Positions 1 through 46,061 of a DNA stretch of 46,061 nt are shown piece after piece (positions within the stretch are counted from its first letter, which is position 1; each line of letters starts with the position of its first letter). Both the position numbers and the translations under genes were made by a program. Under the pieces are notes generated by a model, which saw only the letters and a list, made by a program, of their open reading frames with translations, had not been told where the DNA came from and searched no databases. The stretch covers positions 1-46,061 of the forward strand of contig JAFGHB010000008.1 in NCBI GenBank assembly GCA_016930255.1. Reading direction: 5' to 3'. Origin of the DNA: Methanomicrobia archaeon (GTDB lineage: Archaea; Halobacteriota; Syntropharchaeia; Alkanophagales; Methanospirareceae).

Positions 1-93
1 GGAAAGTTTGATCAAATAGCTTCGCAACAAACTTTAGGAAAGTTTGATCAAATAGCTTCGCAACAAACTTTAGGAAAGTTTGATCAACAACCC
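1..93. repeat. 36-bp tandem repeat, about 2.4 units
   Basis: Bases 1-36 and 37-72 are identical, and a third copy begins at 73 and breaks off near 87. Each unit carries the perfect palindrome TTTGATCAAA (7-16 in unit 1) and inverted ends AAAGTTTG (3-10) and CAAACTTT (28-35) that could form an 8-bp stem. There are no spacers, so this is not a CRISPR array. A decayed relative lies at 1019-1050 on the other side of the toxin-antitoxin pair. The array may continue left of the window. Confidence 0.85.
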
Positions 94-140
94 TTTTCCT
101 CGTTACCACTCGCAAAAGCTTTGACGGGGAATAAACCGTT

Positions 141-165
141 TAGGAAAAGGTTTAATCGAAAAACG
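141..165. repeat. Left copy of a 25-bp direct repeat flanking the first toxin-antitoxin pair
   Basis: Bases 141-165 match 1050-1074 with only two differences. Both copies have the form taggaaaa-G-tttaatc-aaaaacg and both sit just ahead of a wecB fragment. The preceding ataaaccgtt (131-140) recurs at 1005-1014. The two copies bracket the RelBE-type module and appear to be duplicated upstream regions of the same ancestral gene. Confidence 0.75.
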
Positions 166-170
166 CTGCA

Positions 171-458
171 ATGCGCAGAAGAGAAATTCTCCTGATGCGG
201 ATGATTCGAGCATGCGAGCGGCGGAACGAGGAGTATTTCGTTCTGGATACGGGGCAGCAACACTACTTGTGTACCATGGATCGTGTCTTCGTTGAGCGGC
301 TCGGACTCCCTGAAGCTCGTTACAATCTAGACATCGGTTCGGGCACGCACGGCGAGCAGACCGGTAAGAACCTCAGCGGCGTAGAGAAGATTTTGCTAAA
401 AGAACGGCCAGATGTTGTGCTGGTCGAGGGTGACACAAACACACAACCTTTAAATTAG
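171..458 (+). pseudogene. UDP-N-acetylglucosamine 2-epimerase (WecB) fragment
   Basis: This 95-codon fragment matches roughly residues 10-105 of WecB, the non-hydrolysing enzyme that makes UDP-ManNAc for surface glycans. Recognisable pieces are MIRACERRNEEYFVLDTGQ, MDRVF, YNLDIGSG and DVVLVEGDTNT. The start (MRIxxVxGTRP in intact family members) is missing, and the frame stops four codons after GDTNT, so about 70 percent of the usual 360 or so residues are absent. A separate piece of the same gene, residues 1-17, lies at 1089 beyond the toxin-antitoxin pair. It cannot be an active enzyme. Confidence 0.8.
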
Positions 459-496
459 AGTAGCTCTAACTTAGGAATAGTGTTTGATAAGAGGAA

Positions 497-730
497 ATGG
501 AAGTAGAAGAGCGGAATTTGATTAAAGCACTACTGGCAGATGTAGAGGTGCTCAAAGGGAAAGTAGAAGGAATGGAAGGAATGCTTGAAACATTGATTGA
601 GCTCTATACTGATGCGTTCTATGATGCGAAAGAAGAGTATTTTGAGAAATTAGAGAAGATACGAAAAGAAGGGATTTTTGAATCCTTCACGGATATTACC
701 GATTTAAAGAGATTGATCGAGGAAGATTAA
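497..730 (+). CDS. Antitoxin-like protein of a RelBE-type module
   Basis: This is a 77-residue acidic, strongly helical protein with no recognised fold name. Residues 1-45 look like a coiled coil (ALLADVEVLKGKVEGMEGML) and the C-terminus is charged (LKRLIEED). It ends two bases before the toxin gene, which is the usual order of antitoxin then toxin. The likely role is to bind and neutralise the downstream toxin and to repress the pair; this is inferred from size, charge and position. A purine stretch (aagagga) precedes the ATG. The pair sits between two wecB fragments. Confidence 0.65.
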   Translation: MEVEERNLIKALLADVEVLKGKVEGMEGMLETLIELYTDAFYDAKEEYFEKLEKIRKEGIFESFTDITDLKRLIEED

Positions 731-732
731 AC

Positions 733-1008
733 GTGCTTGATTATCATTACAGCATCGAGACGAAGTTAAAAGCAACGTTAAAAAGGACTTATAAAAAGGA
801 TAAGAAGCTCTATGATGCTGTGATAAAAAAGATCGAAGAGATAATGGAGAATCCACACCGTTACAAACCGTTACGGCATGGTTTAAAGGGTTTACGACGG
901 GTTCACCTGAAGAAGTCCTTTGTTTTGGTATTTGAGCTAGATGAAGAGGAGAAGATGGTGCGATTCCTCGATCTTGATCATCATGATGCGATTTATAGGA
1001 AGCGATAA
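733..1008 (+). CDS. RelE/ParE-superfamily toxin
   Basis: This 91-residue basic protein begins at a GTG two bases after the antitoxin stop. It has the RelE/ParE layout: an N-terminal helical hairpin rich in lysine (TLKRTYKKDKKLYDAVIKKI), the ENPHRYKPLRHGLKGLRRVH segment, then strands (KSFVLVFELD, MVRFLDLDHHDAIY) ending YRKR. Relatives are ribosome-dependent mRNA interferases or gyrase inhibitors; which one applies here cannot be told. The final DHHDAIYRKR matches the HDxVY ending common in this superfamily. Confidence 0.8.
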   Translation: MLDYHYSIETKLKATLKRTYKKDKKLYDAVIKKIEEIMENPHRYKPLRHGLKGLRRVHLKKSFVLVFELDEEEKMVRFLDLDHHDAIYRKR

Positions 1009-1018
1009 ACCGTTCTTT

Positions 1019-1074
1019 GGAAAGAAAGCTTTAGCAACAAACTTTTTTTTAGGAAAACGTTTAATCAAAAAACG
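1019..1074. repeat. Decayed 36-bp repeat unit and right copy of the 25-bp direct repeat
   Basis: Bases 1019-1050 keep the ggaaag start and the gcaacaaacttt end of the tandem unit seen at 1-72, with the centre altered. Bases 1050-1074 are the right copy of the 25-bp direct repeat found at 141-165. Together they show that the region upstream of wecB occurs on both sides of the toxin-antitoxin pair. Confidence 0.65.
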
Positions 1075-1088
1075 ACCTTTTTAGAAAG

Positions 1089-1226
1089 ATGAGAATTGCG
1101 AGCGTTCTCGGAACACGCCCGGAGGTAACAAAGATGACGCTGGCGAGCTATCTGGAGCTGGCAAACCGGAGGATGAAGAGGAGGATCAGTAGCAGGAGGA
1201 GAGGGGAAGGGAGATGCGCGTCATGA
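1089..1226 (+). pseudogene. WecB 5' remnant fused to unrelated sequence
   Basis: The ATG at 1089 opens with MRIASVLGTRPEVTKMT, the typical first 17 residues of UDP-GlcNAc 2-epimerase, and then turns into a short arginine-rich stretch that stops at 1226, inside the next gene. It is a second, separate piece of wecB, truncated after about 17 codons. Its upstream sequence repeats that of the first remnant at 171, so the two look like a partial direct duplication with the toxin-antitoxin pair in between. Confidence 0.75.
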
Positions 1227-1969
1227 GGAATAAGAAGCGATACGCGGACCGTTTCGTGGGCACGACACCGAGCGATGAGAAGCAGCTTGAGGACCGGCAG
1301 CAGAAAGTTCTCGCACTTTTTGGTCGCTACAAGTTCGAACGGATTCTGGACGTTGGCTGCGGCGACGGCAACTTTTCAGTTTTGCTACAAGAAGCATGCA
1401 AAGCAGAGGAAGTGTGCGGGCTTGAAATTTCGGCTAAGGGCGTGGAGCTGGCGAGGAGTAACGGAGTTAAGTGCTTGCAGCTTGATGTAGACGAGGATGA
1501 TTTCCCGTTCGAGGCTGAGTATTTCGATGCCGTCTTCGCCGGCGAGGTGATAGAGCATGTATTTGATACGGATCACTTTTTGGATGAGGTTCATAGAATC
1601 TTGAAGCCAGACGGCACGTTTGTCTTGACGACGCCGAATCTGGCTGCTATCCATAACAGGATTGCCTTGCTATTCGGGTATCAACCTTACCCCATGAAAG
1701 TAAGCTTAAATTATGCCCTGGGGCATTTTATTTATCCTGGATGGGGCGCGAGCGAGCATGTAAGAGTGATGACACGTAAAGGCCTCGTAGAACTTTTACG
1801 AGTTCACGGGTTCAAAATAATCCGCATAACCGCATCAGGAATGTCTTTCCCCAAAGACTTTCAACTTTTTGGTTTGAATCTAATCAAGGCGATAGACAAA
1901 CTAATCACCCGATTATTCCCCTCCTTAGGCTATCATTCAATTGTTGAAGTTAAAAGAACAGATGAGTAA
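1214..1969 (+). CDS. Class I SAM-dependent methyltransferase
   Basis: This 251-residue protein has a Rossmann methyltransferase core. The SAM-binding motif I is ILDVGCGDGNF (residues 44-54), an acidic strand-2 end follows (GLEIS), and the later motif AVFAGEVIEHVFD is typical of the Methyltransf_11 group. The C-terminal part (about 150-251) has aromatic and hydrophobic stretches and may contact lipid or glycan. It opens the surface-glycan operon, so the substrate is probably a sugar or lipid-linked glycan. An alternative ATG at 1223 gives MRNKKRYADRF. It overlaps the wecB 5' remnant upstream. Confidence 0.85.
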   Translation: MRVMRNKKRYADRFVGTTPSDEKQLEDRQQKVLALFGRYKFERILDVGCGDGNFSVLLQEACKAEEVCGLEISAKGVELARSNGVKCLQLDVDEDDFPFEAEYFDAVFAGEVIEHVFDTDHFLDEVHRILKPDGTFVLTTPNLAAIHNRIALLFGYQPYPMKVSLNYALGHFIYPGWGASEHVRVMTRKGLVELLRVHGFKIIRITASGMSFPKDFQLFGLNLIKAIDKLITRLFPSLGYHSIVEVKRTDE

Positions 1970-2030
1970 TGAAACCAGCAAGTACTTCTACGGTTCGTTC
2001 TGGATGCTGAATGTGTGGGGACTTAGTTAG
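1962..2030 (+). pseudogene. 5' remnant of a flippase-like gene
   Basis: A 22-codon reading frame starts inside the stop of the methyltransferase gene (ATGA-type overlap), reads MSNETSKYFYGSFWML and stops at 2030. The start resembles the N-terminus of archaeal polysaccharide flippases, where a SKYFxGSFWML-like segment leads into the first membrane span. The rest of such a gene is absent and the next glycosyltransferase starts 40 bases on. The overlap shows the lost gene once belonged to the operon. The family assignment rests on few residues. Confidence 0.4.
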
Positions 2031-2070
2031 GTGCGATGTTCCCAAATTTGAGTTATCGGATCGTAATACT

Positions 2071-3186
2071 ATGTCAAAAATAGTAATAGCCCACGGCGGG
2101 AACATCGGCTTTCTGGGCGGTGGAACCAACAGGGTTTTAACCTTTGCAGGAGCTTTGGCTGAAGCTGGCTATGAGGTTACCTTAGTAGTTCCGAAGCCTC
2201 ACGGAGAAGTCCCTGCGGCTATTCGAAATCGTGTAGAAATTTATACGGTTCCGGTGAAGCCAAAGAGGGTATGGGACCAAGTAGTAAGAGCGATTTTAGT
2301 CTCTCGAAGAGCAAAGAAATTAGCAGAAAAGGATAAAGCACTCTTACAATTGGAGCACTCCACGTTGGGCGGGATTGCCGCGTCGCTGGGTTGCTCAGAG
2401 TATGTGCTGGATGTGCACGATTTAGAGTTTGACGGCTCCCTGTATAAAAAAGTTCCGTTCGGTCCTCGAATTATCCGGTACCTTGAACGGAAAGCGGTGA
2501 GCAATGCATCGAAGATTATCGCGGTCTCGGAGCCGATGAAGGAGTTTTTGGTGCAAGAATGGCACGTGCCGGGGGAAAAGATAGCGGTTATTCCGAACGG
2601 CTATTTTGCCGAGAGGCTGAAGAAATTCACGATAACCGAGGAGGAGAAAGGTTTGATTTCATTTATCGGTGTGCTAACCCATAATGTAGATTACGATAAA
2701 GTTATACGGTTAGCGAAATCACGAGAAGACGTAAGAATATACGTGATAGGGGACGGCCCGATGCACACTCTATTTTTGAAGAAGTTAGAGGAGGAAGGGC
2801 TAAAGAACGTGATAGTGCCCGGATTCCTGCCAGACGACGAAGCGTACCGGATCCTGGCACGGTCACAGGTTTGTATCTTCCCTTTGAGAGACACGGTTCA
2901 CACGAGGGTGGCAATGCACATGAAGACACTGGATTATGCAGCGTTGGGAAAGGCGATTGCAACGGATAGAGATGGAACGGCAGTCATATTCGAGGAGCAT
3001 AATGCGGCACTGGTCTCCGACCCGGCGAAACCTGATGAATTCGTAGCGAACGTGCATCGGCTTTTAGAGGATGCGAAGTTAAGGAGAGAAATGGGCGAAG
3101 ATGCGAAAAAACTCGTGGAGGATTTTACGTGGGCGAAACAGGGGGAGAAGCTGGTGAGGCTTTATGAGAATTATGAGGGGGAATAA
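2071..3186 (+). CDS. Glycosyltransferase family 4 (GT-B fold)
   Basis: From the ATG at 2071 this is a 371-residue protein beginning MSKIVIAHGGNIGFLGGGTN, the usual first strand and glycine loop of GT4 enzymes. An open frame extends back to 2011 but those residues do not resemble the family. Landmarks are DVHDLEF in the N-terminal domain, KIIAVSEPMKEFL, VIPNGYF at the domain hinge, and FPLRDTVHTRVAMHMKTLDY where most family members have an EX7E nucleotide-sugar site, so the donor site is atypical. It likely adds a sugar to a lipid-linked glycan at the inner membrane face. The next gene abuts it directly. Confidence 0.85.
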   Translation: MSKIVIAHGGNIGFLGGGTNRVLTFAGALAEAGYEVTLVVPKPHGEVPAAIRNRVEIYTVPVKPKRVWDQVVRAILVSRRAKKLAEKDKALLQLEHSTLGGIAASLGCSEYVLDVHDLEFDGSLYKKVPFGPRIIRYLERKAVSNASKIIAVSEPMKEFLVQEWHVPGEKIAVIPNGYFAERLKKFTITEEEKGLISFIGVLTHNVDYDKVIRLAKSREDVRIYVIGDGPMHTLFLKKLEEEGLKNVIVPGFLPDDEAYRILARSQVCIFPLRDTVHTRVAMHMKTLDYAALGKAIATDRDGTAVIFEEHNAALVSDPAKPDEFVANVHRLLEDAKLRREMGEDAKKLVEDFTWAKQGEKLVRLYENYEGE

Positions 3187-4242
3187 ATGAAGAAAGAGCG
3201 ACAGATTGCTGTATTAGGTGCGGGTAATGTGGCAAACGGGATGCATTTACCCGCCTGGAGAAATATAAAGGCTGAAGTGGTAGCGGTATGCGACACAAAC
3301 AGAGCGAGTGCAGAGAGGACTGCCAAGAACTGGAAGATACCTAGGGTCTATACGGATTTTGATGAATTATTAGAGGTCGAGAAAGGTGCAATAATAGATA
3401 TCTGCACTCCACCGGTTACACATGCACCGTTAAGCATAAAAGCCATGGAAGCTGGCTTTAATGTTGTGCTTGAGAAGCCTATGACAATGAGTATTGAAGA
3501 GAGCGCGGAGATATTAACAGAATACCACAAAAAAAGAGAAGAAATACAACTTTGCGTCATTCATAATTATCTCTTTAGCCATTCCATGCTCAAAATAAAG
3601 TCGATTTTAGAGAAGAAAAGAGTTGAGATTCTAGACGTGAATATTAGTATGCTCCATACATTAACTGATGAAATGATATCTGATAAAAATCACTGGGTTC
3701 ATTCGTTGCCAAGAGGAAGGTTTGGTGAGTGCTTGATCCATCCAGTGTATCTTTTGCGAAACTTGCTGGGGGAGTTAACTATACGAGATGTTTGGTCGGC
3801 AAAGAGAGGCCCCTATGACTGGGTACAGTACGATGAATTGCACGCAACATTCAATTCAAATGAAAAAATTGGAAGCATATATATATCATTCAACAGTCCG
3901 CGGGAAAGTAGCTTCCCGCTGATGAATATATACGGAAAAAATGCAATAATAAACTTCGATGGAACAAATTCAACACTCACGGTTCAAGGACGTTTGAATA
4001 CAAGCGCGAGAACAGGAAGAATCGCAGATGCATTTAAAGTCTCGTCGCAAACAATAGGTTCAACGACTAAGAATGCCTTTAACGTACTCCGAGGAAAGTG
4101 GAAATCTGGACATGAGAATTTGTTCAGGTTCTTTGTTGATAGCATCTCAGAGGATAAGGAGATGCCGTATACGCCAGAAGAGGCTTTTGAGGCAAATCGA
4201 ACCTTCTTGGAAGTACTGGAAAAAATTGGGAAGACCGCATGA
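3187..4242 (+). CDS. Gfo/Idh/MocA-family NAD(P)-dependent oxidoreductase
   Basis: This 351-residue protein has an N-terminal Rossmann fold with GAGNVA at residues 11-16, VCDTN at the end of strand 2, ICTPPVTHA, and the family signature EKP at 96-98, whose lysine is catalytic. The C-terminal alpha/beta domain holds the substrate. Family members oxidise or reduce hydroxyls of nucleotide sugars or inositols. In this operon it probably helps make a modified sugar donor. It starts on the base after the preceding stop and overlaps the next gene by 4 bases (ATGA), so translation is probably coupled. Confidence 0.87.
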   Translation: MKKERQIAVLGAGNVANGMHLPAWRNIKAEVVAVCDTNRASAERTAKNWKIPRVYTDFDELLEVEKGAIIDICTPPVTHAPLSIKAMEAGFNVVLEKPMTMSIEESAEILTEYHKKREEIQLCVIHNYLFSHSMLKIKSILEKKRVEILDVNISMLHTLTDEMISDKNHWVHSLPRGRFGECLIHPVYLLRNLLGELTIRDVWSAKRGPYDWVQYDELHATFNSNEKIGSIYISFNSPRESSFPLMNIYGKNAIINFDGTNSTLTVQGRLNTSARTGRIADAFKVSSQTIGSTTKNAFNVLRGKWKSGHENLFRFFVDSISEDKEMPYTPEEAFEANRTFLEVLEKIGKTA

Positions 4243-5015
4243 AAAATTTTTACGAACAGAAAGAAGTATGGGAAAAATACCGTGAAGATATAGAGAAAAG
4301 AGTCGAAACATATTATAGAGAGGCCATTAGCCTAATTCCTGCCGATGTGGAGAGTGTCCTTGATGCAGGATGTGGAGAAGGGACATTCCTTTCACTGCTT
4401 CACCACGGATATCGTCTAGTTGGGTTAGATGCAAGCATAACCGCGTTAAGATATGCTAAAGCTGCAATGGTCTGGGGTTCTTTGGATAACTTACCACTTA
4501 AAAGCAATAGCTTTGACCTCGTAACCACCCTAGAGACTTTGGAACACCTGAAACAAGATACTTTTTTTGATGCACTCGCGGAATTAAAAAGAGTTGCCAG
4601 GAAATATATTATTGTGTCAGTACCGAATGATGAACCCTTAGAGTACTATCTTGTGGTATGTCCTTCGTGCGGATGTCATTTTAACGCAGTCGGTCATGTT
4701 AGAAGTTTTAGTCGCGATTCACTCGAAAAGCTGTTCTATCCTGAGTTCTCATTACAAACAATCATAGAAACCGGCGATATTGTCGAATACCCGACCTATA
4801 ATAAAGTTATTTTTGTGGCTTTACGCTCATATATAAAACCAAAACCTCCAAGAGATGCAATATGCCCACAATGTGGTTACAGAATGGACGAAGAGAAGGA
4901 TAGAATATCATACTCAGAAATGCCAGTAAGTCTTAGAGTCTTGAAACGAGTTACAGATTTTATTTGGCGACCTAAAAAAAGGGTTTACCATTTTTTAGCG
5001 CTATACGAAAAATGA
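4239..5015 (+). CDS. SAM-dependent methyltransferase with a cysteine-rich, zinc-ribbon-like C-terminal half
   Basis: This is a 258-residue protein. Motif I is VLDAGCGEGTF (40-50), followed by VGLDASITALRYA and the acidic TLETLEHL segment. After the core, CPSCGCHFNAVGHVRSF (141-157) and CPQCG (209-213) give two CxxC pairs that could bind one zinc ion. Methyltransferases with such inserts are common in glycan clusters. The target here is unknown but is probably a sugar or lipid-linked intermediate. It overlaps both neighbours by 4 bases. Confidence 0.85.
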   Translation: MKNFYEQKEVWEKYREDIEKRVETYYREAISLIPADVESVLDAGCGEGTFLSLLHHGYRLVGLDASITALRYAKAAMVWGSLDNLPLKSNSFDLVTTLETLEHLKQDTFFDALAELKRVARKYIIVSVPNDEPLEYYLVVCPSCGCHFNAVGHVRSFSRDSLEKLFYPEFSLQTIIETGDIVEYPTYNKVIFVALRSYIKPKPPRDAICPQCGYRMDEEKDRISYSEMPVSLRVLKRVTDFIWRPKKRVYHFLALYEK

Positions 5016-6193
5016 AGATACTTTATGTGTTATCAACGAGTAGGGGTGGCCTTCCGCATTATACCGCGGAGCTTGCAAATGCCGTATCCAACTATGCGGA
5101 AGTAACAGTAATCAAGCCCGAGGAGACAACAGCTGACGACGTTTTCTCTGATAAAATAGAAGTCATAAATGCATTTAAACCGTTAACTTTATCTTTTGTG
5201 GATATGTATGAATTGCGGAGAGCTAGCAGGATGCTCTCTCCTTTTAACTTAGCGAAATTTTTCTCCTATCAAAATATTGCAGTTGTAAATACAATTAATC
5301 CAGATATCGTTCATTTTAATGATATTCCCCCTCAGATACAAATATTTGCTCGAAAAATCAAAAAATACCCGAAAATTGTCACTTATCATGGCGTATCAAA
5401 CAGGAAGATTTTAGTGAAAACGTCTAACTTTAAATTATTCTTCTTTACAAGCATTATGAGTATCTGGAATATATTAAATCCGTTATTTTTTGATATAAAA
5501 TTTGACAGAGCGATTGTTCACACTCAAATGCATAAAGAAGCTTTGATGAACGAAGGAATGGCCGCAGAAAAAATTGCTGTTATTCCCCATGGCGCTTATA
5601 AATTTTTTAAGGACTATGGCATCTATGGGGATGAAGAAGAGAATTGCATCCTTTTTTTTGGCAATATCGTCTGGAGCAAGGCTTTTGACGTTCTCACAGA
5701 TGCTATATCGTTAGTAGTTAAAGAGATTCCCGATCTCAAACTCATCATCGCAGGCGATGGCGTTATACCCAAAAGAAGTCGAGAAATAATAGAAAAATAC
5801 AAAACAAACTTTGAAGTCCATAACTATTTTATTTCCAACGAGAAGGTAGGAGGGTTCTTCTCCCGTGCCAGTCTCGTGGTAGTACCGAACAGAAAACAGG
5901 ATGGGCATAGCGGCTCGTTAACCGTAGCCTACTCGTTTGGTAAGCCCGTGGTTACAACAAACGTTGGTGAATTCCCGATTCTGGTGAGCGATGCAGGCTG
6001 TGGCCTGGTCGTTCCTCCTGATGATCCTAAGGCATTGGCGGAAGCGATACTAAAGCTGCTGAAAGATGACGAATTGCGAAAAAAGATGAGTGAGAATGCC
6101 TTGAAGAAAGCAGAAGAGCTTTCGTGGGATAATATCGCGAAGCTGCACATGAAGGTCTATGAAGAGGTTCTCGAGAAAAGGAGGGTTAAATGA
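5012..6193 (+). CDS. Glycosyltransferase family 4
   Basis: This 393-residue GT-B protein begins MKILYVLSTSRGGLPHYTAE, with the loop that holds the acceptor and donor phosphates. Others landmarks are VTYHGVSNRK, VIPHGAYKFF at the hinge, ILFFGNIVWSKAFDVL, LIIAGDG, NEKVGGFFSRASLVVVPN and a C-terminal domain near PVVTTNVGEFPIL. It lacks signal peptide and membrane spans, as expected for a cytosolic-face enzyme. It overlaps the upstream methyltransferase and the downstream membrane protein by 4 bases each. The sugar specificity cannot be read from sequence. Confidence 0.88.
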   Translation: MKILYVLSTSRGGLPHYTAELANAVSNYAEVTVIKPEETTADDVFSDKIEVINAFKPLTLSFVDMYELRRASRMLSPFNLAKFFSYQNIAVVNTINPDIVHFNDIPPQIQIFARKIKKYPKIVTYHGVSNRKILVKTSNFKLFFFTSIMSIWNILNPLFFDIKFDRAIVHTQMHKEALMNEGMAAEKIAVIPHGAYKFFKDYGIYGDEEENCILFFGNIVWSKAFDVLTDAISLVVKEIPDLKLIIAGDGVIPKRSREIIEKYKTNFEVHNYFISNEKVGGFFSRASLVVVPNRKQDGHSGSLTVAYSFGKPVVTTNVGEFPILVSDAGCGLVVPPDDPKALAEAILKLLKDDELRKKMSENALKKAEELSWDNIAKLHMKVYEEVLEKRRVK

Positions 6194-8334
6194 TAATCCC
6201 AGACATATTTAGATTGAACGATTGGCAGATACGAAGATCTAGTCAGCTCTTATTATCTCTTTTAGTAGCATTTGACGTGATTTTTCTTGTAGACAAGTTC
6301 ATCTTTGAACTACCAATATTGCCACAACTATTTGGTTTTGTAGTTCTTACATTCATACCTGGCTTCATAATCCTTAGAATCTTGAAAATCCATGACCTTG
6401 ATAGAACTACAAACTTTCTCTTAACTGTAGGTCTCAGTCTTTCTTTTATCATGATTTTTGGCATGCTCATCAATGCGCTTTTTTCACACATAGGTATATC
6501 AAATCCGATCTCCTCCTTCTCGTTATTTTACTCCTTTAACATTGCTATTGCAACGTTAGTAGCTATCGCTTATTTAAGAGATAAAGATTTCAGCTCATCA
6601 CAGGATATTCTAGATTTACGATGTCCCCCACTAATGCTCTCTTTGCTCTTACTACCATTTCTCAGTATCTTCGGGGCTTATACCATGACCTTTTATGATT
6701 CTAATCTCTTGGTGCTTCTTTTGCTTTTTTTGCTGTCTCTGGTTCCAATAATTGTTGCTTTTAATAAAATACCCGCGAATTTTTATCCTTTGGTTATTTT
6801 CGTAGTTTCGTTATCGATTTTATACCACGTAAATTTAATTTCAATGCATATATGGTCGTTTGACATATTTTTTGAGTTTTATAGTGCGAATTTGGTTGCT
6901 GAAACGGGGATATGGAATCCAACTTTAGACTATGGTGCCCATTCGCTTCTCTTAATAACCATCTTAGCCCCAGCCTATTCGCTACTTTGTGATTTAAGTC
7001 TCATATGGGTTTTCAAACTAATCTTCCCTTTCTTGTTCGCTCTTACACCGCTTGCTCTGTATCAAGTATATCAACGACTCAATTTTGGAGGTTATACTTT
7101 TGATCCTAAATCATCATTGCTGGCCGTATTCATTTTCGTTTTTTACTACGGCTTTTTCAAAGATATGCCGGATAAACAGCATATTGCCGAACTATTTTTT
7201 GCTTTGATTTTACTATTAATGGTTAAAAAAATCCCTAACCGTGTAGTAGTGGCGTTGATATTCTCTTTTGCGTTGATAACATCACATTACGGTGTGAGCT
7301 ATATGTTTATGCTCGCTTTGATCTTCTCGTTGGTTACAGTTTATATATGGAAGAATGAGGAGGAAAATAGTCTTGTGACGTCTAACTATGTATTATTTTT
7401 TTCCATCCTCGCTCTAGCGTGGTACATGTACGTAGCCTCTGGAACGGCGTTTGAAAGTATTCCTAAAATAGGATACCATGTACTAAGTAGTATATCCGAA
7501 ATTTTACAGCCTGATGCGAGGTCTGGTGTAACGTATGTGCTCTACGAATCTCAGAGTACACTTTGGTTAGTTTACAAGATTATACACATTGCAGTACAAG
7601 TTCTCATAGCTATAGGGATAATAACGTTACTTGTTCCTTTTTTAAGCAAAAAAATAAGAAATATCGAAATTACTTCCTTTATTATTGCCTTCTATGCGCT
7701 CCTAGTATTTCAGATAACTACGACATATGGGATGGGTTTTGACCGAGTGCTCCAAATAACTCTTGTATTACTTTCGCCATTAGCTTTAATCGGATGCATT
7801 TCAGTAATCAATTTTTTAGCTAGAGTGAGAAAAAATTTAACCTCCAGTGTGTCAGTTAGTCAAAAAACTTTTGCCATAATTCTTGTGTTCTTCTTTCTAT
7901 TTAACTCTGGTTTTGTATTCGAAGTAACTGAAGATGTTGTTCCGTCTTACTCTATTGCGTTAAATAGGAAGGTTTGGGATGGTTGGCATGTGTTCAATCA
8001 TAGCGAGGTGTGTAGTGCTGTATGGATAAAAGAGCGTTCGCCAAATGACAAAGTTTCATCACTTGCCACGACAATGGGCAAAGATGGGATGATAATATCT
8101 GAATATTACCGACACGGTGAGGATTTTGCTTATTTCCATGCTAAAACTACTTACTTAGATCCTGGGATATGCGTATATTTAGGCAGATCAATTCCCAAGA
8201 AGGGCATACCATGTTTTGTGGATAGCGAAATTAAGTATATGAACTATAATGAGTCTGCTTTTTACAAAGAGATATTAATGAAATCTTACAAAGTATTCGA
8301 TACGGGAGAGACCTGCGTGTATTATGTCCCTTAA
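6190..8334 (+). CDS. Large multi-spanning membrane protein, DUF2206-like
   Basis: This 714-residue protein has roughly 14-16 hydrophobic segments, starting near residue 17 (LLLSLLVAFDVIFLV) and ending near 560, followed by a soluble domain of about 140 residues with several cysteines (VCSAVWIKERSPNDKVSSLA, CVYLGRS, CVYYVP). Size, topology and a place among glycosyltransferases fit the archaeal DUF2206 family and, more loosely, GT-C enzymes, which use lipid-phosphate sugars on the outer face. I see no clear DxD or DE catalytic motif in the first loop. A glycosyltransferase or polymerase role is inference. The base composition is clearly AT-rich. Confidence 0.7.
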   Translation: MIIPDIFRLNDWQIRRSSQLLLSLLVAFDVIFLVDKFIFELPILPQLFGFVVLTFIPGFIILRILKIHDLDRTTNFLLTVGLSLSFIMIFGMLINALFSHIGISNPISSFSLFYSFNIAIATLVAIAYLRDKDFSSSQDILDLRCPPLMLSLLLLPFLSIFGAYTMTFYDSNLLVLLLLFLLSLVPIIVAFNKIPANFYPLVIFVVSLSILYHVNLISMHIWSFDIFFEFYSANLVAETGIWNPTLDYGAHSLLLITILAPAYSLLCDLSLIWVFKLIFPFLFALTPLALYQVYQRLNFGGYTFDPKSSLLAVFIFVFYYGFFKDMPDKQHIAELFFALILLLMVKKIPNRVVVALIFSFALITSHYGVSYMFMLALIFSLVTVYIWKNEEENSLVTSNYVLFFSILALAWYMYVASGTAFESIPKIGYHVLSSISEILQPDARSGVTYVLYESQSTLWLVYKIIHIAVQVLIAIGIITLLVPFLSKKIRNIEITSFIIAFYALLVFQITTTYGMGFDRVLQITLVLLSPLALIGCISVINFLARVRKNLTSSVSVSQKTFAIILVFFFLFNSGFVFEVTEDVVPSYSIALNRKVWDGWHVFNHSEVCSAVWIKERSPNDKVSSLATTMGKDGMIISEYYRHGEDFAYFHAKTTYLDPGICVYLGRSIPKKGIPCFVDSEIKYMNYNESAFYKEILMKSYKVFDTGETCVYYVP

Positions 8335-9349
8335 AATCGCAATTGTCACTAAGAAACTCACAGTAAAAGGTGGAGCTGAATTAGCAATCTTAGAATTAGC
8401 AAAAAATTTTGGTTGTGATATCTTTACATCTGACTACAATCAAGATGCTACCTACAAAGATTTTTCAAATTTAGACGTCTATTTTTCCCCTTTAAAGTTT
8501 AATGGAAATCTTCCGCTACTACTAAAATTTATAAATTTTCCATTTATAAGAGAGCTTAGAAAGTACGATTTAATCATCACTACTTCAGGTTTTTATCCAA
8601 AACTCATAGCCGTTCACCGAAACCTGCCCCAAATAATACACTTTGAGCAATCACCTACAAATTTCAATGCTGGTTTTGCTCGATTTATAAGTCCGCTTGA
8701 TTTTTATGCCACAAAAAGAATTACGAGGTTGGTTGCTCTTTCCCAAAATATAAGACAGAAAATGCTAATGCGTTATAGCAGGGATTCTACAGTGGTCTCT
8801 GCTCCAGTAGATGTAAAGAGATTTATAAATGCGCCATCAGAAGATTTCTTCTTGTCCGTCCAGAGAATAACAGCGGATAAAAGGCTACATCTTCAAGTTG
8901 AAGCTTTTAACAAATTACCACGAGAGAGGTTAATTATTGTTGCCGGCTCTTATGATCAAAAATACTTTAATAGAATAAAAAAAAGTAGTCCAAAGAATGT
9001 TGAGTTTAGCGTAGGTCTCGAAAGAGAGCAAATAATAGAACTATATTCGAAGTGTAAAGCAACGATACAAACGTCAAAAGACGAGCCATTTGGATTTGTT
9101 CCTATTGAGAGTATGGCGGCTGGAAAGCCCTGCATTGCCGTCAACGAAGGAGGATTTAGAGAAACAATAATTGATGGAAAAACAGGGATTTTTATACAAG
9201 AGCCTTATGTGGATACTTTAATAACTGCTATCAAAAATATTGATAAATATAATTTTGATTCCGGCATATTAAGGGAAAGAGCTGAGGAATTATCGCTAGA
9301 CAACTTTATAACAAATTTCAAAAGAGTATTCGATGATATTTTGGGGTAA
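8324..9349 (+). CDS. Glycosyltransferase family 4
   Basis: This 341-residue protein starts at an ATG 11 bases inside the previous gene (MSLKIAIVTKKLTVKGGAEL). It has clear GT4 landmarks: HFEQSPT, ALSQNIRQKM, VVSAPVDVKRF at the hinge, LSVQRITADKRL, IIVAGSYD, and DEPFGFVPIESMAAGKPCIA, which contains the EX7E type donor-binding site. Many relatives that recognise this motif are mannosyltransferases, but specificity is not certain. Codon use is strongly AT-rich like the gene before it, which points to shared foreign origin. Confidence 0.9.
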   Translation: MSLKIAIVTKKLTVKGGAELAILELAKNFGCDIFTSDYNQDATYKDFSNLDVYFSPLKFNGNLPLLLKFINFPFIRELRKYDLIITTSGFYPKLIAVHRNLPQIIHFEQSPTNFNAGFARFISPLDFYATKRITRLVALSQNIRQKMLMRYSRDSTVVSAPVDVKRFINAPSEDFFLSVQRITADKRLHLQVEAFNKLPRERLIIVAGSYDQKYFNRIKKSSPKNVEFSVGLEREQIIELYSKCKATIQTSKDEPFGFVPIESMAAGKPCIAVNEGGFRETIIDGKTGIFIQEPYVDTLITAIKNIDKYNFDSGILRERAEELSLDNFITNFKRVFDDILG

Positions 9350-9350
9350 T

Positions 9351-10118
9351 ATGCTGATAAAAATGAAGGAAGGATTGGAGTTCATCAAAATCTGCACGAA
9401 TTGGTACTCAATACTGCCATATTACGTTAGGGATACCCTCTTGCGAAACTGTAAACCCTCAGAAAGCAAAAGAATACTAGTTAAATTACGGAATGGCTGG
9501 AGGTTCTATGCACGGTCCAAAGGACATGACCTTGGGCTTTTGATTGAAATATTTTATCGTGACATTTACAAGTTTCCAAAGAGTAGAATGGACACAGTGG
9601 TAGATATAGGAGCGCAGATAGGTATTTTTTCCTGTCTAGCAGCCAAGTATGCAGATAAAGTCATTGCCATCGAGCCGCATCCTGTAAATTTCTCTTTACT
9701 CCGAGAAAATATGAGATTGAACAACCAACGGAATATTGTTCCGAGCCAGATGGCAGTGTCAGGTAAAAATGGCGTTCAAACCTTATTCCTATCCGAACAG
9801 GGGACTGCGGACCATAGTTTGATCCCTTTTGACACTGAGTCTTTAATTGAAGTAACAACGTGCACTTTAGAACGACTTATTGAGTCATACGAACTTGAAA
9901 GTATCTCTCTTCTGAAAATGGATTGCGAAGGATGCGAGTATGAAGTTTTAAACTCATCACGTAAATTGCTCAATAGAATAGACCGACTTGTTTTGGAATC
10001 TCATCATGGCTATACCGAAGAATTGATTAGGCTTTTAAGAGATGAGGGTTTCGTAGTATCTGTCGAAGACAACTATATTTATGCGTATAGTTGCTCGGGT
10101 AATAATAATATACCCTAA
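9351..10118 (+). CDS. FkbM-family methyltransferase
   Basis: From the ATG at 9351 it has 255 residues; an upstream ATG at 9333 overlaps the previous gene and is also possible. The SAM site is VVDIGAQIGIFSCLAA, with VIAIEPHPVNFSLLREN after it and the family signature LLKMDCEGCEYEVL. FkbM enzymes O-methylate sugars or polyketides, and in glycan operons they usually cap or decorate the chain. It is the last gene of the operon. A decayed copy of its 3' end follows immediately at 10136. Confidence 0.88.
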   Translation: MLIKMKEGLEFIKICTNWYSILPYYVRDTLLRNCKPSESKRILVKLRNGWRFYARSKGHDLGLLIEIFYRDIYKFPKSRMDTVVDIGAQIGIFSCLAAKYADKVIAIEPHPVNFSLLRENMRLNNQRNIVPSQMAVSGKNGVQTLFLSEQGTADHSLIPFDTESLIEVTTCTLERLIESYELESISLLKMDCEGCEYEVLNSSRKLLNRIDRLVLESHHGYTEELIRLLRDEGFVVSVEDNYIYAYSCSGNNNIP

Positions 10119-10135
10119 CTAGATTATCGGGTTCA

Positions 10136-10242
10136 TATCTTGGAATCTGAGAAAACGGAGCTTTCTGGAAGAACGAGGTTTCTTAGTCGATGTCACTGGG
10201 AATATGCTCTATGCCCGAAATGCTTCATTCCGAGCGCAATAG
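10136..10242 (+). pseudogene. 3' remnant of a second FkbM-like gene
   Basis: In the frame starting at 10162 the sequence reads FLEERGFLVDVTGNMLYARN and ends at a stop at 10240-10242. This lines up with the C-terminus of the intact gene next door (RLLRDEGFVVSVEDNYIYAY). Upstream, a shifted frame near 10136 still reads LESEKTE against LESHHGYTE. It is therefore a diverged paralogous end, not a copy error. It abuts the flippase remnant on the opposite strand, tail to tail. Confidence 0.65.
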
Positions 10243-10412
10243 CGAGAGCCGCATTCCCAACCACCCACGCGACCCCGACGCCGATCAAGCCCATCCCCTA
10301 CGCGGCTCGCCCGGCATCAAACGGTACGGTAACGTCGCATCTGAGTGCTGATCGAAACAGGCACCAGAAATCAGGATAGATCCCCCGGCATGAGCTCTTT
10401 CTGCACCCGCTT
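10243..10412 (-). pseudogene. Flippase 3' remnant no. 1
   Basis: Read on the minus strand, one frame gives MGLIGVGVAWVVGNAAL, matching GVIGVGIAWVLGNGI near the C-terminus of the intact flippase at 13168-14439. A shifted upstream frame gives TLPYRLMPGE against LLGSYLLIQ. Bases 10385-10412 are identical over 28 bases to 13332-13359 in the intact gene. It shares an extra stretch (near gcatctgagtgctgatcga) with remnant no. 3 that the intact gene lacks, so nos. 1 and 3 come from a related paralogue. No function is left. Confidence 0.75.
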
Positions 10413-10582
10413 ATTCACGCACCAGCCAAAGTTCAATCTACGTCATGATCTTATCTCATATTCAATCTGCTTCATCCTCATGGTGATAAAGCTATAAACG
10501 GCGGCAGGTAGTGGGAAAAAAGCTTGAGAGGTATACAGCGCAAAACATCAAAGCCGTTTCCCGTGAATACACGCTTCTCTCC

Positions 10583-10828
10583 TCATTTATAAACTCTTTT
10601 CCTGTGCTCGAACTTATGTAAAATTATCAAATCATCCCTGATCTCGTAGAGCATCCTAAAAGGATGAAGTCTAATACTTCTAAATCCAGAAAGGTCGTAT
10701 CTCAATTGCTTTCCAATTTCAGGGTTATCTTTTAGCTTTTGAACGATCTTCTTTATTCTGTCTTGAATCTTCTTATCCTTCACCTTCTGCACATCTCTTT
10801 TGAACTCCTCGGTATAGATTACTCTCAT
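10583..10828 (-). CDS. RelE/ParE-family toxin
   Basis: This 81-residue basic protein has the family layout: MRVIYTEEFKRDVQKVKDKK, two helices, NPEIGKQLRYDLSGFRSIRL, then FRMLYEIRDDLIILHKFEHR ending KRVYK. The LSGFRSIRLHPFRMLYEI block is typical of RelE-type ribonucleases that cleave mRNA on the ribosome. It overlaps the antitoxin gene by 4 bases, giving coupled translation. It is one of three minus-strand toxin-antitoxin modules in this strip, each followed by a flippase 3' remnant. Confidence 0.88.
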   Translation of the reverse strand: MRVIYTEEFKRDVQKVKDKKIQDRIKKIVQKLKDNPEIGKQLRYDLSGFRSIRLHPFRMLYEIRDDLIILHKFEHRKRVYK

Positions 10829-11049
10829 TTCCAGATTTCATCAAGTTCATCAACATTTCTCAATTCGTAAACCCGGCCCTCTGCAATGTCCTTCTTAGAC
10901 CTTTTCAACCCTTCTATCAACTCTTTGTCATTCAATATTTCAATCGTCTCGATCACCGCTTCGAGCTCCTCTTTCAATTTGACCAAGGTATTGAAAGCAT
11001 CGGGACTTAAGGTTAATTCACCTTTCATGGTAGTTTTTATTTCAGCCAT
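10825..11049 (-). CDS. Antitoxin partner of the RelE-type toxin
   Basis: This 74-residue acidic protein begins MAEIKTTMKGELTLSPDAF and continues into a long helix (NTLVKLKEELEAVIETIEIL) and a C-terminal tail rich in acidic residues and aromatics (VYELRNVDELDEIW) of the kind that wraps around a RelE toxin. The family is unnamed to me; the role follows from order, overlap and size. It is the first gene of the pair, so it probably also binds the pair's promoter. Confidence 0.78.
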   Translation of the reverse strand: MAEIKTTMKGELTLSPDAFNTLVKLKEELEAVIETIEILNDKELIEGLKRSKKDIAEGRVYELRNVDELDEIWK

Positions 11050-11115
11050 TTTTCATTACCCGCTTTTATTCGCATCTGCACCACCACTAACTAAGAGTAA
11101 GTTACTTCTTAAACG

Positions 11116-11290
11116 TTAAAAAAGATGTCGTTGAGTATTCGCTCGTAGCACTACCAACCCCACACCACCCGCTACAAGCCCATTCCCCACCACCCATGCA
11201 ATCTCAACGCTGATCACTCCCCTGATCGCTCGGTATCAAAAGGTAACGGAGCACCAAGGTACGCGCGAAACAGCACTAGGAACCAGCGCT
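11116..11290 (-). pseudogene. Flippase 3' remnant no. 2
   Basis: On the minus strand the last open stretch reads GVISVEIAWVVGNGLVAGGV and continues through GLVV to a stop at 11116. This matches the intact flippase C-terminus (GVIGVGIAWVLGNGIVACGV). A shifted frame just upstream gives RYLLIP against SYLLIQ. About 50 codons of homology survive with at least one frameshift. It lies directly upstream of the RelBE-like module in the minus-strand reading direction. Confidence 0.78.
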
Positions 11291-11307
11291 CCAGGGGTAG
11301 GTATAGC

Positions 11308-11402
11308 TTATAGCTCCTCGAGCAGCTCCTTTATCATCTGTTCACCTTCGATTCACGCGTATTCGGCACGTTCTCCCTGTACGGCAGGCCCATGATCAAC
11401 AT
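11308..11402 (-). pseudogene. WecC (UDP-ManNAc dehydrogenase) C-domain fragment
   Basis: The minus strand reads MLIMGLPYRENVPNTRESKV, then after a one-base shift MIKELLEEL and a stop. UDP-sugar 6-dehydrogenases start their C-terminal domain with a very similar block (LGLxYRENVPDTRxSPV followed by IIxELxE). About 30 codons remain. WecC works right after WecB in making UDP-ManNAcA, and wecB is also present only as fragments in this window. The assignment rests on this one block. Confidence 0.6.
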
Positions 11403-11450
11403 CCTTTATCGTTGTCTTGACCTGCTCATTCCTGCTCACTCTGATTGAGC

Positions 11451-11681
11451 TTATCCGACAGCAGCTACCTCTACCTTTACCCTGCCAATGATAAACGCTT
11501 CTTCGGTCGGCATCTCTTCCTTTTCATCCCGTAAAGCCACGAGGTGCGCTTCTATTGCCTCCTTGATAGCGCTCATCGTCTCCTCAATCGTCTCGCCCTG
11601 AGAATAGCAGCCAGGCAGGGTAGGGACTTCGGCCCAAAAACCGCCTTCTTCCGCTTGATAAATCAATACCGTATATTCCAT
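11451..11681 (-). CDS. hicB: HicB antitoxin
   Basis: From the ATG at 11681 the protein has 76 residues; a GTG at 11693 is an alternative that adds four residues. The partial RNase H-like HicB fold is clear: MEYTVLIYQAEEGGFWAEVP, LPGCYSQGETIEETMSAIKE, AIEAHLVALRDEK. No separate DNA-binding domain is visible at the C-terminus, unlike longer HicB proteins. It follows hicA by about 20 bases on the same strand. HicB binds HicA and blocks its RNase activity. Confidence 0.9.
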   Translation of the reverse strand: MEYTVLIYQAEEGGFWAEVPTLPGCYSQGETIEETMSAIKEAIEAHLVALRDEKEEMPTEEAFIIGRVKVEVAAVG

Positions 11682-11700
11682 TCTCTCTCTCACTCACCCC

Positions 11701-11922
11701 CTATTTTAACAATTTCAGGAATTCCCCCTCGGTCAAGCCTGCTTTCTTTAGCGCCGCCTTAAGCAGGCCAATTTTAAGCTCCTTAGAGCGGGGCATCGTA
11801 ATAATTTGGCCATTTGGCATCTTCACGTTGACGTGGTCCCCTTTACCTCCCCTTTCAATGCCACCTGCTTTTACAAAGGCTTTTAGTGCTGCTTCCCCCT
11901 TTATCCCTCTGAGCCGACTCAA
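11701..11922 (-). CDS. hicA: HicA toxin, mRNA interferase
   Basis: This 73-residue protein has the dsRNA-binding-like HicA fold. The N-terminal MSRLRGIKGEAALKAFVKAG helix precedes the catalytic segment GGKGDHVNVKMPNG, in which His30 corresponds to the essential histidine of the GSH motif. The C-terminal IGLLKAALKKAGLTEGEFL helix is typical of the family. HicA cleaves mRNA and tmRNA in bacteria. Toxin before antitoxin is the normal order for this family. An AT-rich upstream region (about 11960-12050) probably contains the promoter. Confidence 0.9.
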   Translation of the reverse strand: MSRLRGIKGEAALKAFVKAGGIERGGKGDHVNVKMPNGQIITMPRSKELKIGLLKAALKKAGLTEGEFLKLLK

Positions 11923-12059
11923 TGCAGATCTCCTCCCGTCCTATTTGTCTCTTATTTGCTCTCACATCAGCCCGTCTCTTGTTCGATATTGTAATAATAT
12001 TGCCCCTACCTTAAATATCCTTGTGCCTTCACAATCCCTCATAATAAACTCCTTTCTCT

Positions 12060-12179
12060 TCAGCCTCTGGGCGGGGGGGGGTTATTGACTATTCCTCTCA
12101 CATCTCTGAGAAGGGGCGCATCGTTCATCATCTTTACCAAATCTTCCTCTTTCGTCTCTGTGAACTCGTTGTGCGCCAT
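12060..12179 (-). other. Short open frame of uncertain status
   Basis: A 39-codon frame from the ATG at 12179 reads MAHNEFTETKEEDLVKMMND and ends with a proline run encoded by a G/C homopolymer near 12066-12074. It follows directly on flippase remnant no. 3, in whose frame it is also open. The acidic helical character recalls small antitoxins, but there is no toxin partner. It may be a gene fragment. Confidence 0.25.
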
Positions 12180-12330
12180 TGCTGCAATGACCACCCACGC
12201 GATCCCCTCCTCACGCCGATCACGCCCCTCCCCTGGCTGCTCGCCCGGCATCAAGAGGTACAGTAACGCCGCATCTGAGTGCTGATCGAGCGAAAACGGC
12301 AGGCACCGGAAACCAGGATCGAGCACCGAT
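12180..12330 (-). pseudogene. Flippase 3' remnant no. 3
   Basis: The minus strand gives ALLYLLMPGE against LLGSYLLIQ of the intact flippase, then GVIGV and, after a frame change, GIAWVV against GIAWVL. It shares with remnant no. 1 a closely similar stretch of about 50 bases around gcatctgagtgctgatcga. It is placed just downstream, in the reading direction, of vapBC, so the order flippase - vapBC - flippase 3' remnant is clear. Confidence 0.7.
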
Positions 12331-12421
12331 CCCCGTTTTGCTACTCTATTGTGTCTCTTGACCCGTTTCAGGGTTGGATATAATGGCTGGCCTTAGGGGT
12401 TTATTCATGTCCCTCTCGCTC

Positions 12422-12838
12422 TCAGCACGTGACCACGTTAACATCTAACTGCTCGAAATGCTTGTCAAATGTATAAATCTCCTCGGCCCCTTTCTTTTTC
12501 ATCATAAGATAAGCAAGGGCATCATTAATACTAATTCGCTTCTCTTCTGCCAGTAAAACACTTTCTATGTACTGAGTATCGCTCACCTGCTCAACAATAA
12601 TATTGCTCTTAAGCACGAGATCCTTCACGAAGGAGATCGAAAAAGTCAGATTGGCGGCGTCCTCCATGACGTTTGCAACCTCGCTCAAGTGCACCACGGT
12701 TGTCAGTACTTCTTCACCCGCGTTTACACGCATGAAAATCTCTTTTGAGGCACTCTTTAGTCGCTGCTCTTCTTCGTTTAGTGCTCTCCTCGGTTTTAGC
12801 ACCGCGTAGATGAAAACGTTTGTATCTATGAACCTCAT
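12422..12838 (-). CDS. vapC: VapC toxin, PIN-domain ribonuclease
   Basis: This 138-residue PIN-domain protein begins MRFIDTNVFIYAVLK. The acidic residues expected to bind Mg2+ are present: Asp5 (IDTN), Glu53 (HLSEVANV), Asp106 (INDALAY) and Asp125 (IYTFDKHF). VapC toxins cleave tRNA or rRNA at specific sites. It overlaps vapB by 4 bases. The length matches archaeal VapC of the PF01850 type. Confidence 0.92.
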   Translation of the reverse strand: MRFIDTNVFIYAVLKPRRALNEEEQRLKSASKEIFMRVNAGEEVLTTVVHLSEVANVMEDAANLTFSISFVKDLVLKSNIIVEQVSDTQYIESVLLAEEKRISINDALAYLMMKKKGAEEIYTFDKHFEQLDVNVVTC

Positions 12839-13056
12839 TTCTTCCTCAGTTCCTTCCTCAGCTCGTGATAGTCATCAAACGTTCCAACCTCCACTTCTAC
12901 CGAATCCACATATTTTGACAAATCTACGTCCCGCGGGAAGATCTCAACCTTCTCCCCCCTCTCCACGACCACCATCTCGTCGTCCCCCCGTCGCCGCCAC
13001 GAAATGGGCAACACAATCCTTCCATGGGAATCTATCTTCTTTACTTCCACTTTCAT
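12835..13056 (-). CDS. vapB: VapB antitoxin, AbrB/SpoVT fold
   Basis: This 73-residue protein has the N-terminal swapped-hairpin DNA-binding fold: MKVEVKKIDSHGRIVLPISW, then VVVERGEKVEIFPRD. The C-terminal acidic part (VEVEVGTFDDYHELRKELRK) should bind VapC. The unusual IDSHGRIVLPISWRR replaces the more common DxxGRIxIPKxxR pattern but keeps the GRI-LP core. The upstream AT-rich segment at 13057-13105 probably holds its own operator. Confidence 0.88.
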   Translation of the reverse strand: MKVEVKKIDSHGRIVLPISWRRRGDDEMVVVERGEKVEIFPRDVDLSKYVDSVEVEVGTFDDYHELRKELRKK

Positions 13057-13167
13057 GCGTGATCACCAGTTTATCTATTAACTTCCCACTATTTAAACCT
13101 TGCTCCCGTCTGGCAAGGTCAAAGCTCCTTGCCATGTCTTATCCATCGCCTCATTCCCACCAATTCT

Positions 13168-14439
13168 TTAACCACGCCTGAACCCCTTCATCACTACCAA
13201 CCCCACACCACACGCCACAATCCCGTTTCCGAGCACCCACGCAATTCCAACGCCGATCACGCCCATACGCTGTATGAGCAGATAACTTCCCAGCAGGGTG
13301 AGCAGCGCCGTGCCGCCAGAAACCAAAATCACCGGCATGAGCTCTTTCTGCACCCGCTTTATCGTTGTGTATATGGTGTTTAACGCAACCGGAACGCTAC
13401 CGAGCGCTAAAATCGCTAAGACCTCGAACGAGTTCTGGACATACGCCTCGCCGAAGAGCCAGAGCACGTATCTCCCCAGCAGCACAATACCAATTATCGC
13501 CGCTCCAAGCAGCAGCGCGATAAATTTCACGGCTCTTCTTGTGTTGCGGCTCAGTTCTGCTCTGCTGTACGAACCTTCGGTCAGCAACGATTTCGCGGTG
13601 GCGCCTGGAATGACGAGCAATAAGCCCACAGTCGCCCAGGCAATGAAGAAATAGGCGTTCTTTTCCGGGCCTAAGATATTCACCACCAGGAGCGGCAGAA
13701 CCACGCCCGGAAGAGCCTCGAAGAGCCGCGCTATGTAGTTGCCCGCGGAGAACCGGAAAACGGCCGCGATCACGTCTCGGTTTATCCGTGGGCGCGGTTT
13801 GTAGCCTGATACCAGTCTCGAGGTCAAGAAAAGGCCTAATCCTACCGCAAGAACAGAGGTTACTCCGGACGCAGCGTAAATCCCCACCGCACCGTAGGCT
13901 ACCAGGAATGGAACCACACCAAGCCGGGCAAAGGTCACGACCGTTTGATACAGGGAATATTTGGTCGTTCGGAATCCTACAAAGACGCCCTGGCTCTGGA
14001 GTGCACCCAGCGGCGCTAGAACGGTGAAAACAATAAAGAGCAGCAGTAACGCCGTATGCTCTTTTATGATACGTAAGGACGGGCTCCAGAGTCCAAGTCC
14101 TGCAATGAAAATCACTGTCAACGCAAGTGCAACAAAAAACGAGATCGTGAGGCACGAGTTGATCAGTTCGTTCTTCTCCGCCCGTTCCGGTATGAACCGC
14201 ACCAGCGAGATATCGAAACCCAGCAGCGAGAGCGTCGAGATCAAGCCCATCGCTGCAATAAGAGCTGAGGCTAAGCCTACCGCCTCTGCGGAATAAAACC
14301 GTGCGGCGATGAGCCAGAAGAAGAAGCCCGAACCTGCGCTCGTTACCGATGAGAGCATCAAGAAATACGCGTTCTTGAAGAGCGGATCGCTCACGTGCTG
14401 CTTTACCTCTTCCCGGTTCTTCGGTAGCCAGATTCTCAT
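13168..14439 (-). CDS. Polysaccharide flippase (Wzx/MOP superfamily)
   Basis: This 423-residue protein has about 12 membrane spans. The N-terminus (SDPLFKNAYFLMLSSVTSAG followed by FFFWLIAARFY) and GLASALIAAMGLISTLSLLG are typical of archaeal O-antigen and teichoic-acid type flippases, which move lipid-linked oligosaccharides across the membrane. The C-terminus is GVIGVGIAWVLGNGIVACGV followed by a short basic tail. It is the only intact flippase here and would serve the glycan genes on both sides. Three decayed 3' ends of related flippase genes lie downstream, alternating with toxin-antitoxin modules. Confidence 0.9.
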   Translation of the reverse strand: MRIWLPKNREEVKQHVSDPLFKNAYFLMLSSVTSAGSGFFFWLIAARFYSAEAVGLASALIAAMGLISTLSLLGFDISLVRFIPERAEKNELINSCLTISFFVALALTVIFIAGLGLWSPSLRIIKEHTALLLLFIVFTVLAPLGALQSQGVFVGFRTTKYSLYQTVVTFARLGVVPFLVAYGAVGIYAASGVTSVLAVGLGLFLTSRLVSGYKPRPRINRDVIAAVFRFSAGNYIARLFEALPGVVLPLLVVNILGPEKNAYFFIAWATVGLLLVIPGATAKSLLTEGSYSRAELSRNTRRAVKFIALLLGAAIIGIVLLGRYVLWLFGEAYVQNSFEVLAILALGSVPVALNTIYTTIKRVQKELMPVILVSGGTALLTLLGSYLLIQRMGVIGVGIAWVLGNGIVACGVGLVVMKGFRRG

Positions 14440-14559
14440 TACTTATACTATCCTACGGTGCTTATTGGTTAAATTCTGTCTGATGTTAAAACCCCGTACC
14501 AAAAAATGTTGGTGACGAATCCCAGGAGCTTTTCGTTTGCGGTTCACAATTCTTCGTGA

Positions 14560-14700
14560 TTCTTTGATGGTGCTCAGGGTTTCTACAGCGCACACCGCTC
14601 AAATAGGGTAATCCCCTTCACCAGTTCTATCTCCGGCTCGTTCCTTTGGCTCGTTCCTTTGTACGGTAGCCATTATCAACAAGCCCCGGTATCGCCGGGT
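14560..14700 (-). pseudogene. Unidentified gene remnant with a 13-bp tandem duplication
   Basis: This lies in a 333-base gap between genes. On the minus strand, if one copy of a 13-base tandem duplication (14635-14647 and 14648-14660) is ignored, an open stretch reads MATVQRNEPEIELVKGITLF and ends ERCAL-stop. With both copies the frame breaks. A short part near 14662-14680 resembles the start of the wecC fragment at 11375-11402 at the base level. I do not recognise the family. Confidence 0.4.
14635..14660. repeat. Tandem duplication of 13 bases
   Basis: The unit ggctcgttccttt occurs twice in direct contact. It breaks the reading frame of the remnant in which it lies, and looks like a replication-slippage event after the gene lost its function. 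Confidence 0.85.
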
Positions 14701-14772
14701 CGAACAACGGGAGACGATTAGTGCACGTGCTTACGAGCGAGCGAATGAGCACCCGTAAAGTAATATTATAGG

Positions 14773-15828
14773 TTATAGCGCGGCTTTGTACACCTCGAGC
14801 GTCCGCGCTGCGATTTTATCCCACGTGTAGTCGCGTTCGACCATCTTCCTTGATTCCGCACCCATCTTCGTCATGTCTCTGCGGAGCAGCTCCTGTATCG
14901 CCGCACCTAATTCGTTCACCGTAGTACCGCAGAGTATCCCGTTCCTGCGCACAAAATACTTGTTATCGCCGACGTCCGTAGCAATGACCGGCAGTCCCGA
15001 AGCCATCGCTTCGAGCAGTGCAATCGGCTGCGCTTCCAGCTTTGAGGGCAATAAGAACGCGTCAACGCTGCGATAAAAAGAAGGGGCATCTTCAACGTAC
15101 CCTAAAACTCGTATTCGGTCGTCCTCCAGCCGTTTCACCTTTGAATACAGCGGTCCGGCACCTGCGATCTTCAACCGGACGGTATCGATGTCCTGGGCCT
15201 TCACCGCCTTTATCATGTTTATAACGTTCTTCTCAGGCGATAATCGCCCGAGATAGCCTATACACACTTCACGGCCGTTACGTTCTCGTTCAGCTGAGTC
15301 CGCAGGGTAAAATCGAGTGGTATCCACACCATTTGGTATGACCACCAGGTCTGTTCTGTAGCTATTCTCACCGCTGGCATAGCCATAGCAATGCTGGCGA
15401 ATATACTCTGCAATCTCCACACTCACCGAGATGAACTTCTTCGACCGGCTGGTATACAGCATGGCGAGCATTGCTATCATCGTCTTCGCAAACTCGCCAC
15501 CTAAACCGTCTCCCGCCTGGATATGGAACGTATTGACGATGTTGACCTCAGAGCAAATGGTCGAGAACGGTAGGAAATATTCCGAGAACGTAGCCGCGTG
15601 GTGTATATGAAGTACATCGCAATCCGCAACCTCCTTCTTTATCTTCTTCAACGCGAAGTCGAACCCATAGGAAATGCCACCTGCGGAATTGCCCAGCATG
15701 TGCGAGCCGAGTGAAAATTGGTCTATTCGCTTGACCTCATGGCCTCGCTTCTCGAATTCGTGCGTGAGTGCCTCCACGTGCGTCTTTATGCCCCCGTTTA
15801 CCGTGCGATGGTAAAAAGCTATTTTCAT
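14773..15828 (-). CDS. Glycosyltransferase family 4
   Basis: This 351-residue protein begins MKIAFYHRTVNGGIKTHVEA. GT4 landmarks in order are DVLHIHHAATF, NTFHIQAGD, FISVSVEIAEYI, VVIPNGVDTTRFYP, IGYLGRLSPEKNV, LKIAGAGPLY and LEAQPIALLEAMASGLPVIA with the EX7E donor site. The C-terminal helix is WDKIAARTLEVYKAA. It faces the O-mannosyltransferase gene across an 88-base shared promoter region and could act on the same glycoprotein or lipid-linked substrates. Confidence 0.9.
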   Translation of the reverse strand: MKIAFYHRTVNGGIKTHVEALTHEFEKRGHEVKRIDQFSLGSHMLGNSAGGISYGFDFALKKIKKEVADCDVLHIHHAATFSEYFLPFSTICSEVNIVNTFHIQAGDGLGGEFAKTMIAMLAMLYTSRSKKFISVSVEIAEYIRQHCYGYASGENSYRTDLVVIPNGVDTTRFYPADSAERERNGREVCIGYLGRLSPEKNVINMIKAVKAQDIDTVRLKIAGAGPLYSKVKRLEDDRIRVLGYVEDAPSFYRSVDAFLLPSKLEAQPIALLEAMASGLPVIATDVGDNKYFVRRNGILCGTTVNELGAAIQELLRRDMTKMGAESRKMVERDYTWDKIAARTLEVYKAAL

Positions 15829-15916
15829 CCTTTTTCTTACTGCTTCAGCGTTTGCTCGGCTATAAGTACCCCTATAGTTTCATATACATAAAAAAGTGAC
15901 TTTTTGATGTCAGACG
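15829..15916. promoter_or_regulatory. Divergent promoter region between GT4 and O-mannosyltransferase genes
   Basis: The 88 bases between two divergent genes hold AT-rich boxes. tatacataaaaaag (about 15884-15897) is a plausible BRE/TATA region for the plus-strand gene starting at 15917, giving a very short leader. The ggctataagta stretch near 15858 may serve either strand. Confidence 0.4.
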
Positions 15917-17749
15917 ATGAAGGGACTAAAGCCGTGGGAACTCGCAGCACTGGCGGCACTTACCATTCTTTTCCTGGCCGTTGCGTCCGTTAATCTAGGC
16001 TCTCTCGCGATGCCTTCCTCCTCATGGCAGCCCTCAACGGCGGTGGCTTCAGGAGCGCAAGAAGTCCTCGTGGTCATTGATTTGGGCAGCGTTCAGCAAG
16101 TAAACGAGATTTACGTCTTCCTGAGTGACGAGAAGCGAACGAAATTCGAGCTCTATGGCGACACATCAGCCGATGACTGGCGACCCTTTGCAACATTTGA
16201 TAAAGATCCAGCAACGCACATACATTTCTGCTCCTGGGAACGGATTGCTATAGGCAACAAAAGTACGAGCTCGCTTATTTTCCGCTTTGACGCGAGCTCC
16301 AGCGGTGAAATAGGCGAGTTCTTGATACTATCTGCCGAGAATGAAAAAATACCGCCGGTAAACGTAACGGGCAGCGAAGGCGCGCAGAGATTGGTGGATG
16401 AGCAGGAACTCATAACGTTTCCGATTACGCAGAAATACGGCGCGTACTTCGACGAGATGTACTTCGTGCGTACAGCGCAGGAGCATTTAAACCTCGAAGA
16501 GCCTTACGAATGGACGCACCCGCCACTCGGGAAGCTCATCATAGGGGTGGGTATCGCGCTGTTCGGCATGAACCCCTTTGGCTGGCGGATTTTGGGCGTG
16601 CTCGCCGCCGCTGCGATGATCCCCGTAATGTTCCTCTTTGGCAAACGCATGTTTAAAAGCTCGCTCGCAGGCTTCATCGCCGCGTTCCTCCTCTCCTTCG
16701 ATTTCATGCATTTCTCCTTAGCGCGCCTGGCGACCGGCGAGATCTACCTCCTCCTCTTCTCGCTATTGATGTTTTACTTTGCCTTCGAGTACCTCTCGAA
16801 ACGCGAGGAATGCGCAGCTGAGACGGAGGAAGGAGGCGTAAAGAATAACACATCCACATCGCTCTTCCTCAGTATCGTCTGCTTCGGACTCGGCTTTTCG
16901 GTGAAATGGACCGCGCTTTTCGGGTTAATCGCCGTTTTGACACTCGTCGCGGTCAGTAATATCCAAACGAAAAGACCACTTTTAAGTGATTCCAAAACCA
17001 TTTTAGCAGGGCTGCTCGTCTCCGCGGCGATTTATATCGCAACGTATATCCCGTACATGCTCGCGGGCGAGGGGCACGGGCTCATAGATATTCATCGGCT
17101 ACCGCTCTATATCGGCTACCTGGCGGAATATTTAACGAGCGGCACGATAAGTATTTCTCCCCTTGACTCACTAACCGTCTTCGATCTGCAACTGCGAATG
17201 TTCGGCTACCATGCGAGTATTGAAGCAACGCATCCGTACTCGTCACCCTGGTGGTCCTGGCCCCTTATGCTCAAACCGCTCTGGATGTATTCCAACACGT
17301 TGCTAGGCGGAAAAGTCTCGACCATCGTCTTAATGGGCAATCCTGCGCTCTGGTGGGGCAGTATTCCCGCCTTGATCCTGATCGGAGCCCTGTTTGTAAG
17401 AAATACGATTAAAAAAGTGGAGCACGAGCGTAACTTTGTGTTCCTTTTCATCCTCGTTCCATTCCTCCTGCAGTGGCTTTCTTACGCGCTCATATCTCGA
17501 ATCCTGTTCATCTACCATTTCGTCGCGAATGTGCCGTTCATGATCTTTGCAGTCACCTATTGGTTACAGCTTCCGTTCGAAAAGGATTGGCCATCCCAGA
17601 GAACCGGCCTTATCGTTAAGGGCTTCGTCATTGCCTTCCTTATCCTAGTAGCCGTTCTTTTCTTCCTCTTCTATCCCGTTATATCCGGCTACCCGGTAGC
17701 GTACGAATACAAAGAGAGCTTACGATGGCTAAGCGGATGGGTATTTTAA
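15917..17749 (+). CDS. Protein O-mannosyltransferase (PMT/GT39 family) with an N-terminal lumenal insertion
   Basis: This 610-residue GT-C enzyme would transfer mannose from a dolichyl-phosphate donor to Ser/Thr on the outer membrane face. Span 1 is about residues 8-30. The catalytic acidic pair is Asp179-Glu180 in YFDEMYF, and the family motif HPPLGK is at 201-206, followed by about ten spans and a C-terminal aromatic membrane block (PWWSWPLMLKPLW, LQWLSYALISR). Between span 1 and the DE motif lies a soluble stretch of about 140 residues (VLVVIDLGSVQQVNEIYVFL, RTKFELYGDTSADDW) that resembles an F5/8-type discoidin sandwich. That domain is not normal for the family and may bind the substrate glycan. 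Confidence 0.87.
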   Translation: MKGLKPWELAALAALTILFLAVASVNLGSLAMPSSSWQPSTAVASGAQEVLVVIDLGSVQQVNEIYVFLSDEKRTKFELYGDTSADDWRPFATFDKDPATHIHFCSWERIAIGNKSTSSLIFRFDASSSGEIGEFLILSAENEKIPPVNVTGSEGAQRLVDEQELITFPITQKYGAYFDEMYFVRTAQEHLNLEEPYEWTHPPLGKLIIGVGIALFGMNPFGWRILGVLAAAAMIPVMFLFGKRMFKSSLAGFIAAFLLSFDFMHFSLARLATGEIYLLLFSLLMFYFAFEYLSKREECAAETEEGGVKNNTSTSLFLSIVCFGLGFSVKWTALFGLIAVLTLVAVSNIQTKRPLLSDSKTILAGLLVSAAIYIATYIPYMLAGEGHGLIDIHRLPLYIGYLAEYLTSGTISISPLDSLTVFDLQLRMFGYHASIEATHPYSSPWWSWPLMLKPLWMYSNTLLGGKVSTIVLMGNPALWWGSIPALILIGALFVRNTIKKVEHERNFVFLFILVPFLLQWLSYALISRILFIYHFVANVPFMIFAVTYWLQLPFEKDWPSQRTGLIVKGFVIAFLILVAVLFFLFYPVISGYPVAYEYKESLRWLSGWVF

Positions 17750-17809
17750 TGCCACTAGTGCGTTAAATTTAGCGCGAGTATTTATAGTACCTTCTCTTTA
17801 TAGGTGGTC

Positions 17810-18622
17810 ATGAACCCGCGAGCGTTTTTAAAAGTGATGATTGTGCTCATGCTTATCCCTTCGTTGATCTGTCTCTTCTTACCGGGCACAATCGCCGGCA
17901 GCTATACCCGGATTATGTACCCCGTGGTTCTGGTTCTGGGTGCGGTGCTCGCGATGCGCGTCGCCGCAATCTACAAGAACTCGCTTCGAAATGCCTTTAT
18001 CTTCCTTTCGCTGTTCCTCTTCCTCATGATAGTCCCGCATCTCGACTTTTTATGGGGGTTCTACAGCGCACACCCACAACTCGTTGTGCTCCTGCAGTGG
18101 ATCACCTACGCAATGCTCGTGCTGTGCTCGTTCTACGTCCTGAAAGTGACGGAAGTGCGAAAGATAACCAGAAACGGCTGGGTACTTATCGGGGCGGCGT
18201 TTTTGATTGGTATCATAATCCTGGCGTATCACGTACCTCCGCTGTACCAGTATTACCCCGCGGCGTATAAGATCCCGTTAACGCTCATTTATTTCCTTGA
18301 CGTCGTGGTCGTAATCATGCTGATGCCCGTGGTGCTGTTATACGCGCAGCAGATGCGATTGGAAGGGCGGGAGAGCATCACCTTCACCACGATTATAAGC
18401 GGAATCATTCTGAGTACGACCGCCGTGTACTTCTACGTCATCGTTTCGGGTATCCCTCTCTATGCGGCTCCGAACGTATTCCACACCGGCTCGGTCCTCG
18501 ATTCCCTATATCTGTTCAGTTATCTGCTCATAGCCGTTGGCCTCTACGTGCACAAGAAATATGACGAATGGGGCTTTGACATGATAGAACAGGCGCTTTC
18601 GGGAGGTCTCGCGGAAACATGA
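17810..18622 (+). CDS. Seven- or eight-span membrane protein of unknown function
   Basis: This protein has about 270 residues with seven to eight spans (for example VMIVLMLIPSLICLFLPGTI, VVLVLGAVLAMRVAAIY, LTLIYFLDVVVVIMLMPVVL). A GTG at 17804 is an alternative start; aggtgg overlaps it and sits close before the ATG at 17810. The C-terminus is cytosolic-looking and charged (HKKYDEWGFDMIEQAL). The layout recalls the sensor regions of methanogen membrane kinases, but no kinase domain follows. It overlaps the V4R gene by 4 bases, so the two products probably act together, the membrane part possibly as anchor or sensor. Confidence 0.7.
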   Translation: MNPRAFLKVMIVLMLIPSLICLFLPGTIAGSYTRIMYPVVLVLGAVLAMRVAAIYKNSLRNAFIFLSLFLFLMIVPHLDFLWGFYSAHPQLVVLLQWITYAMLVLCSFYVLKVTEVRKITRNGWVLIGAAFLIGIIILAYHVPPLYQYYPAAYKIPLTLIYFLDVVVVIMLMPVVLLYAQQMRLEGRESITFTTIISGIILSTTAVYFYVIVSGIPLYAAPNVFHTGSVLDSLYLFSYLLIAVGLYVHKKYDEWGFDMIEQALSGGLAET

Positions 18623-19731
18623 GTGCCGAACGGGAAGTGGAAATGGAGAAGCTGATTGACGAGGTGTGGGCGATCTTCCTGGACAAATTGAAGAAGAAGG
18701 ACGTGCCGCAGGCGCGGCCAGCATTTGGCGACGAATTGAACCTATTCGTGCCGCAATTGCGGATGCTGTTGCCCATATATGCCAATCCTCGCTTCCCAGT
18801 CTCTGTTTATACCTCGTCCTATCTCGCCGCGCGAAGGAACGCGTATGCTATAATGCGGAAGCTGGATATGCCGCCGGACTTCTTCTGGAAGTTCGAGTTC
18901 TGGACGGACGAGCGTGCGTTCGACGTGCTGAGTAAGGTGACTAATCGAATCTTCAGGGAGATAATGAGAACGACCAGAGAAGGGCTTTTGAGCGTGGAGA
19001 ATGCTTCTACCGACCCGAAAGCGATAAAGATCTTATTAACGCTGGATGAATGCGTGGAGTGCTTTGGCATCGAGGCTAATCATCCTTTTTGCTACTATCA
19101 TGCCGGCACGCTTACCGGTATCATCTCCGCGCTGCTGGGCAAGGAGTTGGATGGCTATGAGACGACGTGCTTCGCTACCGGCGGCGATAAATGCGAGTTC
19201 GTGATCGGGCTCGGACACGGTGGAGAAGCGCTCGAACGCTATCTCAACCCCGGGAAACTCGAATTCCCGTTACAACAGATAGTGGAAAATGCCCTGGGCG
19301 GAAAGAGTCTGCGCGGTCTCGGCAATGACACTGATTTACGGTACTATCAACTGATCATTCTCAACAGCATTATTACGAATCCAAAAGTGTTCAGAGACTC
19401 GAGCTATGAAGTCGGCGTGGCATACGGCAAGACACTGGCGCAGTTTTTGGGCCGCTATTACAACACGAGCGAGGACGAGCTCCTGGATGCTATTTCGCGC
19501 TACTACCAATCCCTGAAGCATCTTCAGTTAGACCTGAACGAGGGCGCGGATGAAGTACGAGCAGCGGAGATTGCAGAGATCTCCGGCTTAGCTCACAACG
19601 CGGATTTCCTCGGGTTCCTCTTCGGCGAATTGGAGGGGCTTTTGTCAGTAGCAACCAAGGGGAAGATGACGTATGCGGGGAACGCATTCGAGGGCAACGA
19701 GTTGGTGATAAAATTCAAGAAGCAGAATTGA
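18619..19731 (+). CDS. Double V4R-domain protein
   Basis: This is a 370-residue soluble protein. Residues about 105-200 form a V4R (vinyl-4-reductase) domain with the conserved cysteines Cys145, Cys148, Cys158, Cys184 and Cys192 (DECVECFG, NHPFCYYHAG, YETTCFATGGDKCEFVIGLG). V4R domains bind small hydrophobic molecules, and some bind metal through such cysteines. Residues about 210-370 look like a second, cysteine-free helical and sheet domain of similar size, so the protein may be an internal duplication. The start overlaps the upstream membrane gene (ATGA). A role as a sensor module paired with that protein is inference. Confidence 0.75.
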   Translation: MSAEREVEMEKLIDEVWAIFLDKLKKKDVPQARPAFGDELNLFVPQLRMLLPIYANPRFPVSVYTSSYLAARRNAYAIMRKLDMPPDFFWKFEFWTDERAFDVLSKVTNRIFREIMRTTREGLLSVENASTDPKAIKILLTLDECVECFGIEANHPFCYYHAGTLTGIISALLGKELDGYETTCFATGGDKCEFVIGLGHGGEALERYLNPGKLEFPLQQIVENALGGKSLRGLGNDTDLRYYQLIILNSIITNPKVFRDSSYEVGVAYGKTLAQFLGRYYNTSEDELLDAISRYYQSLKHLQLDLNEGADEVRAAEIAEISGLAHNADFLGFLFGELEGLLSVATKGKMTYAGNAFEGNELVIKFKKQN

Positions 19732-19779
19732 GTCCTGTTGTAAGAGCTACAGGGAAACTTTTTTAGAGTTGTTAGCTGT

Positions 19780-20320
19780 TCATTTCTTATTTGATAGTGG
19801 AGAAGTTGCGAGATTAGCCTCCGTGAATATTTGCTCGATAAACTCCTTAAGTTCCTTTTCAACATCTATTTCTTCACGGGTTATTTCTTCGGCAACTTTC
19901 CTTGCCAGTTGTTCCTTCCACCATTTATTTCCTAAAATATCATCGAGCTTTTCCACCGTTTGACCCTTTGGTACATCTCCCTCTTTTAATTCTAGCTCCT
20001 TTCGTTGTCTCACGAATTCAACTATTACGCGTCTGGGATAGAAATCTTCTATGTCCCCTCTATCCCAAATTATTATATCCCCCTCTTTTATCCCATTTTT
20101 AATGAGTTCCCCTTTTAGTTTTGAGCTGCTCTTATCTAATAGGCAACGTATGGGCAAAGGAACGTTCTGACATACTTCTCTACACAGTTTATAATTTGGT
20201 TGTTCCTTTGTATCACCACCAGCATTGATAATGGTGATACCTTCCTCTCGAAAGCTCTTCCCCAACTTTCCCGCAACGCCCTGTAGGAATATACTATCAC
20301 TTCGCCCTTCCACAAATGAG
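19780..20320 (-). CDS. TOPRIM half of a frameshifted OLD-family nuclease
   Basis: Functional homology starts at about 20320, although the frame is open to 20382. It begins FVEGRSDSIFLQGVAGKLGK, the TOPRIM E-G-x-x-D motif, then GITIINAGGDTK and the later IIIWDRGDIEDFYP block typical of OLD (overcoming lysogenisation defect) nucleases. The C-terminal 60 residues are helical and charged. It lacks a start of its own that makes sense, because the N-terminal ATPase lies in the neighbouring frame. Removing one base near 20317 joins the halves into one protein of about 570 residues. Confidence 0.75.
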
Positions 20321-21472
20321 GATGAAATTGGAAAGAAGGAAATCTCCGGAGGTGATTCCCATTTGGAAGAATTTGCTACCAAGGTCTTCTTTATCTGTCA
20401 CCCTTTTAATCTTGGAACTCCCGTCTTCTTGCCATATAAACCATACATTTGAAAGCAAGCCGCTGTCTATTACGAAGGGGGAATGTGTAGTGATGAAAAA
20501 CTGCTTTTTTTGTTGCTCTGAGATTTCTTTAATCCTCTTCATTAATTTGTTGATGAGTTTTGGATGAAGATGATTTTCCGGCTCTTCAATAAGAATTATG
20601 TCGGCTGAAGTGTTCTCGATTTCATGAAGGAGATGTAAGATCATCTGTTCTCCTCCACCTTTTAAGTAGGGTGGAATTGGAACCATTCCCTCTTTAATAT
20701 TTTTCTCGAATACGAGGTCTTTTCCTACGAGCCCCATAGATCCCTTAACAAATTGCTCCTTGTCTTTGCTGTAGCGATTCCATTCTCTTCGGCGAGCTGG
20801 GACGGTCTCACTTGCATTAAATTTAATAAATTCTTCTGTACTTTCAGGGATAATTGAATCCCTTTTGAAGAAATCTTCACTTTCAGCGGGGGGTCTATTT
20901 CGAACAGCGGGGATAAACCTAATTTTACTATGTAGTAATGATTCTACCGTTTGAGTGACTGAAGTGGAATCTATACTAAGCTGTCCGTCATCGTCTAGGT
21001 TTACGAGTTTATTCACTAATTGACCCTCCTCCATCATGAACTTAGGATAATTTGCATGCGTTGCTTCTTCAGAAAATAGAGGAGGTAATCCTTCCCCTTT
21101 AATTGTTTTCCAATAAAAGTTGAACCCGCTATTTATGCCAACTTCTAAGGAAATAGATAAGTCACCCCTAGATACAAAAGAGGAGGAAGAAGGTTTTTGG
21201 AGGTTTTTCCTATCTTCCTCATTTAAATCTAACACAACATTGATTGTAACCGGTTTATCGGCTGAGGGATCTGCACCAAAACATAAATGTTCATACCCTC
21301 CGAGTGGTAGATAGGTGATATTCTTTTTTTCTCCAAGGAGTCTTATGGCTTCGAGTAGGAAAGATTTGCCCGTATCGTTTTCTCCAATTAAAATAACTAG
21401 CTTAGAAATTTCATTCATAGAAATGTATTCAAAGCACCTATAATTTTTCACTTCTAACTCTCTGATACGCAT
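20297..21472 (-). CDS. ATPase half of a frameshifted OLD-family nuclease
   Basis: This 391-codon frame holds the ABC-type ATPase of an OLD nuclease. The Walker A is GENDTGKS (30-37), the signature-like loop is KGGGEQMILHLL, Walker B is IILIEEPENHLHP, and the H-loop is FFITTHSPFVID. The frame runs out at ICGRAK, exactly where the TOPRIM motif VEGRSD should follow (ILFVEGRSD in the shifted frame). The AT-rich upstream region has TATA-like ttatatat (about 21530) and SD gggagaagaaga before the ATG. OLD proteins are defence-type nucleases, alone or with a helicase as in Gabija; no helicase partner is present here. Confidence 0.85.
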   Translation of the reverse strand: MRIRELEVKNYRCFEYISMNEISKLVILIGENDTGKSFLLEAIRLLGEKKNITYLPLGGYEHLCFGADPSADKPVTINVVLDLNEEDRKNLQKPSSSSFVSRGDLSISLEVGINSGFNFYWKTIKGEGLPPLFSEEATHANYPKFMMEEGQLVNKLVNLDDDGQLSIDSTSVTQTVESLLHSKIRFIPAVRNRPPAESEDFFKRDSIIPESTEEFIKFNASETVPARRREWNRYSKDKEQFVKGSMGLVGKDLVFEKNIKEGMVPIPPYLKGGGEQMILHLLHEIENTSADIILIEEPENHLHPKLINKLMKRIKEISEQQKKQFFITTHSPFVIDSGLLSNVWFIWQEDGSSKIKRVTDKEDLGSKFFQMGITSGDFLLSNFILICGRAK

Positions 21473-21580
21473 TCTTCTTCTCCCGACGAACTTGTAAATT
21501 TATACTGCACTATTAGGACAATAATTATACGATATATAAGCTTTTCCCCTATGCTTTTTACGTTTTAAAGAAAATCAGGG

Positions 21581-23014
21581 TCACTCCCACAAATCGGAGA
21601 AGTCAACGTCCTTCTTCAGGTACTTCTCGATGTCCTTCCGCGCATACTCGATCTCGTTGATGATGATATCGAACTCCTTCGATTTCGATTTGTATTTCAG
21701 CGTCTCGCCCTCTATCTTCAATAAGTGATCGATTATGCGCTCTGCAATGTTTACCGCTCCTTTAGGTGTGTCCCACACCAGATTGCTCTTGGCGGACGAG
21801 AGACCCATCCGGTGCAACAAATGAACCGATTGATGTATCGCATCGCGAATGTCAAGATTCACGCCATAAACGCCAATGCTCTCTAACAGCCCACCTGTTC
21901 GTTCCATCGCCTCGCAGTGCCTTTTCTCTTCCATCACGGCGAAGAGCTCCGAGAACGATTTGATCAGATATTTCACCATACGATACTTCTTCAAGGTATA
22001 CAAATCATCGGAGACGTCATGAAAAAGCGTGAAAATCCGCGTGAGTATCTTCTCGTTGCCGTCTTCGGTATTCATGTATTCCCGAAGCATGTCGTGTAAC
22101 GAATCGATCATCTGTTGTGTCGCTACATCGTAATCCTTCAGCACCTTAAAGCCGATGACCTCGATATCTTCCAGCACCATTTTGGTCGTAAAATCCATCT
22201 TCTCGACGATCGTATGGGTTCCCACCTTGCCGAAAATCTCCAGCACCTGCACCATCGAGTCGTCATCTGCTTCGATGATCGCTTCCCGACCGACGCCAAG
22301 GATGTGGTCCAAAAAATACGGCGACGCGTACGTTTCGGTCTCCTTCGTCAGATAGGCCATATAGCGATCGTAAATGTGCGTGAGGCCATAGCGTGCCGTG
22401 CCCCGGTCTCCACTGCCGATTGATTTCTCTATTATCTCCGTAATTGGCAGCATCTTATCCGCTTCGCCCGGTATGCGCGTCTCTCCCTCGCCGATATGTC
22501 CTTTTATTGTATCGAGATAATTCGCGTCTAATTTCGTCAACAGATTGCTTATCACCGTCTCCGGTCTGAGTCGGACCATGGTGATAAAGAAATAGGGGAT
22601 GAGCATGACAAAGCACAGCGCGGTAAGAAGCATGGATATTTCCACGTATTTCGCCTCCACGGGTACTTCCAGTCGGCCGAGCATGAACACGTTGTAGAGC
22701 AAGCTGCCGAGGTAAATGAGCACCACAGACCAGAAGGTCAAGCTCTTGATGTGGAGATCCATGATGCGATGGGTGTATTGCTGCGAGGCGAACTGGACAG
22801 CCATTAACGTGAGCGAAATGACAATAGCAAATATGGCTGAGAGACCTTCAACGCCGACGCCTTCGAGTATCCCCCGTGCGTTATCGAGATCATCGGTAGC
22901 GAGGGTAAACGGCGAGGACTCCGCGAAGGAGAGCACTATAAGCACCGCAAAAACGCCCGTTATCGACAGAATGATAATCTTTTCCAGATCTTCCAGTCCC
23001 AATCGGTGGTTCAT
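21581..23014 (-). CDS. DUF2254-like membrane protein
   Basis: This 477-residue protein has four spans in the first 165 residues (IIILSITGVFAVLIVLSFAE, SAIFAIVISLTLMAVQFAS, VVLIYLGSLLYNVFML, ISMLLTALCFVMLIPYFFIT) and a long helical cytosolic part. The second span and the following QQYTHRIMDLHIKS are typical of the DUF2254 family. The function is unknown. It starts 11 bases after the FdhA stop, so it is probably the third gene of the CBS - FdhA - DUF2254 operon, and may give the dehydrogenase a membrane link. That role is inference. Confidence 0.8.
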   Translation of the reverse strand: MNHRLGLEDLEKIIILSITGVFAVLIVLSFAESSPFTLATDDLDNARGILEGVGVEGLSAIFAIVISLTLMAVQFASQQYTHRIMDLHIKSLTFWSVVLIYLGSLLYNVFMLGRLEVPVEAKYVEISMLLTALCFVMLIPYFFITMVRLRPETVISNLLTKLDANYLDTIKGHIGEGETRIPGEADKMLPITEIIEKSIGSGDRGTARYGLTHIYDRYMAYLTKETETYASPYFLDHILGVGREAIIEADDDSMVQVLEIFGKVGTHTIVEKMDFTTKMVLEDIEVIGFKVLKDYDVATQQMIDSLHDMLREYMNTEDGNEKILTRIFTLFHDVSDDLYTLKKYRMVKYLIKSFSELFAVMEEKRHCEAMERTGGLLESIGVYGVNLDIRDAIHQSVHLLHRMGLSSAKSNLVWDTPKGAVNIAERIIDHLLKIEGETLKYKSKSKEFDIIINEIEYARKDIEKYLKKDVDFSDLWE

Positions 23015-23025
23015 GATATTATAAC

Positions 23026-25425
23026 TTATTTGACAGATGTAGAAGACCGAAGCAGATGTCTCAAGGCATCCTTATTGATTATTTCAAGGCTGTCATTTAC
23101 GTAGGTGTCCATATTGAGTGACTTCTGAATAGGAGAATCGTCATCCGGGAGTTTAAAGGATACGCTGAGATTCGGCCCCTGACGTTGCGCATCGAGTTCG
23201 ATCTCTCGTCCATCCTCTCGATGTTTGAAGGTGTAATAGTGGTGGTCCACGCCGAGTGAGGTGACGACGGGAGACCAACCGGATTGGATCATACTCGTGT
23301 AGATAAACGCCGCGAGGATATTATCCTTATCAGGTACAAGTTCTTCGTGATCAAGCGCTAATGCTGCTACTTCAGTGTCAAACTCCACTCGTGCGGGGGT
23401 AACGTTGAACGCGGGAATTTTGGCAAGGAAATCCAGGTGTGGTATGACAAGATAGTTTACGGGGACTTCTTTGTAGTGAAAGGGCAGGAACACACAGCCC
23501 GGGCGGATATCCTCCGTTATCGTTACACGCGCTTTTATCTCACCGATTCGCGATCGTATCCGAACAGGGTCGTCTTCCTGCACATGGATGCTATCGGCGT
23601 CCCAGGGATGGATTTCGAGATGCGGGTCTTTAACGCGTTTCGCAATGCTGGGCGTTCTGCTCGTCATGGTTCGCGTATTGTAGTCCACGAGCGATCGCCC
23701 GGTAAGCATAATAAAATTATAGAGTTCGTCAATCCTCTCTCGCGGCGGATTATAATAAATAGGGTAAAAACGGCCTAACCCATCACTCGTGGAAAAGTGC
23801 TGTTCGTGAAGTACGGTGCAGCCGTCCGGATGTTCCTCGTCCACGGGCCATTGGATGCCAAAGGGTTCAAGCAGCTCGTACGTTACGCCGGAATACTGCG
23901 GCACGATCGTTCGTATCTCATCAAAAACGTCCTCGGGCGTGGAATACCTGAAATGCTCGTTATCGCCCAGTGCTTCTGCCAACCGGATTATTATCTGCAA
24001 ATCAGGTAAAGCTTCGCCCGGGGGTTCTACCACCTTTCGCACTCGCTGAATCCGTCGTTCGGTATTGGTAAACGTGCCCTCTTTCTCAACCCAGCACGCG
24101 GCAGGGAGTATATAGTCAGCATATTGTGTGGTTTCCGTGGGGAATATATCCTGGACGACAAGAAGATCTAATTGCTGGAGCAGTCGTCGGATTTCGTGTA
24201 GCATCGGATGCGAAAGTGCGACATTTTCGCCGATTATGTACAACGCTCTCACTTTCTCCGGTATTGCTTCCATCGTCTCCGTCGAGGTGAGCCCATATCG
24301 TGAAGGAACGGAGGAGACACCCCAAAGTCTGCTCATCTCAGTCGCGGAATCTCCGGATATTACACGATAGCCAGGGAAGCAATCGGGAAGGACGCCCATA
24401 TCTCCGGCACCTTGCACGTTGTTCTGCCCTCGCAGCGGATTGACACCCGTGCCGGGTCTGCCGAAATTACCCGTGAGCATCGCTAAGTTGCAGAGGTTCA
24501 CGGTATTTTCCACGCCCGTGGCATGCTGTGTGATGCCCATCCCATAGCAAATGCAGCCGTTCTCCGCTTCTCCGTACCGTTGCGCGGCTTCGAGCACGAT
24601 ATCACGCGGAACCCCGGTAATCTCTTCTACCACCTCCGGCGTGTATTCTCGTACGGTCCACGAAAGGTTCGTATACCCAAGGGTCCGCGTTGCAATGAAC
24701 TCAGAATCCTGAAGTTTGCGGTCTATAATTACTTTGATAAAGCCGTTAATCAGCGCTGAGTCTGTCCCCGGTCTGAGTTGTAGATGGAGGTCTGCCTTCT
24801 TCGCCGTTAAGGTCCGTCGGGGATCAACGACAACGATAAACGCTCCTCGTTTCTTGGCATTCAACACCTTCTTGCCTATGAGCGGATGGGCTTCGGTACT
24901 ATTCGCGCCAAAGACAAGGATACAGTCAGCGTTTTCAATGTCGTTGATGGAGTTGGTCATGACGCCCGAGCCAAGATTCTGTGATAAGCCCACACCCGTC
25001 GTCGAATGGCAGAGTCGGGCGCAATTGTCAATGTTATTCGTGCCGATGACGGTGCGCGCGAGTTTTTGGACCAAATAATTCTCCTCATTCGTACATCGTG
25101 ACGAGGAGAAGAAGGCGATCGAATCGGGGCCGTAGATATCGCGTAGTTCAACGAGCTTCTCGGCAATCTCGGTGAGTGCTTGGTCCCAAGATAGAGGTGT
25201 AAACTCTTTTGATCCTCGTGTCCGTTTCAGTGGTCTAGTTAAACGGTCTGGGTGAGTCACCAACTCATGTGAGTTCTTTCCTTTGATACAGAGAAAGCCG
25301 CTACTTACCGGGTGCTCCGGGATCCCGTTGACCGTTACAATCTCGTTGCTCGTCTCATCCACTTCGCAGTCTAACCCACAACCCACACCGCAGTAGGGGC
25401 ATACCGTCTGCACTCGCCTCGTCAT
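23026..25425 (-). CDS. fdhA: Formate dehydrogenase-type molybdopterin oxidoreductase, orphan catalytic subunit with C-terminal extension
   Basis: This is a 799-residue protein. The N-terminal [4Fe-4S] ligands are Cys9, Cys12, Cys16 and Cys46 (CPYCGVGC and FLCIKG). The Mo/W ligand is Cys139 in NCARLCHST, where selenoproteins have Sec, followed by His140. The bis-MGD domains follow, with GQNNVQGAGDMG and LNxxTRTMTSRTP-like blocks, ending about residue 690. A further 110 residues (from LDHEELVPDKDN to LRHLLRSSTSVK) are not part of usual FdhA. No FdhB, iron-sulfur or hydrogenase partner is adjacent. SD aggatg precedes the ATG. Formate oxidation or CO2 reduction is likely, but related oxidoreductases cannot be excluded. 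Confidence 0.85.
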   Translation of the reverse strand: MTRRVQTVCPYCGVGCGLDCEVDETSNEIVTVNGIPEHPVSSGFLCIKGKNSHELVTHPDRLTRPLKRTRGSKEFTPLSWDQALTEIAEKLVELRDIYGPDSIAFFSSSRCTNEENYLVQKLARTVIGTNNIDNCARLCHSTTGVGLSQNLGSGVMTNSINDIENADCILVFGANSTEAHPLIGKKVLNAKKRGAFIVVVDPRRTLTAKKADLHLQLRPGTDSALINGFIKVIIDRKLQDSEFIATRTLGYTNLSWTVREYTPEVVEEITGVPRDIVLEAAQRYGEAENGCICYGMGITQHATGVENTVNLCNLAMLTGNFGRPGTGVNPLRGQNNVQGAGDMGVLPDCFPGYRVISGDSATEMSRLWGVSSVPSRYGLTSTETMEAIPEKVRALYIIGENVALSHPMLHEIRRLLQQLDLLVVQDIFPTETTQYADYILPAACWVEKEGTFTNTERRIQRVRKVVEPPGEALPDLQIIIRLAEALGDNEHFRYSTPEDVFDEIRTIVPQYSGVTYELLEPFGIQWPVDEEHPDGCTVLHEQHFSTSDGLGRFYPIYYNPPRERIDELYNFIMLTGRSLVDYNTRTMTSRTPSIAKRVKDPHLEIHPWDADSIHVQEDDPVRIRSRIGEIKARVTITEDIRPGCVFLPFHYKEVPVNYLVIPHLDFLAKIPAFNVTPARVEFDTEVAALALDHEELVPDKDNILAAFIYTSMIQSGWSPVVTSLGVDHHYYTFKHREDGREIELDAQRQGPNLSVSFKLPDDDSPIQKSLNMDTYVNDSLEIINKDALRHLLRSSTSVK

Positions 25426-25436
25426 GTCACATCCTA

Positions 25437-25859
25437 TCAGATCATCGAGAACTTATACTGTCTGCGCGATGTTACGGCAGCGAGCATGTCACCTATGGAA
25501 AGAAGTCCCACTAATTTGTCTCCGTCAATAACGATCAGACCAGGTATGTCGCTTCCTTCGCTTACCTGGGTCGCCATATATTTCGTTATCCCGGTCGCAA
25601 CATCAGAGTCTTTCGTGATGGTGGTGTAATTAGTAGAAACGACCTCCTTACAAGTGATTTTGCTTGAATCAAGCCCCTTTGCAAGCACTTTCTCTAAGAG
25701 CGTAAACAAGGTGACAACCCCTAAGACGCTGTCCCTATCATCGACGGCGATGACATCCATGACCCCCTCATCAACCATTCTCGCCGCAGCTTCACTTACG
25801 GGTGTGTCGCCATGAACGCGTATAAACTCATCGAATATGGGTAACTCTTTTACTTTCAT
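25437..25859 (-). CDS. CBS-domain pair protein
   Basis: I start this gene at the ATG at 25859 (MKVKELPIFDEFIRV) because a strong SD (gggagga) lies 10 bases before it; the frame is open further to 25934. The 140 residues form two CBS domains: TPVSEAAARMVDEGVMDVIA with VLGVVTLFTLLEKVL, and TITKDSDVATGITKYMATQV with LVGLLSIGDMLAAVT. CBS pairs usually bind AMP or ATP. It ends 11 bases before fdhA, so it is the first gene of that operon and may tie the dehydrogenase to cell energy status. Confidence 0.85.
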   Translation of the reverse strand: MKVKELPIFDEFIRVHGDTPVSEAAARMVDEGVMDVIAVDDRDSVLGVVTLFTLLEKVLAKGLDSSKITCKEVVSTNYTTITKDSDVATGITKYMATQVSEGSDIPGLIVIDGDKLVGLLSIGDMLAAVTSRRQYKFSMI

Positions 25860-26415
25860 TCTATTGTTATCCTCCCATGTGCATTTGTATAGTGGTGTTT
25901 GCATAAAAAAGCTTTTCGATATTTCATCACTCAAAACGGGATTTGACCGAATATATATCGCTGAACGCAGAGATTACAATTGCCCGGGCAGACGCCCCCA
26001 CGCTCTCGCAGACAGAACTTTGCTGGCGGGATTGAGACCGATGTGCCGGGATTTTTTCTGTACGTTTTCGCCGCACTACTCATATCCTCCCTTTTTCCCG
26101 CCTCTTTAACCACTCCTTTTTCTAGGACGTTCATCTATTGGACCTTTACCTTTTCAGACTTCGGAGTTAAAAATTTTTCGGTACTCTTTTCGCCGTCGTA
26201 CCCCCATTCGGGATTCCGTTTGCAGTAGAATAGGGTTGGCGATCATTCACCGGTGTTCGTAATCCAACCAAGAAAGCAGCGGCATACTATGACGGAACCA
26301 CGTGAAACTCGAAGAAGCGATGAGTAAGGAAAGGGCTTCTTAAAAAGTAGCATACGTTTTAACAATTGTCCTCATTTTAGAAAGTTTATATAGGGGGCCG
26401 CTAGTCTTACCCAAG
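25860..26415. other. Gene-free stretch with two promoters
   Basis: Minus-strand TATA-like cgatatatatt at 25950-25960 lies about 95 bases ahead of the CBS gene start. Bases 26381-26393 carry the TATA region of the next plus-strand gene. I see no conserved coding, tRNA or repeat in 25970-26370; short frames there have no recognisable features. Confidence 0.5.
26381..26393 (+). promoter_or_regulatory. BRE/TATA promoter of the AdoMetDC-like gene
   Basis: aaagtttatatag has the form of an archaeal BRE plus TATA box. Its centre is about 28 bases before the ATG at 26416, so transcription should begin within a few bases of the start codon. The mRNA is then leaderless or nearly so, and indeed no SD is present. 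Confidence 0.6.
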
Positions 26416-26808
26416 ATGGAGACAGATAAATGGACCCTCGAGGATTATCGCAGATCAGCGGCATGGGGACTTGCCTGCGCTGTAGACCTAAAGGGTTGTG
26501 ACCCTGCGTTAATTAGGGATGCAGAAGCAATAAAAGACTTTGTCGCGCAGCTCTGTGAGCTCATCGAGATGAAACGATACGGTGAGACCCAAGTCGTGAA
26601 CTTTGGGGAAGACCCAAGGGTTTCAGGTTTTTCCATGATCCAGCTGATTGAGACCAGCCTGATCTCGGGCCATTTCGCAAACCAGACAAATGCGGCATAT
26701 CTCGATATCTTTAGCTGTAAGTACTATCATCCAGAGCCGGTGGTTGCGTTTTGCAAAGACTTCTTCAAGGCAAAAAGCTATAACCTCACCGTGAGTTTTA
26801 GGATATAA
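26416..26808 (+). CDS. S-adenosylmethionine decarboxylase-like protein lacking the processing motif
   Basis: This 130-residue protein resembles small prokaryotic AdoMetDC (SpeD), which makes decarboxylated SAM for polyamines. The match covers the length and the core LIETSLISGHFANQTNAAYL followed by DIFSCKYYHPE. In active enzymes the chain cleaves itself in an ESH motif to form the pyruvoyl group, followed by HTWPE. Here the place reads E79-T80-S81 and the HTWPE block is replaced by HFANQ. It is thus probably a non-processing homologue, perhaps a regulatory or SAM-binding protein. The cysteine (Cys101) equivalent to that of the catalytic FTC block is kept. Confidence 0.7.
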   Translation: METDKWTLEDYRRSAAWGLACAVDLKGCDPALIRDAEAIKDFVAQLCELIEMKRYGETQVVNFGEDPRVSGFSMIQLIETSLISGHFANQTNAAYLDIFSCKYYHPEPVVAFCKDFFKAKSYNLTVSFRI

Positions 26809-26912
26809 AAAATAAAGTGGCCATTATCAGTTTCGTTTGAAATCGTGACCACGGTTTTTATGGAACAACATTAAAAACATCGCAATAGTATCTATTAAAA
26901 AAGGGAGATGAG

Positions 26913-27107
26913 ATGAAATACAAGGTTGTGATCACTGAGGGCGAAGATGGTTGGTATGTCATCGAATGCCCGGCCATCCCTGGCTGTATATCCCAGGGTA
27001 AGACCGTTAAAGAAGCACTGGCGAATATAAAAGATGCAATTCAGGGCTGTCTCGAAGTGCTAAACGAGAGGATCGAGTTAAAAGACTCATCAAACTCGCG
27101 GGCTTAG
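26913..27107 (+). CDS. HicB-like solitary protein
   Basis: This 64-residue protein has the HicB partial RNase H fold: MKYKVVITEGEDGWYVIECP, AIPGCISQGKTVKEALANIK and AIQGCLEVLNER. A good SD (gggagatgag) precedes the ATG. No HicA frame is found on either side, so it is either an orphan antitoxin or a stand-alone member of the UPF0150 group. A mevalonate kinase remnant begins 46 bases downstream on the other strand. Confidence 0.85.
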   Translation: MKYKVVITEGEDGWYVIECPAIPGCISQGKTVKEALANIKDAIQGCLEVLNERIELKDSSNSRA

Positions 27108-27152
27108 CTGTGGATGATTTTGTCGCGTTATTATAACTGTTGAGAATTTGTT

Positions 27153-27290
27153 TTATCGAGCAAGTTCGTAGGCTTGCAATCCTTCGCCACTCGTTTTAAC
27201 GTTTAGAGCACACGCACCTGCGCTCTCTATTGTTGCTTCAATGCGATCCAAAGGCCAGCACCGTCCAGCTCTCAGAAGGCAGGCGGGACC
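27153..27290 (-). pseudogene. Mevalonate kinase 3' remnant no. 1
   Basis: On the minus strand a frame reads DRIEATIESAGACALNVKTS, GEGLQAYELAR and stops at 27153. This lines up with the end of the intact mevalonate kinase at 30207 (ERIEAAMEIAGALAMTVKTG, then GEGLKIEQF). Base identity is about 75 percent over 36 bases around 27212-27247. A shifted frame upstream gives TVLAFGS against SVLVLPG. It covers only the last 40-50 codons and lies 3 kb left of the real gene. Confidence 0.75.
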
Positions 27291-27375
27291 GATTTGCAAT
27301 ATGTCTGGGGATTGCGGTAGCTGACAGGAAAGGAGAAAGACAGAAAGGCTTATATTAGTTGTAAGCGCTAAAGGT

Positions 27376-27432
27376 ATGAGTGAGATAAAAAGTACGAGGG
27401 ATACTACTCAAGGGGCAGGAGGTAACGAATGA
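27376..27432 (+). other. 18-codon leader frame overlapping the DUF6615 gene
   Basis: The frame MSEIKSTRDTTQGAGGNE runs from 27376 to a stop at 27430-27432, overlapping the ATG at 27429 (ATGA). The TATA box ggcttatatta (27348-27357) places the transcription start at about 27376-27382, so the leader could be made from a leaderless mRNA and couple translation of the nuclease-like gene, whose own SD (gcaggagg) lies inside it. Expression is not shown by sequence. Confidence 0.3.
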
Positions 27433-28385
27433 CTGAACGTCTGGGTCCTTCTGATGATTTACCGTCTATCTCATACGATGGGAGAAAAAGTATGAGAACA
27501 CATGCTAGGGATTTCGGAGAGCTTTGTAGCAGTTTTCAAAGTATAGCAATTCGTACATGGCACAGAATGCATAACAACCTCACTACACCTATATCCCTGC
27601 GAGAAGACGGCATAACCGCCATGAACCTTCAAGACCTCTATAATCTACATTCCTCACAGGTCCTCATTGTTGATTTCTCACCCTACATTGAATCTCACAG
27701 GACCAGTGCTGATTGGGAATGGTGGTTCTTGCAACCACACAACTATTTCGGTGCTGCAGTTCAAGCCAAATGTCTGAAATCAGATAACTCGTATGAAATC
27801 GGTTACGTACCTCTTAACGGTTATCCACAAATCAGACGATTGCTTGATTACTCCCAGAAAAACGCGCTTACGCCGTTATATTGCTTTTATAACTGGTGGG
27901 GCACTCCTCCAGTCATGGGCTATTGGCCATGCGGATCGTTTTCATATCAAGACGACTTATGGGGCTGCTCACTGTCTGATGGCATTGTGGTATACCAATT
28001 GTATCGACAGGGAAAGAACGGTATCGGGGATATTTATCCACTCACAATGCCTTGGCACTGTATTGCGTGTTGTCCTGAATACCATGCAGGTTCCCTAGAT
28101 CGTTCCGGAAAGGGGTATGCAACTCGGGGCGCCAGTGTAGCAGAGGTGATGCGAGAGATGATTCGTTCTGTTCCTGATTCAGATGACTCCGCAGAAAACT
28201 ACTACCCAAACTTTCTGTGGCCCAGAATTGTTCCAGAACTTCCGGAACGTATCCAAGTTGTGCGCCGCCTTGCTCTAGCACGAGAGCCCATAAGTCCAGA
28301 CCGTGTTTCTGAATACTTTGGTAAATTTCCTCCCAGATATGTTGTCCTTCAGGGAAGCGATGAACCTACTTCAAGGGAGGAGTAG
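27429..28385 (+). CDS. DUF6615-like protein, possible PD-(D/E)XK nuclease
   Basis: This is a 318-residue soluble protein. SD gcaggagg precedes the ATG. The conserved pieces that suggest DUF6615 are LCSSFQSIAIRTWHRM (32-47), ISLREDGITAMNL with Glu59, ADWEWWF with Asp95 and Glu97, and AAVQAKCL with Gln112 and Lys114. The order Glu - Asp - (E/Q)xK fits a restriction-type PD-(D/E)XK core. Residues 150-230 are rich in Trp and Cys (YCFYNWWGTPPV, CIACCPEYHAG). The nuclease reading and a defence role are inferences from motif spacing and the accessory setting. No modification enzyme or helicase is next to it. Confidence 0.6.
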   Translation: MTERLGPSDDLPSISYDGRKSMRTHARDFGELCSSFQSIAIRTWHRMHNNLTTPISLREDGITAMNLQDLYNLHSSQVLIVDFSPYIESHRTSADWEWWFLQPHNYFGAAVQAKCLKSDNSYEIGYVPLNGYPQIRRLLDYSQKNALTPLYCFYNWWGTPPVMGYWPCGSFSYQDDLWGCSLSDGIVVYQLYRQGKNGIGDIYPLTMPWHCIACCPEYHAGSLDRSGKGYATRGASVAEVMREMIRSVPDSDDSAENYYPNFLWPRIVPELPERIQVVRRLALAREPISPDRVSEYFGKFPPRYVVLQGSDEPTSREE

Positions 28386-28700
28386 CAGACAGTTCTAATA
28401 AAAGCTGTACGCAAAAATTATTTTGCCTTTCTTATAGAACAGGGCTGACTTGCTGTCTTGGTAAGGCGGCATCACCCCGGCCACGGCAACATATAAACTG
28501 CCCATTTGTACTGCGTCACCCATCTTTTGGGAGATTTAACAAGGTTTTATCAAAAGCAGGCACATTCACACCTGTTTGGCGATTTGACACACACCCGAAA
28601 TGGTCTGGGTCGGTAGTAACGACTTATTTTTTAAAGATACTACACTTTTAATTAAGATACGAAGAACAGGAGCAAAATAAATTTAGAGGAGGGACCTAAA
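28386..28700. other. Intergenic region with promoter of the flavoprotein gene
   Basis: TATA-like cttttaattaag lies at 28645-28656, and SD gaggaggga at 28686-28694 precedes the ATG at 28701, giving a leader of about 25 bases. Left of this, 28390-28620, I see no gene, remnant or repeat that I can name. Confidence 0.5.
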
Positions 28701-29276
28701 ATGAAAGTAATTGCTTTTAACGGCAGCGCGCGTGAGGACGGCAATACCGCCATCCTTATTAAGTACGTCCTGGACGAATTAGAAAAAGCGGGCATTGAAA
28801 CCGAAGTTTTTTCACTGGCTGGCAAAGAGATCCACGGCTGTCGGGCCTGCTACACCTGTTTTCAGAACAGGGACAAGCATTGCGTGGTGAACGACGACGT
28901 CTTGAACGAGTGCATCGATAAGATGCGTGAGGCTGATGGCATCATTCTGGGGTCACCCACCTATTTTGCCAACGTCAGCACGGAGATGAAGGCGTTAATC
29001 GACCGAGCGGGCCTTGTCGCGATAGCGAACGACCACATGTTCAAACGCAAGCTGGGTGCGGCGGTCGTTGCCGTGCGACGTGCAGGCAGCATCCACGTCT
29101 TCAATTCCATCAACCACTTCTTCCTTATCAACCAGATGATCATACCCGGCTCCAGCTACTGGAACATGGGTATGGGCCACAGCGCAGGCGACGTGGAACA
29201 AGACGAAGAAGGCATTATGATAATGAAAACGCTGGGCCAAAACATGGCCTGGCTGTTGAAGCAGGTGCACGAATAG
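28701..29276 (+). CDS. Iron-sulfur flavoprotein, NADPH-dependent FMN reductase family
   Basis: This 191-residue flavodoxin-fold protein has the FMN phosphate loop FNGSAREDGNT (6-16) and a compact cysteine cluster Cys47, Cys50, Cys53 and Cys61 (GCRACYTCF and KHC) that binds [4Fe-4S] in the Isf group of methanogens. SPTYFANVSTEMKALIDRAG is the second flavin-contact region. Isf proteins move electrons from ferredoxin, for instance to O2 or H2O2 detoxification. It has a very strong SD. It sits among accessory genes but has no visible defect. Confidence 0.9.
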   Translation: MKVIAFNGSAREDGNTAILIKYVLDELEKAGIETEVFSLAGKEIHGCRACYTCFQNRDKHCVVNDDVLNECIDKMREADGIILGSPTYFANVSTEMKALIDRAGLVAIANDHMFKRKLGAAVVAVRRAGSIHVFNSINHFFLINQMIIPGSSYWNMGMGHSAGDVEQDEEGIMIMKTLGQNMAWLLKQVHE

Positions 29277-29327
29277 CCCTCTCTCTATCTAAGTAAGTAT
29301 GTTAGATATAGAATAACGTGAGTTGCC

Positions 29328-29501
29328 ATGGTGAACCGAGACAAGGTGTTATTTGTACTAGGACTGGTATTGGCGCTAACCGGGGCGTTCTTAATGTGGA
29401 ATGGTAGTATCCTGGGAGAACGGACTATCTCTGCCGCGATTACGTTAGGGATTGTTGGGATAAGCCTTATAGCCACATCAAAGATCCGGTTGCTGAAATA
29501 G
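29328..29501 (+). CDS. Small two-span membrane protein
   Basis: This is a 57-residue frame: MVNRDKVLFVLGLVLALTGA, a short loop NGSILGERTIS, and AAITLGIVGISLIATSK ending in basic residues. Two membrane spans and charged ends argue for a real gene. It lies 50 bases after the flavoprotein gene on the same strand. Function is unknown. Confidence 0.6.
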   Translation: MVNRDKVLFVLGLVLALTGAFLMWNGSILGERTISAAITLGIVGISLIATSKIRLLK

Positions 29502-29587
29502 GAGTAACCGCCTGTGGTTGCGTGTGATCTTGAATCACTGAATCATGTACGGGCTCCTGCGTCATACTACTCGCTCGCTACGCGCGT

Positions 29588-29660
29588 TCGACGGACGTGA
29601 ATCGCTCTATCTTCAGCCCCCTACACCAGTTTTCACCGTCATCGCGAGCGCACCTCGACC
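29588..29660 (-). pseudogene. Mevalonate kinase 3' remnant no. 2
   Basis: The plus-strand bases 29591-29655 match 30235-30300 in the end of the intact mevalonate kinase gene at about 80 percent. On the minus strand they read ALAMTVKTGV, then a one-base shift, then LKIERFTSVE against LKIEQFTSAE. It is a second decayed 3' end, about 600 bases left of the intact gene, with a small membrane protein gene between. Confidence 0.75.
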
Positions 29661-29774
29661 GCGCATACCAATGGGATTAGCAACGAGACAGATAACGGCA
29701 ATAAGAAGCTTGAAGCTCCCTCTAGCATATCAAAGTTTCCCGGATATTTTCCACGCTCCACGCTATTACAATGG

Positions 29775-29990
29775 TTACTGCTGTATTGCAGATCCAAGTA
29801 TAGCTGCGGCAGTGACAATGCCAGCTGTAAGAACAATCATGTCCCCTCCAACGAGTACCAATCCTGCAAACTGCGCACCAATCTTAATCACCCATATGGT
29901 CAGCATAAAATAGATTATGCCGAGCAGGATCAGCACAACGGAGGCAACGATGGTTACAGCTAGATTGCTCAGTCCTTCCCAAACACTCAT
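29775..29990 (-). CDS. Small membrane protein with two spans
   Basis: I start at the ATG at 29990 (MSVWEGLSNLAVTIVASVVL) because the SD-like gagggggtg lies about 10 bases upstream; the frame is open to 30020. The 71 residues contain two to three hydrophobic stretches with little loop (LLGIIYFMLTIWVIKIGAQF, LVLVGGDMIVLTAGIVTAAA). A TATA box (tttatata at 30031-30038 on the minus strand) gives a short leader. It sits between the mevalonate kinase gene and that gene's remnant no. 2. Function unknown. Confidence 0.65.
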   Translation of the reverse strand: MSVWEGLSNLAVTIVASVVLILLGIIYFMLTIWVIKIGAQFAGLVLVGGDMIVLTAGIVTAAAILGSAIQQ

Positions 29991-30029
29991 GATAGCGAGC
30001 ACCCCCTCTAAATAAAGCATATGCCGTAG

Positions 30030-30040
30030 CTATATAAATT
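30030..30040 (-). promoter_or_regulatory. TATA box of the small membrane protein gene
   Basis: Minus-strand aatttatatagc places a transcription start near 30008-30012, about 20 bases ahead of the ATG at 29990 with the SD gagggggtg in the leader. Box, SD and start agree in spacing. Confidence 0.5.
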
Positions 30041-30206
30041 TTTCGTTTGAACGCCCCTTTACGCAGGTGTTAAAACTTATTTAGAAAGCATCAGTTGCAT
30101 CGCCGCTGGGCACGTAACGCCGCCTACTCGAAAATCTTGTTGCAGTTCGCTCTCCTATCTTAAATTGAGCTAACGCGAAAACTTCCGATGAGCTGGCATG
30201 TTCGTT

Positions 30207-31295
30207 TCAATCTGAAACGTAGGCTTTCTCGGCGGACGTAAACTGCTCTATCTTCAACCCTTCCCCACCCGTTTTCACCGTCATTGCGAGCGCGCCCGCT
30301 ATCTCCATTGCTGCTTCGATTCGTTCGGCAACCGTTCCGGGCAGTACCAGAACTGAACCGACGCCACCCATATCGTCAGAGCCGCCAGCGCCCGTTACTT
30401 TTGCGCCCAGTGCACCCAATGACTGTGAGACCTTGACGAGCTCGCCTAGTCGTCGTGGCACCACGCCTATTGCGTCCAGCAAGCCGTGATTGATGTTCAT
30501 TAACGCGCCCAGCTTCACCAAATCACCAGCTTCGATCGCCTGAATTGCCTGCGTCGTTAGCTCGTCAGCGGCATCAAAAAGGGGATCGAATATGCTTGTA
30601 AAAAGCGCTCTTCGATCTTTAACACCCGCGACAAGCGTTTTCGTCTTCAAGCCAAGATCCGTTGCCTTTGTGCTATCCATACTCAGCGGGATGCTGCCGA
30701 TACTGCCCACCATCAAATCCAATTTGGGCAATGGCAATCGCTTCACTTCGCCGCGCTCCACGAGCACATAGCCGCCGTACGTAGAGATTGCGGTATCAAC
30801 CGGGCTCGCAGCGCCTTGTACCTGCTTCTCAACGCCGTGTGCATCGCTTCTCACGCCGTCCACGCCACCCCCGACGCCGAAATATTCCTTGAGCGCCGCG
30901 ATCGTCGCGACACAGGTCGCGGCTGAAGAACCCAGCCCGGCAGAGAGCGGTATCTCGGACTTTATCTCCAGCTCCACGCCTTCGTTCCCTATCCCGTACC
31001 GCTCTTCAAGGTACTCGATTGAGCCTTTGACGTACGCGAGCGCTTTTGACGCGGTGCTGTAATCCTTATACGGTCGTACTTCTTTGGGACGCGCACGCCC
31101 GGTTTCTAAGTCCAGCTCCAGGCCGAACGTCGGTATATTCCCTATTCTTACGTGATACCCTTTTTTCTCTTTACCTGATATCTCGACGGTGAGTCGACGG
31201 TCAATAGCAGCCGCTAACGCGCGCTTACCGTAGACCACGAAATGTTCACCAAAGAGAATCACCTTCGCGGGAACCGATGCCCGTATTTTCTTCAT
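30207..31295 (-). CDS. mvk: Mevalonate kinase
   Basis: This 362-residue GHMP kinase phosphorylates mevalonate in isoprenoid lipid synthesis. I choose the ATG at 31295 (MKKIRASVPAKVILFGEHFV); a TTG at 31343 that overlaps the HAD gene adds residues without family match. The ATP loop is PLSAGLGSSAA (116-126), the catalytic aspartate is Asp167 in QGAASPVDTAIS, and motif 3 is KVTGAGGSDDMGG. A glycine- and aspartate-rich insert at 141-155 is unusual. It follows the HAD gene closely on the same strand. Two decayed copies of its 3' end lie downstream at 29588 and 27153. Confidence 0.93.
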   Translation of the reverse strand: MKKIRASVPAKVILFGEHFVVYGKRALAAAIDRRLTVEISGKEKKGYHVRIGNIPTFGLELDLETGRARPKEVRPYKDYSTASKALAYVKGSIEYLEERYGIGNEGVELEIKSEIPLSAGLGSSAATCVATIAALKEYFGVGGGVDGVRSDAHGVEKQVQGAASPVDTAISTYGGYVLVERGEVKRLPLPKLDLMVGSIGSIPLSMDSTKATDLGLKTKTLVAGVKDRRALFTSIFDPLFDAADELTTQAIQAIEAGDLVKLGALMNINHGLLDAIGVVPRRLGELVKVSQSLGALGAKVTGAGGSDDMGGVGSVLVLPGTVAERIEAAMEIAGALAMTVKTGGEGLKIEQFTSAEKAYVSD

Positions 31296-31339
31296 TTCAC
31301 AACACACATAGTTTCCTTTTTCAAAAAGGGTTTTTGTTT

Positions 31340-31969
31340 TCAAAAAGCGATCGGATTATTTAACACTTTGAAGAGATCCTCAAGCTGCTCTATGTGCACG
31401 TCACCTGCCGAGTCCCCGCCCACGCCCACGACGAAACAACCGGCAGCCTTACCCGCCTGATAATCCGTTCTCGTATCGCCCACGAGTACCGCGTGCTCCG
31501 GCTGCACATTGAGCTGTTCACATGCCTTCAGTACGATCTCGGCGTCCGGCTTGCCCAGTTTCACATCGTCGCCGGTGAGGATCGCATCGAAATGGTTGGT
31601 GAGCCGGAACCGCTCGAAGATCTCGGTAACGTTCGCTCGCGGCGTATTCGTCACCAGCCCGACCTTGAGCTTGTAGTCCTCTCTCGTACGGCGCAATACC
31701 TCTCTTGCACCGGGAAACAGCGCGATGAGTTCTATCAATTTTATCTGCTCACGAGTGCAGTAATCAGCAGCGTTTTCATCCAACTGTAACGTAGCGAGGT
31801 TGTGACTCAAACCAGGCCCCCAGTACCTCTCTCTGAACGTCTCCCGGCTCATCTCATCCTTACCGTACGCTTTCAACATTCTCGCAAAGGCTTGATACCA
31901 GCTTTCAAACGAGTCTATGAGCACGCCGTCGAGGTCGAATAAGAGTGCTTCGGTTTTTCGAGTGGTCAT
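31340..31969 (-). CDS. HAD-superfamily phosphatase, phosphoglycolate phosphatase-like
   Basis: This 209-residue protein has HAD motif I LLFDLDGVLIDS (Asp11 nucleophile and Asp13), a helical cap, motif II VTNTP, motif III KLGKPDAE and motif IV VLVGDTRTDYQAG. Substrates of such enzymes are small phosphates such as phosphoglycolate; the actual one is not known. It is the first gene of a minus-strand pair with mevalonate kinase. Confidence 0.88.
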   Translation of the reverse strand: MTTRKTEALLFDLDGVLIDSFESWYQAFARMLKAYGKDEMSRETFRERYWGPGLSHNLATLQLDENAADYCTREQIKLIELIALFPGAREVLRRTREDYKLKVGLVTNTPRANVTEIFERFRLTNHFDAILTGDDVKLGKPDAEIVLKACEQLNVQPEHAVLVGDTRTDYQAGKAAGCFVVGVGGDSAGDVHIEQLEDLFKVLNNPIAF

Positions 31970-32088
31970 CGTATCTATCTACGTAGGTAGTATAGGTTAG
32001 CAACACTTTTAACTTTTAGCGCGTGAAACCGCTACAAAAAATCCCCGGAACTCTTTTTTAAGTTCTAACCTTTTCTTACGTTTGTATA

Positions 32089-32769
32089 ATGCCCGAGTAC
32101 TTCGATCTCAACGTCCATGCATATCCGGAAACCGCTGCGCCGGTAGAGGAACTACTCCGCGTTGCGAAACGATACGGCTATGCAGGCATCGCAATAACGA
32201 ACCACGATGAGGCTGTCGTGCCGGAGCCTTTGGAATCAAGTGCCGTCTTCACCGGTGTTGAGATACACGCACAATCGGTTCTTGAACTGAAGCGGAAGAT
32301 AAAGCGGTACTGGGGTAACGTGGCGTTAGTCGCGGTTCACGGCGGCGATGATAAAATAAACCGAGCGGCAGTGGAGAATCCGAAGGTGGATATTTTAGCG
32401 CATCCGTGCGGCGAGAAAGGCGAGAGCGGCTTGAACCACGTACTGGTGCGATACGCAGCTGATAACGGCGTTGCAATCGACTTCAACATGGATGCACTGA
32501 TCTGGAGCAGAAGAGGCGATCGAGCACGGATCATTGGAAAAATGCGGGAGAACCTGAAGCTGGTGCGGAAATACAACGCCCCTATGATACTGACCAGTCA
32601 TGCCCACTCCATATACGATTTGCGAGCGCCGCGCGAGCTGATCGCACTTGCAAAGCTCTTCGGAATGACAAAAGAAGAGGCTACGAGCGCGTTATGCGAT
32701 ATCCCCTTGGGTGTTTTAGAGAAGCGCTGGAAAAAGGACCGCGATGTGGAGGTGCTCCGATCTGAATGA
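32089..32769 (+). CDS. rnp3: Ribonuclease P protein component 3 (Rpp30)
   Basis: This 226-residue PHP-fold protein is a subunit of archaeal RNase P, which trims the 5' ends of pre-tRNA. Landmarks are FDLNVHAYPE, AITNHDEAV, DILAHPCGE, NGVAIDFNM and PMILTSHAHSIYDLRAPREL. The PHP metal site is mostly degenerate, as in Rpp30 proteins, which are structural. TATA-like tttttaagt at 32052-32062 predicts a nearly leaderless mRNA. It overlaps the Pop5 gene by 4 bases. Confidence 0.92.
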   Translation: MPEYFDLNVHAYPETAAPVEELLRVAKRYGYAGIAITNHDEAVVPEPLESSAVFTGVEIHAQSVLELKRKIKRYWGNVALVAVHGGDDKINRAAVENPKVDILAHPCGEKGESGLNHVLVRYAADNGVAIDFNMDALIWSRRGDRARIIGKMRENLKLVRKYNAPMILTSHAHSIYDLRAPRELIALAKLFGMTKEEATSALCDIPLGVLEKRWKKDRDVEVLRSE

Positions 32770-33155
32770 CCGCGGATATGGGGATTATCATGAGCGTGCT
32801 GCTGTACCTGCTGCCCTCACTCCGCGAACGGAAACGGTATCTTCGCTTCGAGCTGATGGGTGAGCGGGAGATAGATAAGCGTGAATTGATGAAGGAGATC
32901 TGGGATTCGATCTATTCGTTATACGGCGATGTAGGAGCAAGTGAAAGTAAGCTCTGGCTGATCGAGTACCATAGAGTAGAAGACCGCAAAGAGGAAGAGT
33001 CAAACCTCAGTGTGGGTGTCCTGCGCTGCGCGCATAACAAAGTCGAAGCGGTTCGGGCGTCGTTAGCGTGCATTCATACGGTAAATGACGCTCGGGTGGG
33101 CATACGAGTAATAAGAACCTCAGGGTCGATAAAAGGCGCGTCTCGGCGATCGTGA
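32766..33155 (+). CDS. rnp2: Ribonuclease P protein component 2 (Pop5)
   Basis: This 129-residue protein has the Pop5 start LPSLRERKRYLRFELMGER, then the ELMKEIWDSIYSLYGDVGAS helix and LSVGVLRCAHNKVEAVRASL, typical of RNase P component 2. It forms a heterotetramer with Rpp30 that helps the RNA catalyse. The N-terminal 12 residues before LLYLLPSLRERKR may be extra. It is coupled to rnp3 by ATGA overlap, a common archaeal pairing. Confidence 0.9.
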   Translation: MTADMGIIMSVLLYLLPSLRERKRYLRFELMGEREIDKRELMKEIWDSIYSLYGDVGASESKLWLIEYHRVEDRKEEESNLSVGVLRCAHNKVEAVRASLACIHTVNDARVGIRVIRTSGSIKGASRRS

Positions 33156-33173
33156 TTCCGATTAATGACTAGA

Positions 33174-34334
33174 CTAACGCCCTTTCAACATCTCGATAAC
33201 CATCGCCAAATCGCGCTTCGTGATGATTCCCACGATTGCCCCGCGTTCCTCGCCTTCTACGGCCAGAAGCTGCTGTTTCGTGCTTAGCATTCGTTTGAGT
33301 GCTTCTACTGCTTCGTCCTCCTGCGAGACGACCTCGCTCAGCCAATCGAAAGGGCGGATTATATCCGCAACCGTTAACGGGTACCGTTGTTCAGGTGACA
33401 GCTTCTTCAGCTCGCTGAAGGTTATCAATCCTTTAAAATCGCCGCTTTCGCTTACCACCGCGTATTCCGCGTTTCGTTCCGCAAGCATCTTCTCCCCCAG
33501 CTCTGTAAGCGGCATATCTTCCCAAACGCTCGCGTTCTCTCTTTGCATTACGTGCTTCACCTGTATCCCCTCCAACGAGGTGAACGTGATCGTCGCGCTC
33601 TCCTCTTCGGTCGCTGCGATGTAGAGAAACACGGCGATGAATGTTAACCACGGATTGAACGGCAATCGCACGTGCCCGGTCGTGTAAAAGACGAAAGGAT
33701 CAGGCATAAAACCCACAATCGCCATTATAACGGCAAACGTCTTGCCCACGAAGACCGCTCGCTTCGTCGCTGTGAGGAATTGCATCCGTTTCGCAAGGAA
33801 CGCACGTAAAACTCGACCGCCATCCATGGGGAACGCGGGTAACAGGTTAAACGTGGCTAAAACCACATTGAGAAGCCCAAGGCTGAACAGTAAAACCGTA
33901 ATCGGGTCGTAGATACTCTGATGTGCCGCGGCTAGACTGAAATGAGCGAGAAGGAACGCACCACCAAGGGCAAAACTCATTAACGGACCTGCAATTGCTA
34001 TTCGCCACTCCTTCGCCGGCTCTTTTGGTAAATCCTCCATCATGGCTAAGCCGCCGAAGATGAAAAGCGTAATGCTCCGTATCCGGGTTCCGTATCTCAT
34101 GGCAACGTATGAATGGGACATCTCGTGGAGCAGCAGCGAGAGTAAGAAAAGAAACGCGCCGATAGCCGCTAAGGCATAGCGTAAAGGTCGGGATAGAGGC
34201 TCCATGTCACCTAAGCCTACCGGTCCAGGAGTGATCGCAAACACCATGATGATGAGCGGGAACAGAATTAAAAAGGTAAAATGCAGTCGTATCGGTATGC
34301 CAATAAGTCTGCCAACTTGTATAGATGTTCGCAT
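33174..34334 (-). CDS. Site-2 protease family (M50) metalloprotease with two CBS domains
   Basis: This is a 386-residue membrane protease. The zinc motif is HEMSH at 70-74 and the third ligand is Asp171 in LLPAFPMDGGRVL, with six or so spans up to residue 250. Residues about 260-383 form a CBS pair (VKHVMQRENASVWEDMPLTE, PLTVADIIRPFDW, GAIVGIITKRDLAMVIEML), which likely senses ATP or AMP. Such S2P-CBS enzymes cut membrane-bound regulators. It shares a promoter region with the PRC-barrel gene. Confidence 0.92.
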   Translation of the reverse strand: MRTSIQVGRLIGIPIRLHFTFLILFPLIIMVFAITPGPVGLGDMEPLSRPLRYALAAIGAFLFLLSLLLHEMSHSYVAMRYGTRIRSITLFIFGGLAMMEDLPKEPAKEWRIAIAGPLMSFALGGAFLLAHFSLAAAHQSIYDPITVLLFSLGLLNVVLATFNLLPAFPMDGGRVLRAFLAKRMQFLTATKRAVFVGKTFAVIMAIVGFMPDPFVFYTTGHVRLPFNPWLTFIAVFLYIAATEEESATITFTSLEGIQVKHVMQRENASVWEDMPLTELGEKMLAERNAEYAVVSESGDFKGLITFSELKKLSPEQRYPLTVADIIRPFDWLSEVVSQEDEAVEALKRMLSTKQQLLAVEGEERGAIVGIITKRDLAMVIEMLKGR

Positions 34335-34360
34335 CGGTTCTTCGGTCGCTCAATCAGTTA

Positions 34361-34371
34361 ATTATATATAG
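34361..34371. promoter_or_regulatory. Shared TATA region of M50 protease and PRC-barrel genes
   Basis: The sequence aattatatatagg lies between divergent genes. Its near-palindromic core can serve both strands. For the plus-strand gene (ATG 34398) it predicts a start of transcription within a few bases of the ATG. Confidence 0.5.
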
Positions 34372-34397
34372 GCATCTCGCACTACATAAATAGCATT

Positions 34398-34670
34398 ATG
34401 GAGATCCAATTGTCATCGTTGTATGGGCAGGATTTATATACCGATAGAGGGATTTACGTCGGTAAAATCGAGGACGTCAGTGTTGACATAAAGGAGAAGC
34501 GAGTGTCGGGCCTGGCCGTGAAGAACGTGAATCCAAATGCATTCGGCGGGGTCAAGAAGAAGGGTGTGATCATCCCTTACCGATGGGTGACTGCGATTGG
34601 CGATATAGTACTCATAAAGCACGTGCGGAGAAAGGGAATGGAACGAGAGCGCGAGGAAGAAGAAGTTTAA
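34398..34670 (+). CDS. PRC-barrel domain protein
   Basis: This 90-residue protein is a single PRC-barrel: IQLSSLYGQDLYTDRGIYVG, KIEDVSVDIKEKRVSGLAV, a loop VNPNAFGGVKKKG, and VIIPYRWVTAIGDIVLI, ending in a charged tail (EREREEEEV). In archaea such proteins are often linked to RNA metabolism or cell-division (CdpB-like) factors. The specific role is not known. Confidence 0.88.
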   Translation: MEIQLSSLYGQDLYTDRGIYVGKIEDVSVDIKEKRVSGLAVKNVNPNAFGGVKKKGVIIPYRWVTAIGDIVLIKHVRRKGMEREREEEEV

Positions 34671-34733
34671 AGGAGCGCTCGTTAGGTAAGATCCGGACAG
34701 ACGGAGAGTGGAGCTTTCAAGAATGGGCCAGGG

Positions 34734-35567
34734 ATGACAGGTCAGAACCGTGCGAGATCGACCCTCAAGGATAGCAGGGATAAAGAGCTCTACGCAGCTA
34801 TAAGGGCTATTCCGCCTCTGATTGTGCGCGCTGACGGTCGGAACTTCAGGCATGTCCTCAGCGATACTTTTGAGAAGCCGTATGACAAGCGATTCGCGAA
34901 AGGGATGGCGGAAGCAGTGGTACGCTTCTTCGAGCAGAGCGGATTCAACCCCTCGCTTGCGTACCTCTTCTCTGACGAGATAAATCTATATTTCACGCAC
35001 GTCCCGTTTAAAGGCCGCATAGAGAAGCTGGATTCGGTAATCGCCGGTTTTTTAGCCAGTGCGTTGACCATCGTCCTGGATTTAAAAGACGCGATTGCCT
35101 TCGACGCGCGGATAATTCCCGTTTGCCGTGATGACGATGCGTTGGCATACTTTATGCAGCGTCAGGCGGAGGCATGGTGGAATCATATCAATGCCTATGG
35201 CTATTACGGTCTGCAGGAATCCGGACTGAGCGCTAAAGAGGCTGAGAAGCGGCTGAAGGGAATGAAAGCGGCAGAGGTGCATGGGCTGCTGTTTCGCCAG
35301 GGACGTAACCTGAATGAAACGCCGGCATGGCAGAGACGGGGGATGATAGCCACCAGGGAGCAGTACGAAAAGGGAGGGTACAATCCAAAAGCGGCGGAGG
35401 ACGTTACCGTTGCACGCTACAAGGTGGTTCAGCTCTGGGACCTGCCGCTGTTCGGGTCCGAAGACGGAAGGGCGCTGCTAAATCTTCTCATAACAGGAAA
35501 AGCTTTGCCGAAAGATCAATACGAAAAAAAGAAGTTCCGATGGGCCCGAAGGGATTTGAACCCTTGA
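34734..35567 (+). CDS. Thg1-like 3'-5' RNA polymerase
   Basis: This 277-residue protein belongs to the tRNA(His) guanylyltransferase family, whose archaeal members repair or extend tRNA 5' ends in the 3'-5' direction. Metal-binding residues are Asp34 in VRADGRNF and Asp81-Glu82 in LFSDEINLYF. FDARIIPVCRDDDALAYF and QRQAEAWWNHINAYGYYGLQ follow, with the helix-bearing C-terminus. The start at 34734 is not supported by an SD. The last nine codons and the stop lie inside the tRNA gene on the other strand, so the C-terminus (RWARRDLNP) is encoded by antisense tRNA sequence. Confidence 0.9.
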   Translation: MTGQNRARSTLKDSRDKELYAAIRAIPPLIVRADGRNFRHVLSDTFEKPYDKRFAKGMAEAVVRFFEQSGFNPSLAYLFSDEINLYFTHVPFKGRIEKLDSVIAGFLASALTIVLDLKDAIAFDARIIPVCRDDDALAYFMQRQAEAWWNHINAYGYYGLQESGLSAKEAEKRLKGMKAAEVHGLLFRQGRNLNETPAWQRRGMIATREQYEKGGYNPKAAEDVTVARYKVVQLWDLPLFGSEDGRALLNLLITGKALPKDQYEKKKFRWARRDLNP

Positions 35568-35614
35568 CCGCCCGGTTATGAGCCGGGCGCTCTAACCAGC
35601 TAAGCTACGGGCCC
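35541..35614 (-). tRNA. tRNA with CAU anticodon (Met or Ile2)
   Basis: On the minus strand a 74-base cloverleaf runs from 35614 to 35541. The acceptor pairs GGGCCCG with CGGGCCC, with A73. The D-arm is GCTTAGCTGGTTAGAGC, the anticodon arm is CCCGG-CTCATAA-CCGGG, and the T-arm is AAGGG-TTCAAAT-CCCTT. No intron and no encoded CCA. CAU may be elongator methionine or isoleucine-2 (where C34 is modified to agmatidine); the GGGCCC acceptor with A73 does not settle it. Confidence 0.92.
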
Positions 35615-35639
35615 TTAGTCGCTTAGTAGTATAGCACCG

Positions 35640-35655
35640 ATTCATATAAAATATA
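35640..35655 (-). promoter_or_regulatory. TATA promoter of the tRNA gene
   Basis: The minus strand reads atattttatatgaa, about 27-35 bases ahead of the tRNA 5' end at 35614. This is the usual distance for an archaeal TATA box, and no other gene explains it. Confidence 0.5.
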
Positions 35656-36069
35656 TGGTTAACGAAGTGGAATGCCATGATGACGACAACGAACCGATCG
35701 ATTTTTTGCTGAGAGCCTTTTAAAAAGGTGATACGCTCATATTCCATAATAAGAAGTCCTATCCACGCAAAGCAAGAACTAAAATACTGTACTTTACGCT
35801 TCCTGACCAGCCTCGCACTCCATTTCTAGAAACGGGGGAGAATTCACAGACGCACTAGTTCACTCTTTACCGTGCGAGCAGTATCTGAAATAGACGTCCT
35901 ATAGGCGATATATATCGATATAGCACAATTTATATTTTCAACGTAAAAAAAAATTTCGAAAGGTATTTATGGTTATTCGCAATTTTTAATTTGGTTAAAC
36001 TAACTGAAAGCGAAGCAGGTAGTGGAACGAACGTTGACGTTTATAGTTTAGGAGGTGACAAGAAGAAGA
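35656..36069. other. Upstream region of the surface-protein cluster
   Basis: This 410-base stretch has no gene that I can support. It holds a 12-base palindrome cgatatatatcg (35906-35917), a TATA-like aatttatattt (35927-35937) that would give a leader of about 110 bases, and an SD ggaggtga (36051-36058) for the ATG at 36070. The palindrome close to the promoter could be an operator, but no regulator is adjacent. Confidence 0.4.
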
Positions 36070-36567
36070 ATGGATGTAAGAAGAAAAATTGAATTGATGG
36101 CGGTATTCGCCGTATTGGTGACCGCGTGCATAGTGCCACTGGTGATGGCCGCGAATCAAGAGACGATCACCTGTACGGTTACTGCGGGCGTGTATTCAGT
36201 AAACCTTTCGCGATCCTCGGTGAATTACGGCAACATGGCTGAAGGTGAAAATCAGACCGACCCACTGGGCACCATTAACGTGACCAACGATGCGGGCATT
36301 CCGGAAGATATTCTGATCCGGAGCGATAATGCAACGTCGGTATCCGGGGAGTGGGTGCTTGCCGGTACTCCGGGGGTCGATCAGTACAGGCATACGTTCA
36401 ATCTCGATGGTGAGCAAAACTTAGCAATAGATAACCAACTACTGGCTGATGATATCCCAAACGACGACAAGCAAGCATTTACGCTTAAGATCTACGTGCC
36501 CACGACTATAAGCAATCCGGGCACGTACACGACCGATATTACGGTCGTAGCAACGGCACCAACATAA
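36070..36567 (+). CDS. Secreted single-domain surface protein
   Basis: The ATG at 36070 has an SD 13 bases upstream; a GTG at 36055 lies inside that SD. The product has 165 residues with a signal peptide (IELMAVFAVLVTACIVPLVM then AANQE). The mature part is a beta-sandwich of about 130 residues: VYSVNLSRSSVNYGNMAEGE, TINVTNDAGIPEDILIRSDN, and FTLKIYVPTTISNPGTYTTD. The same domain closes the 1020-residue beta-helix protein two genes on (SINLSTDTVSYGFVAAGENS, FTLRITLPSVMTTPGEYMTN). It may pack with or polymerise on that protein. Confidence 0.75.
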   Translation: MDVRRKIELMAVFAVLVTACIVPLVMAANQETITCTVTAGVYSVNLSRSSVNYGNMAEGENQTDPLGTINVTNDAGIPEDILIRSDNATSVSGEWVLAGTPGVDQYRHTFNLDGEQNLAIDNQLLADDIPNDDKQAFTLKIYVPTTISNPGTYTTDITVVATAPT

Positions 36568-36716
36568 GCAATCGCAAGGCCAAGAACGATAACGAAGTAG
36601 TAGCCATCAGGTAGCCATCTGTAAAACGGGTAGAGGATCGTAGAATCCATACCGAGTCGAATTAGAGCCTATTAGAAGTGTGAAGGGAGAAGCGAACGTA
36701 TAAAAGTGAGAAGAGG

Positions 36717-37334
36717 ATGAAAGACCGAACCATCAGAGTAATCGCAGCGATTATTCTGGTCGTACTCATGATGCAGCCGTGCTCGGCCAATGTAGGTGTA
36801 GGCGTGGGCACGGGCAAGATAGCAGTAGAGGAGCCGCTCATGCCCGGTGGCACGTACAAAATCAACCCGATAGTTGTGCTGAATACCGGCGATGAAGCGG
36901 GTAATTACGCTGTGGACGTTACGTATTTATACGGCCAGGCGGAGCAAAGGCCCCAGGAGGAATGGGTGGGCTTCAACCCCAAAACGTTCCATTTGAATCC
37001 CGAAGAAACACAGACCGTTGCAGTGACATTAACCGTACCGTTGGATGCGGAGCCGGGCGACTATTTCTGCTTCTTGGAAGCGCATCCGGTGAGCGAGGGC
37101 GAGGGGTTCAGGATCGGTGTTGCCGCGGCGACGAAGCTGTATTTCAGCGTGAAACCGGCGAATATCCTCTCCGCACTGGCGCATAAAGTATCGTCATTCC
37201 TACGTGAAACGGCGCCCGTCTCGTACATCATCATTATCGCGATTCTCGCACTCGTTGCGCTCCTCGTACTCAGGAAGCACATCTCGATCGAGGTACGGAG
37301 GAAGAAGAAGCCGCCGGAAGGAGGAGGTAGTTAG
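36717..37334 (+). CDS. Membrane-anchored exported protein with an Ig-like domain
   Basis: This 205-residue protein starts with a signal peptide (VIAAIILVVLMMQPCSANVG). Residues about 27-150 form one beta-sandwich of the NEW3/CARDB sort (PIVVLNTGDEAGNYAVDVTY, FHLNPEETQTVAVTLTVPLD, EPGDYFCFLEAHPV). A C-terminal membrane anchor (VSYIIIIAILALVALLVLRK) is followed by a lysine-rich tail, so the domain faces outside. A purine-rich gaagagg precedes the ATG. It overlaps the next gene by one base. Confidence 0.75.
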   Translation: MKDRTIRVIAAIILVVLMMQPCSANVGVGVGTGKIAVEEPLMPGGTYKINPIVVLNTGDEAGNYAVDVTYLYGQAEQRPQEEWVGFNPKTFHLNPEETQTVAVTLTVPLDAEPGDYFCFLEAHPVSEGEGFRIGVAAATKLYFSVKPANILSALAHKVSSFLRETAPVSYIIIIAILALVALLVLRKHISIEVRRKKKPPEGGGS

Positions 37335-40300
37335 TGGTTTTGCATAAAATGATCCGTGATGGAGAAGAGGAAAAGCGTATATCGAAGAAGTTTGCCGTAT
37401 TTCTGGTACTGGCTATCCTGCTTGCTCCACTTGGTGCGATCGGGGAGGACGTCTTATCAGGAAATGTGACCCTGGGTAATGATACCAATCTCACTTTAAC
37501 TGAGGAGCAAGGTGTTGCTGTGAATGCACCCGTAAACGAGACGACGGACGGAACCGCTAATTCGAGTGCCGAGACGACCACCGCGACTGCGAATTTCAGT
37601 ATCTCGCGCCAATTACCACGGGCCTGGCCGCTCGGTGCTGGCCCCAACTCGACCCTCTATGTCAATCTCTCGGGCTGGTGGCGCATAAATGGCACGTTCA
37701 ACCAGTCGGACACTCCAATCCAGTCAGCGGTCGACAATGCGACCTCCGGGGACACCATTATCGTGACAGATGGCACATACACCGAGAACGTGAATGTGAC
37801 CACGGCAAACCTCACGCTCCGCTCGGAGAACGGCTTTGCTTCAACGATCGTGCAGGCCTTGGATCCAGACGAGCACGTCTTCAACGTGACCGCGGATTAC
37901 GTGAACATCAGCGGGTTCACGGTGCAAGGTGTAACCGGCTCTGAAAAGGCAGGGATATATCTTTATTGGGTGGAGTACTGCAACATCTCCGATAACGTCG
38001 CCACGAACAACGACCGCGGCATTTACCTGAAGGATTCGAGCAGCAACAACCTTACGGGCAACAACGCCTCGAACAATTTAGGGGGCATTTACCTGGATTC
38101 TTCGAGCAACAACATGCTCACGAACAACACCGTCAACTCGAACGACGATGGCATTTTCCTGGATGTTTCGAGCAGCAACAACCTTACGGGCAACATCGTT
38201 ACTTCGAACTACTGGTGGGGCATTTTGTTGGGGGAAGCGAGCAACAATAGGTTAACGAACAATACATTTGTGAATAATGGCCTATTTGTTACTAATTCTT
38301 TTGGCAGCACGGTAACGGATAACACGGTAAACGACAAGCCGCTTGTTTATCGTGAGGAGGTTTCAGATCAGAGCATTACCGTAGCAGGGCAGGTTATACT
38401 CGTTAATTGTGACAATATTACGGTTGAGAATCTCGAGATATTAAATGATGCATCAGTTGGCGTAGAGCTCTGGGGAACTGACAACAGTACAATCATGAAT
38501 ATTACTGCCTCGGGCTGCTACAACGACTACGGCATTTATCTGGCTGATTCATGCAACAATGCTCTTATAGCCAACACGTTCTCGCACGCCTACAACGGCA
38601 TCGTCCTGGATCATTCGAGCAACAACAATAATCTGACAGGCAACAACGCCTCGAACAACCCGGGCCCCGGCATTGCGCTGTTTTATTCGAGCAACAACAC
38701 ACTCACGAACAACACCGCCAACTCGAACATGAATCACGGCATTTATCTAAAGTCTTCGAGCAGCAACAATCTGATGGGCAATACCGCTAACTCGAACAAT
38801 ATAGGGGGCATTTACCTGGTGGATTCTTCGAGCTACAACACACTCACCAACAATACCGCTAACTCGAACATGAATCACGGCATTTCTCTGGATCTTTCAA
38901 GCAGCAACAACCTGACGGGCAATAACGCCACGAACAACGATAATGGCATCCACTTGAACGGCTCAGGAAGCAACACCCTCGTGGGTAACAATTGCTCGGG
39001 GAACGATGGCGCGGGCATCTACCTGATTTGTTCTAGCGATAACAACGAACTCCTGGATAACTTCTGTAATGGGAACAGTTGGATCGGCATCGTCCTGTCC
39101 TCAGGGGATAATAACGTCCTTTCACGCAATACCTGCAAAGAGAATCACTACGGTATTTGGGTATACCTGGGCATCAACAATACACTGGTGAGCAATACCT
39201 GCACTGAGAATAATTATGTAGGAATCGAGCTGTATGGAACATATGATAACACCCTTCTGGATAACAACGCCAGCTCGAACCTCTGCTTGGATGACCTTGA
39301 CCTCAATTATGCGGGCATCAACCTGAAATGGGCGTGCAATAACAATCTCACGAACAACACCGCCAACGCGAACGCCAACGCGGGCATTCACCTCGACGTT
39401 GATTCGAACAGCAACGTGCTGGCGCATAACACCGCCACAGACAATAATCGCACTGGCATCTTACTCACCACCAGCTCGAACAACAAGCTGACCGCTAACA
39501 CCGCAAGCAATAACACTGCAGAGTGGGACTCGAAGGGGATAGTCCTCGAAAAAGGCTCGAACAACAACGCGCTCCGCGATAACGTGGCCAATACTAACGG
39601 CGAGTACGGTATCTACCTCAATTCTTCGAGCAACGATAACAACCTTACAGGCAATACCGTCTCGAACAACAACTACGACGGCATTTACCTCTACCTTGCA
39701 CACCGCAACCACATCTACAACAATACCGCCTCGAACAACTTCAACTACGGCATTTATCTGTCTTCTTCGGGCAACAATCATATCTACGACAATTACTTTG
39801 ACAATACTCATAACGCTTATGACGACCCTGGAATTCATGAGGACAACATCTGGAATACCACTAGGACTGAGGGCACGAACATCATCGGTGGTCCGTATTT
39901 AGGTGGCAATTACTGGAGCGATTACACTGGCAGCGATACGGACGGCGACGGACTCGGTGAAACTCCTTACAACATATCGGGCGACTCGAACAGGGATTAT
40001 TTACCGTTAACCACTCCGACCTTGATTTCCATTAATCTCAGCACCGATACGGTCTCCTACGGGTTTGTTGCAGCAGGAGAGAATAGCACTTCTCAGATCA
40101 TCACGGTGACCAATGCCGGCACGGTGAACGAGACCTTTTATATCCGGGGCGACGACGCCTACTACGAGGTCTCTACGTGGACGCTCGCCGAGAGTATTGG
40201 GACAAACGCTTTCACTCACGAGTTTAATAACGGCACCGAGTGGAGTTGCCTGAACAAGACTGATAAAACGCTCGCACTAGACGTGCCCGTTGAGGGCAAT

Positions 40301-40396
40301 GCCACCTTCACGCTCCGTATTACACTTCCCTCGGTGATGACTACACCAGGAGAATATATGACGAATGTAACCATAATGGCAACGGAGGCGTCTTAG
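37334..40396 (+). CDS. Large secreted parallel beta-helix protein (NosD/CASH-type)
   Basis: This 1020-residue protein begins at GTG 37334 with SD ggaggaggtag just before it (an ATG at 37349 is possible). A signal segment (FAVFLVLAILLAPLGAIGED) precedes a Ser/Thr/Asn-rich region, then TPIQSAVDNATSGDTIIVTD, which opens a right-handed beta-helix of over 25 turns. The turns repeat as SSSNNLTGNNASNNxxGIYL. Such helices bind or cleave polysaccharides. The end of the helix has the GNYWSDYTGSDTDGDGLGET block seen in NosD-like proteins. The last 130 residues are the Ig-like domain shared with the protein at 36070. Very many N-glycosylation sequons (N-x-S/T) are present. Confidence 0.85.
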   Translation: MVLHKMIRDGEEEKRISKKFAVFLVLAILLAPLGAIGEDVLSGNVTLGNDTNLTLTEEQGVAVNAPVNETTDGTANSSAETTTATANFSISRQLPRAWPLGAGPNSTLYVNLSGWWRINGTFNQSDTPIQSAVDNATSGDTIIVTDGTYTENVNVTTANLTLRSENGFASTIVQALDPDEHVFNVTADYVNISGFTVQGVTGSEKAGIYLYWVEYCNISDNVATNNDRGIYLKDSSSNNLTGNNASNNLGGIYLDSSSNNMLTNNTVNSNDDGIFLDVSSSNNLTGNIVTSNYWWGILLGEASNNRLTNNTFVNNGLFVTNSFGSTVTDNTVNDKPLVYREEVSDQSITVAGQVILVNCDNITVENLEILNDASVGVELWGTDNSTIMNITASGCYNDYGIYLADSCNNALIANTFSHAYNGIVLDHSSNNNNLTGNNASNNPGPGIALFYSSNNTLTNNTANSNMNHGIYLKSSSSNNLMGNTANSNNIGGIYLVDSSSYNTLTNNTANSNMNHGISLDLSSSNNLTGNNATNNDNGIHLNGSGSNTLVGNNCSGNDGAGIYLICSSDNNELLDNFCNGNSWIGIVLSSGDNNVLSRNTCKENHYGIWVYLGINNTLVSNTCTENNYVGIELYGTYDNTLLDNNASSNLCLDDLDLNYAGINLKWACNNNLTNNTANANANAGIHLDVDSNSNVLAHNTATDNNRTGILLTTSSNNKLTANTASNNTAEWDSKGIVLEKGSNNNALRDNVANTNGEYGIYLNSSSNDNNLTGNTVSNNNYDGIYLYLAHRNHIYNNTASNNFNYGIYLSSSGNNHIYDNYFDNTHNAYDDPGIHEDNIWNTTRTEGTNIIGGPYLGGNYWSDYTGSDTDGDGLGETPYNISGDSNRDYLPLTTPTLISINLSTDTVSYGFVAAGENSTSQIITVTNAGTVNETFYIRGDDAYYEVSTWTLAESIGTNAFTHEFNNGTEWSCLNKTDKTLALDVPVEGNATFTLRITLPSVMTTPGEYMTNVTIMATEAS

Positions 40397-40403
40397 AATA
40401 GAA

Positions 40404-42623
40404 ATGAAAACACCAAGTAGAAATGGGCGCATGAAGATACACGAATCTGTGGTTATCGCACTCGTTTTCGTACTACTCATCGGCTGCTCGAATCTCGCGT
40501 ATGCTGCCACCGTAGATGTTACCGTTACCATACCGGCCGAGAAGCCTGATTTGACACTCTCGCCTGAGGACATCGCTTTTGACCCGGCATATCCGCTGAC
40601 GGGCGATGTCGTCACTATCACTGCCGTGGTGCACAATATCGGCGAAGTAAGCGTGATGAATATACCGGTTACCTTTTACGTTGACGGCGCGCGCATCGCC
40701 ACGCAAACCGCCACCATTCCCTCTGAGTCGACCACAACGGTTTCGACATCCTGGGCTGCTACAACCGTTGGCTCCCATGTCGTCACCGTGAGGGTAGATG
40801 AGGAGAATCTGATGGACGAGCATAACGAAGCGAATAATTACGCGCACAAAACGATCAAGGTAACGAAACCGCGTGCTCTGGCACTCACCGCTACACCTGA
40901 AATAATCGAAGCAAACGGAACGTACATCTCTACGGTTACCGCCTTCGTTACCGATGAAACCGGTCTCGGGATGGCCGGGGTCGAGGTTTCATTCGCGACC
41001 ACGCTGGGTACCGTCAATCCTGATCATGCAATCACGGATAGCAATGGCATCGCCACGACCACGCTCACGGCGTCCACATCTGCAGGGACGGAGGTCGTAA
41101 CGGGAACCGCAACGGTAAATGGAACCCACGTAGAGGATACGGCCACCGTTGTTTTCGATAAACCCTCGAGTACGGAGACAAACAACACTATTGCGAACAC
41201 GACCATAACGATAGAAGGGACAAACATCAGTATTTCCGGAACCGACGTCACGATTGAAGACGGTGTGATAACCATCAACACCACGCTTGAAAATGCTATG
41301 CTTATTGCGGACTATGCAACCGCCGGCACCGTTATCTCTGTTGCCATCGAGGGTGGCGCTCTTGAAATAACGCTCGCCGAGGACTCAATCGCCATCGATG
41401 ATACCGTTAGAGGCACGATAAGCACGATAAAGCTGAATACGCCTCCAGACGAATATATAACGTCAATACCGGAGATCGGCACGGCATCCGTAGACCTGGA
41501 CGTTGAATTTCAGGGAACCTTTACCCCCCAAAACTTAGCGTTGGAGACCACGCTGCGCGAGGACTACGAGGATCTTCCTATCCCCGAGCCCGGTGAGTTA
41601 AAAGATACGCTCGCCGCGTATTTCGGCGTTGATACTACTGCAATCACGAACAACACGCCTATTCTGCTTTACGCCGAGCTGTCCGCGACCAACCTCACCG
41701 CCGATGACGTGACCGGTGTGCCCGTAACCATAACGGTGAACAAAGCGTGGTTCGACACGGTGGCGGAAGGCGATCCCGGTAAGGTCACGATGTTCAAGCT
41801 CAATGAAACGACCGATGCGGTGGAAAGCACGATAACGATGACTTCTGCGTCTTATACGGTAAATGACGGCACTGTTACCTTCTTCGCCACGTTCGATCAT
41901 TTCTCCGTCTACGCCATCATTGCGCAACCATCGGCAGCCGGGCCATCCGGGCCTGGTGGTGGCGGTACACGTGGTGGTGCCTCTAGCCCAAATGAGATCA
42001 CCATCCCTTTTGCAAACGCGGGCATTAATGTCTTCGACTTCGAATATCTCGGTCTTGCGCTAACGAAGGTTTTAATAGACCTGGAGAGCACGGCACTCAA
42101 TGCAAAAGTAACCGTTCAGCCAGCGGATAAACCGGAGATCATTCATGATCCGACGGGAGTTATCAACGGCTACTTCGATCTCTCAACCACCGTCGAGTCG
42201 GAGAACATTCGATCCGCGGGCATCTATTTCAAAGTCTCTCGATCATGGATTGCTACCAATGGCATCAACAGCGAGACCCTCGAAATGCAGCGATACGCAC
42301 CGGCAAAAGGCTGGGACGTATTGGAGACGACGAAGATCAGCGAGGATGACGAGTATATCTATTTCTACGCGGAAACGTCTGCGTTCTCGCTCTTTGCGAT
42401 AACCGGCGAGCAAAGTGCCGCGGGAGTCGGAACAGCAACGCCAACGCCCGTATCCGCGCCTTCTGCGCCCCCTGCGGCAACAGCAACGCCAACGGCGTCC
42501 CCGACACCATCCGCACGGATTCCAGCAATAAGCATGGTCGGAATAGTAGCAGCAATCGCGGCTTCGGCGATGATCCGATCATCCATTCGTTTCGCACGTA
42601 ACCGAAGCAGAAGAAACGGGTAA
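40404..42623 (+). CDS. Surface protein with CARDB, Big1-like and PGF-pre-PGF domains
   Basis: This 739-residue protein may start at ATG 40404 or 40431; neither has a clear SD. After a signal peptide (VVIALVFVLLIGCSNLAYAA), residues about 45-150 are a CARDB domain (PLTGDVVTITAVVHNIGEVS), 155-255 a bacterial Ig-like (invasin) domain (VEVSFATTLGTVNPDHAITD), then a domain ending FATFDHFSVYAIIA. A Gly/Pro-rich linker leads to a PGF-pre-PGF domain (FDFEYLGLALTKVLIDLEST, IYFKVSRSWIATNGI). The C-terminus has a Thr/Pro stretch, IPAISMVGIVAAIAASA, and a basic tail, like archaeosortase sorting signals but without the PGF triplet. Confidence 0.82.
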   Translation: MKTPSRNGRMKIHESVVIALVFVLLIGCSNLAYAATVDVTVTIPAEKPDLTLSPEDIAFDPAYPLTGDVVTITAVVHNIGEVSVMNIPVTFYVDGARIATQTATIPSESTTTVSTSWAATTVGSHVVTVRVDEENLMDEHNEANNYAHKTIKVTKPRALALTATPEIIEANGTYISTVTAFVTDETGLGMAGVEVSFATTLGTVNPDHAITDSNGIATTTLTASTSAGTEVVTGTATVNGTHVEDTATVVFDKPSSTETNNTIANTTITIEGTNISISGTDVTIEDGVITINTTLENAMLIADYATAGTVISVAIEGGALEITLAEDSIAIDDTVRGTISTIKLNTPPDEYITSIPEIGTASVDLDVEFQGTFTPQNLALETTLREDYEDLPIPEPGELKDTLAAYFGVDTTAITNNTPILLYAELSATNLTADDVTGVPVTITVNKAWFDTVAEGDPGKVTMFKLNETTDAVESTITMTSASYTVNDGTVTFFATFDHFSVYAIIAQPSAAGPSGPGGGGTRGGASSPNEITIPFANAGINVFDFEYLGLALTKVLIDLESTALNAKVTVQPADKPEIIHDPTGVINGYFDLSTTVESENIRSAGIYFKVSRSWIATNGINSETLEMQRYAPAKGWDVLETTKISEDDEYIYFYAETSAFSLFAITGEQSAAGVGTATPTPVSAPSAPPAATATPTASPTPSARIPAISMVGIVAAIAASAMIRSSIRFARNRSRRNG

Positions 42624-42833
42624 CTCTGCATAAGCATTTCAGGATAACCTCACTTCCACGTCAGGCTTGCCCTCTTGTTGCAGTGCAGGATCTTCATTCA
42701 GCGTGAATTACGCTCGTTCGCCGTTTGATAATGGTGAGCGTGCGTGCGTGGTGTTGACTGCTCCGCTCGCGACAGTGGACAGTCAATCAGTCAGAGGTTC
42801 CTTTCGAATAAAATCATCCTGCAGCTAGCTCAT
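42624..42833. other. Intergenic region between convergent genes, with a possible hairpin
   Basis: The region between the convergent surface and GAF genes contains an inverted repeat: ttgactg at 42750-42756 pairs with cagtcaa at 42780-42786. A T-rich run is lacking, so a terminator function is only possible. No gene is visible. Confidence 0.3.
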
Positions 42834-43313
42834 TTAGAACAGCTCAGAAACAAGTGCACACACCTGTTCGAGGAATTTCTTATCTTCCGCCGTGAATGCC
42901 GAACGGGCATGGGAGTCGATATCCAGCACGCCCACAAACTCGCCGCGTTTGAGAATCGGCACGACGATCTCAGCCTTTACCTGTGGACTACAGGCTAGAT
43001 AATTCAGCTCCTTTGTGACGTCCTGAGAGATAACGGTTTCCCTTCGTTCAGCGGCCTGACCGCAAACACCCTTTCCGAACGGTATTCTCTTGTGTTCGGT
43101 CGGCTCGCAGGCGAACGGGCCGAGGACGAGTTCATTTTTAGATGAATCTACACAATAGAAGCCGACCCAATCGTAATACGGAACAGCATCTACAAGCAAC
43201 TTACAAATCACGAGGAGTTTCTCGTTCGTGTCGTCTTGTGTGTGCTCAGCAATCGTTCGTACTTCACCGAGGAGTGCAAGGAACAATTGCTGTTTAGTAA
43301 CGGTATTCTTCAT
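42834..43313 (-). CDS. GAF-domain protein, fRMsr-like
   Basis: This 159-residue GAF protein (four residues longer if ATG 43325 is used) resembles free methionine-(R)-sulfoxide reductase: YYDWVGFYCVDSSKNELVLG, IPFGKGVCGQAAERRETVIS, then LNYLACSPQVKAEIVVPILK and GVLDIDSHARSAF. The two key cysteines of that enzyme are kept (GVCG and LACS, Cys88 and Cys112 counting from the longer start). The third cysteine of the bacterial enzyme, in a PAC block, is replaced by TEH. It may still reduce free oxidised methionine, or act only as a sensor. It follows the ribosomal operon on the same strand by about 90 bases. Confidence 0.8.
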   Translation of the reverse strand: MKNTVTKQQLFLALLGEVRTIAEHTQDDTNEKLLVICKLLVDAVPYYDWVGFYCVDSSKNELVLGPFACEPTEHKRIPFGKGVCGQAAERRETVISQDVTKELNYLACSPQVKAEIVVPILKRGEFVGVLDIDSHARSAFTAEDKKFLEQVCALVSELF

Positions 43314-43416
43314 AGCAGCATGCATTCCCTCGGTCTATAGAAAAACAGAAAAAATAAATTCCGGGAGTCCCTGTGTGTGTCTGTGTGTATGCAAACAGAC
43401 AAAAGATAAATCAGGA

Positions 43417-44352
43417 TTAACTCCCTGTATATGATGCTAACCGTTGCGCCTGTGCAGCGGCCTTTGCAAGCAACGCCGGCATCGTTTCCTTCGTGTAGAC
43501 CTCAGCATTGAGCGCGAGATTCCGTGCCTGGAAATACGCCTTCTGCAACAGCGGCTTTATCGTCTCCGGCGTTGGGTACGCGATCTTTAGCGCCACGTTC
43601 GTAGCTTTGTCACGCGCTTCGTATAACAGATCGGCAACGGTAAACTGCGTGGGATAGTCGTATTTCAGATGTGTGGCAACCGAGAACGCCGCTTTCACGC
43701 AGTTCTGCACGTCTGATACGTACTGCTCGACATCGACATGCAGCACATCCGGCGTGAAGAGCGTGTTTCCGTCGCGATCGTACACGGCCAGCAGATCCAG
43801 ACCTTCCTTCACCGGGTAGATCTCCAGCCGAGCCAGAATGTCCGCGAACTGAGGTGAAACCGTTTCGCCTTCCTTCACGGCGACCTTACGCTGCTTTATC
43901 ACGACCTTACCGCCATCGATACCCGCAGGTATGCCCAAACTCTGCAGTTCGCCAACGATCGGTCCCGGCTTGAGTGCGGTCGGGCCGCTCTCTATAGGGA
44001 TATCAAACGGTGCGACGGCACCGGCCTTTATCGGCGCCGGGATCTTACCTTTCTCCAGGACGTTGTACAAGTCAAACGCATCGGAATCGGTAAAGATCAA
44101 CGCCATCTGATCGTCGACAAAATCGACCATATCATTCATGCCGCTCTCCGTGAGCGAGAGAGAAATCAAGCTGTTTTTCGATACGCGCAGCCGCGCCTTT
44201 CCCTGGAAGTCCTTTCGTATACGCTGCACCTGGTTAGAGCCCAGGCCCCGTACCTTCGCTATGCCTACCGTTGGATACGAGTCCATCAGACTTTTGAGAT
44301 CAGCAACCTGCTCCTTCTTCCATTGCTTTGCCCGTTTGACTTTCTTCTTCAT
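43417..44352 (-). CDS. rpl10: Ribosomal protein L10 (P0), without the acidic tail
   Basis: This 311-residue archaeal P0 protein of the large subunit stalk starts MKKKVKRAKQWKKEQVADLK and has the rRNA-binding domain (VGIAKVRGLGSNQVQRIRKD), the archaeal insertion (FDIPIESGPTALKPGPIVGE) and the C-terminal helix that binds L12 dimers (TVADLLYEARDKATNVALKI, AYFQARNLALNAEVYTKETM). It ends ALLAKAAAQAQRLASYTGS. The acidic tail with a GLGALFG-like end that other archaeal L10 proteins carry is not there, and no other frame in the following 90 bases supplies it. The gene for L12, usually next, is absent from the window. Confidence 0.93.
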   Translation of the reverse strand: MKKKVKRAKQWKKEQVADLKSLMDSYPTVGIAKVRGLGSNQVQRIRKDFQGKARLRVSKNSLISLSLTESGMNDMVDFVDDQMALIFTDSDAFDLYNVLEKGKIPAPIKAGAVAPFDIPIESGPTALKPGPIVGELQSLGIPAGIDGGKVVIKQRKVAVKEGETVSPQFADILARLEIYPVKEGLDLLAVYDRDGNTLFTPDVLHVDVEQYVSDVQNCVKAAFSVATHLKYDYPTQFTVADLLYEARDKATNVALKIAYPTPETIKPLLQKAYFQARNLALNAEVYTKETMPALLAKAAAQAQRLASYTGS

Positions 44353-44374
44353 TCTTATCGCCTACCTCTCACTA

Positions 44375-44998
44375 CTACGCTACCTTTACTGCAGGGCCCA
44401 TGGTGGTCTTCATGTAAACAGATGCAATATTCTGCCAGCCGCGCTCTAACCGCCCTTCCACCGCTTTGAGCACCGCAGCGGCATTCTCCGCGATGTCACG
44501 TGAATCCATGTCCCGACGACCGATATTCACCCAGATCGTCGTCGTTTTCGACTTTACACGCGCGATCTTCGCCAATCGCGCCAGTATCTGCGCGGGATCC
44601 ACGCCCGGCGGCAGCGGTTGCGGCATCTTACCCCGTGGACCTAAAATAGTACCCAAACTCTTACCGACAAGCGCCATCAGGGCGGTATCGGCAACGAAAT
44701 AATCGTACTTCTGCACGAGCTGCCGCGCGGTCTTCTTGTCCATCCGCTTGAGCTCTTCCGGGTCGATAACGTCCGCACCGGCCTCCTTCGATTTCAACGC
44801 CGCCTCACCCGAAGCGAAAACGGCAATTGTCGGCTCTCTTATCTGCTTCGGCAGTACGACATCGACATTGATCCTGTTCTTCGGCTGCTTCAAATCGATA
44901 TTCTTCAAATTGATGCAGAGGTCAACACCCTCAACGAATTTCTTCTTCTCAGTGCTTAAAACCTGCTCCACTGCGCCTACTATCTCTTCTGCTTCCAT
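44375..44998 (-). CDS. rpl1: Ribosomal protein L1
   Basis: This 207-residue protein is a little shorter than many archaeal L1 proteins. It has the family blocks FVEGVDLCINLKNIDLKQPK, RINVDVVLPKQ, and the T-rich loop LGTILGPRGKMPQPLPPGVD. It binds 23S rRNA at the L1 stalk and, in archaea, represses its own operon by binding mRNA. The start lies one base after the L11 stop, with no SD; L10 follows 22 bases after its stop. Confidence 0.95.
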   Translation of the reverse strand: MEAEEIVGAVEQVLSTEKKKFVEGVDLCINLKNIDLKQPKNRINVDVVLPKQIREPTIAVFASGEAALKSKEAGADVIDPEELKRMDKKTARQLVQKYDYFVADTALMALVGKSLGTILGPRGKMPQPLPPGVDPAQILARLAKIARVKSKTTTIWVNIGRRDMDSRDIAENAAAVLKAVEGRLERGWQNIASVYMKTTMGPAVKVA

Positions 44999-44999
44999 T

Positions 45000-45470
45000 T
45001 TATTCGCCTATCACCTCGTCATACACGCCTTCGTCTATCTCTCTCTGTATCTCCTTTGGATTCTTACCCTCGACCTTCAGCCGCATGGACACGCACGTGC
45101 CTACCAGCTCCTTCACCGTCGCTTTCAACGACGAGGCCAGCACGCCCTCGCGCTTCATTTTCGCTACCTCTCTCAGTTGCTCCATCGAGATCTCACCGGT
45201 GTAATCGGTTGTGGAGTCGGTCTGAGCCTTCTCAAGCCCGATCTCTTTCTTTATCAATGCCGCGGTCGGCGGTACACCCACAGTTACATCCGCCTTGCCG
45301 CCATCAATGGTGATCTTCACGGGGACGACCATGCCCGCGTAAACCTCCGTACGTTCATTCACCAGGGCCACGATCTCTTTTATATTCACGCCAAGTGGCC
45401 CCAGAGCAGGCCCTAACGGCGGTCCCGGGTTCGCTTTCCCTCCTTCTATCAAGACTTCAACGACATCCAT
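45000..45470 (-). CDS. rpl11: Ribosomal protein L11
   Basis: This 156-residue protein has the N-terminal domain VEVLIEGGKANPGPPLGPAL, GPLGVNIKEIVALVNERTE, and the rRNA-binding C-terminal domain (GEISMEQLREVAKMKREGVL, VGTCVSMRLKVEGKNPKEIQ). It binds the GTPase-centre rRNA beside the stalk. It is the first gene of the L11-L1-L10 operon. The ATG has no SD but a weak A-rich leader (cgtaaaaa). Confidence 0.95.
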   Translation of the reverse strand: MDVVEVLIEGGKANPGPPLGPALGPLGVNIKEIVALVNERTEVYAGMVVPVKITIDGGKADVTVGVPPTAALIKKEIGLEKAQTDSTTDYTGEISMEQLREVAKMKREGVLASSLKATVKELVGTCVSMRLKVEGKNPKEIQREIDEGVYDEVIGE

Positions 45471-45610
45471 TTTTTACGCTTCGTACTCCATTCATTCAGG
45501 CATTCATTCGTATCAATCAGGTCTGACGTATCCTGTTTCCGTCCGTCCGTGATACTCTCATCTGAGACCCTTAATACTATACAACTACCTGCTTTTATTT
45601 CTTTCTTCGT
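45471..45610 (-). promoter_or_regulatory. Leader and promoter region of the ribosomal operon
   Basis: A TATA-like aaataaaagc on the minus strand (about 45591-45600) would start transcription near 45567 and leave a leader of about 95 bases. The leader includes a short direct repeat (cattcattc at 45491-45508, in two copies with spacing). In archaea the L1 protein often represses this operon through mRNA; I cannot point to a clear L1-binding fold here. Confidence 0.35.
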
Positions 45611-45700
45611 TAAGATATGTGTAACGGAAGCATAAAAATGGCTAATTTACAACGCTGCTATTATTCTGATCTCGAAATCGTCGGGTAATGATATTTTTGA

Positions 45701-45926
45701 ATGTGGAGGGAGGGAATCGAACCCCCCTTTACCATCCGGCGTGGAATCAAACGATATCTTTGATGGTTTGCACATTGAGGCTATTAGGAGGAAAGCAACC
45801 AGCTCCCCACGCGGATGGCCACCTCAAAATACCCGGTTATGTTTCTTATCATGTTCATATTTCTCCAAATTGTAGTTACTAATACCATCAACGTTGCAAG
45901 CATCATCGATACCTTGACCTCCACAT
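45701..45926 (-). ncRNA. Candidate structured RNA of about 226 bases
   Basis: On the minus strand the ends pair over 9 bases (ATGTGGAGG from 45926-45918 with CCTCCACAT at 45709-45701). Inside, CCATCCGCGTGG (45818-45807) pairs with CCACGCCGGATGG (45744-45732) over 12 pairs with one bulge. Near the 3' end GGTTCGATTCC (about 45712-45724) is a perfect tRNA B-box and can form a T-arm. An AT-rich TATA-like box lies upstream (45942-45950). No D-arm or anticodon arm of usual form is found, so this is not a normal tRNA. It may be a decayed tRNA, or a different RNA that contains a T-arm. No protein gene fits this stretch. Confidence 0.35.
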
Positions 45927-46061
45927 ATTTCATCCTTAAGAATTATTTTTCTTCGGGTTTAAAAATCTTAGCCCTGTGTTAAGTAAACTTTGAAACTACC
46001 CGGTATAAAGTGATGCTGGTATGGCTTTGATCCCTCTATGATACCTTTTAGTGTTGAACCA
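45927..46061. other. Right edge of the window without a recognised gene
   Basis: These 135 bases are AT-rich and hold only the upstream box of the candidate RNA and short frames with no recognisable pattern. Confidence 0.5.

Follow-up and report, generated by a model that had tools for sequence, protein, structure and literature searches.

How do chromosomal toxin-antitoxin (TA) pairs spread without a transposon, a phage or an integron? This open question is raised by the left end of the window, i.e., the whole stretch of 46,061 nucleotides analysed here, where a TA pair lies between two pieces of wecB. The window is bases 1-46061 of contig C8 in the genome (2.23 Mb, 87 contigs) of a methane-oxidising archaeon of the family ANME-1/Methanophagales. 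A first-pass annotation saw in this locus a partly duplicated wecB, produced by a crossover with a circular TA molecule. Our results suggest another origin, which we consider rather probable: a composite insertion of a mobile TA cassette, with a long duplication of the target.

A toxin-antitoxin pair inside two frames

The features of the left end, all on the forward strand, are the following.

1-87 (+): 2.4 perfect copies of a 36-bp tandem unit, a dispersed hairpin element; this contig end is common to contig C19
88-165 (+): more dispersed-element sequence; includes the left copy of a 25-bp repeat (139-165)
171-443 (+): wecB piece, gene nucleotides ~33-294 (residues ~14-98), without the gene start; the ORF continues to 458
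445-496 (+): 5' edge of the putative TA cassette, where homology to other TA loci starts; holds CAACCTTTAAAT, promoter-like by eye
497-730 (+): antitoxin-like ORF, 77 aa
733-1008 (+): toxin of the RelE/ParE superfamily (YafQ-like), 91 aa
1005-1087 (+): dispersed element between the toxin stop and the wecB ATG; includes the right 25-bp copy (1048-1074)
1089-1139 (+): wecB start, residues 1-17 (nucleotides 1 to ~55), fused at a AAGATGACGC-like microhomology to a small-ORF tail
1131-1309 (+): right copy of an outer duplication, small-ORF tail and methyltransferase start
1214-1969 (+): complete methyltransferase downstream of the block; the target gene is intact

The enclosed pair (497-730 and 733-1008), annotated as a complete TA pair, is TA-like. 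The toxin passes the ParE_toxin model PF05016 (36.4 bits, cut-off 23) and resembles YafQ (TIGR00053, E 1e-19, 70.9 bits, under the cut-off of 87.25). The 77-aa antitoxin has no Pfam match above cut-off. Of 29 toxin loci, window included, 11 have a homologue of this antitoxin next to the toxin (E < 1e-16), all of them among the closer homologues. By its toxin model and its conserved upstream antitoxin, the pair can be classed as a putative type II RelE/ParE system. PADLOC found no match among seven TA-related proteins. Homology to other TA loci begins at 445, straight after the homology to wecB stops at 443.

The two wecB pieces cover different parts of the gene. The stretch 171-458 matches positions 14-98 of the WecB model TIGR00236 (E 3e-17), while the ORF starting at 1089 matches positions 1-17 with only 12 bits (E 0.08) and is 65% identical to intact WecB (tblastn E 2.5e-4). 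The window holds these two ranges only, and hence no full-length WecB (UDP-GlcNAc 2-epimerase). In the ORF 1089-1226, residues 1-17 are followed by the end of an unrelated small ORF, which has its other copy on contig C19. When compared with intact wecB from five loci, the left piece starts at nucleotide 32-45 and ends at 293-294, and the right one runs from the start to about nucleotide 55. Since these breakpoints leave only ~22 bp in common, we read the pieces as complementary and circularly permuted around the TA pair, more than duplicated. The partial duplication of wecB initially annotated holds for the presence of pieces on both sides and fails for their content (nucleotides ~33-294 against 1 to ~55, overlapping by ~22 bp). 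When aligned directly beyond the 25-bp repeat, the two pieces score at chance level, 59 of 300 shuffles reaching the same score. The window's own genome has no wecB above the model cut-off.

The outer frame becomes visible when the contig end is resolved. The window spans contig C8 from its base 1, which is therefore a contig end and falls within the 36-bp array. Elsewhere in the genome, the array (up to 3 mismatches) occurs only at the end of contig C19, and there the two contigs share a 75-bp exact overlap in the same orientation. For these reasons C19 is very probably the true left neighbour of C8. The dependence of this join on a 75-bp overlap in a repeat weighs against the composite insertion. 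The order across the join is, on C19, a nucleotidyltransferase-like ORF (named by eye, without Pfam match), a 78-aa ORF and a truncated methyltransferase start, and, on C8, the 36-bp array, the wecB piece (nucleotides ~33-294), the TA pair (497-1008), the dispersed element, the wecB start (nucleotides 1 to ~55) fused to the end of another copy of the 78-aa ORF, and, last, the complete methyltransferase (1214-1969).

Positions 9464-9608 of the C19 stretch (L039) match window positions 1131-1309 with 72.6% identity over 179 columns (E 1.5e-31). This direct duplication of 145-179 bp combines the end of the 78-aa ORF with the first ~30 methyltransferase codons; the wecB-TA-wecB block appears to sit at this duplicated methyltransferase start. 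The wecB start joins the outer copy at a AAGATGACGC-like word, and intact wecB has a similar word, which is compatible with a microhomology join. The frame of the truncated methyltransferase remains open through the array (12 codons per unit; L039 9519-9707), and the two may therefore be translated as a repeat protein.

Direct duplications around toxin-antitoxin loci

Homologous TA loci in relatives lay between copies of other genes, e.g., flippase starts on both sides of TA loci in G035 and G066, and we therefore tested flanks of up to 1500 bp per side of the gene systematically with blastn (word size 7, maximum E 1e-5, minimum length 50 bp). In ANME-1/Methanophagales, direct duplications flanked 29 of 101 testable RelE/ParE loci (toxin homologues 10/23; PF05016 loci 5/23 and 14/55) and 7 of 27 HicA loci. 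The controls gave 0/25 for Usp, 0/24 for Y1_Tnp and 9/114 for random positions. Inverted duplications were absent from every survey set. The excess at TA loci (36/128) is significant against Usp and Y1_Tnp together (0/49; Fisher test, p 1.7e-6) and against random positions (p 3.4e-5). RelE/ParE loci elsewhere in Halobacteriota showed 11/58 (2/20 and 9/38), a frequency close enough to 29/101 (p 0.12) to weaken the idea that the framing is specific to the family. A flippase-start remnant sought beside 14 TA loci was found at the nucleotide level in three (G035, G014, G070).

These counts have known limits. Independent events must be fewer than 29, because direct repeats may be native in several positives, those located in repeat-domain genes (L150, L304, probably L167 and L198), and because others share a target (L299/L309, L157/L164). 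Two results also argue against the composite insertion: random positions carry direct duplications as well (9/114), and the inner frame of the window fails the 50-bp duplication test, its locus at 733 (27-bp repeat) being one of the 72 misses. The window locus at 10589 is positive in this test.

The loci entered the survey in several ways. Sets B, HicA, Usp and Y1_Tnp are those returned by searches, up to 30 each. Set C consists of 59 PF05016 places hand-picked for their distance from the contig start, with one place of G009:C23 omitted, and the PF05016 loci L189 and L196, already in set A, were excluded. Another 40 loci outside the family were hand-picked from a wider match list, as were, on contigs of known length, the stretches for the random positions (set D). 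Loci with less than 600 bp to the left or 300 bp to the right of the gene were untestable and dropped: 6/29 in set A, 5/28 in B, 4/59 in C, 6/30 for Y1_Tnp, 3/30 for HicA, 5/30 for Usp, and 3/23 and 2/40 outside the family. The 114 random positions supersede an earlier control, in which 579 overlapping positions gave 16 direct and 0 inverted duplications; that control was dropped because 7-8 of its matches surrounded further TA pairs of the window and because its positions were interdependent.

The geometry of the frames is a stronger point than the counts. In 23 of the 101 loci the frame is tight, i.e., the left copy ends 180-560 bp ahead of the toxin, which leaves space for roughly one antitoxin gene, and the right copy starts at most 400 bp after it. 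Set C has 12/53 tight frames centred on the TA pair and 0/78 with the centre moved 1.3 kb to either side.

This bears on the possibility that TA pairs are bystanders, merely located in glycan clusters that rearrange often with the help of dispersed hairpins. Broken wecB genes in several relatives, the abundance of hairpin elements and the duplications at random positions (9/114) would all fit. Yet, the shift by 1.3 kb within the same regions abolishes the tight frame (12/53 against 0/78), transposase and Usp loci show no direct duplication at all, and the targets extend beyond glycan clusters, e.g., to HsdR. We consider it quite unlikely that TA pairs are bystanders.

We analysed the anatomy of the frames in 30 cases: 23 RelE/ParE loci of the family, 2 HicA loci, 2 loci from outside the family and 3 added by hand from an unbiased scan. 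The duplicated stretch is 46-391 bp long (median 107), and its copies are 74-97% alike (84-97% in L359, L161, L237, L249 and L298). Between the copies lies a gap of 475-915 bp (median 644), which roughly matches a TA pair in size and contained one in the cases read. In 23/30 cases the gap is lower in GC than its locus. The copied stretch often contains a gene start (L145, L161, L257, L259, L357) or a gene end (L171, L306, L308, L359), and as a consequence one long ORF continues on one side; L298 has both an end and a start within one 50-bp stretch. No conserved cassette ends were evident by eye at the framed junctions.

The unbiased scan covered 428 kb, window included, and returned 24 direct pairs of repeats 200-2000 bp apart, several of them overlapping, and 0 inverted pairs. 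Their gaps include a VapBC-like pair (L237, G014), RhuM at the start of HsdR (L249) and UPF0175/DUF3368 pairs (L251); the remaining ones hold repeat-domain proteins, paralogues or unclear ORFs. The RhuM gene (L249 3856-5111) is flanked by two copies of the HsdR start (92%, 171 bp). Within the window, tandem repeats with units of 66-141 bp, probably part of a repeat-domain gene, occupy positions 38000-39670.

Some loci carry several TA pairs in a row, including a second example in the window.

10254-13264 (-): RelBE pair 10583-11049, HicAB pair 11451-11922, VapBC-like pair 12422-13056

These three pairs lie downstream of a flippase gene (13168-14439) and are separated by decayed copies of its 3' end (10254-10412, 11149-11221, 12190-12322). 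Similarly, L251 has about five TA-like cassettes between 12264 and 17704, each adjoining a copy of one gene start, from a gene with a weak polysaccharide-deacetylase match; four of these copies begin no more than 10 nt from the start codon, and three of them stop at nt 343. That different TA pairs have the same separator points either to recombination among copies or to several insertions at a single site.

Direct observations comprise the frames with their tight geometry and direct orientation, and their overrepresentation at TA pairs with varied target genes. The arrangement is not peculiar to wecB: further targets and TA pairs of other families show it too. It is also very improbable that it reflects chimeric joins at repeats in metagenome assemblies. 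In favour of such an artefact, the window starts in a repeat at a contig end, but paired copies differ by 3-26%, and the pattern is found inside a 1.19-Mb contig (G014: L359 97%, L237 94%) and, outside the family, in contigs of more than 2 Mb (G158 L413, G175 L430).

Proposed insertion of the cassette and its alternatives

The composite insertion would have taken place in steps. A RelE/YafQ-type TA pair of ~0.6 kb with its own promoter would once have resided at the start of a wecB gene. The pair, together with pieces of this old target, would then have been carried to the methyltransferase start and inserted with a direct target duplication of 145-179 bp, leaving the methyltransferase whole downstream and a truncated copy upstream, at the end of C19. 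The duplication would be produced by the insertion itself. Recombination between the two copies could then release a circle of TA pair and target. Such a circle would account for the circular permutation of wecB, and killing of cells that delete the cassette would keep these unstable duplications in the genome. The circle is the weakest step, because two truncations could also meet by chance, and we hold it only tentatively.

Related TA pairs adjoin wecB, in either order, in four other genomes (L123 in G005, L124 in G014, L125 in G010, L133 in G035), as if pieces of the old target travelled with the pair. Relatives with a fuller wecB had been predicted to lack the TA pair, and this prediction was contradicted: G005 and G014 have a pair of the same family just upstream of wecB. 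In G010, G009 and G019 (L126, L127, L128), wecB is split into several pieces.

A single crossover of a chromosomal wecB in this position with a circular TA molecule that held part of wecB, and subsequent decay, would account for wecB pieces on either side of the TA pair, and the same-family pairs beside wecB in G005, G014, G010 and G035 speak for it. Nevertheless, this explanation seems improbable, given that the outer flanks on both sides are a methyltransferase/small-ORF locus and not wecB, that the wecB pieces have only ~22 bp in common, and that the 25-bp repeat is a dispersed element. What survives of the crossover first proposed is the integration of TA DNA carrying a wecB piece, possibly from a circle, which fits the permuted pieces; the chromosomal partner was probably not wecB.

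The TA pair might also have been inserted where it now lies, at the start of wecB, with a duplication of ~300 bp, followed by independent decay of both wecB copies and by a separate, later duplication of the methyltransferase start. The frame reconstructed in this manner (139 to 443 duplicated, gap ~600 bp) is within the family-wide size ranges, and the pair of 25-bp repeats would belong to the duplication. Such a history requires two unrelated truncations to fall within ~22 bp in the gene, and an unrelated outer duplication in addition, which makes it unlikely, if somewhat less so than the single crossover. We retain the composite insertion. Against it, no empty site, i.e., target without the insert, was found among the survey loci, where the single match was another TA-bearing locus.

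The closest known process concerns restriction-modification (RM) systems, some of which duplicate a long target stretch of variable length, around 100 bp, when they insert, according to a passage of PMC3874152 (citing Nobusato 2000 and Furuta 2010). The stabilisation by TA pairs is discussed in PMC2654758, where Nobusato 2000 is cited for RM systems, and PMC3031569 suggests that other post-segregational systems could behave like RM systems. The likeness to the RM insertions of that passage lies in an addiction-type unit, the apparent lack of a linked transposase and a direct, variable target duplication of ~100 bp; here the duplications are 46-391 bp (median 107) in the 30 cases and 145-179 bp in the outer frame of this locus. 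The units differ, being type II TA pairs (RelE/ParE, HicAB, VapBC-like, UPF0175/PIN-like) in archaea, whereas the passage of PMC3874152 describes RM systems and not TA pairs. We found no type II TA pairs with long target duplication described in the open-access literature searched, mostly titles and the beginnings of abstracts. On the best reading, by analogy, the framing would reflect a variant of the insertion with long target duplication reported for RM systems.

The arrays recall the superintegron TA cassettes discussed in PMC2654758, where different TA pairs stand in a row with similar separators, but here the separators are locus-specific fragments of the local target (the flippase 3' end, the deacetylase-like start). 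The same discussion in PMC2654758 includes the proposal that TA pairs stabilise repeat-rich DNA. The signature described here offers a simple reason for the persistence of long direct duplications around TA pairs, because recombination between the copies would delete the antitoxin. Recurrent and statistically supported, this putative signature of insertion would identify recent events together with their targets, and it predicts that empty sites and circular intermediates exist.

A more general model would see chromosomal type II TA pairs as transposase-free mobile cassettes. They would insert with a long duplication of gene starts or ends and in this way leave the target gene whole; recombination between the copies would release circles of TA pair and target which, once re-inserted, record their previous site in a permuted fragment of its gene; integron-like TA arrays would arise by recombination between copies in common; and post-segregational killing would maintain the duplications. 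Taken as a whole, this model is doubtful, more so than its circle step at this locus.

Dispersed hairpin elements at the locus

The 25-bp direct repeat reported on both sides of the TA pair is present at 139-163 and 1048-1072, with 2 mismatches and 0 expected by chance in shuffles; a longer alignment (139-165 and 1048-1074) has 25 of 27 bp alike. The tandem-repeat unit said to accompany it on both sides is tandem only on the left (2.4 perfect 36-bp copies, 1-87), the right side having a dispersed, non-tandem element (~1005-1087). The hairpin element in 1-87 reads CAAACTTT-AGG-AAAGTTTG, then ATCAAA..GCTTCGCA. Sequence 88-163 resembles that of a relative (G041) at 78%, and the element at 1005-1087 has matches of 74-89% at many places in relatives.

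The window genome holds the 25-mer three times (up to 3 mismatches), two of them at this locus. The two may therefore be parts of an old duplication or independent elements. Window DNA matches 36 of 59 genomes, mostly in its repeat parts, and the hairpin core of the neighbouring 36-bp unit (up to 3 mismatches) is found in 46 of 51 family genomes; the reversed core pattern, in the same search of 51 genomes, gave none. The repeat is thus not a mark of wecB. Copies spread widely and unlinked to wecB had been named as evidence against the crossover, and the dispersal of related elements through the family goes part of the way.

We rejected the hairpins as insertion ends, because most framed loci lack them at the junctions examined. 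Mobilisation by a Y1 (REP-type) transposase is unsupported here: 29/51 family genomes have a Y1 transposase match and the window's own genome has none.

Dispersed palindromic repeats include REP/BIME, BOX/RUP and the Rickettsia palindromic elements. The hairpin resembles them as a short genome-wide element, single or in tandem, and differs in being, at exact match, nearly restricted to ANME-1-type records in GTDB r220 and in having no relevant Rfam match; in comparison with REP-type elements, the window genome is also without a Y1 transposase match. Rfam gave nothing relevant for L251 at the gathering cut-off or for window 1-3000 with E values up to 5, and the viral_contigs collection had no exact match to the hairpin core.

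The palindromic element of ANME-1 genomes has the form CAAACTTT-AGG-AAAGTTTG-ATCAAAANGCTTCGCA, and occurs in the window within 1-165 and 1005-1087. In some copies both sides of the stem are altered, e.g., CAAGCTTT/AAAGCTTG. An exact, strict search for the hairpin repeat in GTDB r220 returned 31 stretches, nearly all in records of the ANME-1/Methanophagales type, some of them otherwise labelled. One such record, L055, is labelled Candidatus Nitrosotalea and is probably mislabelled, since it contains the exact ANME-1 repeat.

Follow-up and report, generated by a model that had tools for sequence, protein, structure and literature searches.

In a 46,061-nucleotide window from a Methanomicrobia archaeon (GCA_016930255.1, JAFGHB010000008.1), a strip of the minus strand is organised as a stack, in which 5′-truncated 3′ ends of genes are each followed by a type II toxin-antitoxin (TA) module in the same orientation and an intact gene stands at the head. 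The sequence "intact gene, TA, gene tail, TA, gene tail" recurs in other Methanophagales (ANME-1) genomes from several genera. We consider the odds slightly better than even (probability about 0.52) that such stacks arise by homology-assisted acquisition of the 3′ end of a foreign allele together with a TA module, whose addictive effect would block its loss. The source genome comprises 2.23 Mb, and its relatives are mainly Methanophagales archaea; the source is a methane-eating archaeon.

Along the minus strand, an intact flippase gene is followed by VapBC, a flippase tail (R1) fused to a wecC tail, and HicAB. Next come a wecC piece fused to a second flippase tail (R2), a RelBE/ParE pair and a third flippase tail (R3), behind which there is no TA module (Table 1). 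All of the elements listed in an original prediction for this strip are present on this strand, and the corrections concern the break points and wecC, which had been counted as a single fragment but occurs as two pieces, one on each side of HicAB. The PIN, HicA and ParE matches exceed the curated Pfam cut-offs. The VapB-like/PIN gene pair is kept in genomes G030, G059, G048 and G029, the RelB-like/toxin pair is kept in G042, G041 and G014, and the flippase has full-length relatives in G015 (64% identity) and G039 (61%). The arrangement and retention of the two pairs would suit the unmatched VapB-like and RelB-like ORFs being antitoxins. The spacers between modules are tails of protein genes, and no recombinase or integrase gene was found in the strip, which holds only TA genes and remnants.

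Table 1. Genes and gene remnants of the strip, in minus-strand order (positions in the window)
Feature	Position	Strand	Basis
Intact flippase, polysaccharide exporter, 423 aa, stack head	13168..14439	-	Polysacc_synt PF01943, E 8.6e-14
VapB-like antitoxin, predicted	12835..13056	-	No Pfam match; ORF overlaps and precedes PIN gene
VapC toxin, predicted, PIN domain	12422..12838	-	PF01850, E 6.6e-14
Flippase tail R1, about codons 360-402, fused to wecC tail	12190..~12330	-	Similarity to R3
wecC (UDP-sugar dehydrogenase) tail, decayed, about codons 374-424	12025..12194	-	tblastn codons 375-408, 59%, E 1.5e-6
HicA toxin, predicted	11701..11922	-	PF07927, E 3.8e-11
HicB antitoxin, predicted	11451..11693	-	PF15919, E 1.7e-11
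wecC internal piece from about codon 311, GLPYRENVPNTRESK, fused to R2	~11310..11405	-	tblastn codons 311-331, 67%
Flippase tail R2, about codon 371 to end	11113..~11310	-	Similarity to intact gene
RelB-like antitoxin, predicted	10825..11049	-	No Pfam match; overlaps toxin gene
ParE/RelE-family toxin, predicted	10583..10828	-	PF05016, E 2.3e-12
Flippase tail R3, about codon 359 to end, last remnant	10190..10412	-	Similarity to intact gene and R1

The matches between the flippase tails are far above chance: R1 and R3 are 80% identical over 134 nt (E 2e-26), R2 is 84% identical to the intact flippase over 73 nt (E 2e-15), and R3 matches it at 28/28 nt. No comparable copies of the flippase tails were found elsewhere in the source genome, so a dispersed repeat family was rejected. 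The feature common to R1, R2 and R3 is a 5′ truncation at roughly codons 359-372 of 423, and a 3′ break point common to all remnants is absent. Each had been predicted to break off just past GVIGVGIAWVLGNGI, but R2 and R3 reach approximately the natural gene end, and only R1 is cut near that block, fused at TGGGTGGTCATTGC to the wecC tail (12194-12025). It had been stated correctly that R1 and R3 share bases absent from the intact gene: they agree with one another against it at 27/114 columns, compared with 6 and 12 columns for the two remaining patterns, and therefore have a common source other than the present gene. By our reading, both also appear to be disrupted in the same helix, which suggests that one already broken tail was copied in at least one step.

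No intact wecC of the same type was found in the source genome (best match 34%), so the wecC pieces in the strip probably came with HicAB, the only one of its TA modules that is often tied to wecC in relatives. The loci L093, L089, L084 and L096 have wecC or a wecC tail, then HicAB (or hicB), then another wecC tail. The strip's wecC tail and the spacer up to hicA match G027:C200 at 83%, and its hicB-wecC junction is homologous to G031:C168 (79% over 587 nt); given this shared junction, the block is old or has travelled. Further illegitimate joins may have brought the wecC-HicAB-wecC block into the flippase stack. A fixed pairing of flippase and TA module was rejected, as RelBE lies behind an epimerase remnant and a wecC tail in relatives and VapBC behind unrelated genes.

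The host genes of this layout in other Methanophagales genomes are wecC, an epimerase, a Gfo/Idh/MocA oxidoreductase, cofG, a helicase and surface-protein genes, and the cargo between the tails is TA by Pfam (PIN, HEPN-NTP_transf, HicAB and UPF0175-DUF3368). Independent stacks occur at L101, L093, L106 and L092. L101 (G020:C9) is a twin of the strip with three different TA modules, in which an intact Gfo/Idh/MocA oxidoreductase is followed by a HEPN-nucleotidyltransferase pair, a tail, HicAB, a tail, a UPF0175-DUF3368 pair and a last tail; the frame of its hicA is disturbed. At L106, at least five wecC tails alternate with HEPN-nucleotidyltransferase, VapBC-type and HicB modules, and at L092 VapBC sits between two epimerase tails, after which comes wecC, accompanied by a tail of its own and HicAB. 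Housekeeping genes are also affected, in the orders cofG-VapBC-cofG tail (L131) and helicase-HicBA-helicase tail (L229). At L224, a 97-bp repeat made up of a gene end, a stop and a terminator-like stretch brackets HicBA almost to the base, and its copies are 97% identical.

The original observation that TA modules lie repeatedly beside gene 3′ ends with no visible recombinase is thus repeated in relatives, and the independent stacks, with the empty cofG site described below, bear out its comparison with tandem integration at a gene end. Its reading of the modules as arriving cargo is retained in part: TA modules and gene tails co-occur and an empty site exists, but the flippase end has no special role as a landing site, because many unrelated genes show the layout and the starts of the wecC tails spread over about codons 268-400 with no constant attachment core. 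The same scatter of starts and targets makes site-specific integration at gene 3′ ends by a trans-acting recombinase, with each element restoring the gene end, very improbable; a restored gene end, a tail left behind and tandem order would fit it, but the units have no recombinase, and the flanks carry diverged copies instead of short identical cores.

To quantify the association, PIN (PF01850) loci in five Methanophagales genomes were scored for direct repeats of at least 40 nt (E <=1e-4) whose two copies lie on opposite sides of the toxin gene at distances of up to 2.5 kb. Such repeats flank 15/37 PIN loci (14/36 without this strip's own locus) and 7/22 HicA loci, which were selected independently of the strip. 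The total of 22/59 TA loci, strip included, lies above the rate for gene tails, since some of the counted repeats are intergenic (L152, L154, part of L149 and probably L219) and those at L133 and L226 are gene starts. Control glycosyltransferases from the same five genomes gave 2/26, apparently one repeat in two related loci, random positions gave 0/156 (12 regions in two of the five genomes), and PIN loci in three other archaeal genomes gave 2/23 (p 0.015 against Methanophagales PIN loci). It could be argued that hypervariable glycan loci simply gather debris and TA modules independently, like an ordinary graveyard, with the alternation coincidental. Glycan loci are indeed variable, and relatives often carry 5′ pieces of flippase and wecC as well, so that the debris does not consist only of 3′ ends. 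However, the difference between TA loci and glycosyltransferases (p 0.008 with the strip left out), together with the presence of the layout at the housekeeping genes cofG and helicase, renders this explanation improbable.

An empty site was identified at cofG. In the source genome, the 3′ end of gatB follows cofG after about 80 bp with no TA module (L172, G000:C5), whereas VapBC and a cofG tail lie between cofG and gatB in G002. The G002 VapBC is also found at a different place in G005:C27, where the operon alone is conserved (91% over 692 bp). The TA operon has therefore moved, and the DNA gained beyond it contains the tail of the gene a second time. No empty or single-module state was read for the flippase locus: seven genomes of the same genus have no flippase match (E <=1e-5), and in G002 and G005 the strip's neighbouring glycosyltransferase abuts hemC with no flippase.

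Mismatches between tails and intact genes are distributed 182:112:384 over the three codon positions (57% third positions, pooled from non-independent HSPs), similar to the 68:50:176 (60%) between intact wecC genes (p 0.47). By our own estimate, decay in place should give at most about 45% third positions if selection acts on the intact gene but not on the tail, and the tails differ strongly from this figure (p 8e-10). The strip's own tails alone gave 7:1:12, the helicase tail has 7 differences of which 6 are at third positions, and the oxidoreductase tail retains 74% identity over 282 nt with no indel. As this bias resembles that of intact alleles, most of the divergence would be older than the truncation and each tail and its intact gene would be different functional alleles; the codon positions thus favour an origin of the tails from diverged alleles that were functional. 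At cofG, the tail and the 3′ end of the intact gene resemble relatives about equally well, so neither of the two stands out as the foreign one.

A different origin for the second copy would be insertion of the TA module with a long target duplication, where the target tail is copied in the act and the copies later diverge. A bare TA operon flanked by repeats of about 50-330 bp, the empty cofG site and the 97% identical pair around HicBA in L224 all fit, and insertion of this kind is described for restriction-modification (R-M) systems in PMC3874152. The third-position bias nevertheless exceeds what is expected from decay after copying, although a bias of this sort could also result if a foreign allele had replaced the intact gene at a later time. 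The indel-free oxidoreductase tail also speaks against this origin. We therefore regard this origin as rather unlikely overall; the codon-position test speaks against the second copy being a derivative of the target itself, with a possible exception in L224, whose pair could be a true target duplication. A tandem duplication, either of the gene by itself or together with its TA module, with subsequent decay in place and replacement of modules, would account for direct repeats that all share one orientation and for the common decay of R1 and R3. We assign it little probability, since adjoining modules belong to different TA families, the divergence is allele-like, and no full-length tandem flippases decaying in place, the state set against arriving cargo in the original prediction, were seen among 78 relatives.

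If the tails are diverged functional alleles, they point away from a site-specific landing site and towards homologous recombination and, combined with the same-strand placement of the TA modules in the cases read, they favour homologous import of an allele 3′ end with its TA module. In the proposed acquisition, DNA from a related cell would carry a diverged allele of the host gene with a TA module behind it. One end would recombine inside the shared gene, so that the resident gene would stay whole while gaining the incoming 3′ end and TA module, and the other end would join illegitimately inside or just after the tail of the resident gene, pushing this tail and any TA module already behind it downstream. 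Homologous recombination between the resulting direct repeats would normally remove the insert, but loss of a TA module would be punished by the module itself; the cargo would stay while the tails decay, and repeated rounds of acquisition would build a stack. The equal closeness of the two cofG copies to relatives, the 97% identical copies at L224, the 5′ debris in relatives and the decay common to R1 and R3 count against this model, and the data examined showed neither a donor molecule nor a hybrid crossover nor a polymorphic population.

A viral vehicle was rejected, as IMG/VR contained no relative of the flippase or VapC and only partial or weak matches to HicB. It is also conceivable, but quite unlikely, that a dedicated trans-acting Methanophagales route, using a recombinase or a reverse transcriptase, spreads cassettes of a gene 3′ end and a TA module to gene 3′ ends genome-wide; a reverse transcriptase could copy 5′-truncated gene-TA read-through messages. 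If true, this would represent an unnamed mobility class for addiction modules that builds TA islands.

Integrative elements are known to insert at gene 3′ ends (tRNA genes, guaA), where they restore the gene end, leave a displaced tail and accrete in tandem. The stacks share these three features, but there is no integrase in the strip, no constant core and a wide range of target genes. In natural transformation, homology-facilitated illegitimate recombination imports linked foreign DNA through one homologous and one illegitimate end, the same combination that we propose here for the stacks; no literature linking it to TA modules was found among the papers searched.

The nearest description of the ANME-1 pattern is that of R-M systems, which insert with a target duplication that is long and variable (PMC3874152, citing Nobusato 2000 and Furuta 2010). 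As described there, both feature an addictive two-gene cargo, no transposase, empty sites in relatives and an insert flanked by variable direct repeats on the order of 100 bp. In contrast to that account, the cargo here is TA, many modules lie behind one gene with a tail between each, and the copies diverge as separate alleles rather than as a duplicated target. In Microcystis, a ParDE-like module behind MaOC1 is fenced by identical 152-bp direct repeats (PMC7935541); it likewise lies behind a gene with direct repeats on both sides, but it is a single module and its repeats lie 14 bp past the stop codon rather than in the tail. No report of TA stacks separated by the tails of one gene was found in a search that most subscription journals lay outside, and the ANME-1 pattern, a general accretion pattern for which we found no name, is best filed as a variant of transposase-free addiction-module insertion.

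TA modules are widely mobile in the absence of transposases, and TA islands contain closely spaced unlike modules that tandem duplication does not explain, a clustering of unrelated modules for which no explanation was given (Makarova, Wolf and Koonin 2009; PMC2701414). The strip also has closely spaced modules of unlike families, but here the tails of one gene separate them, which suggests how a TA island formed. Gene-tail stacking may thus explain the pile-up of TA modules in genomes without any transposase. The tails between modules would be a fossil record of each arrival, and they make testable the allele of origin, the place of crossover and whether addiction stops the repeats from popping out.

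Relatives of the window glycosyltransferase in two genomes, G002 and G005 (loci L236 and L240), adjoin hemC, and neither the flippase nor the toxin-antitoxin (TA) strip is present at these hemC-adjoining positions. Flippase 5' fragments, spanning codons 1-40 or 1-100, are also common in relatives (loci L075-L091, in genomes G020, G029, G039, G044 and others), often with no recognised TA module adjoining, and one such fragment lies within a long direct repeat in genome G008.

A repeat encoding roughly KALPKELYxFLAQVLSLERKC was observed in several Methanophagales (loci L093, L102, L106 and L100), where it is positioned within or adjoining wecC genes, wecC tails (5'-truncated 3' ends of the gene) and intergenic stretches. 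The decayed wecC tail of the window contains a run of C residues. A dispersed repeat, found upstream of cofG, is present in approximately 20 or more copies in G002 and in many copies in G006.

Features of the window and related loci
Feature	Location	Coordinates	Note
Glycosyltransferase	window	14773-15828	
C run	window	12071-12080	inside decayed wecC tail
HicB-like match	window	26907-27077	TA-like gene
RelE-like match	window	796-948	TA-like gene
Dispersed repeat, ~81 bp	L131 (G002:C52)	6720-6800	upstream of cofG
Direct repeat, 741 bp, 98% identical	L087 (G008:C194)	2838-3576 and 4601-5341	contains flippase 5' fragment

The contig record DYFG01000013.1 (locus L120, genome G031) was deposited under the name Candidatus Nitrosotalea and is probably mislabelled; the family to which its genome is assigned is that of the Methanophagales genomes.
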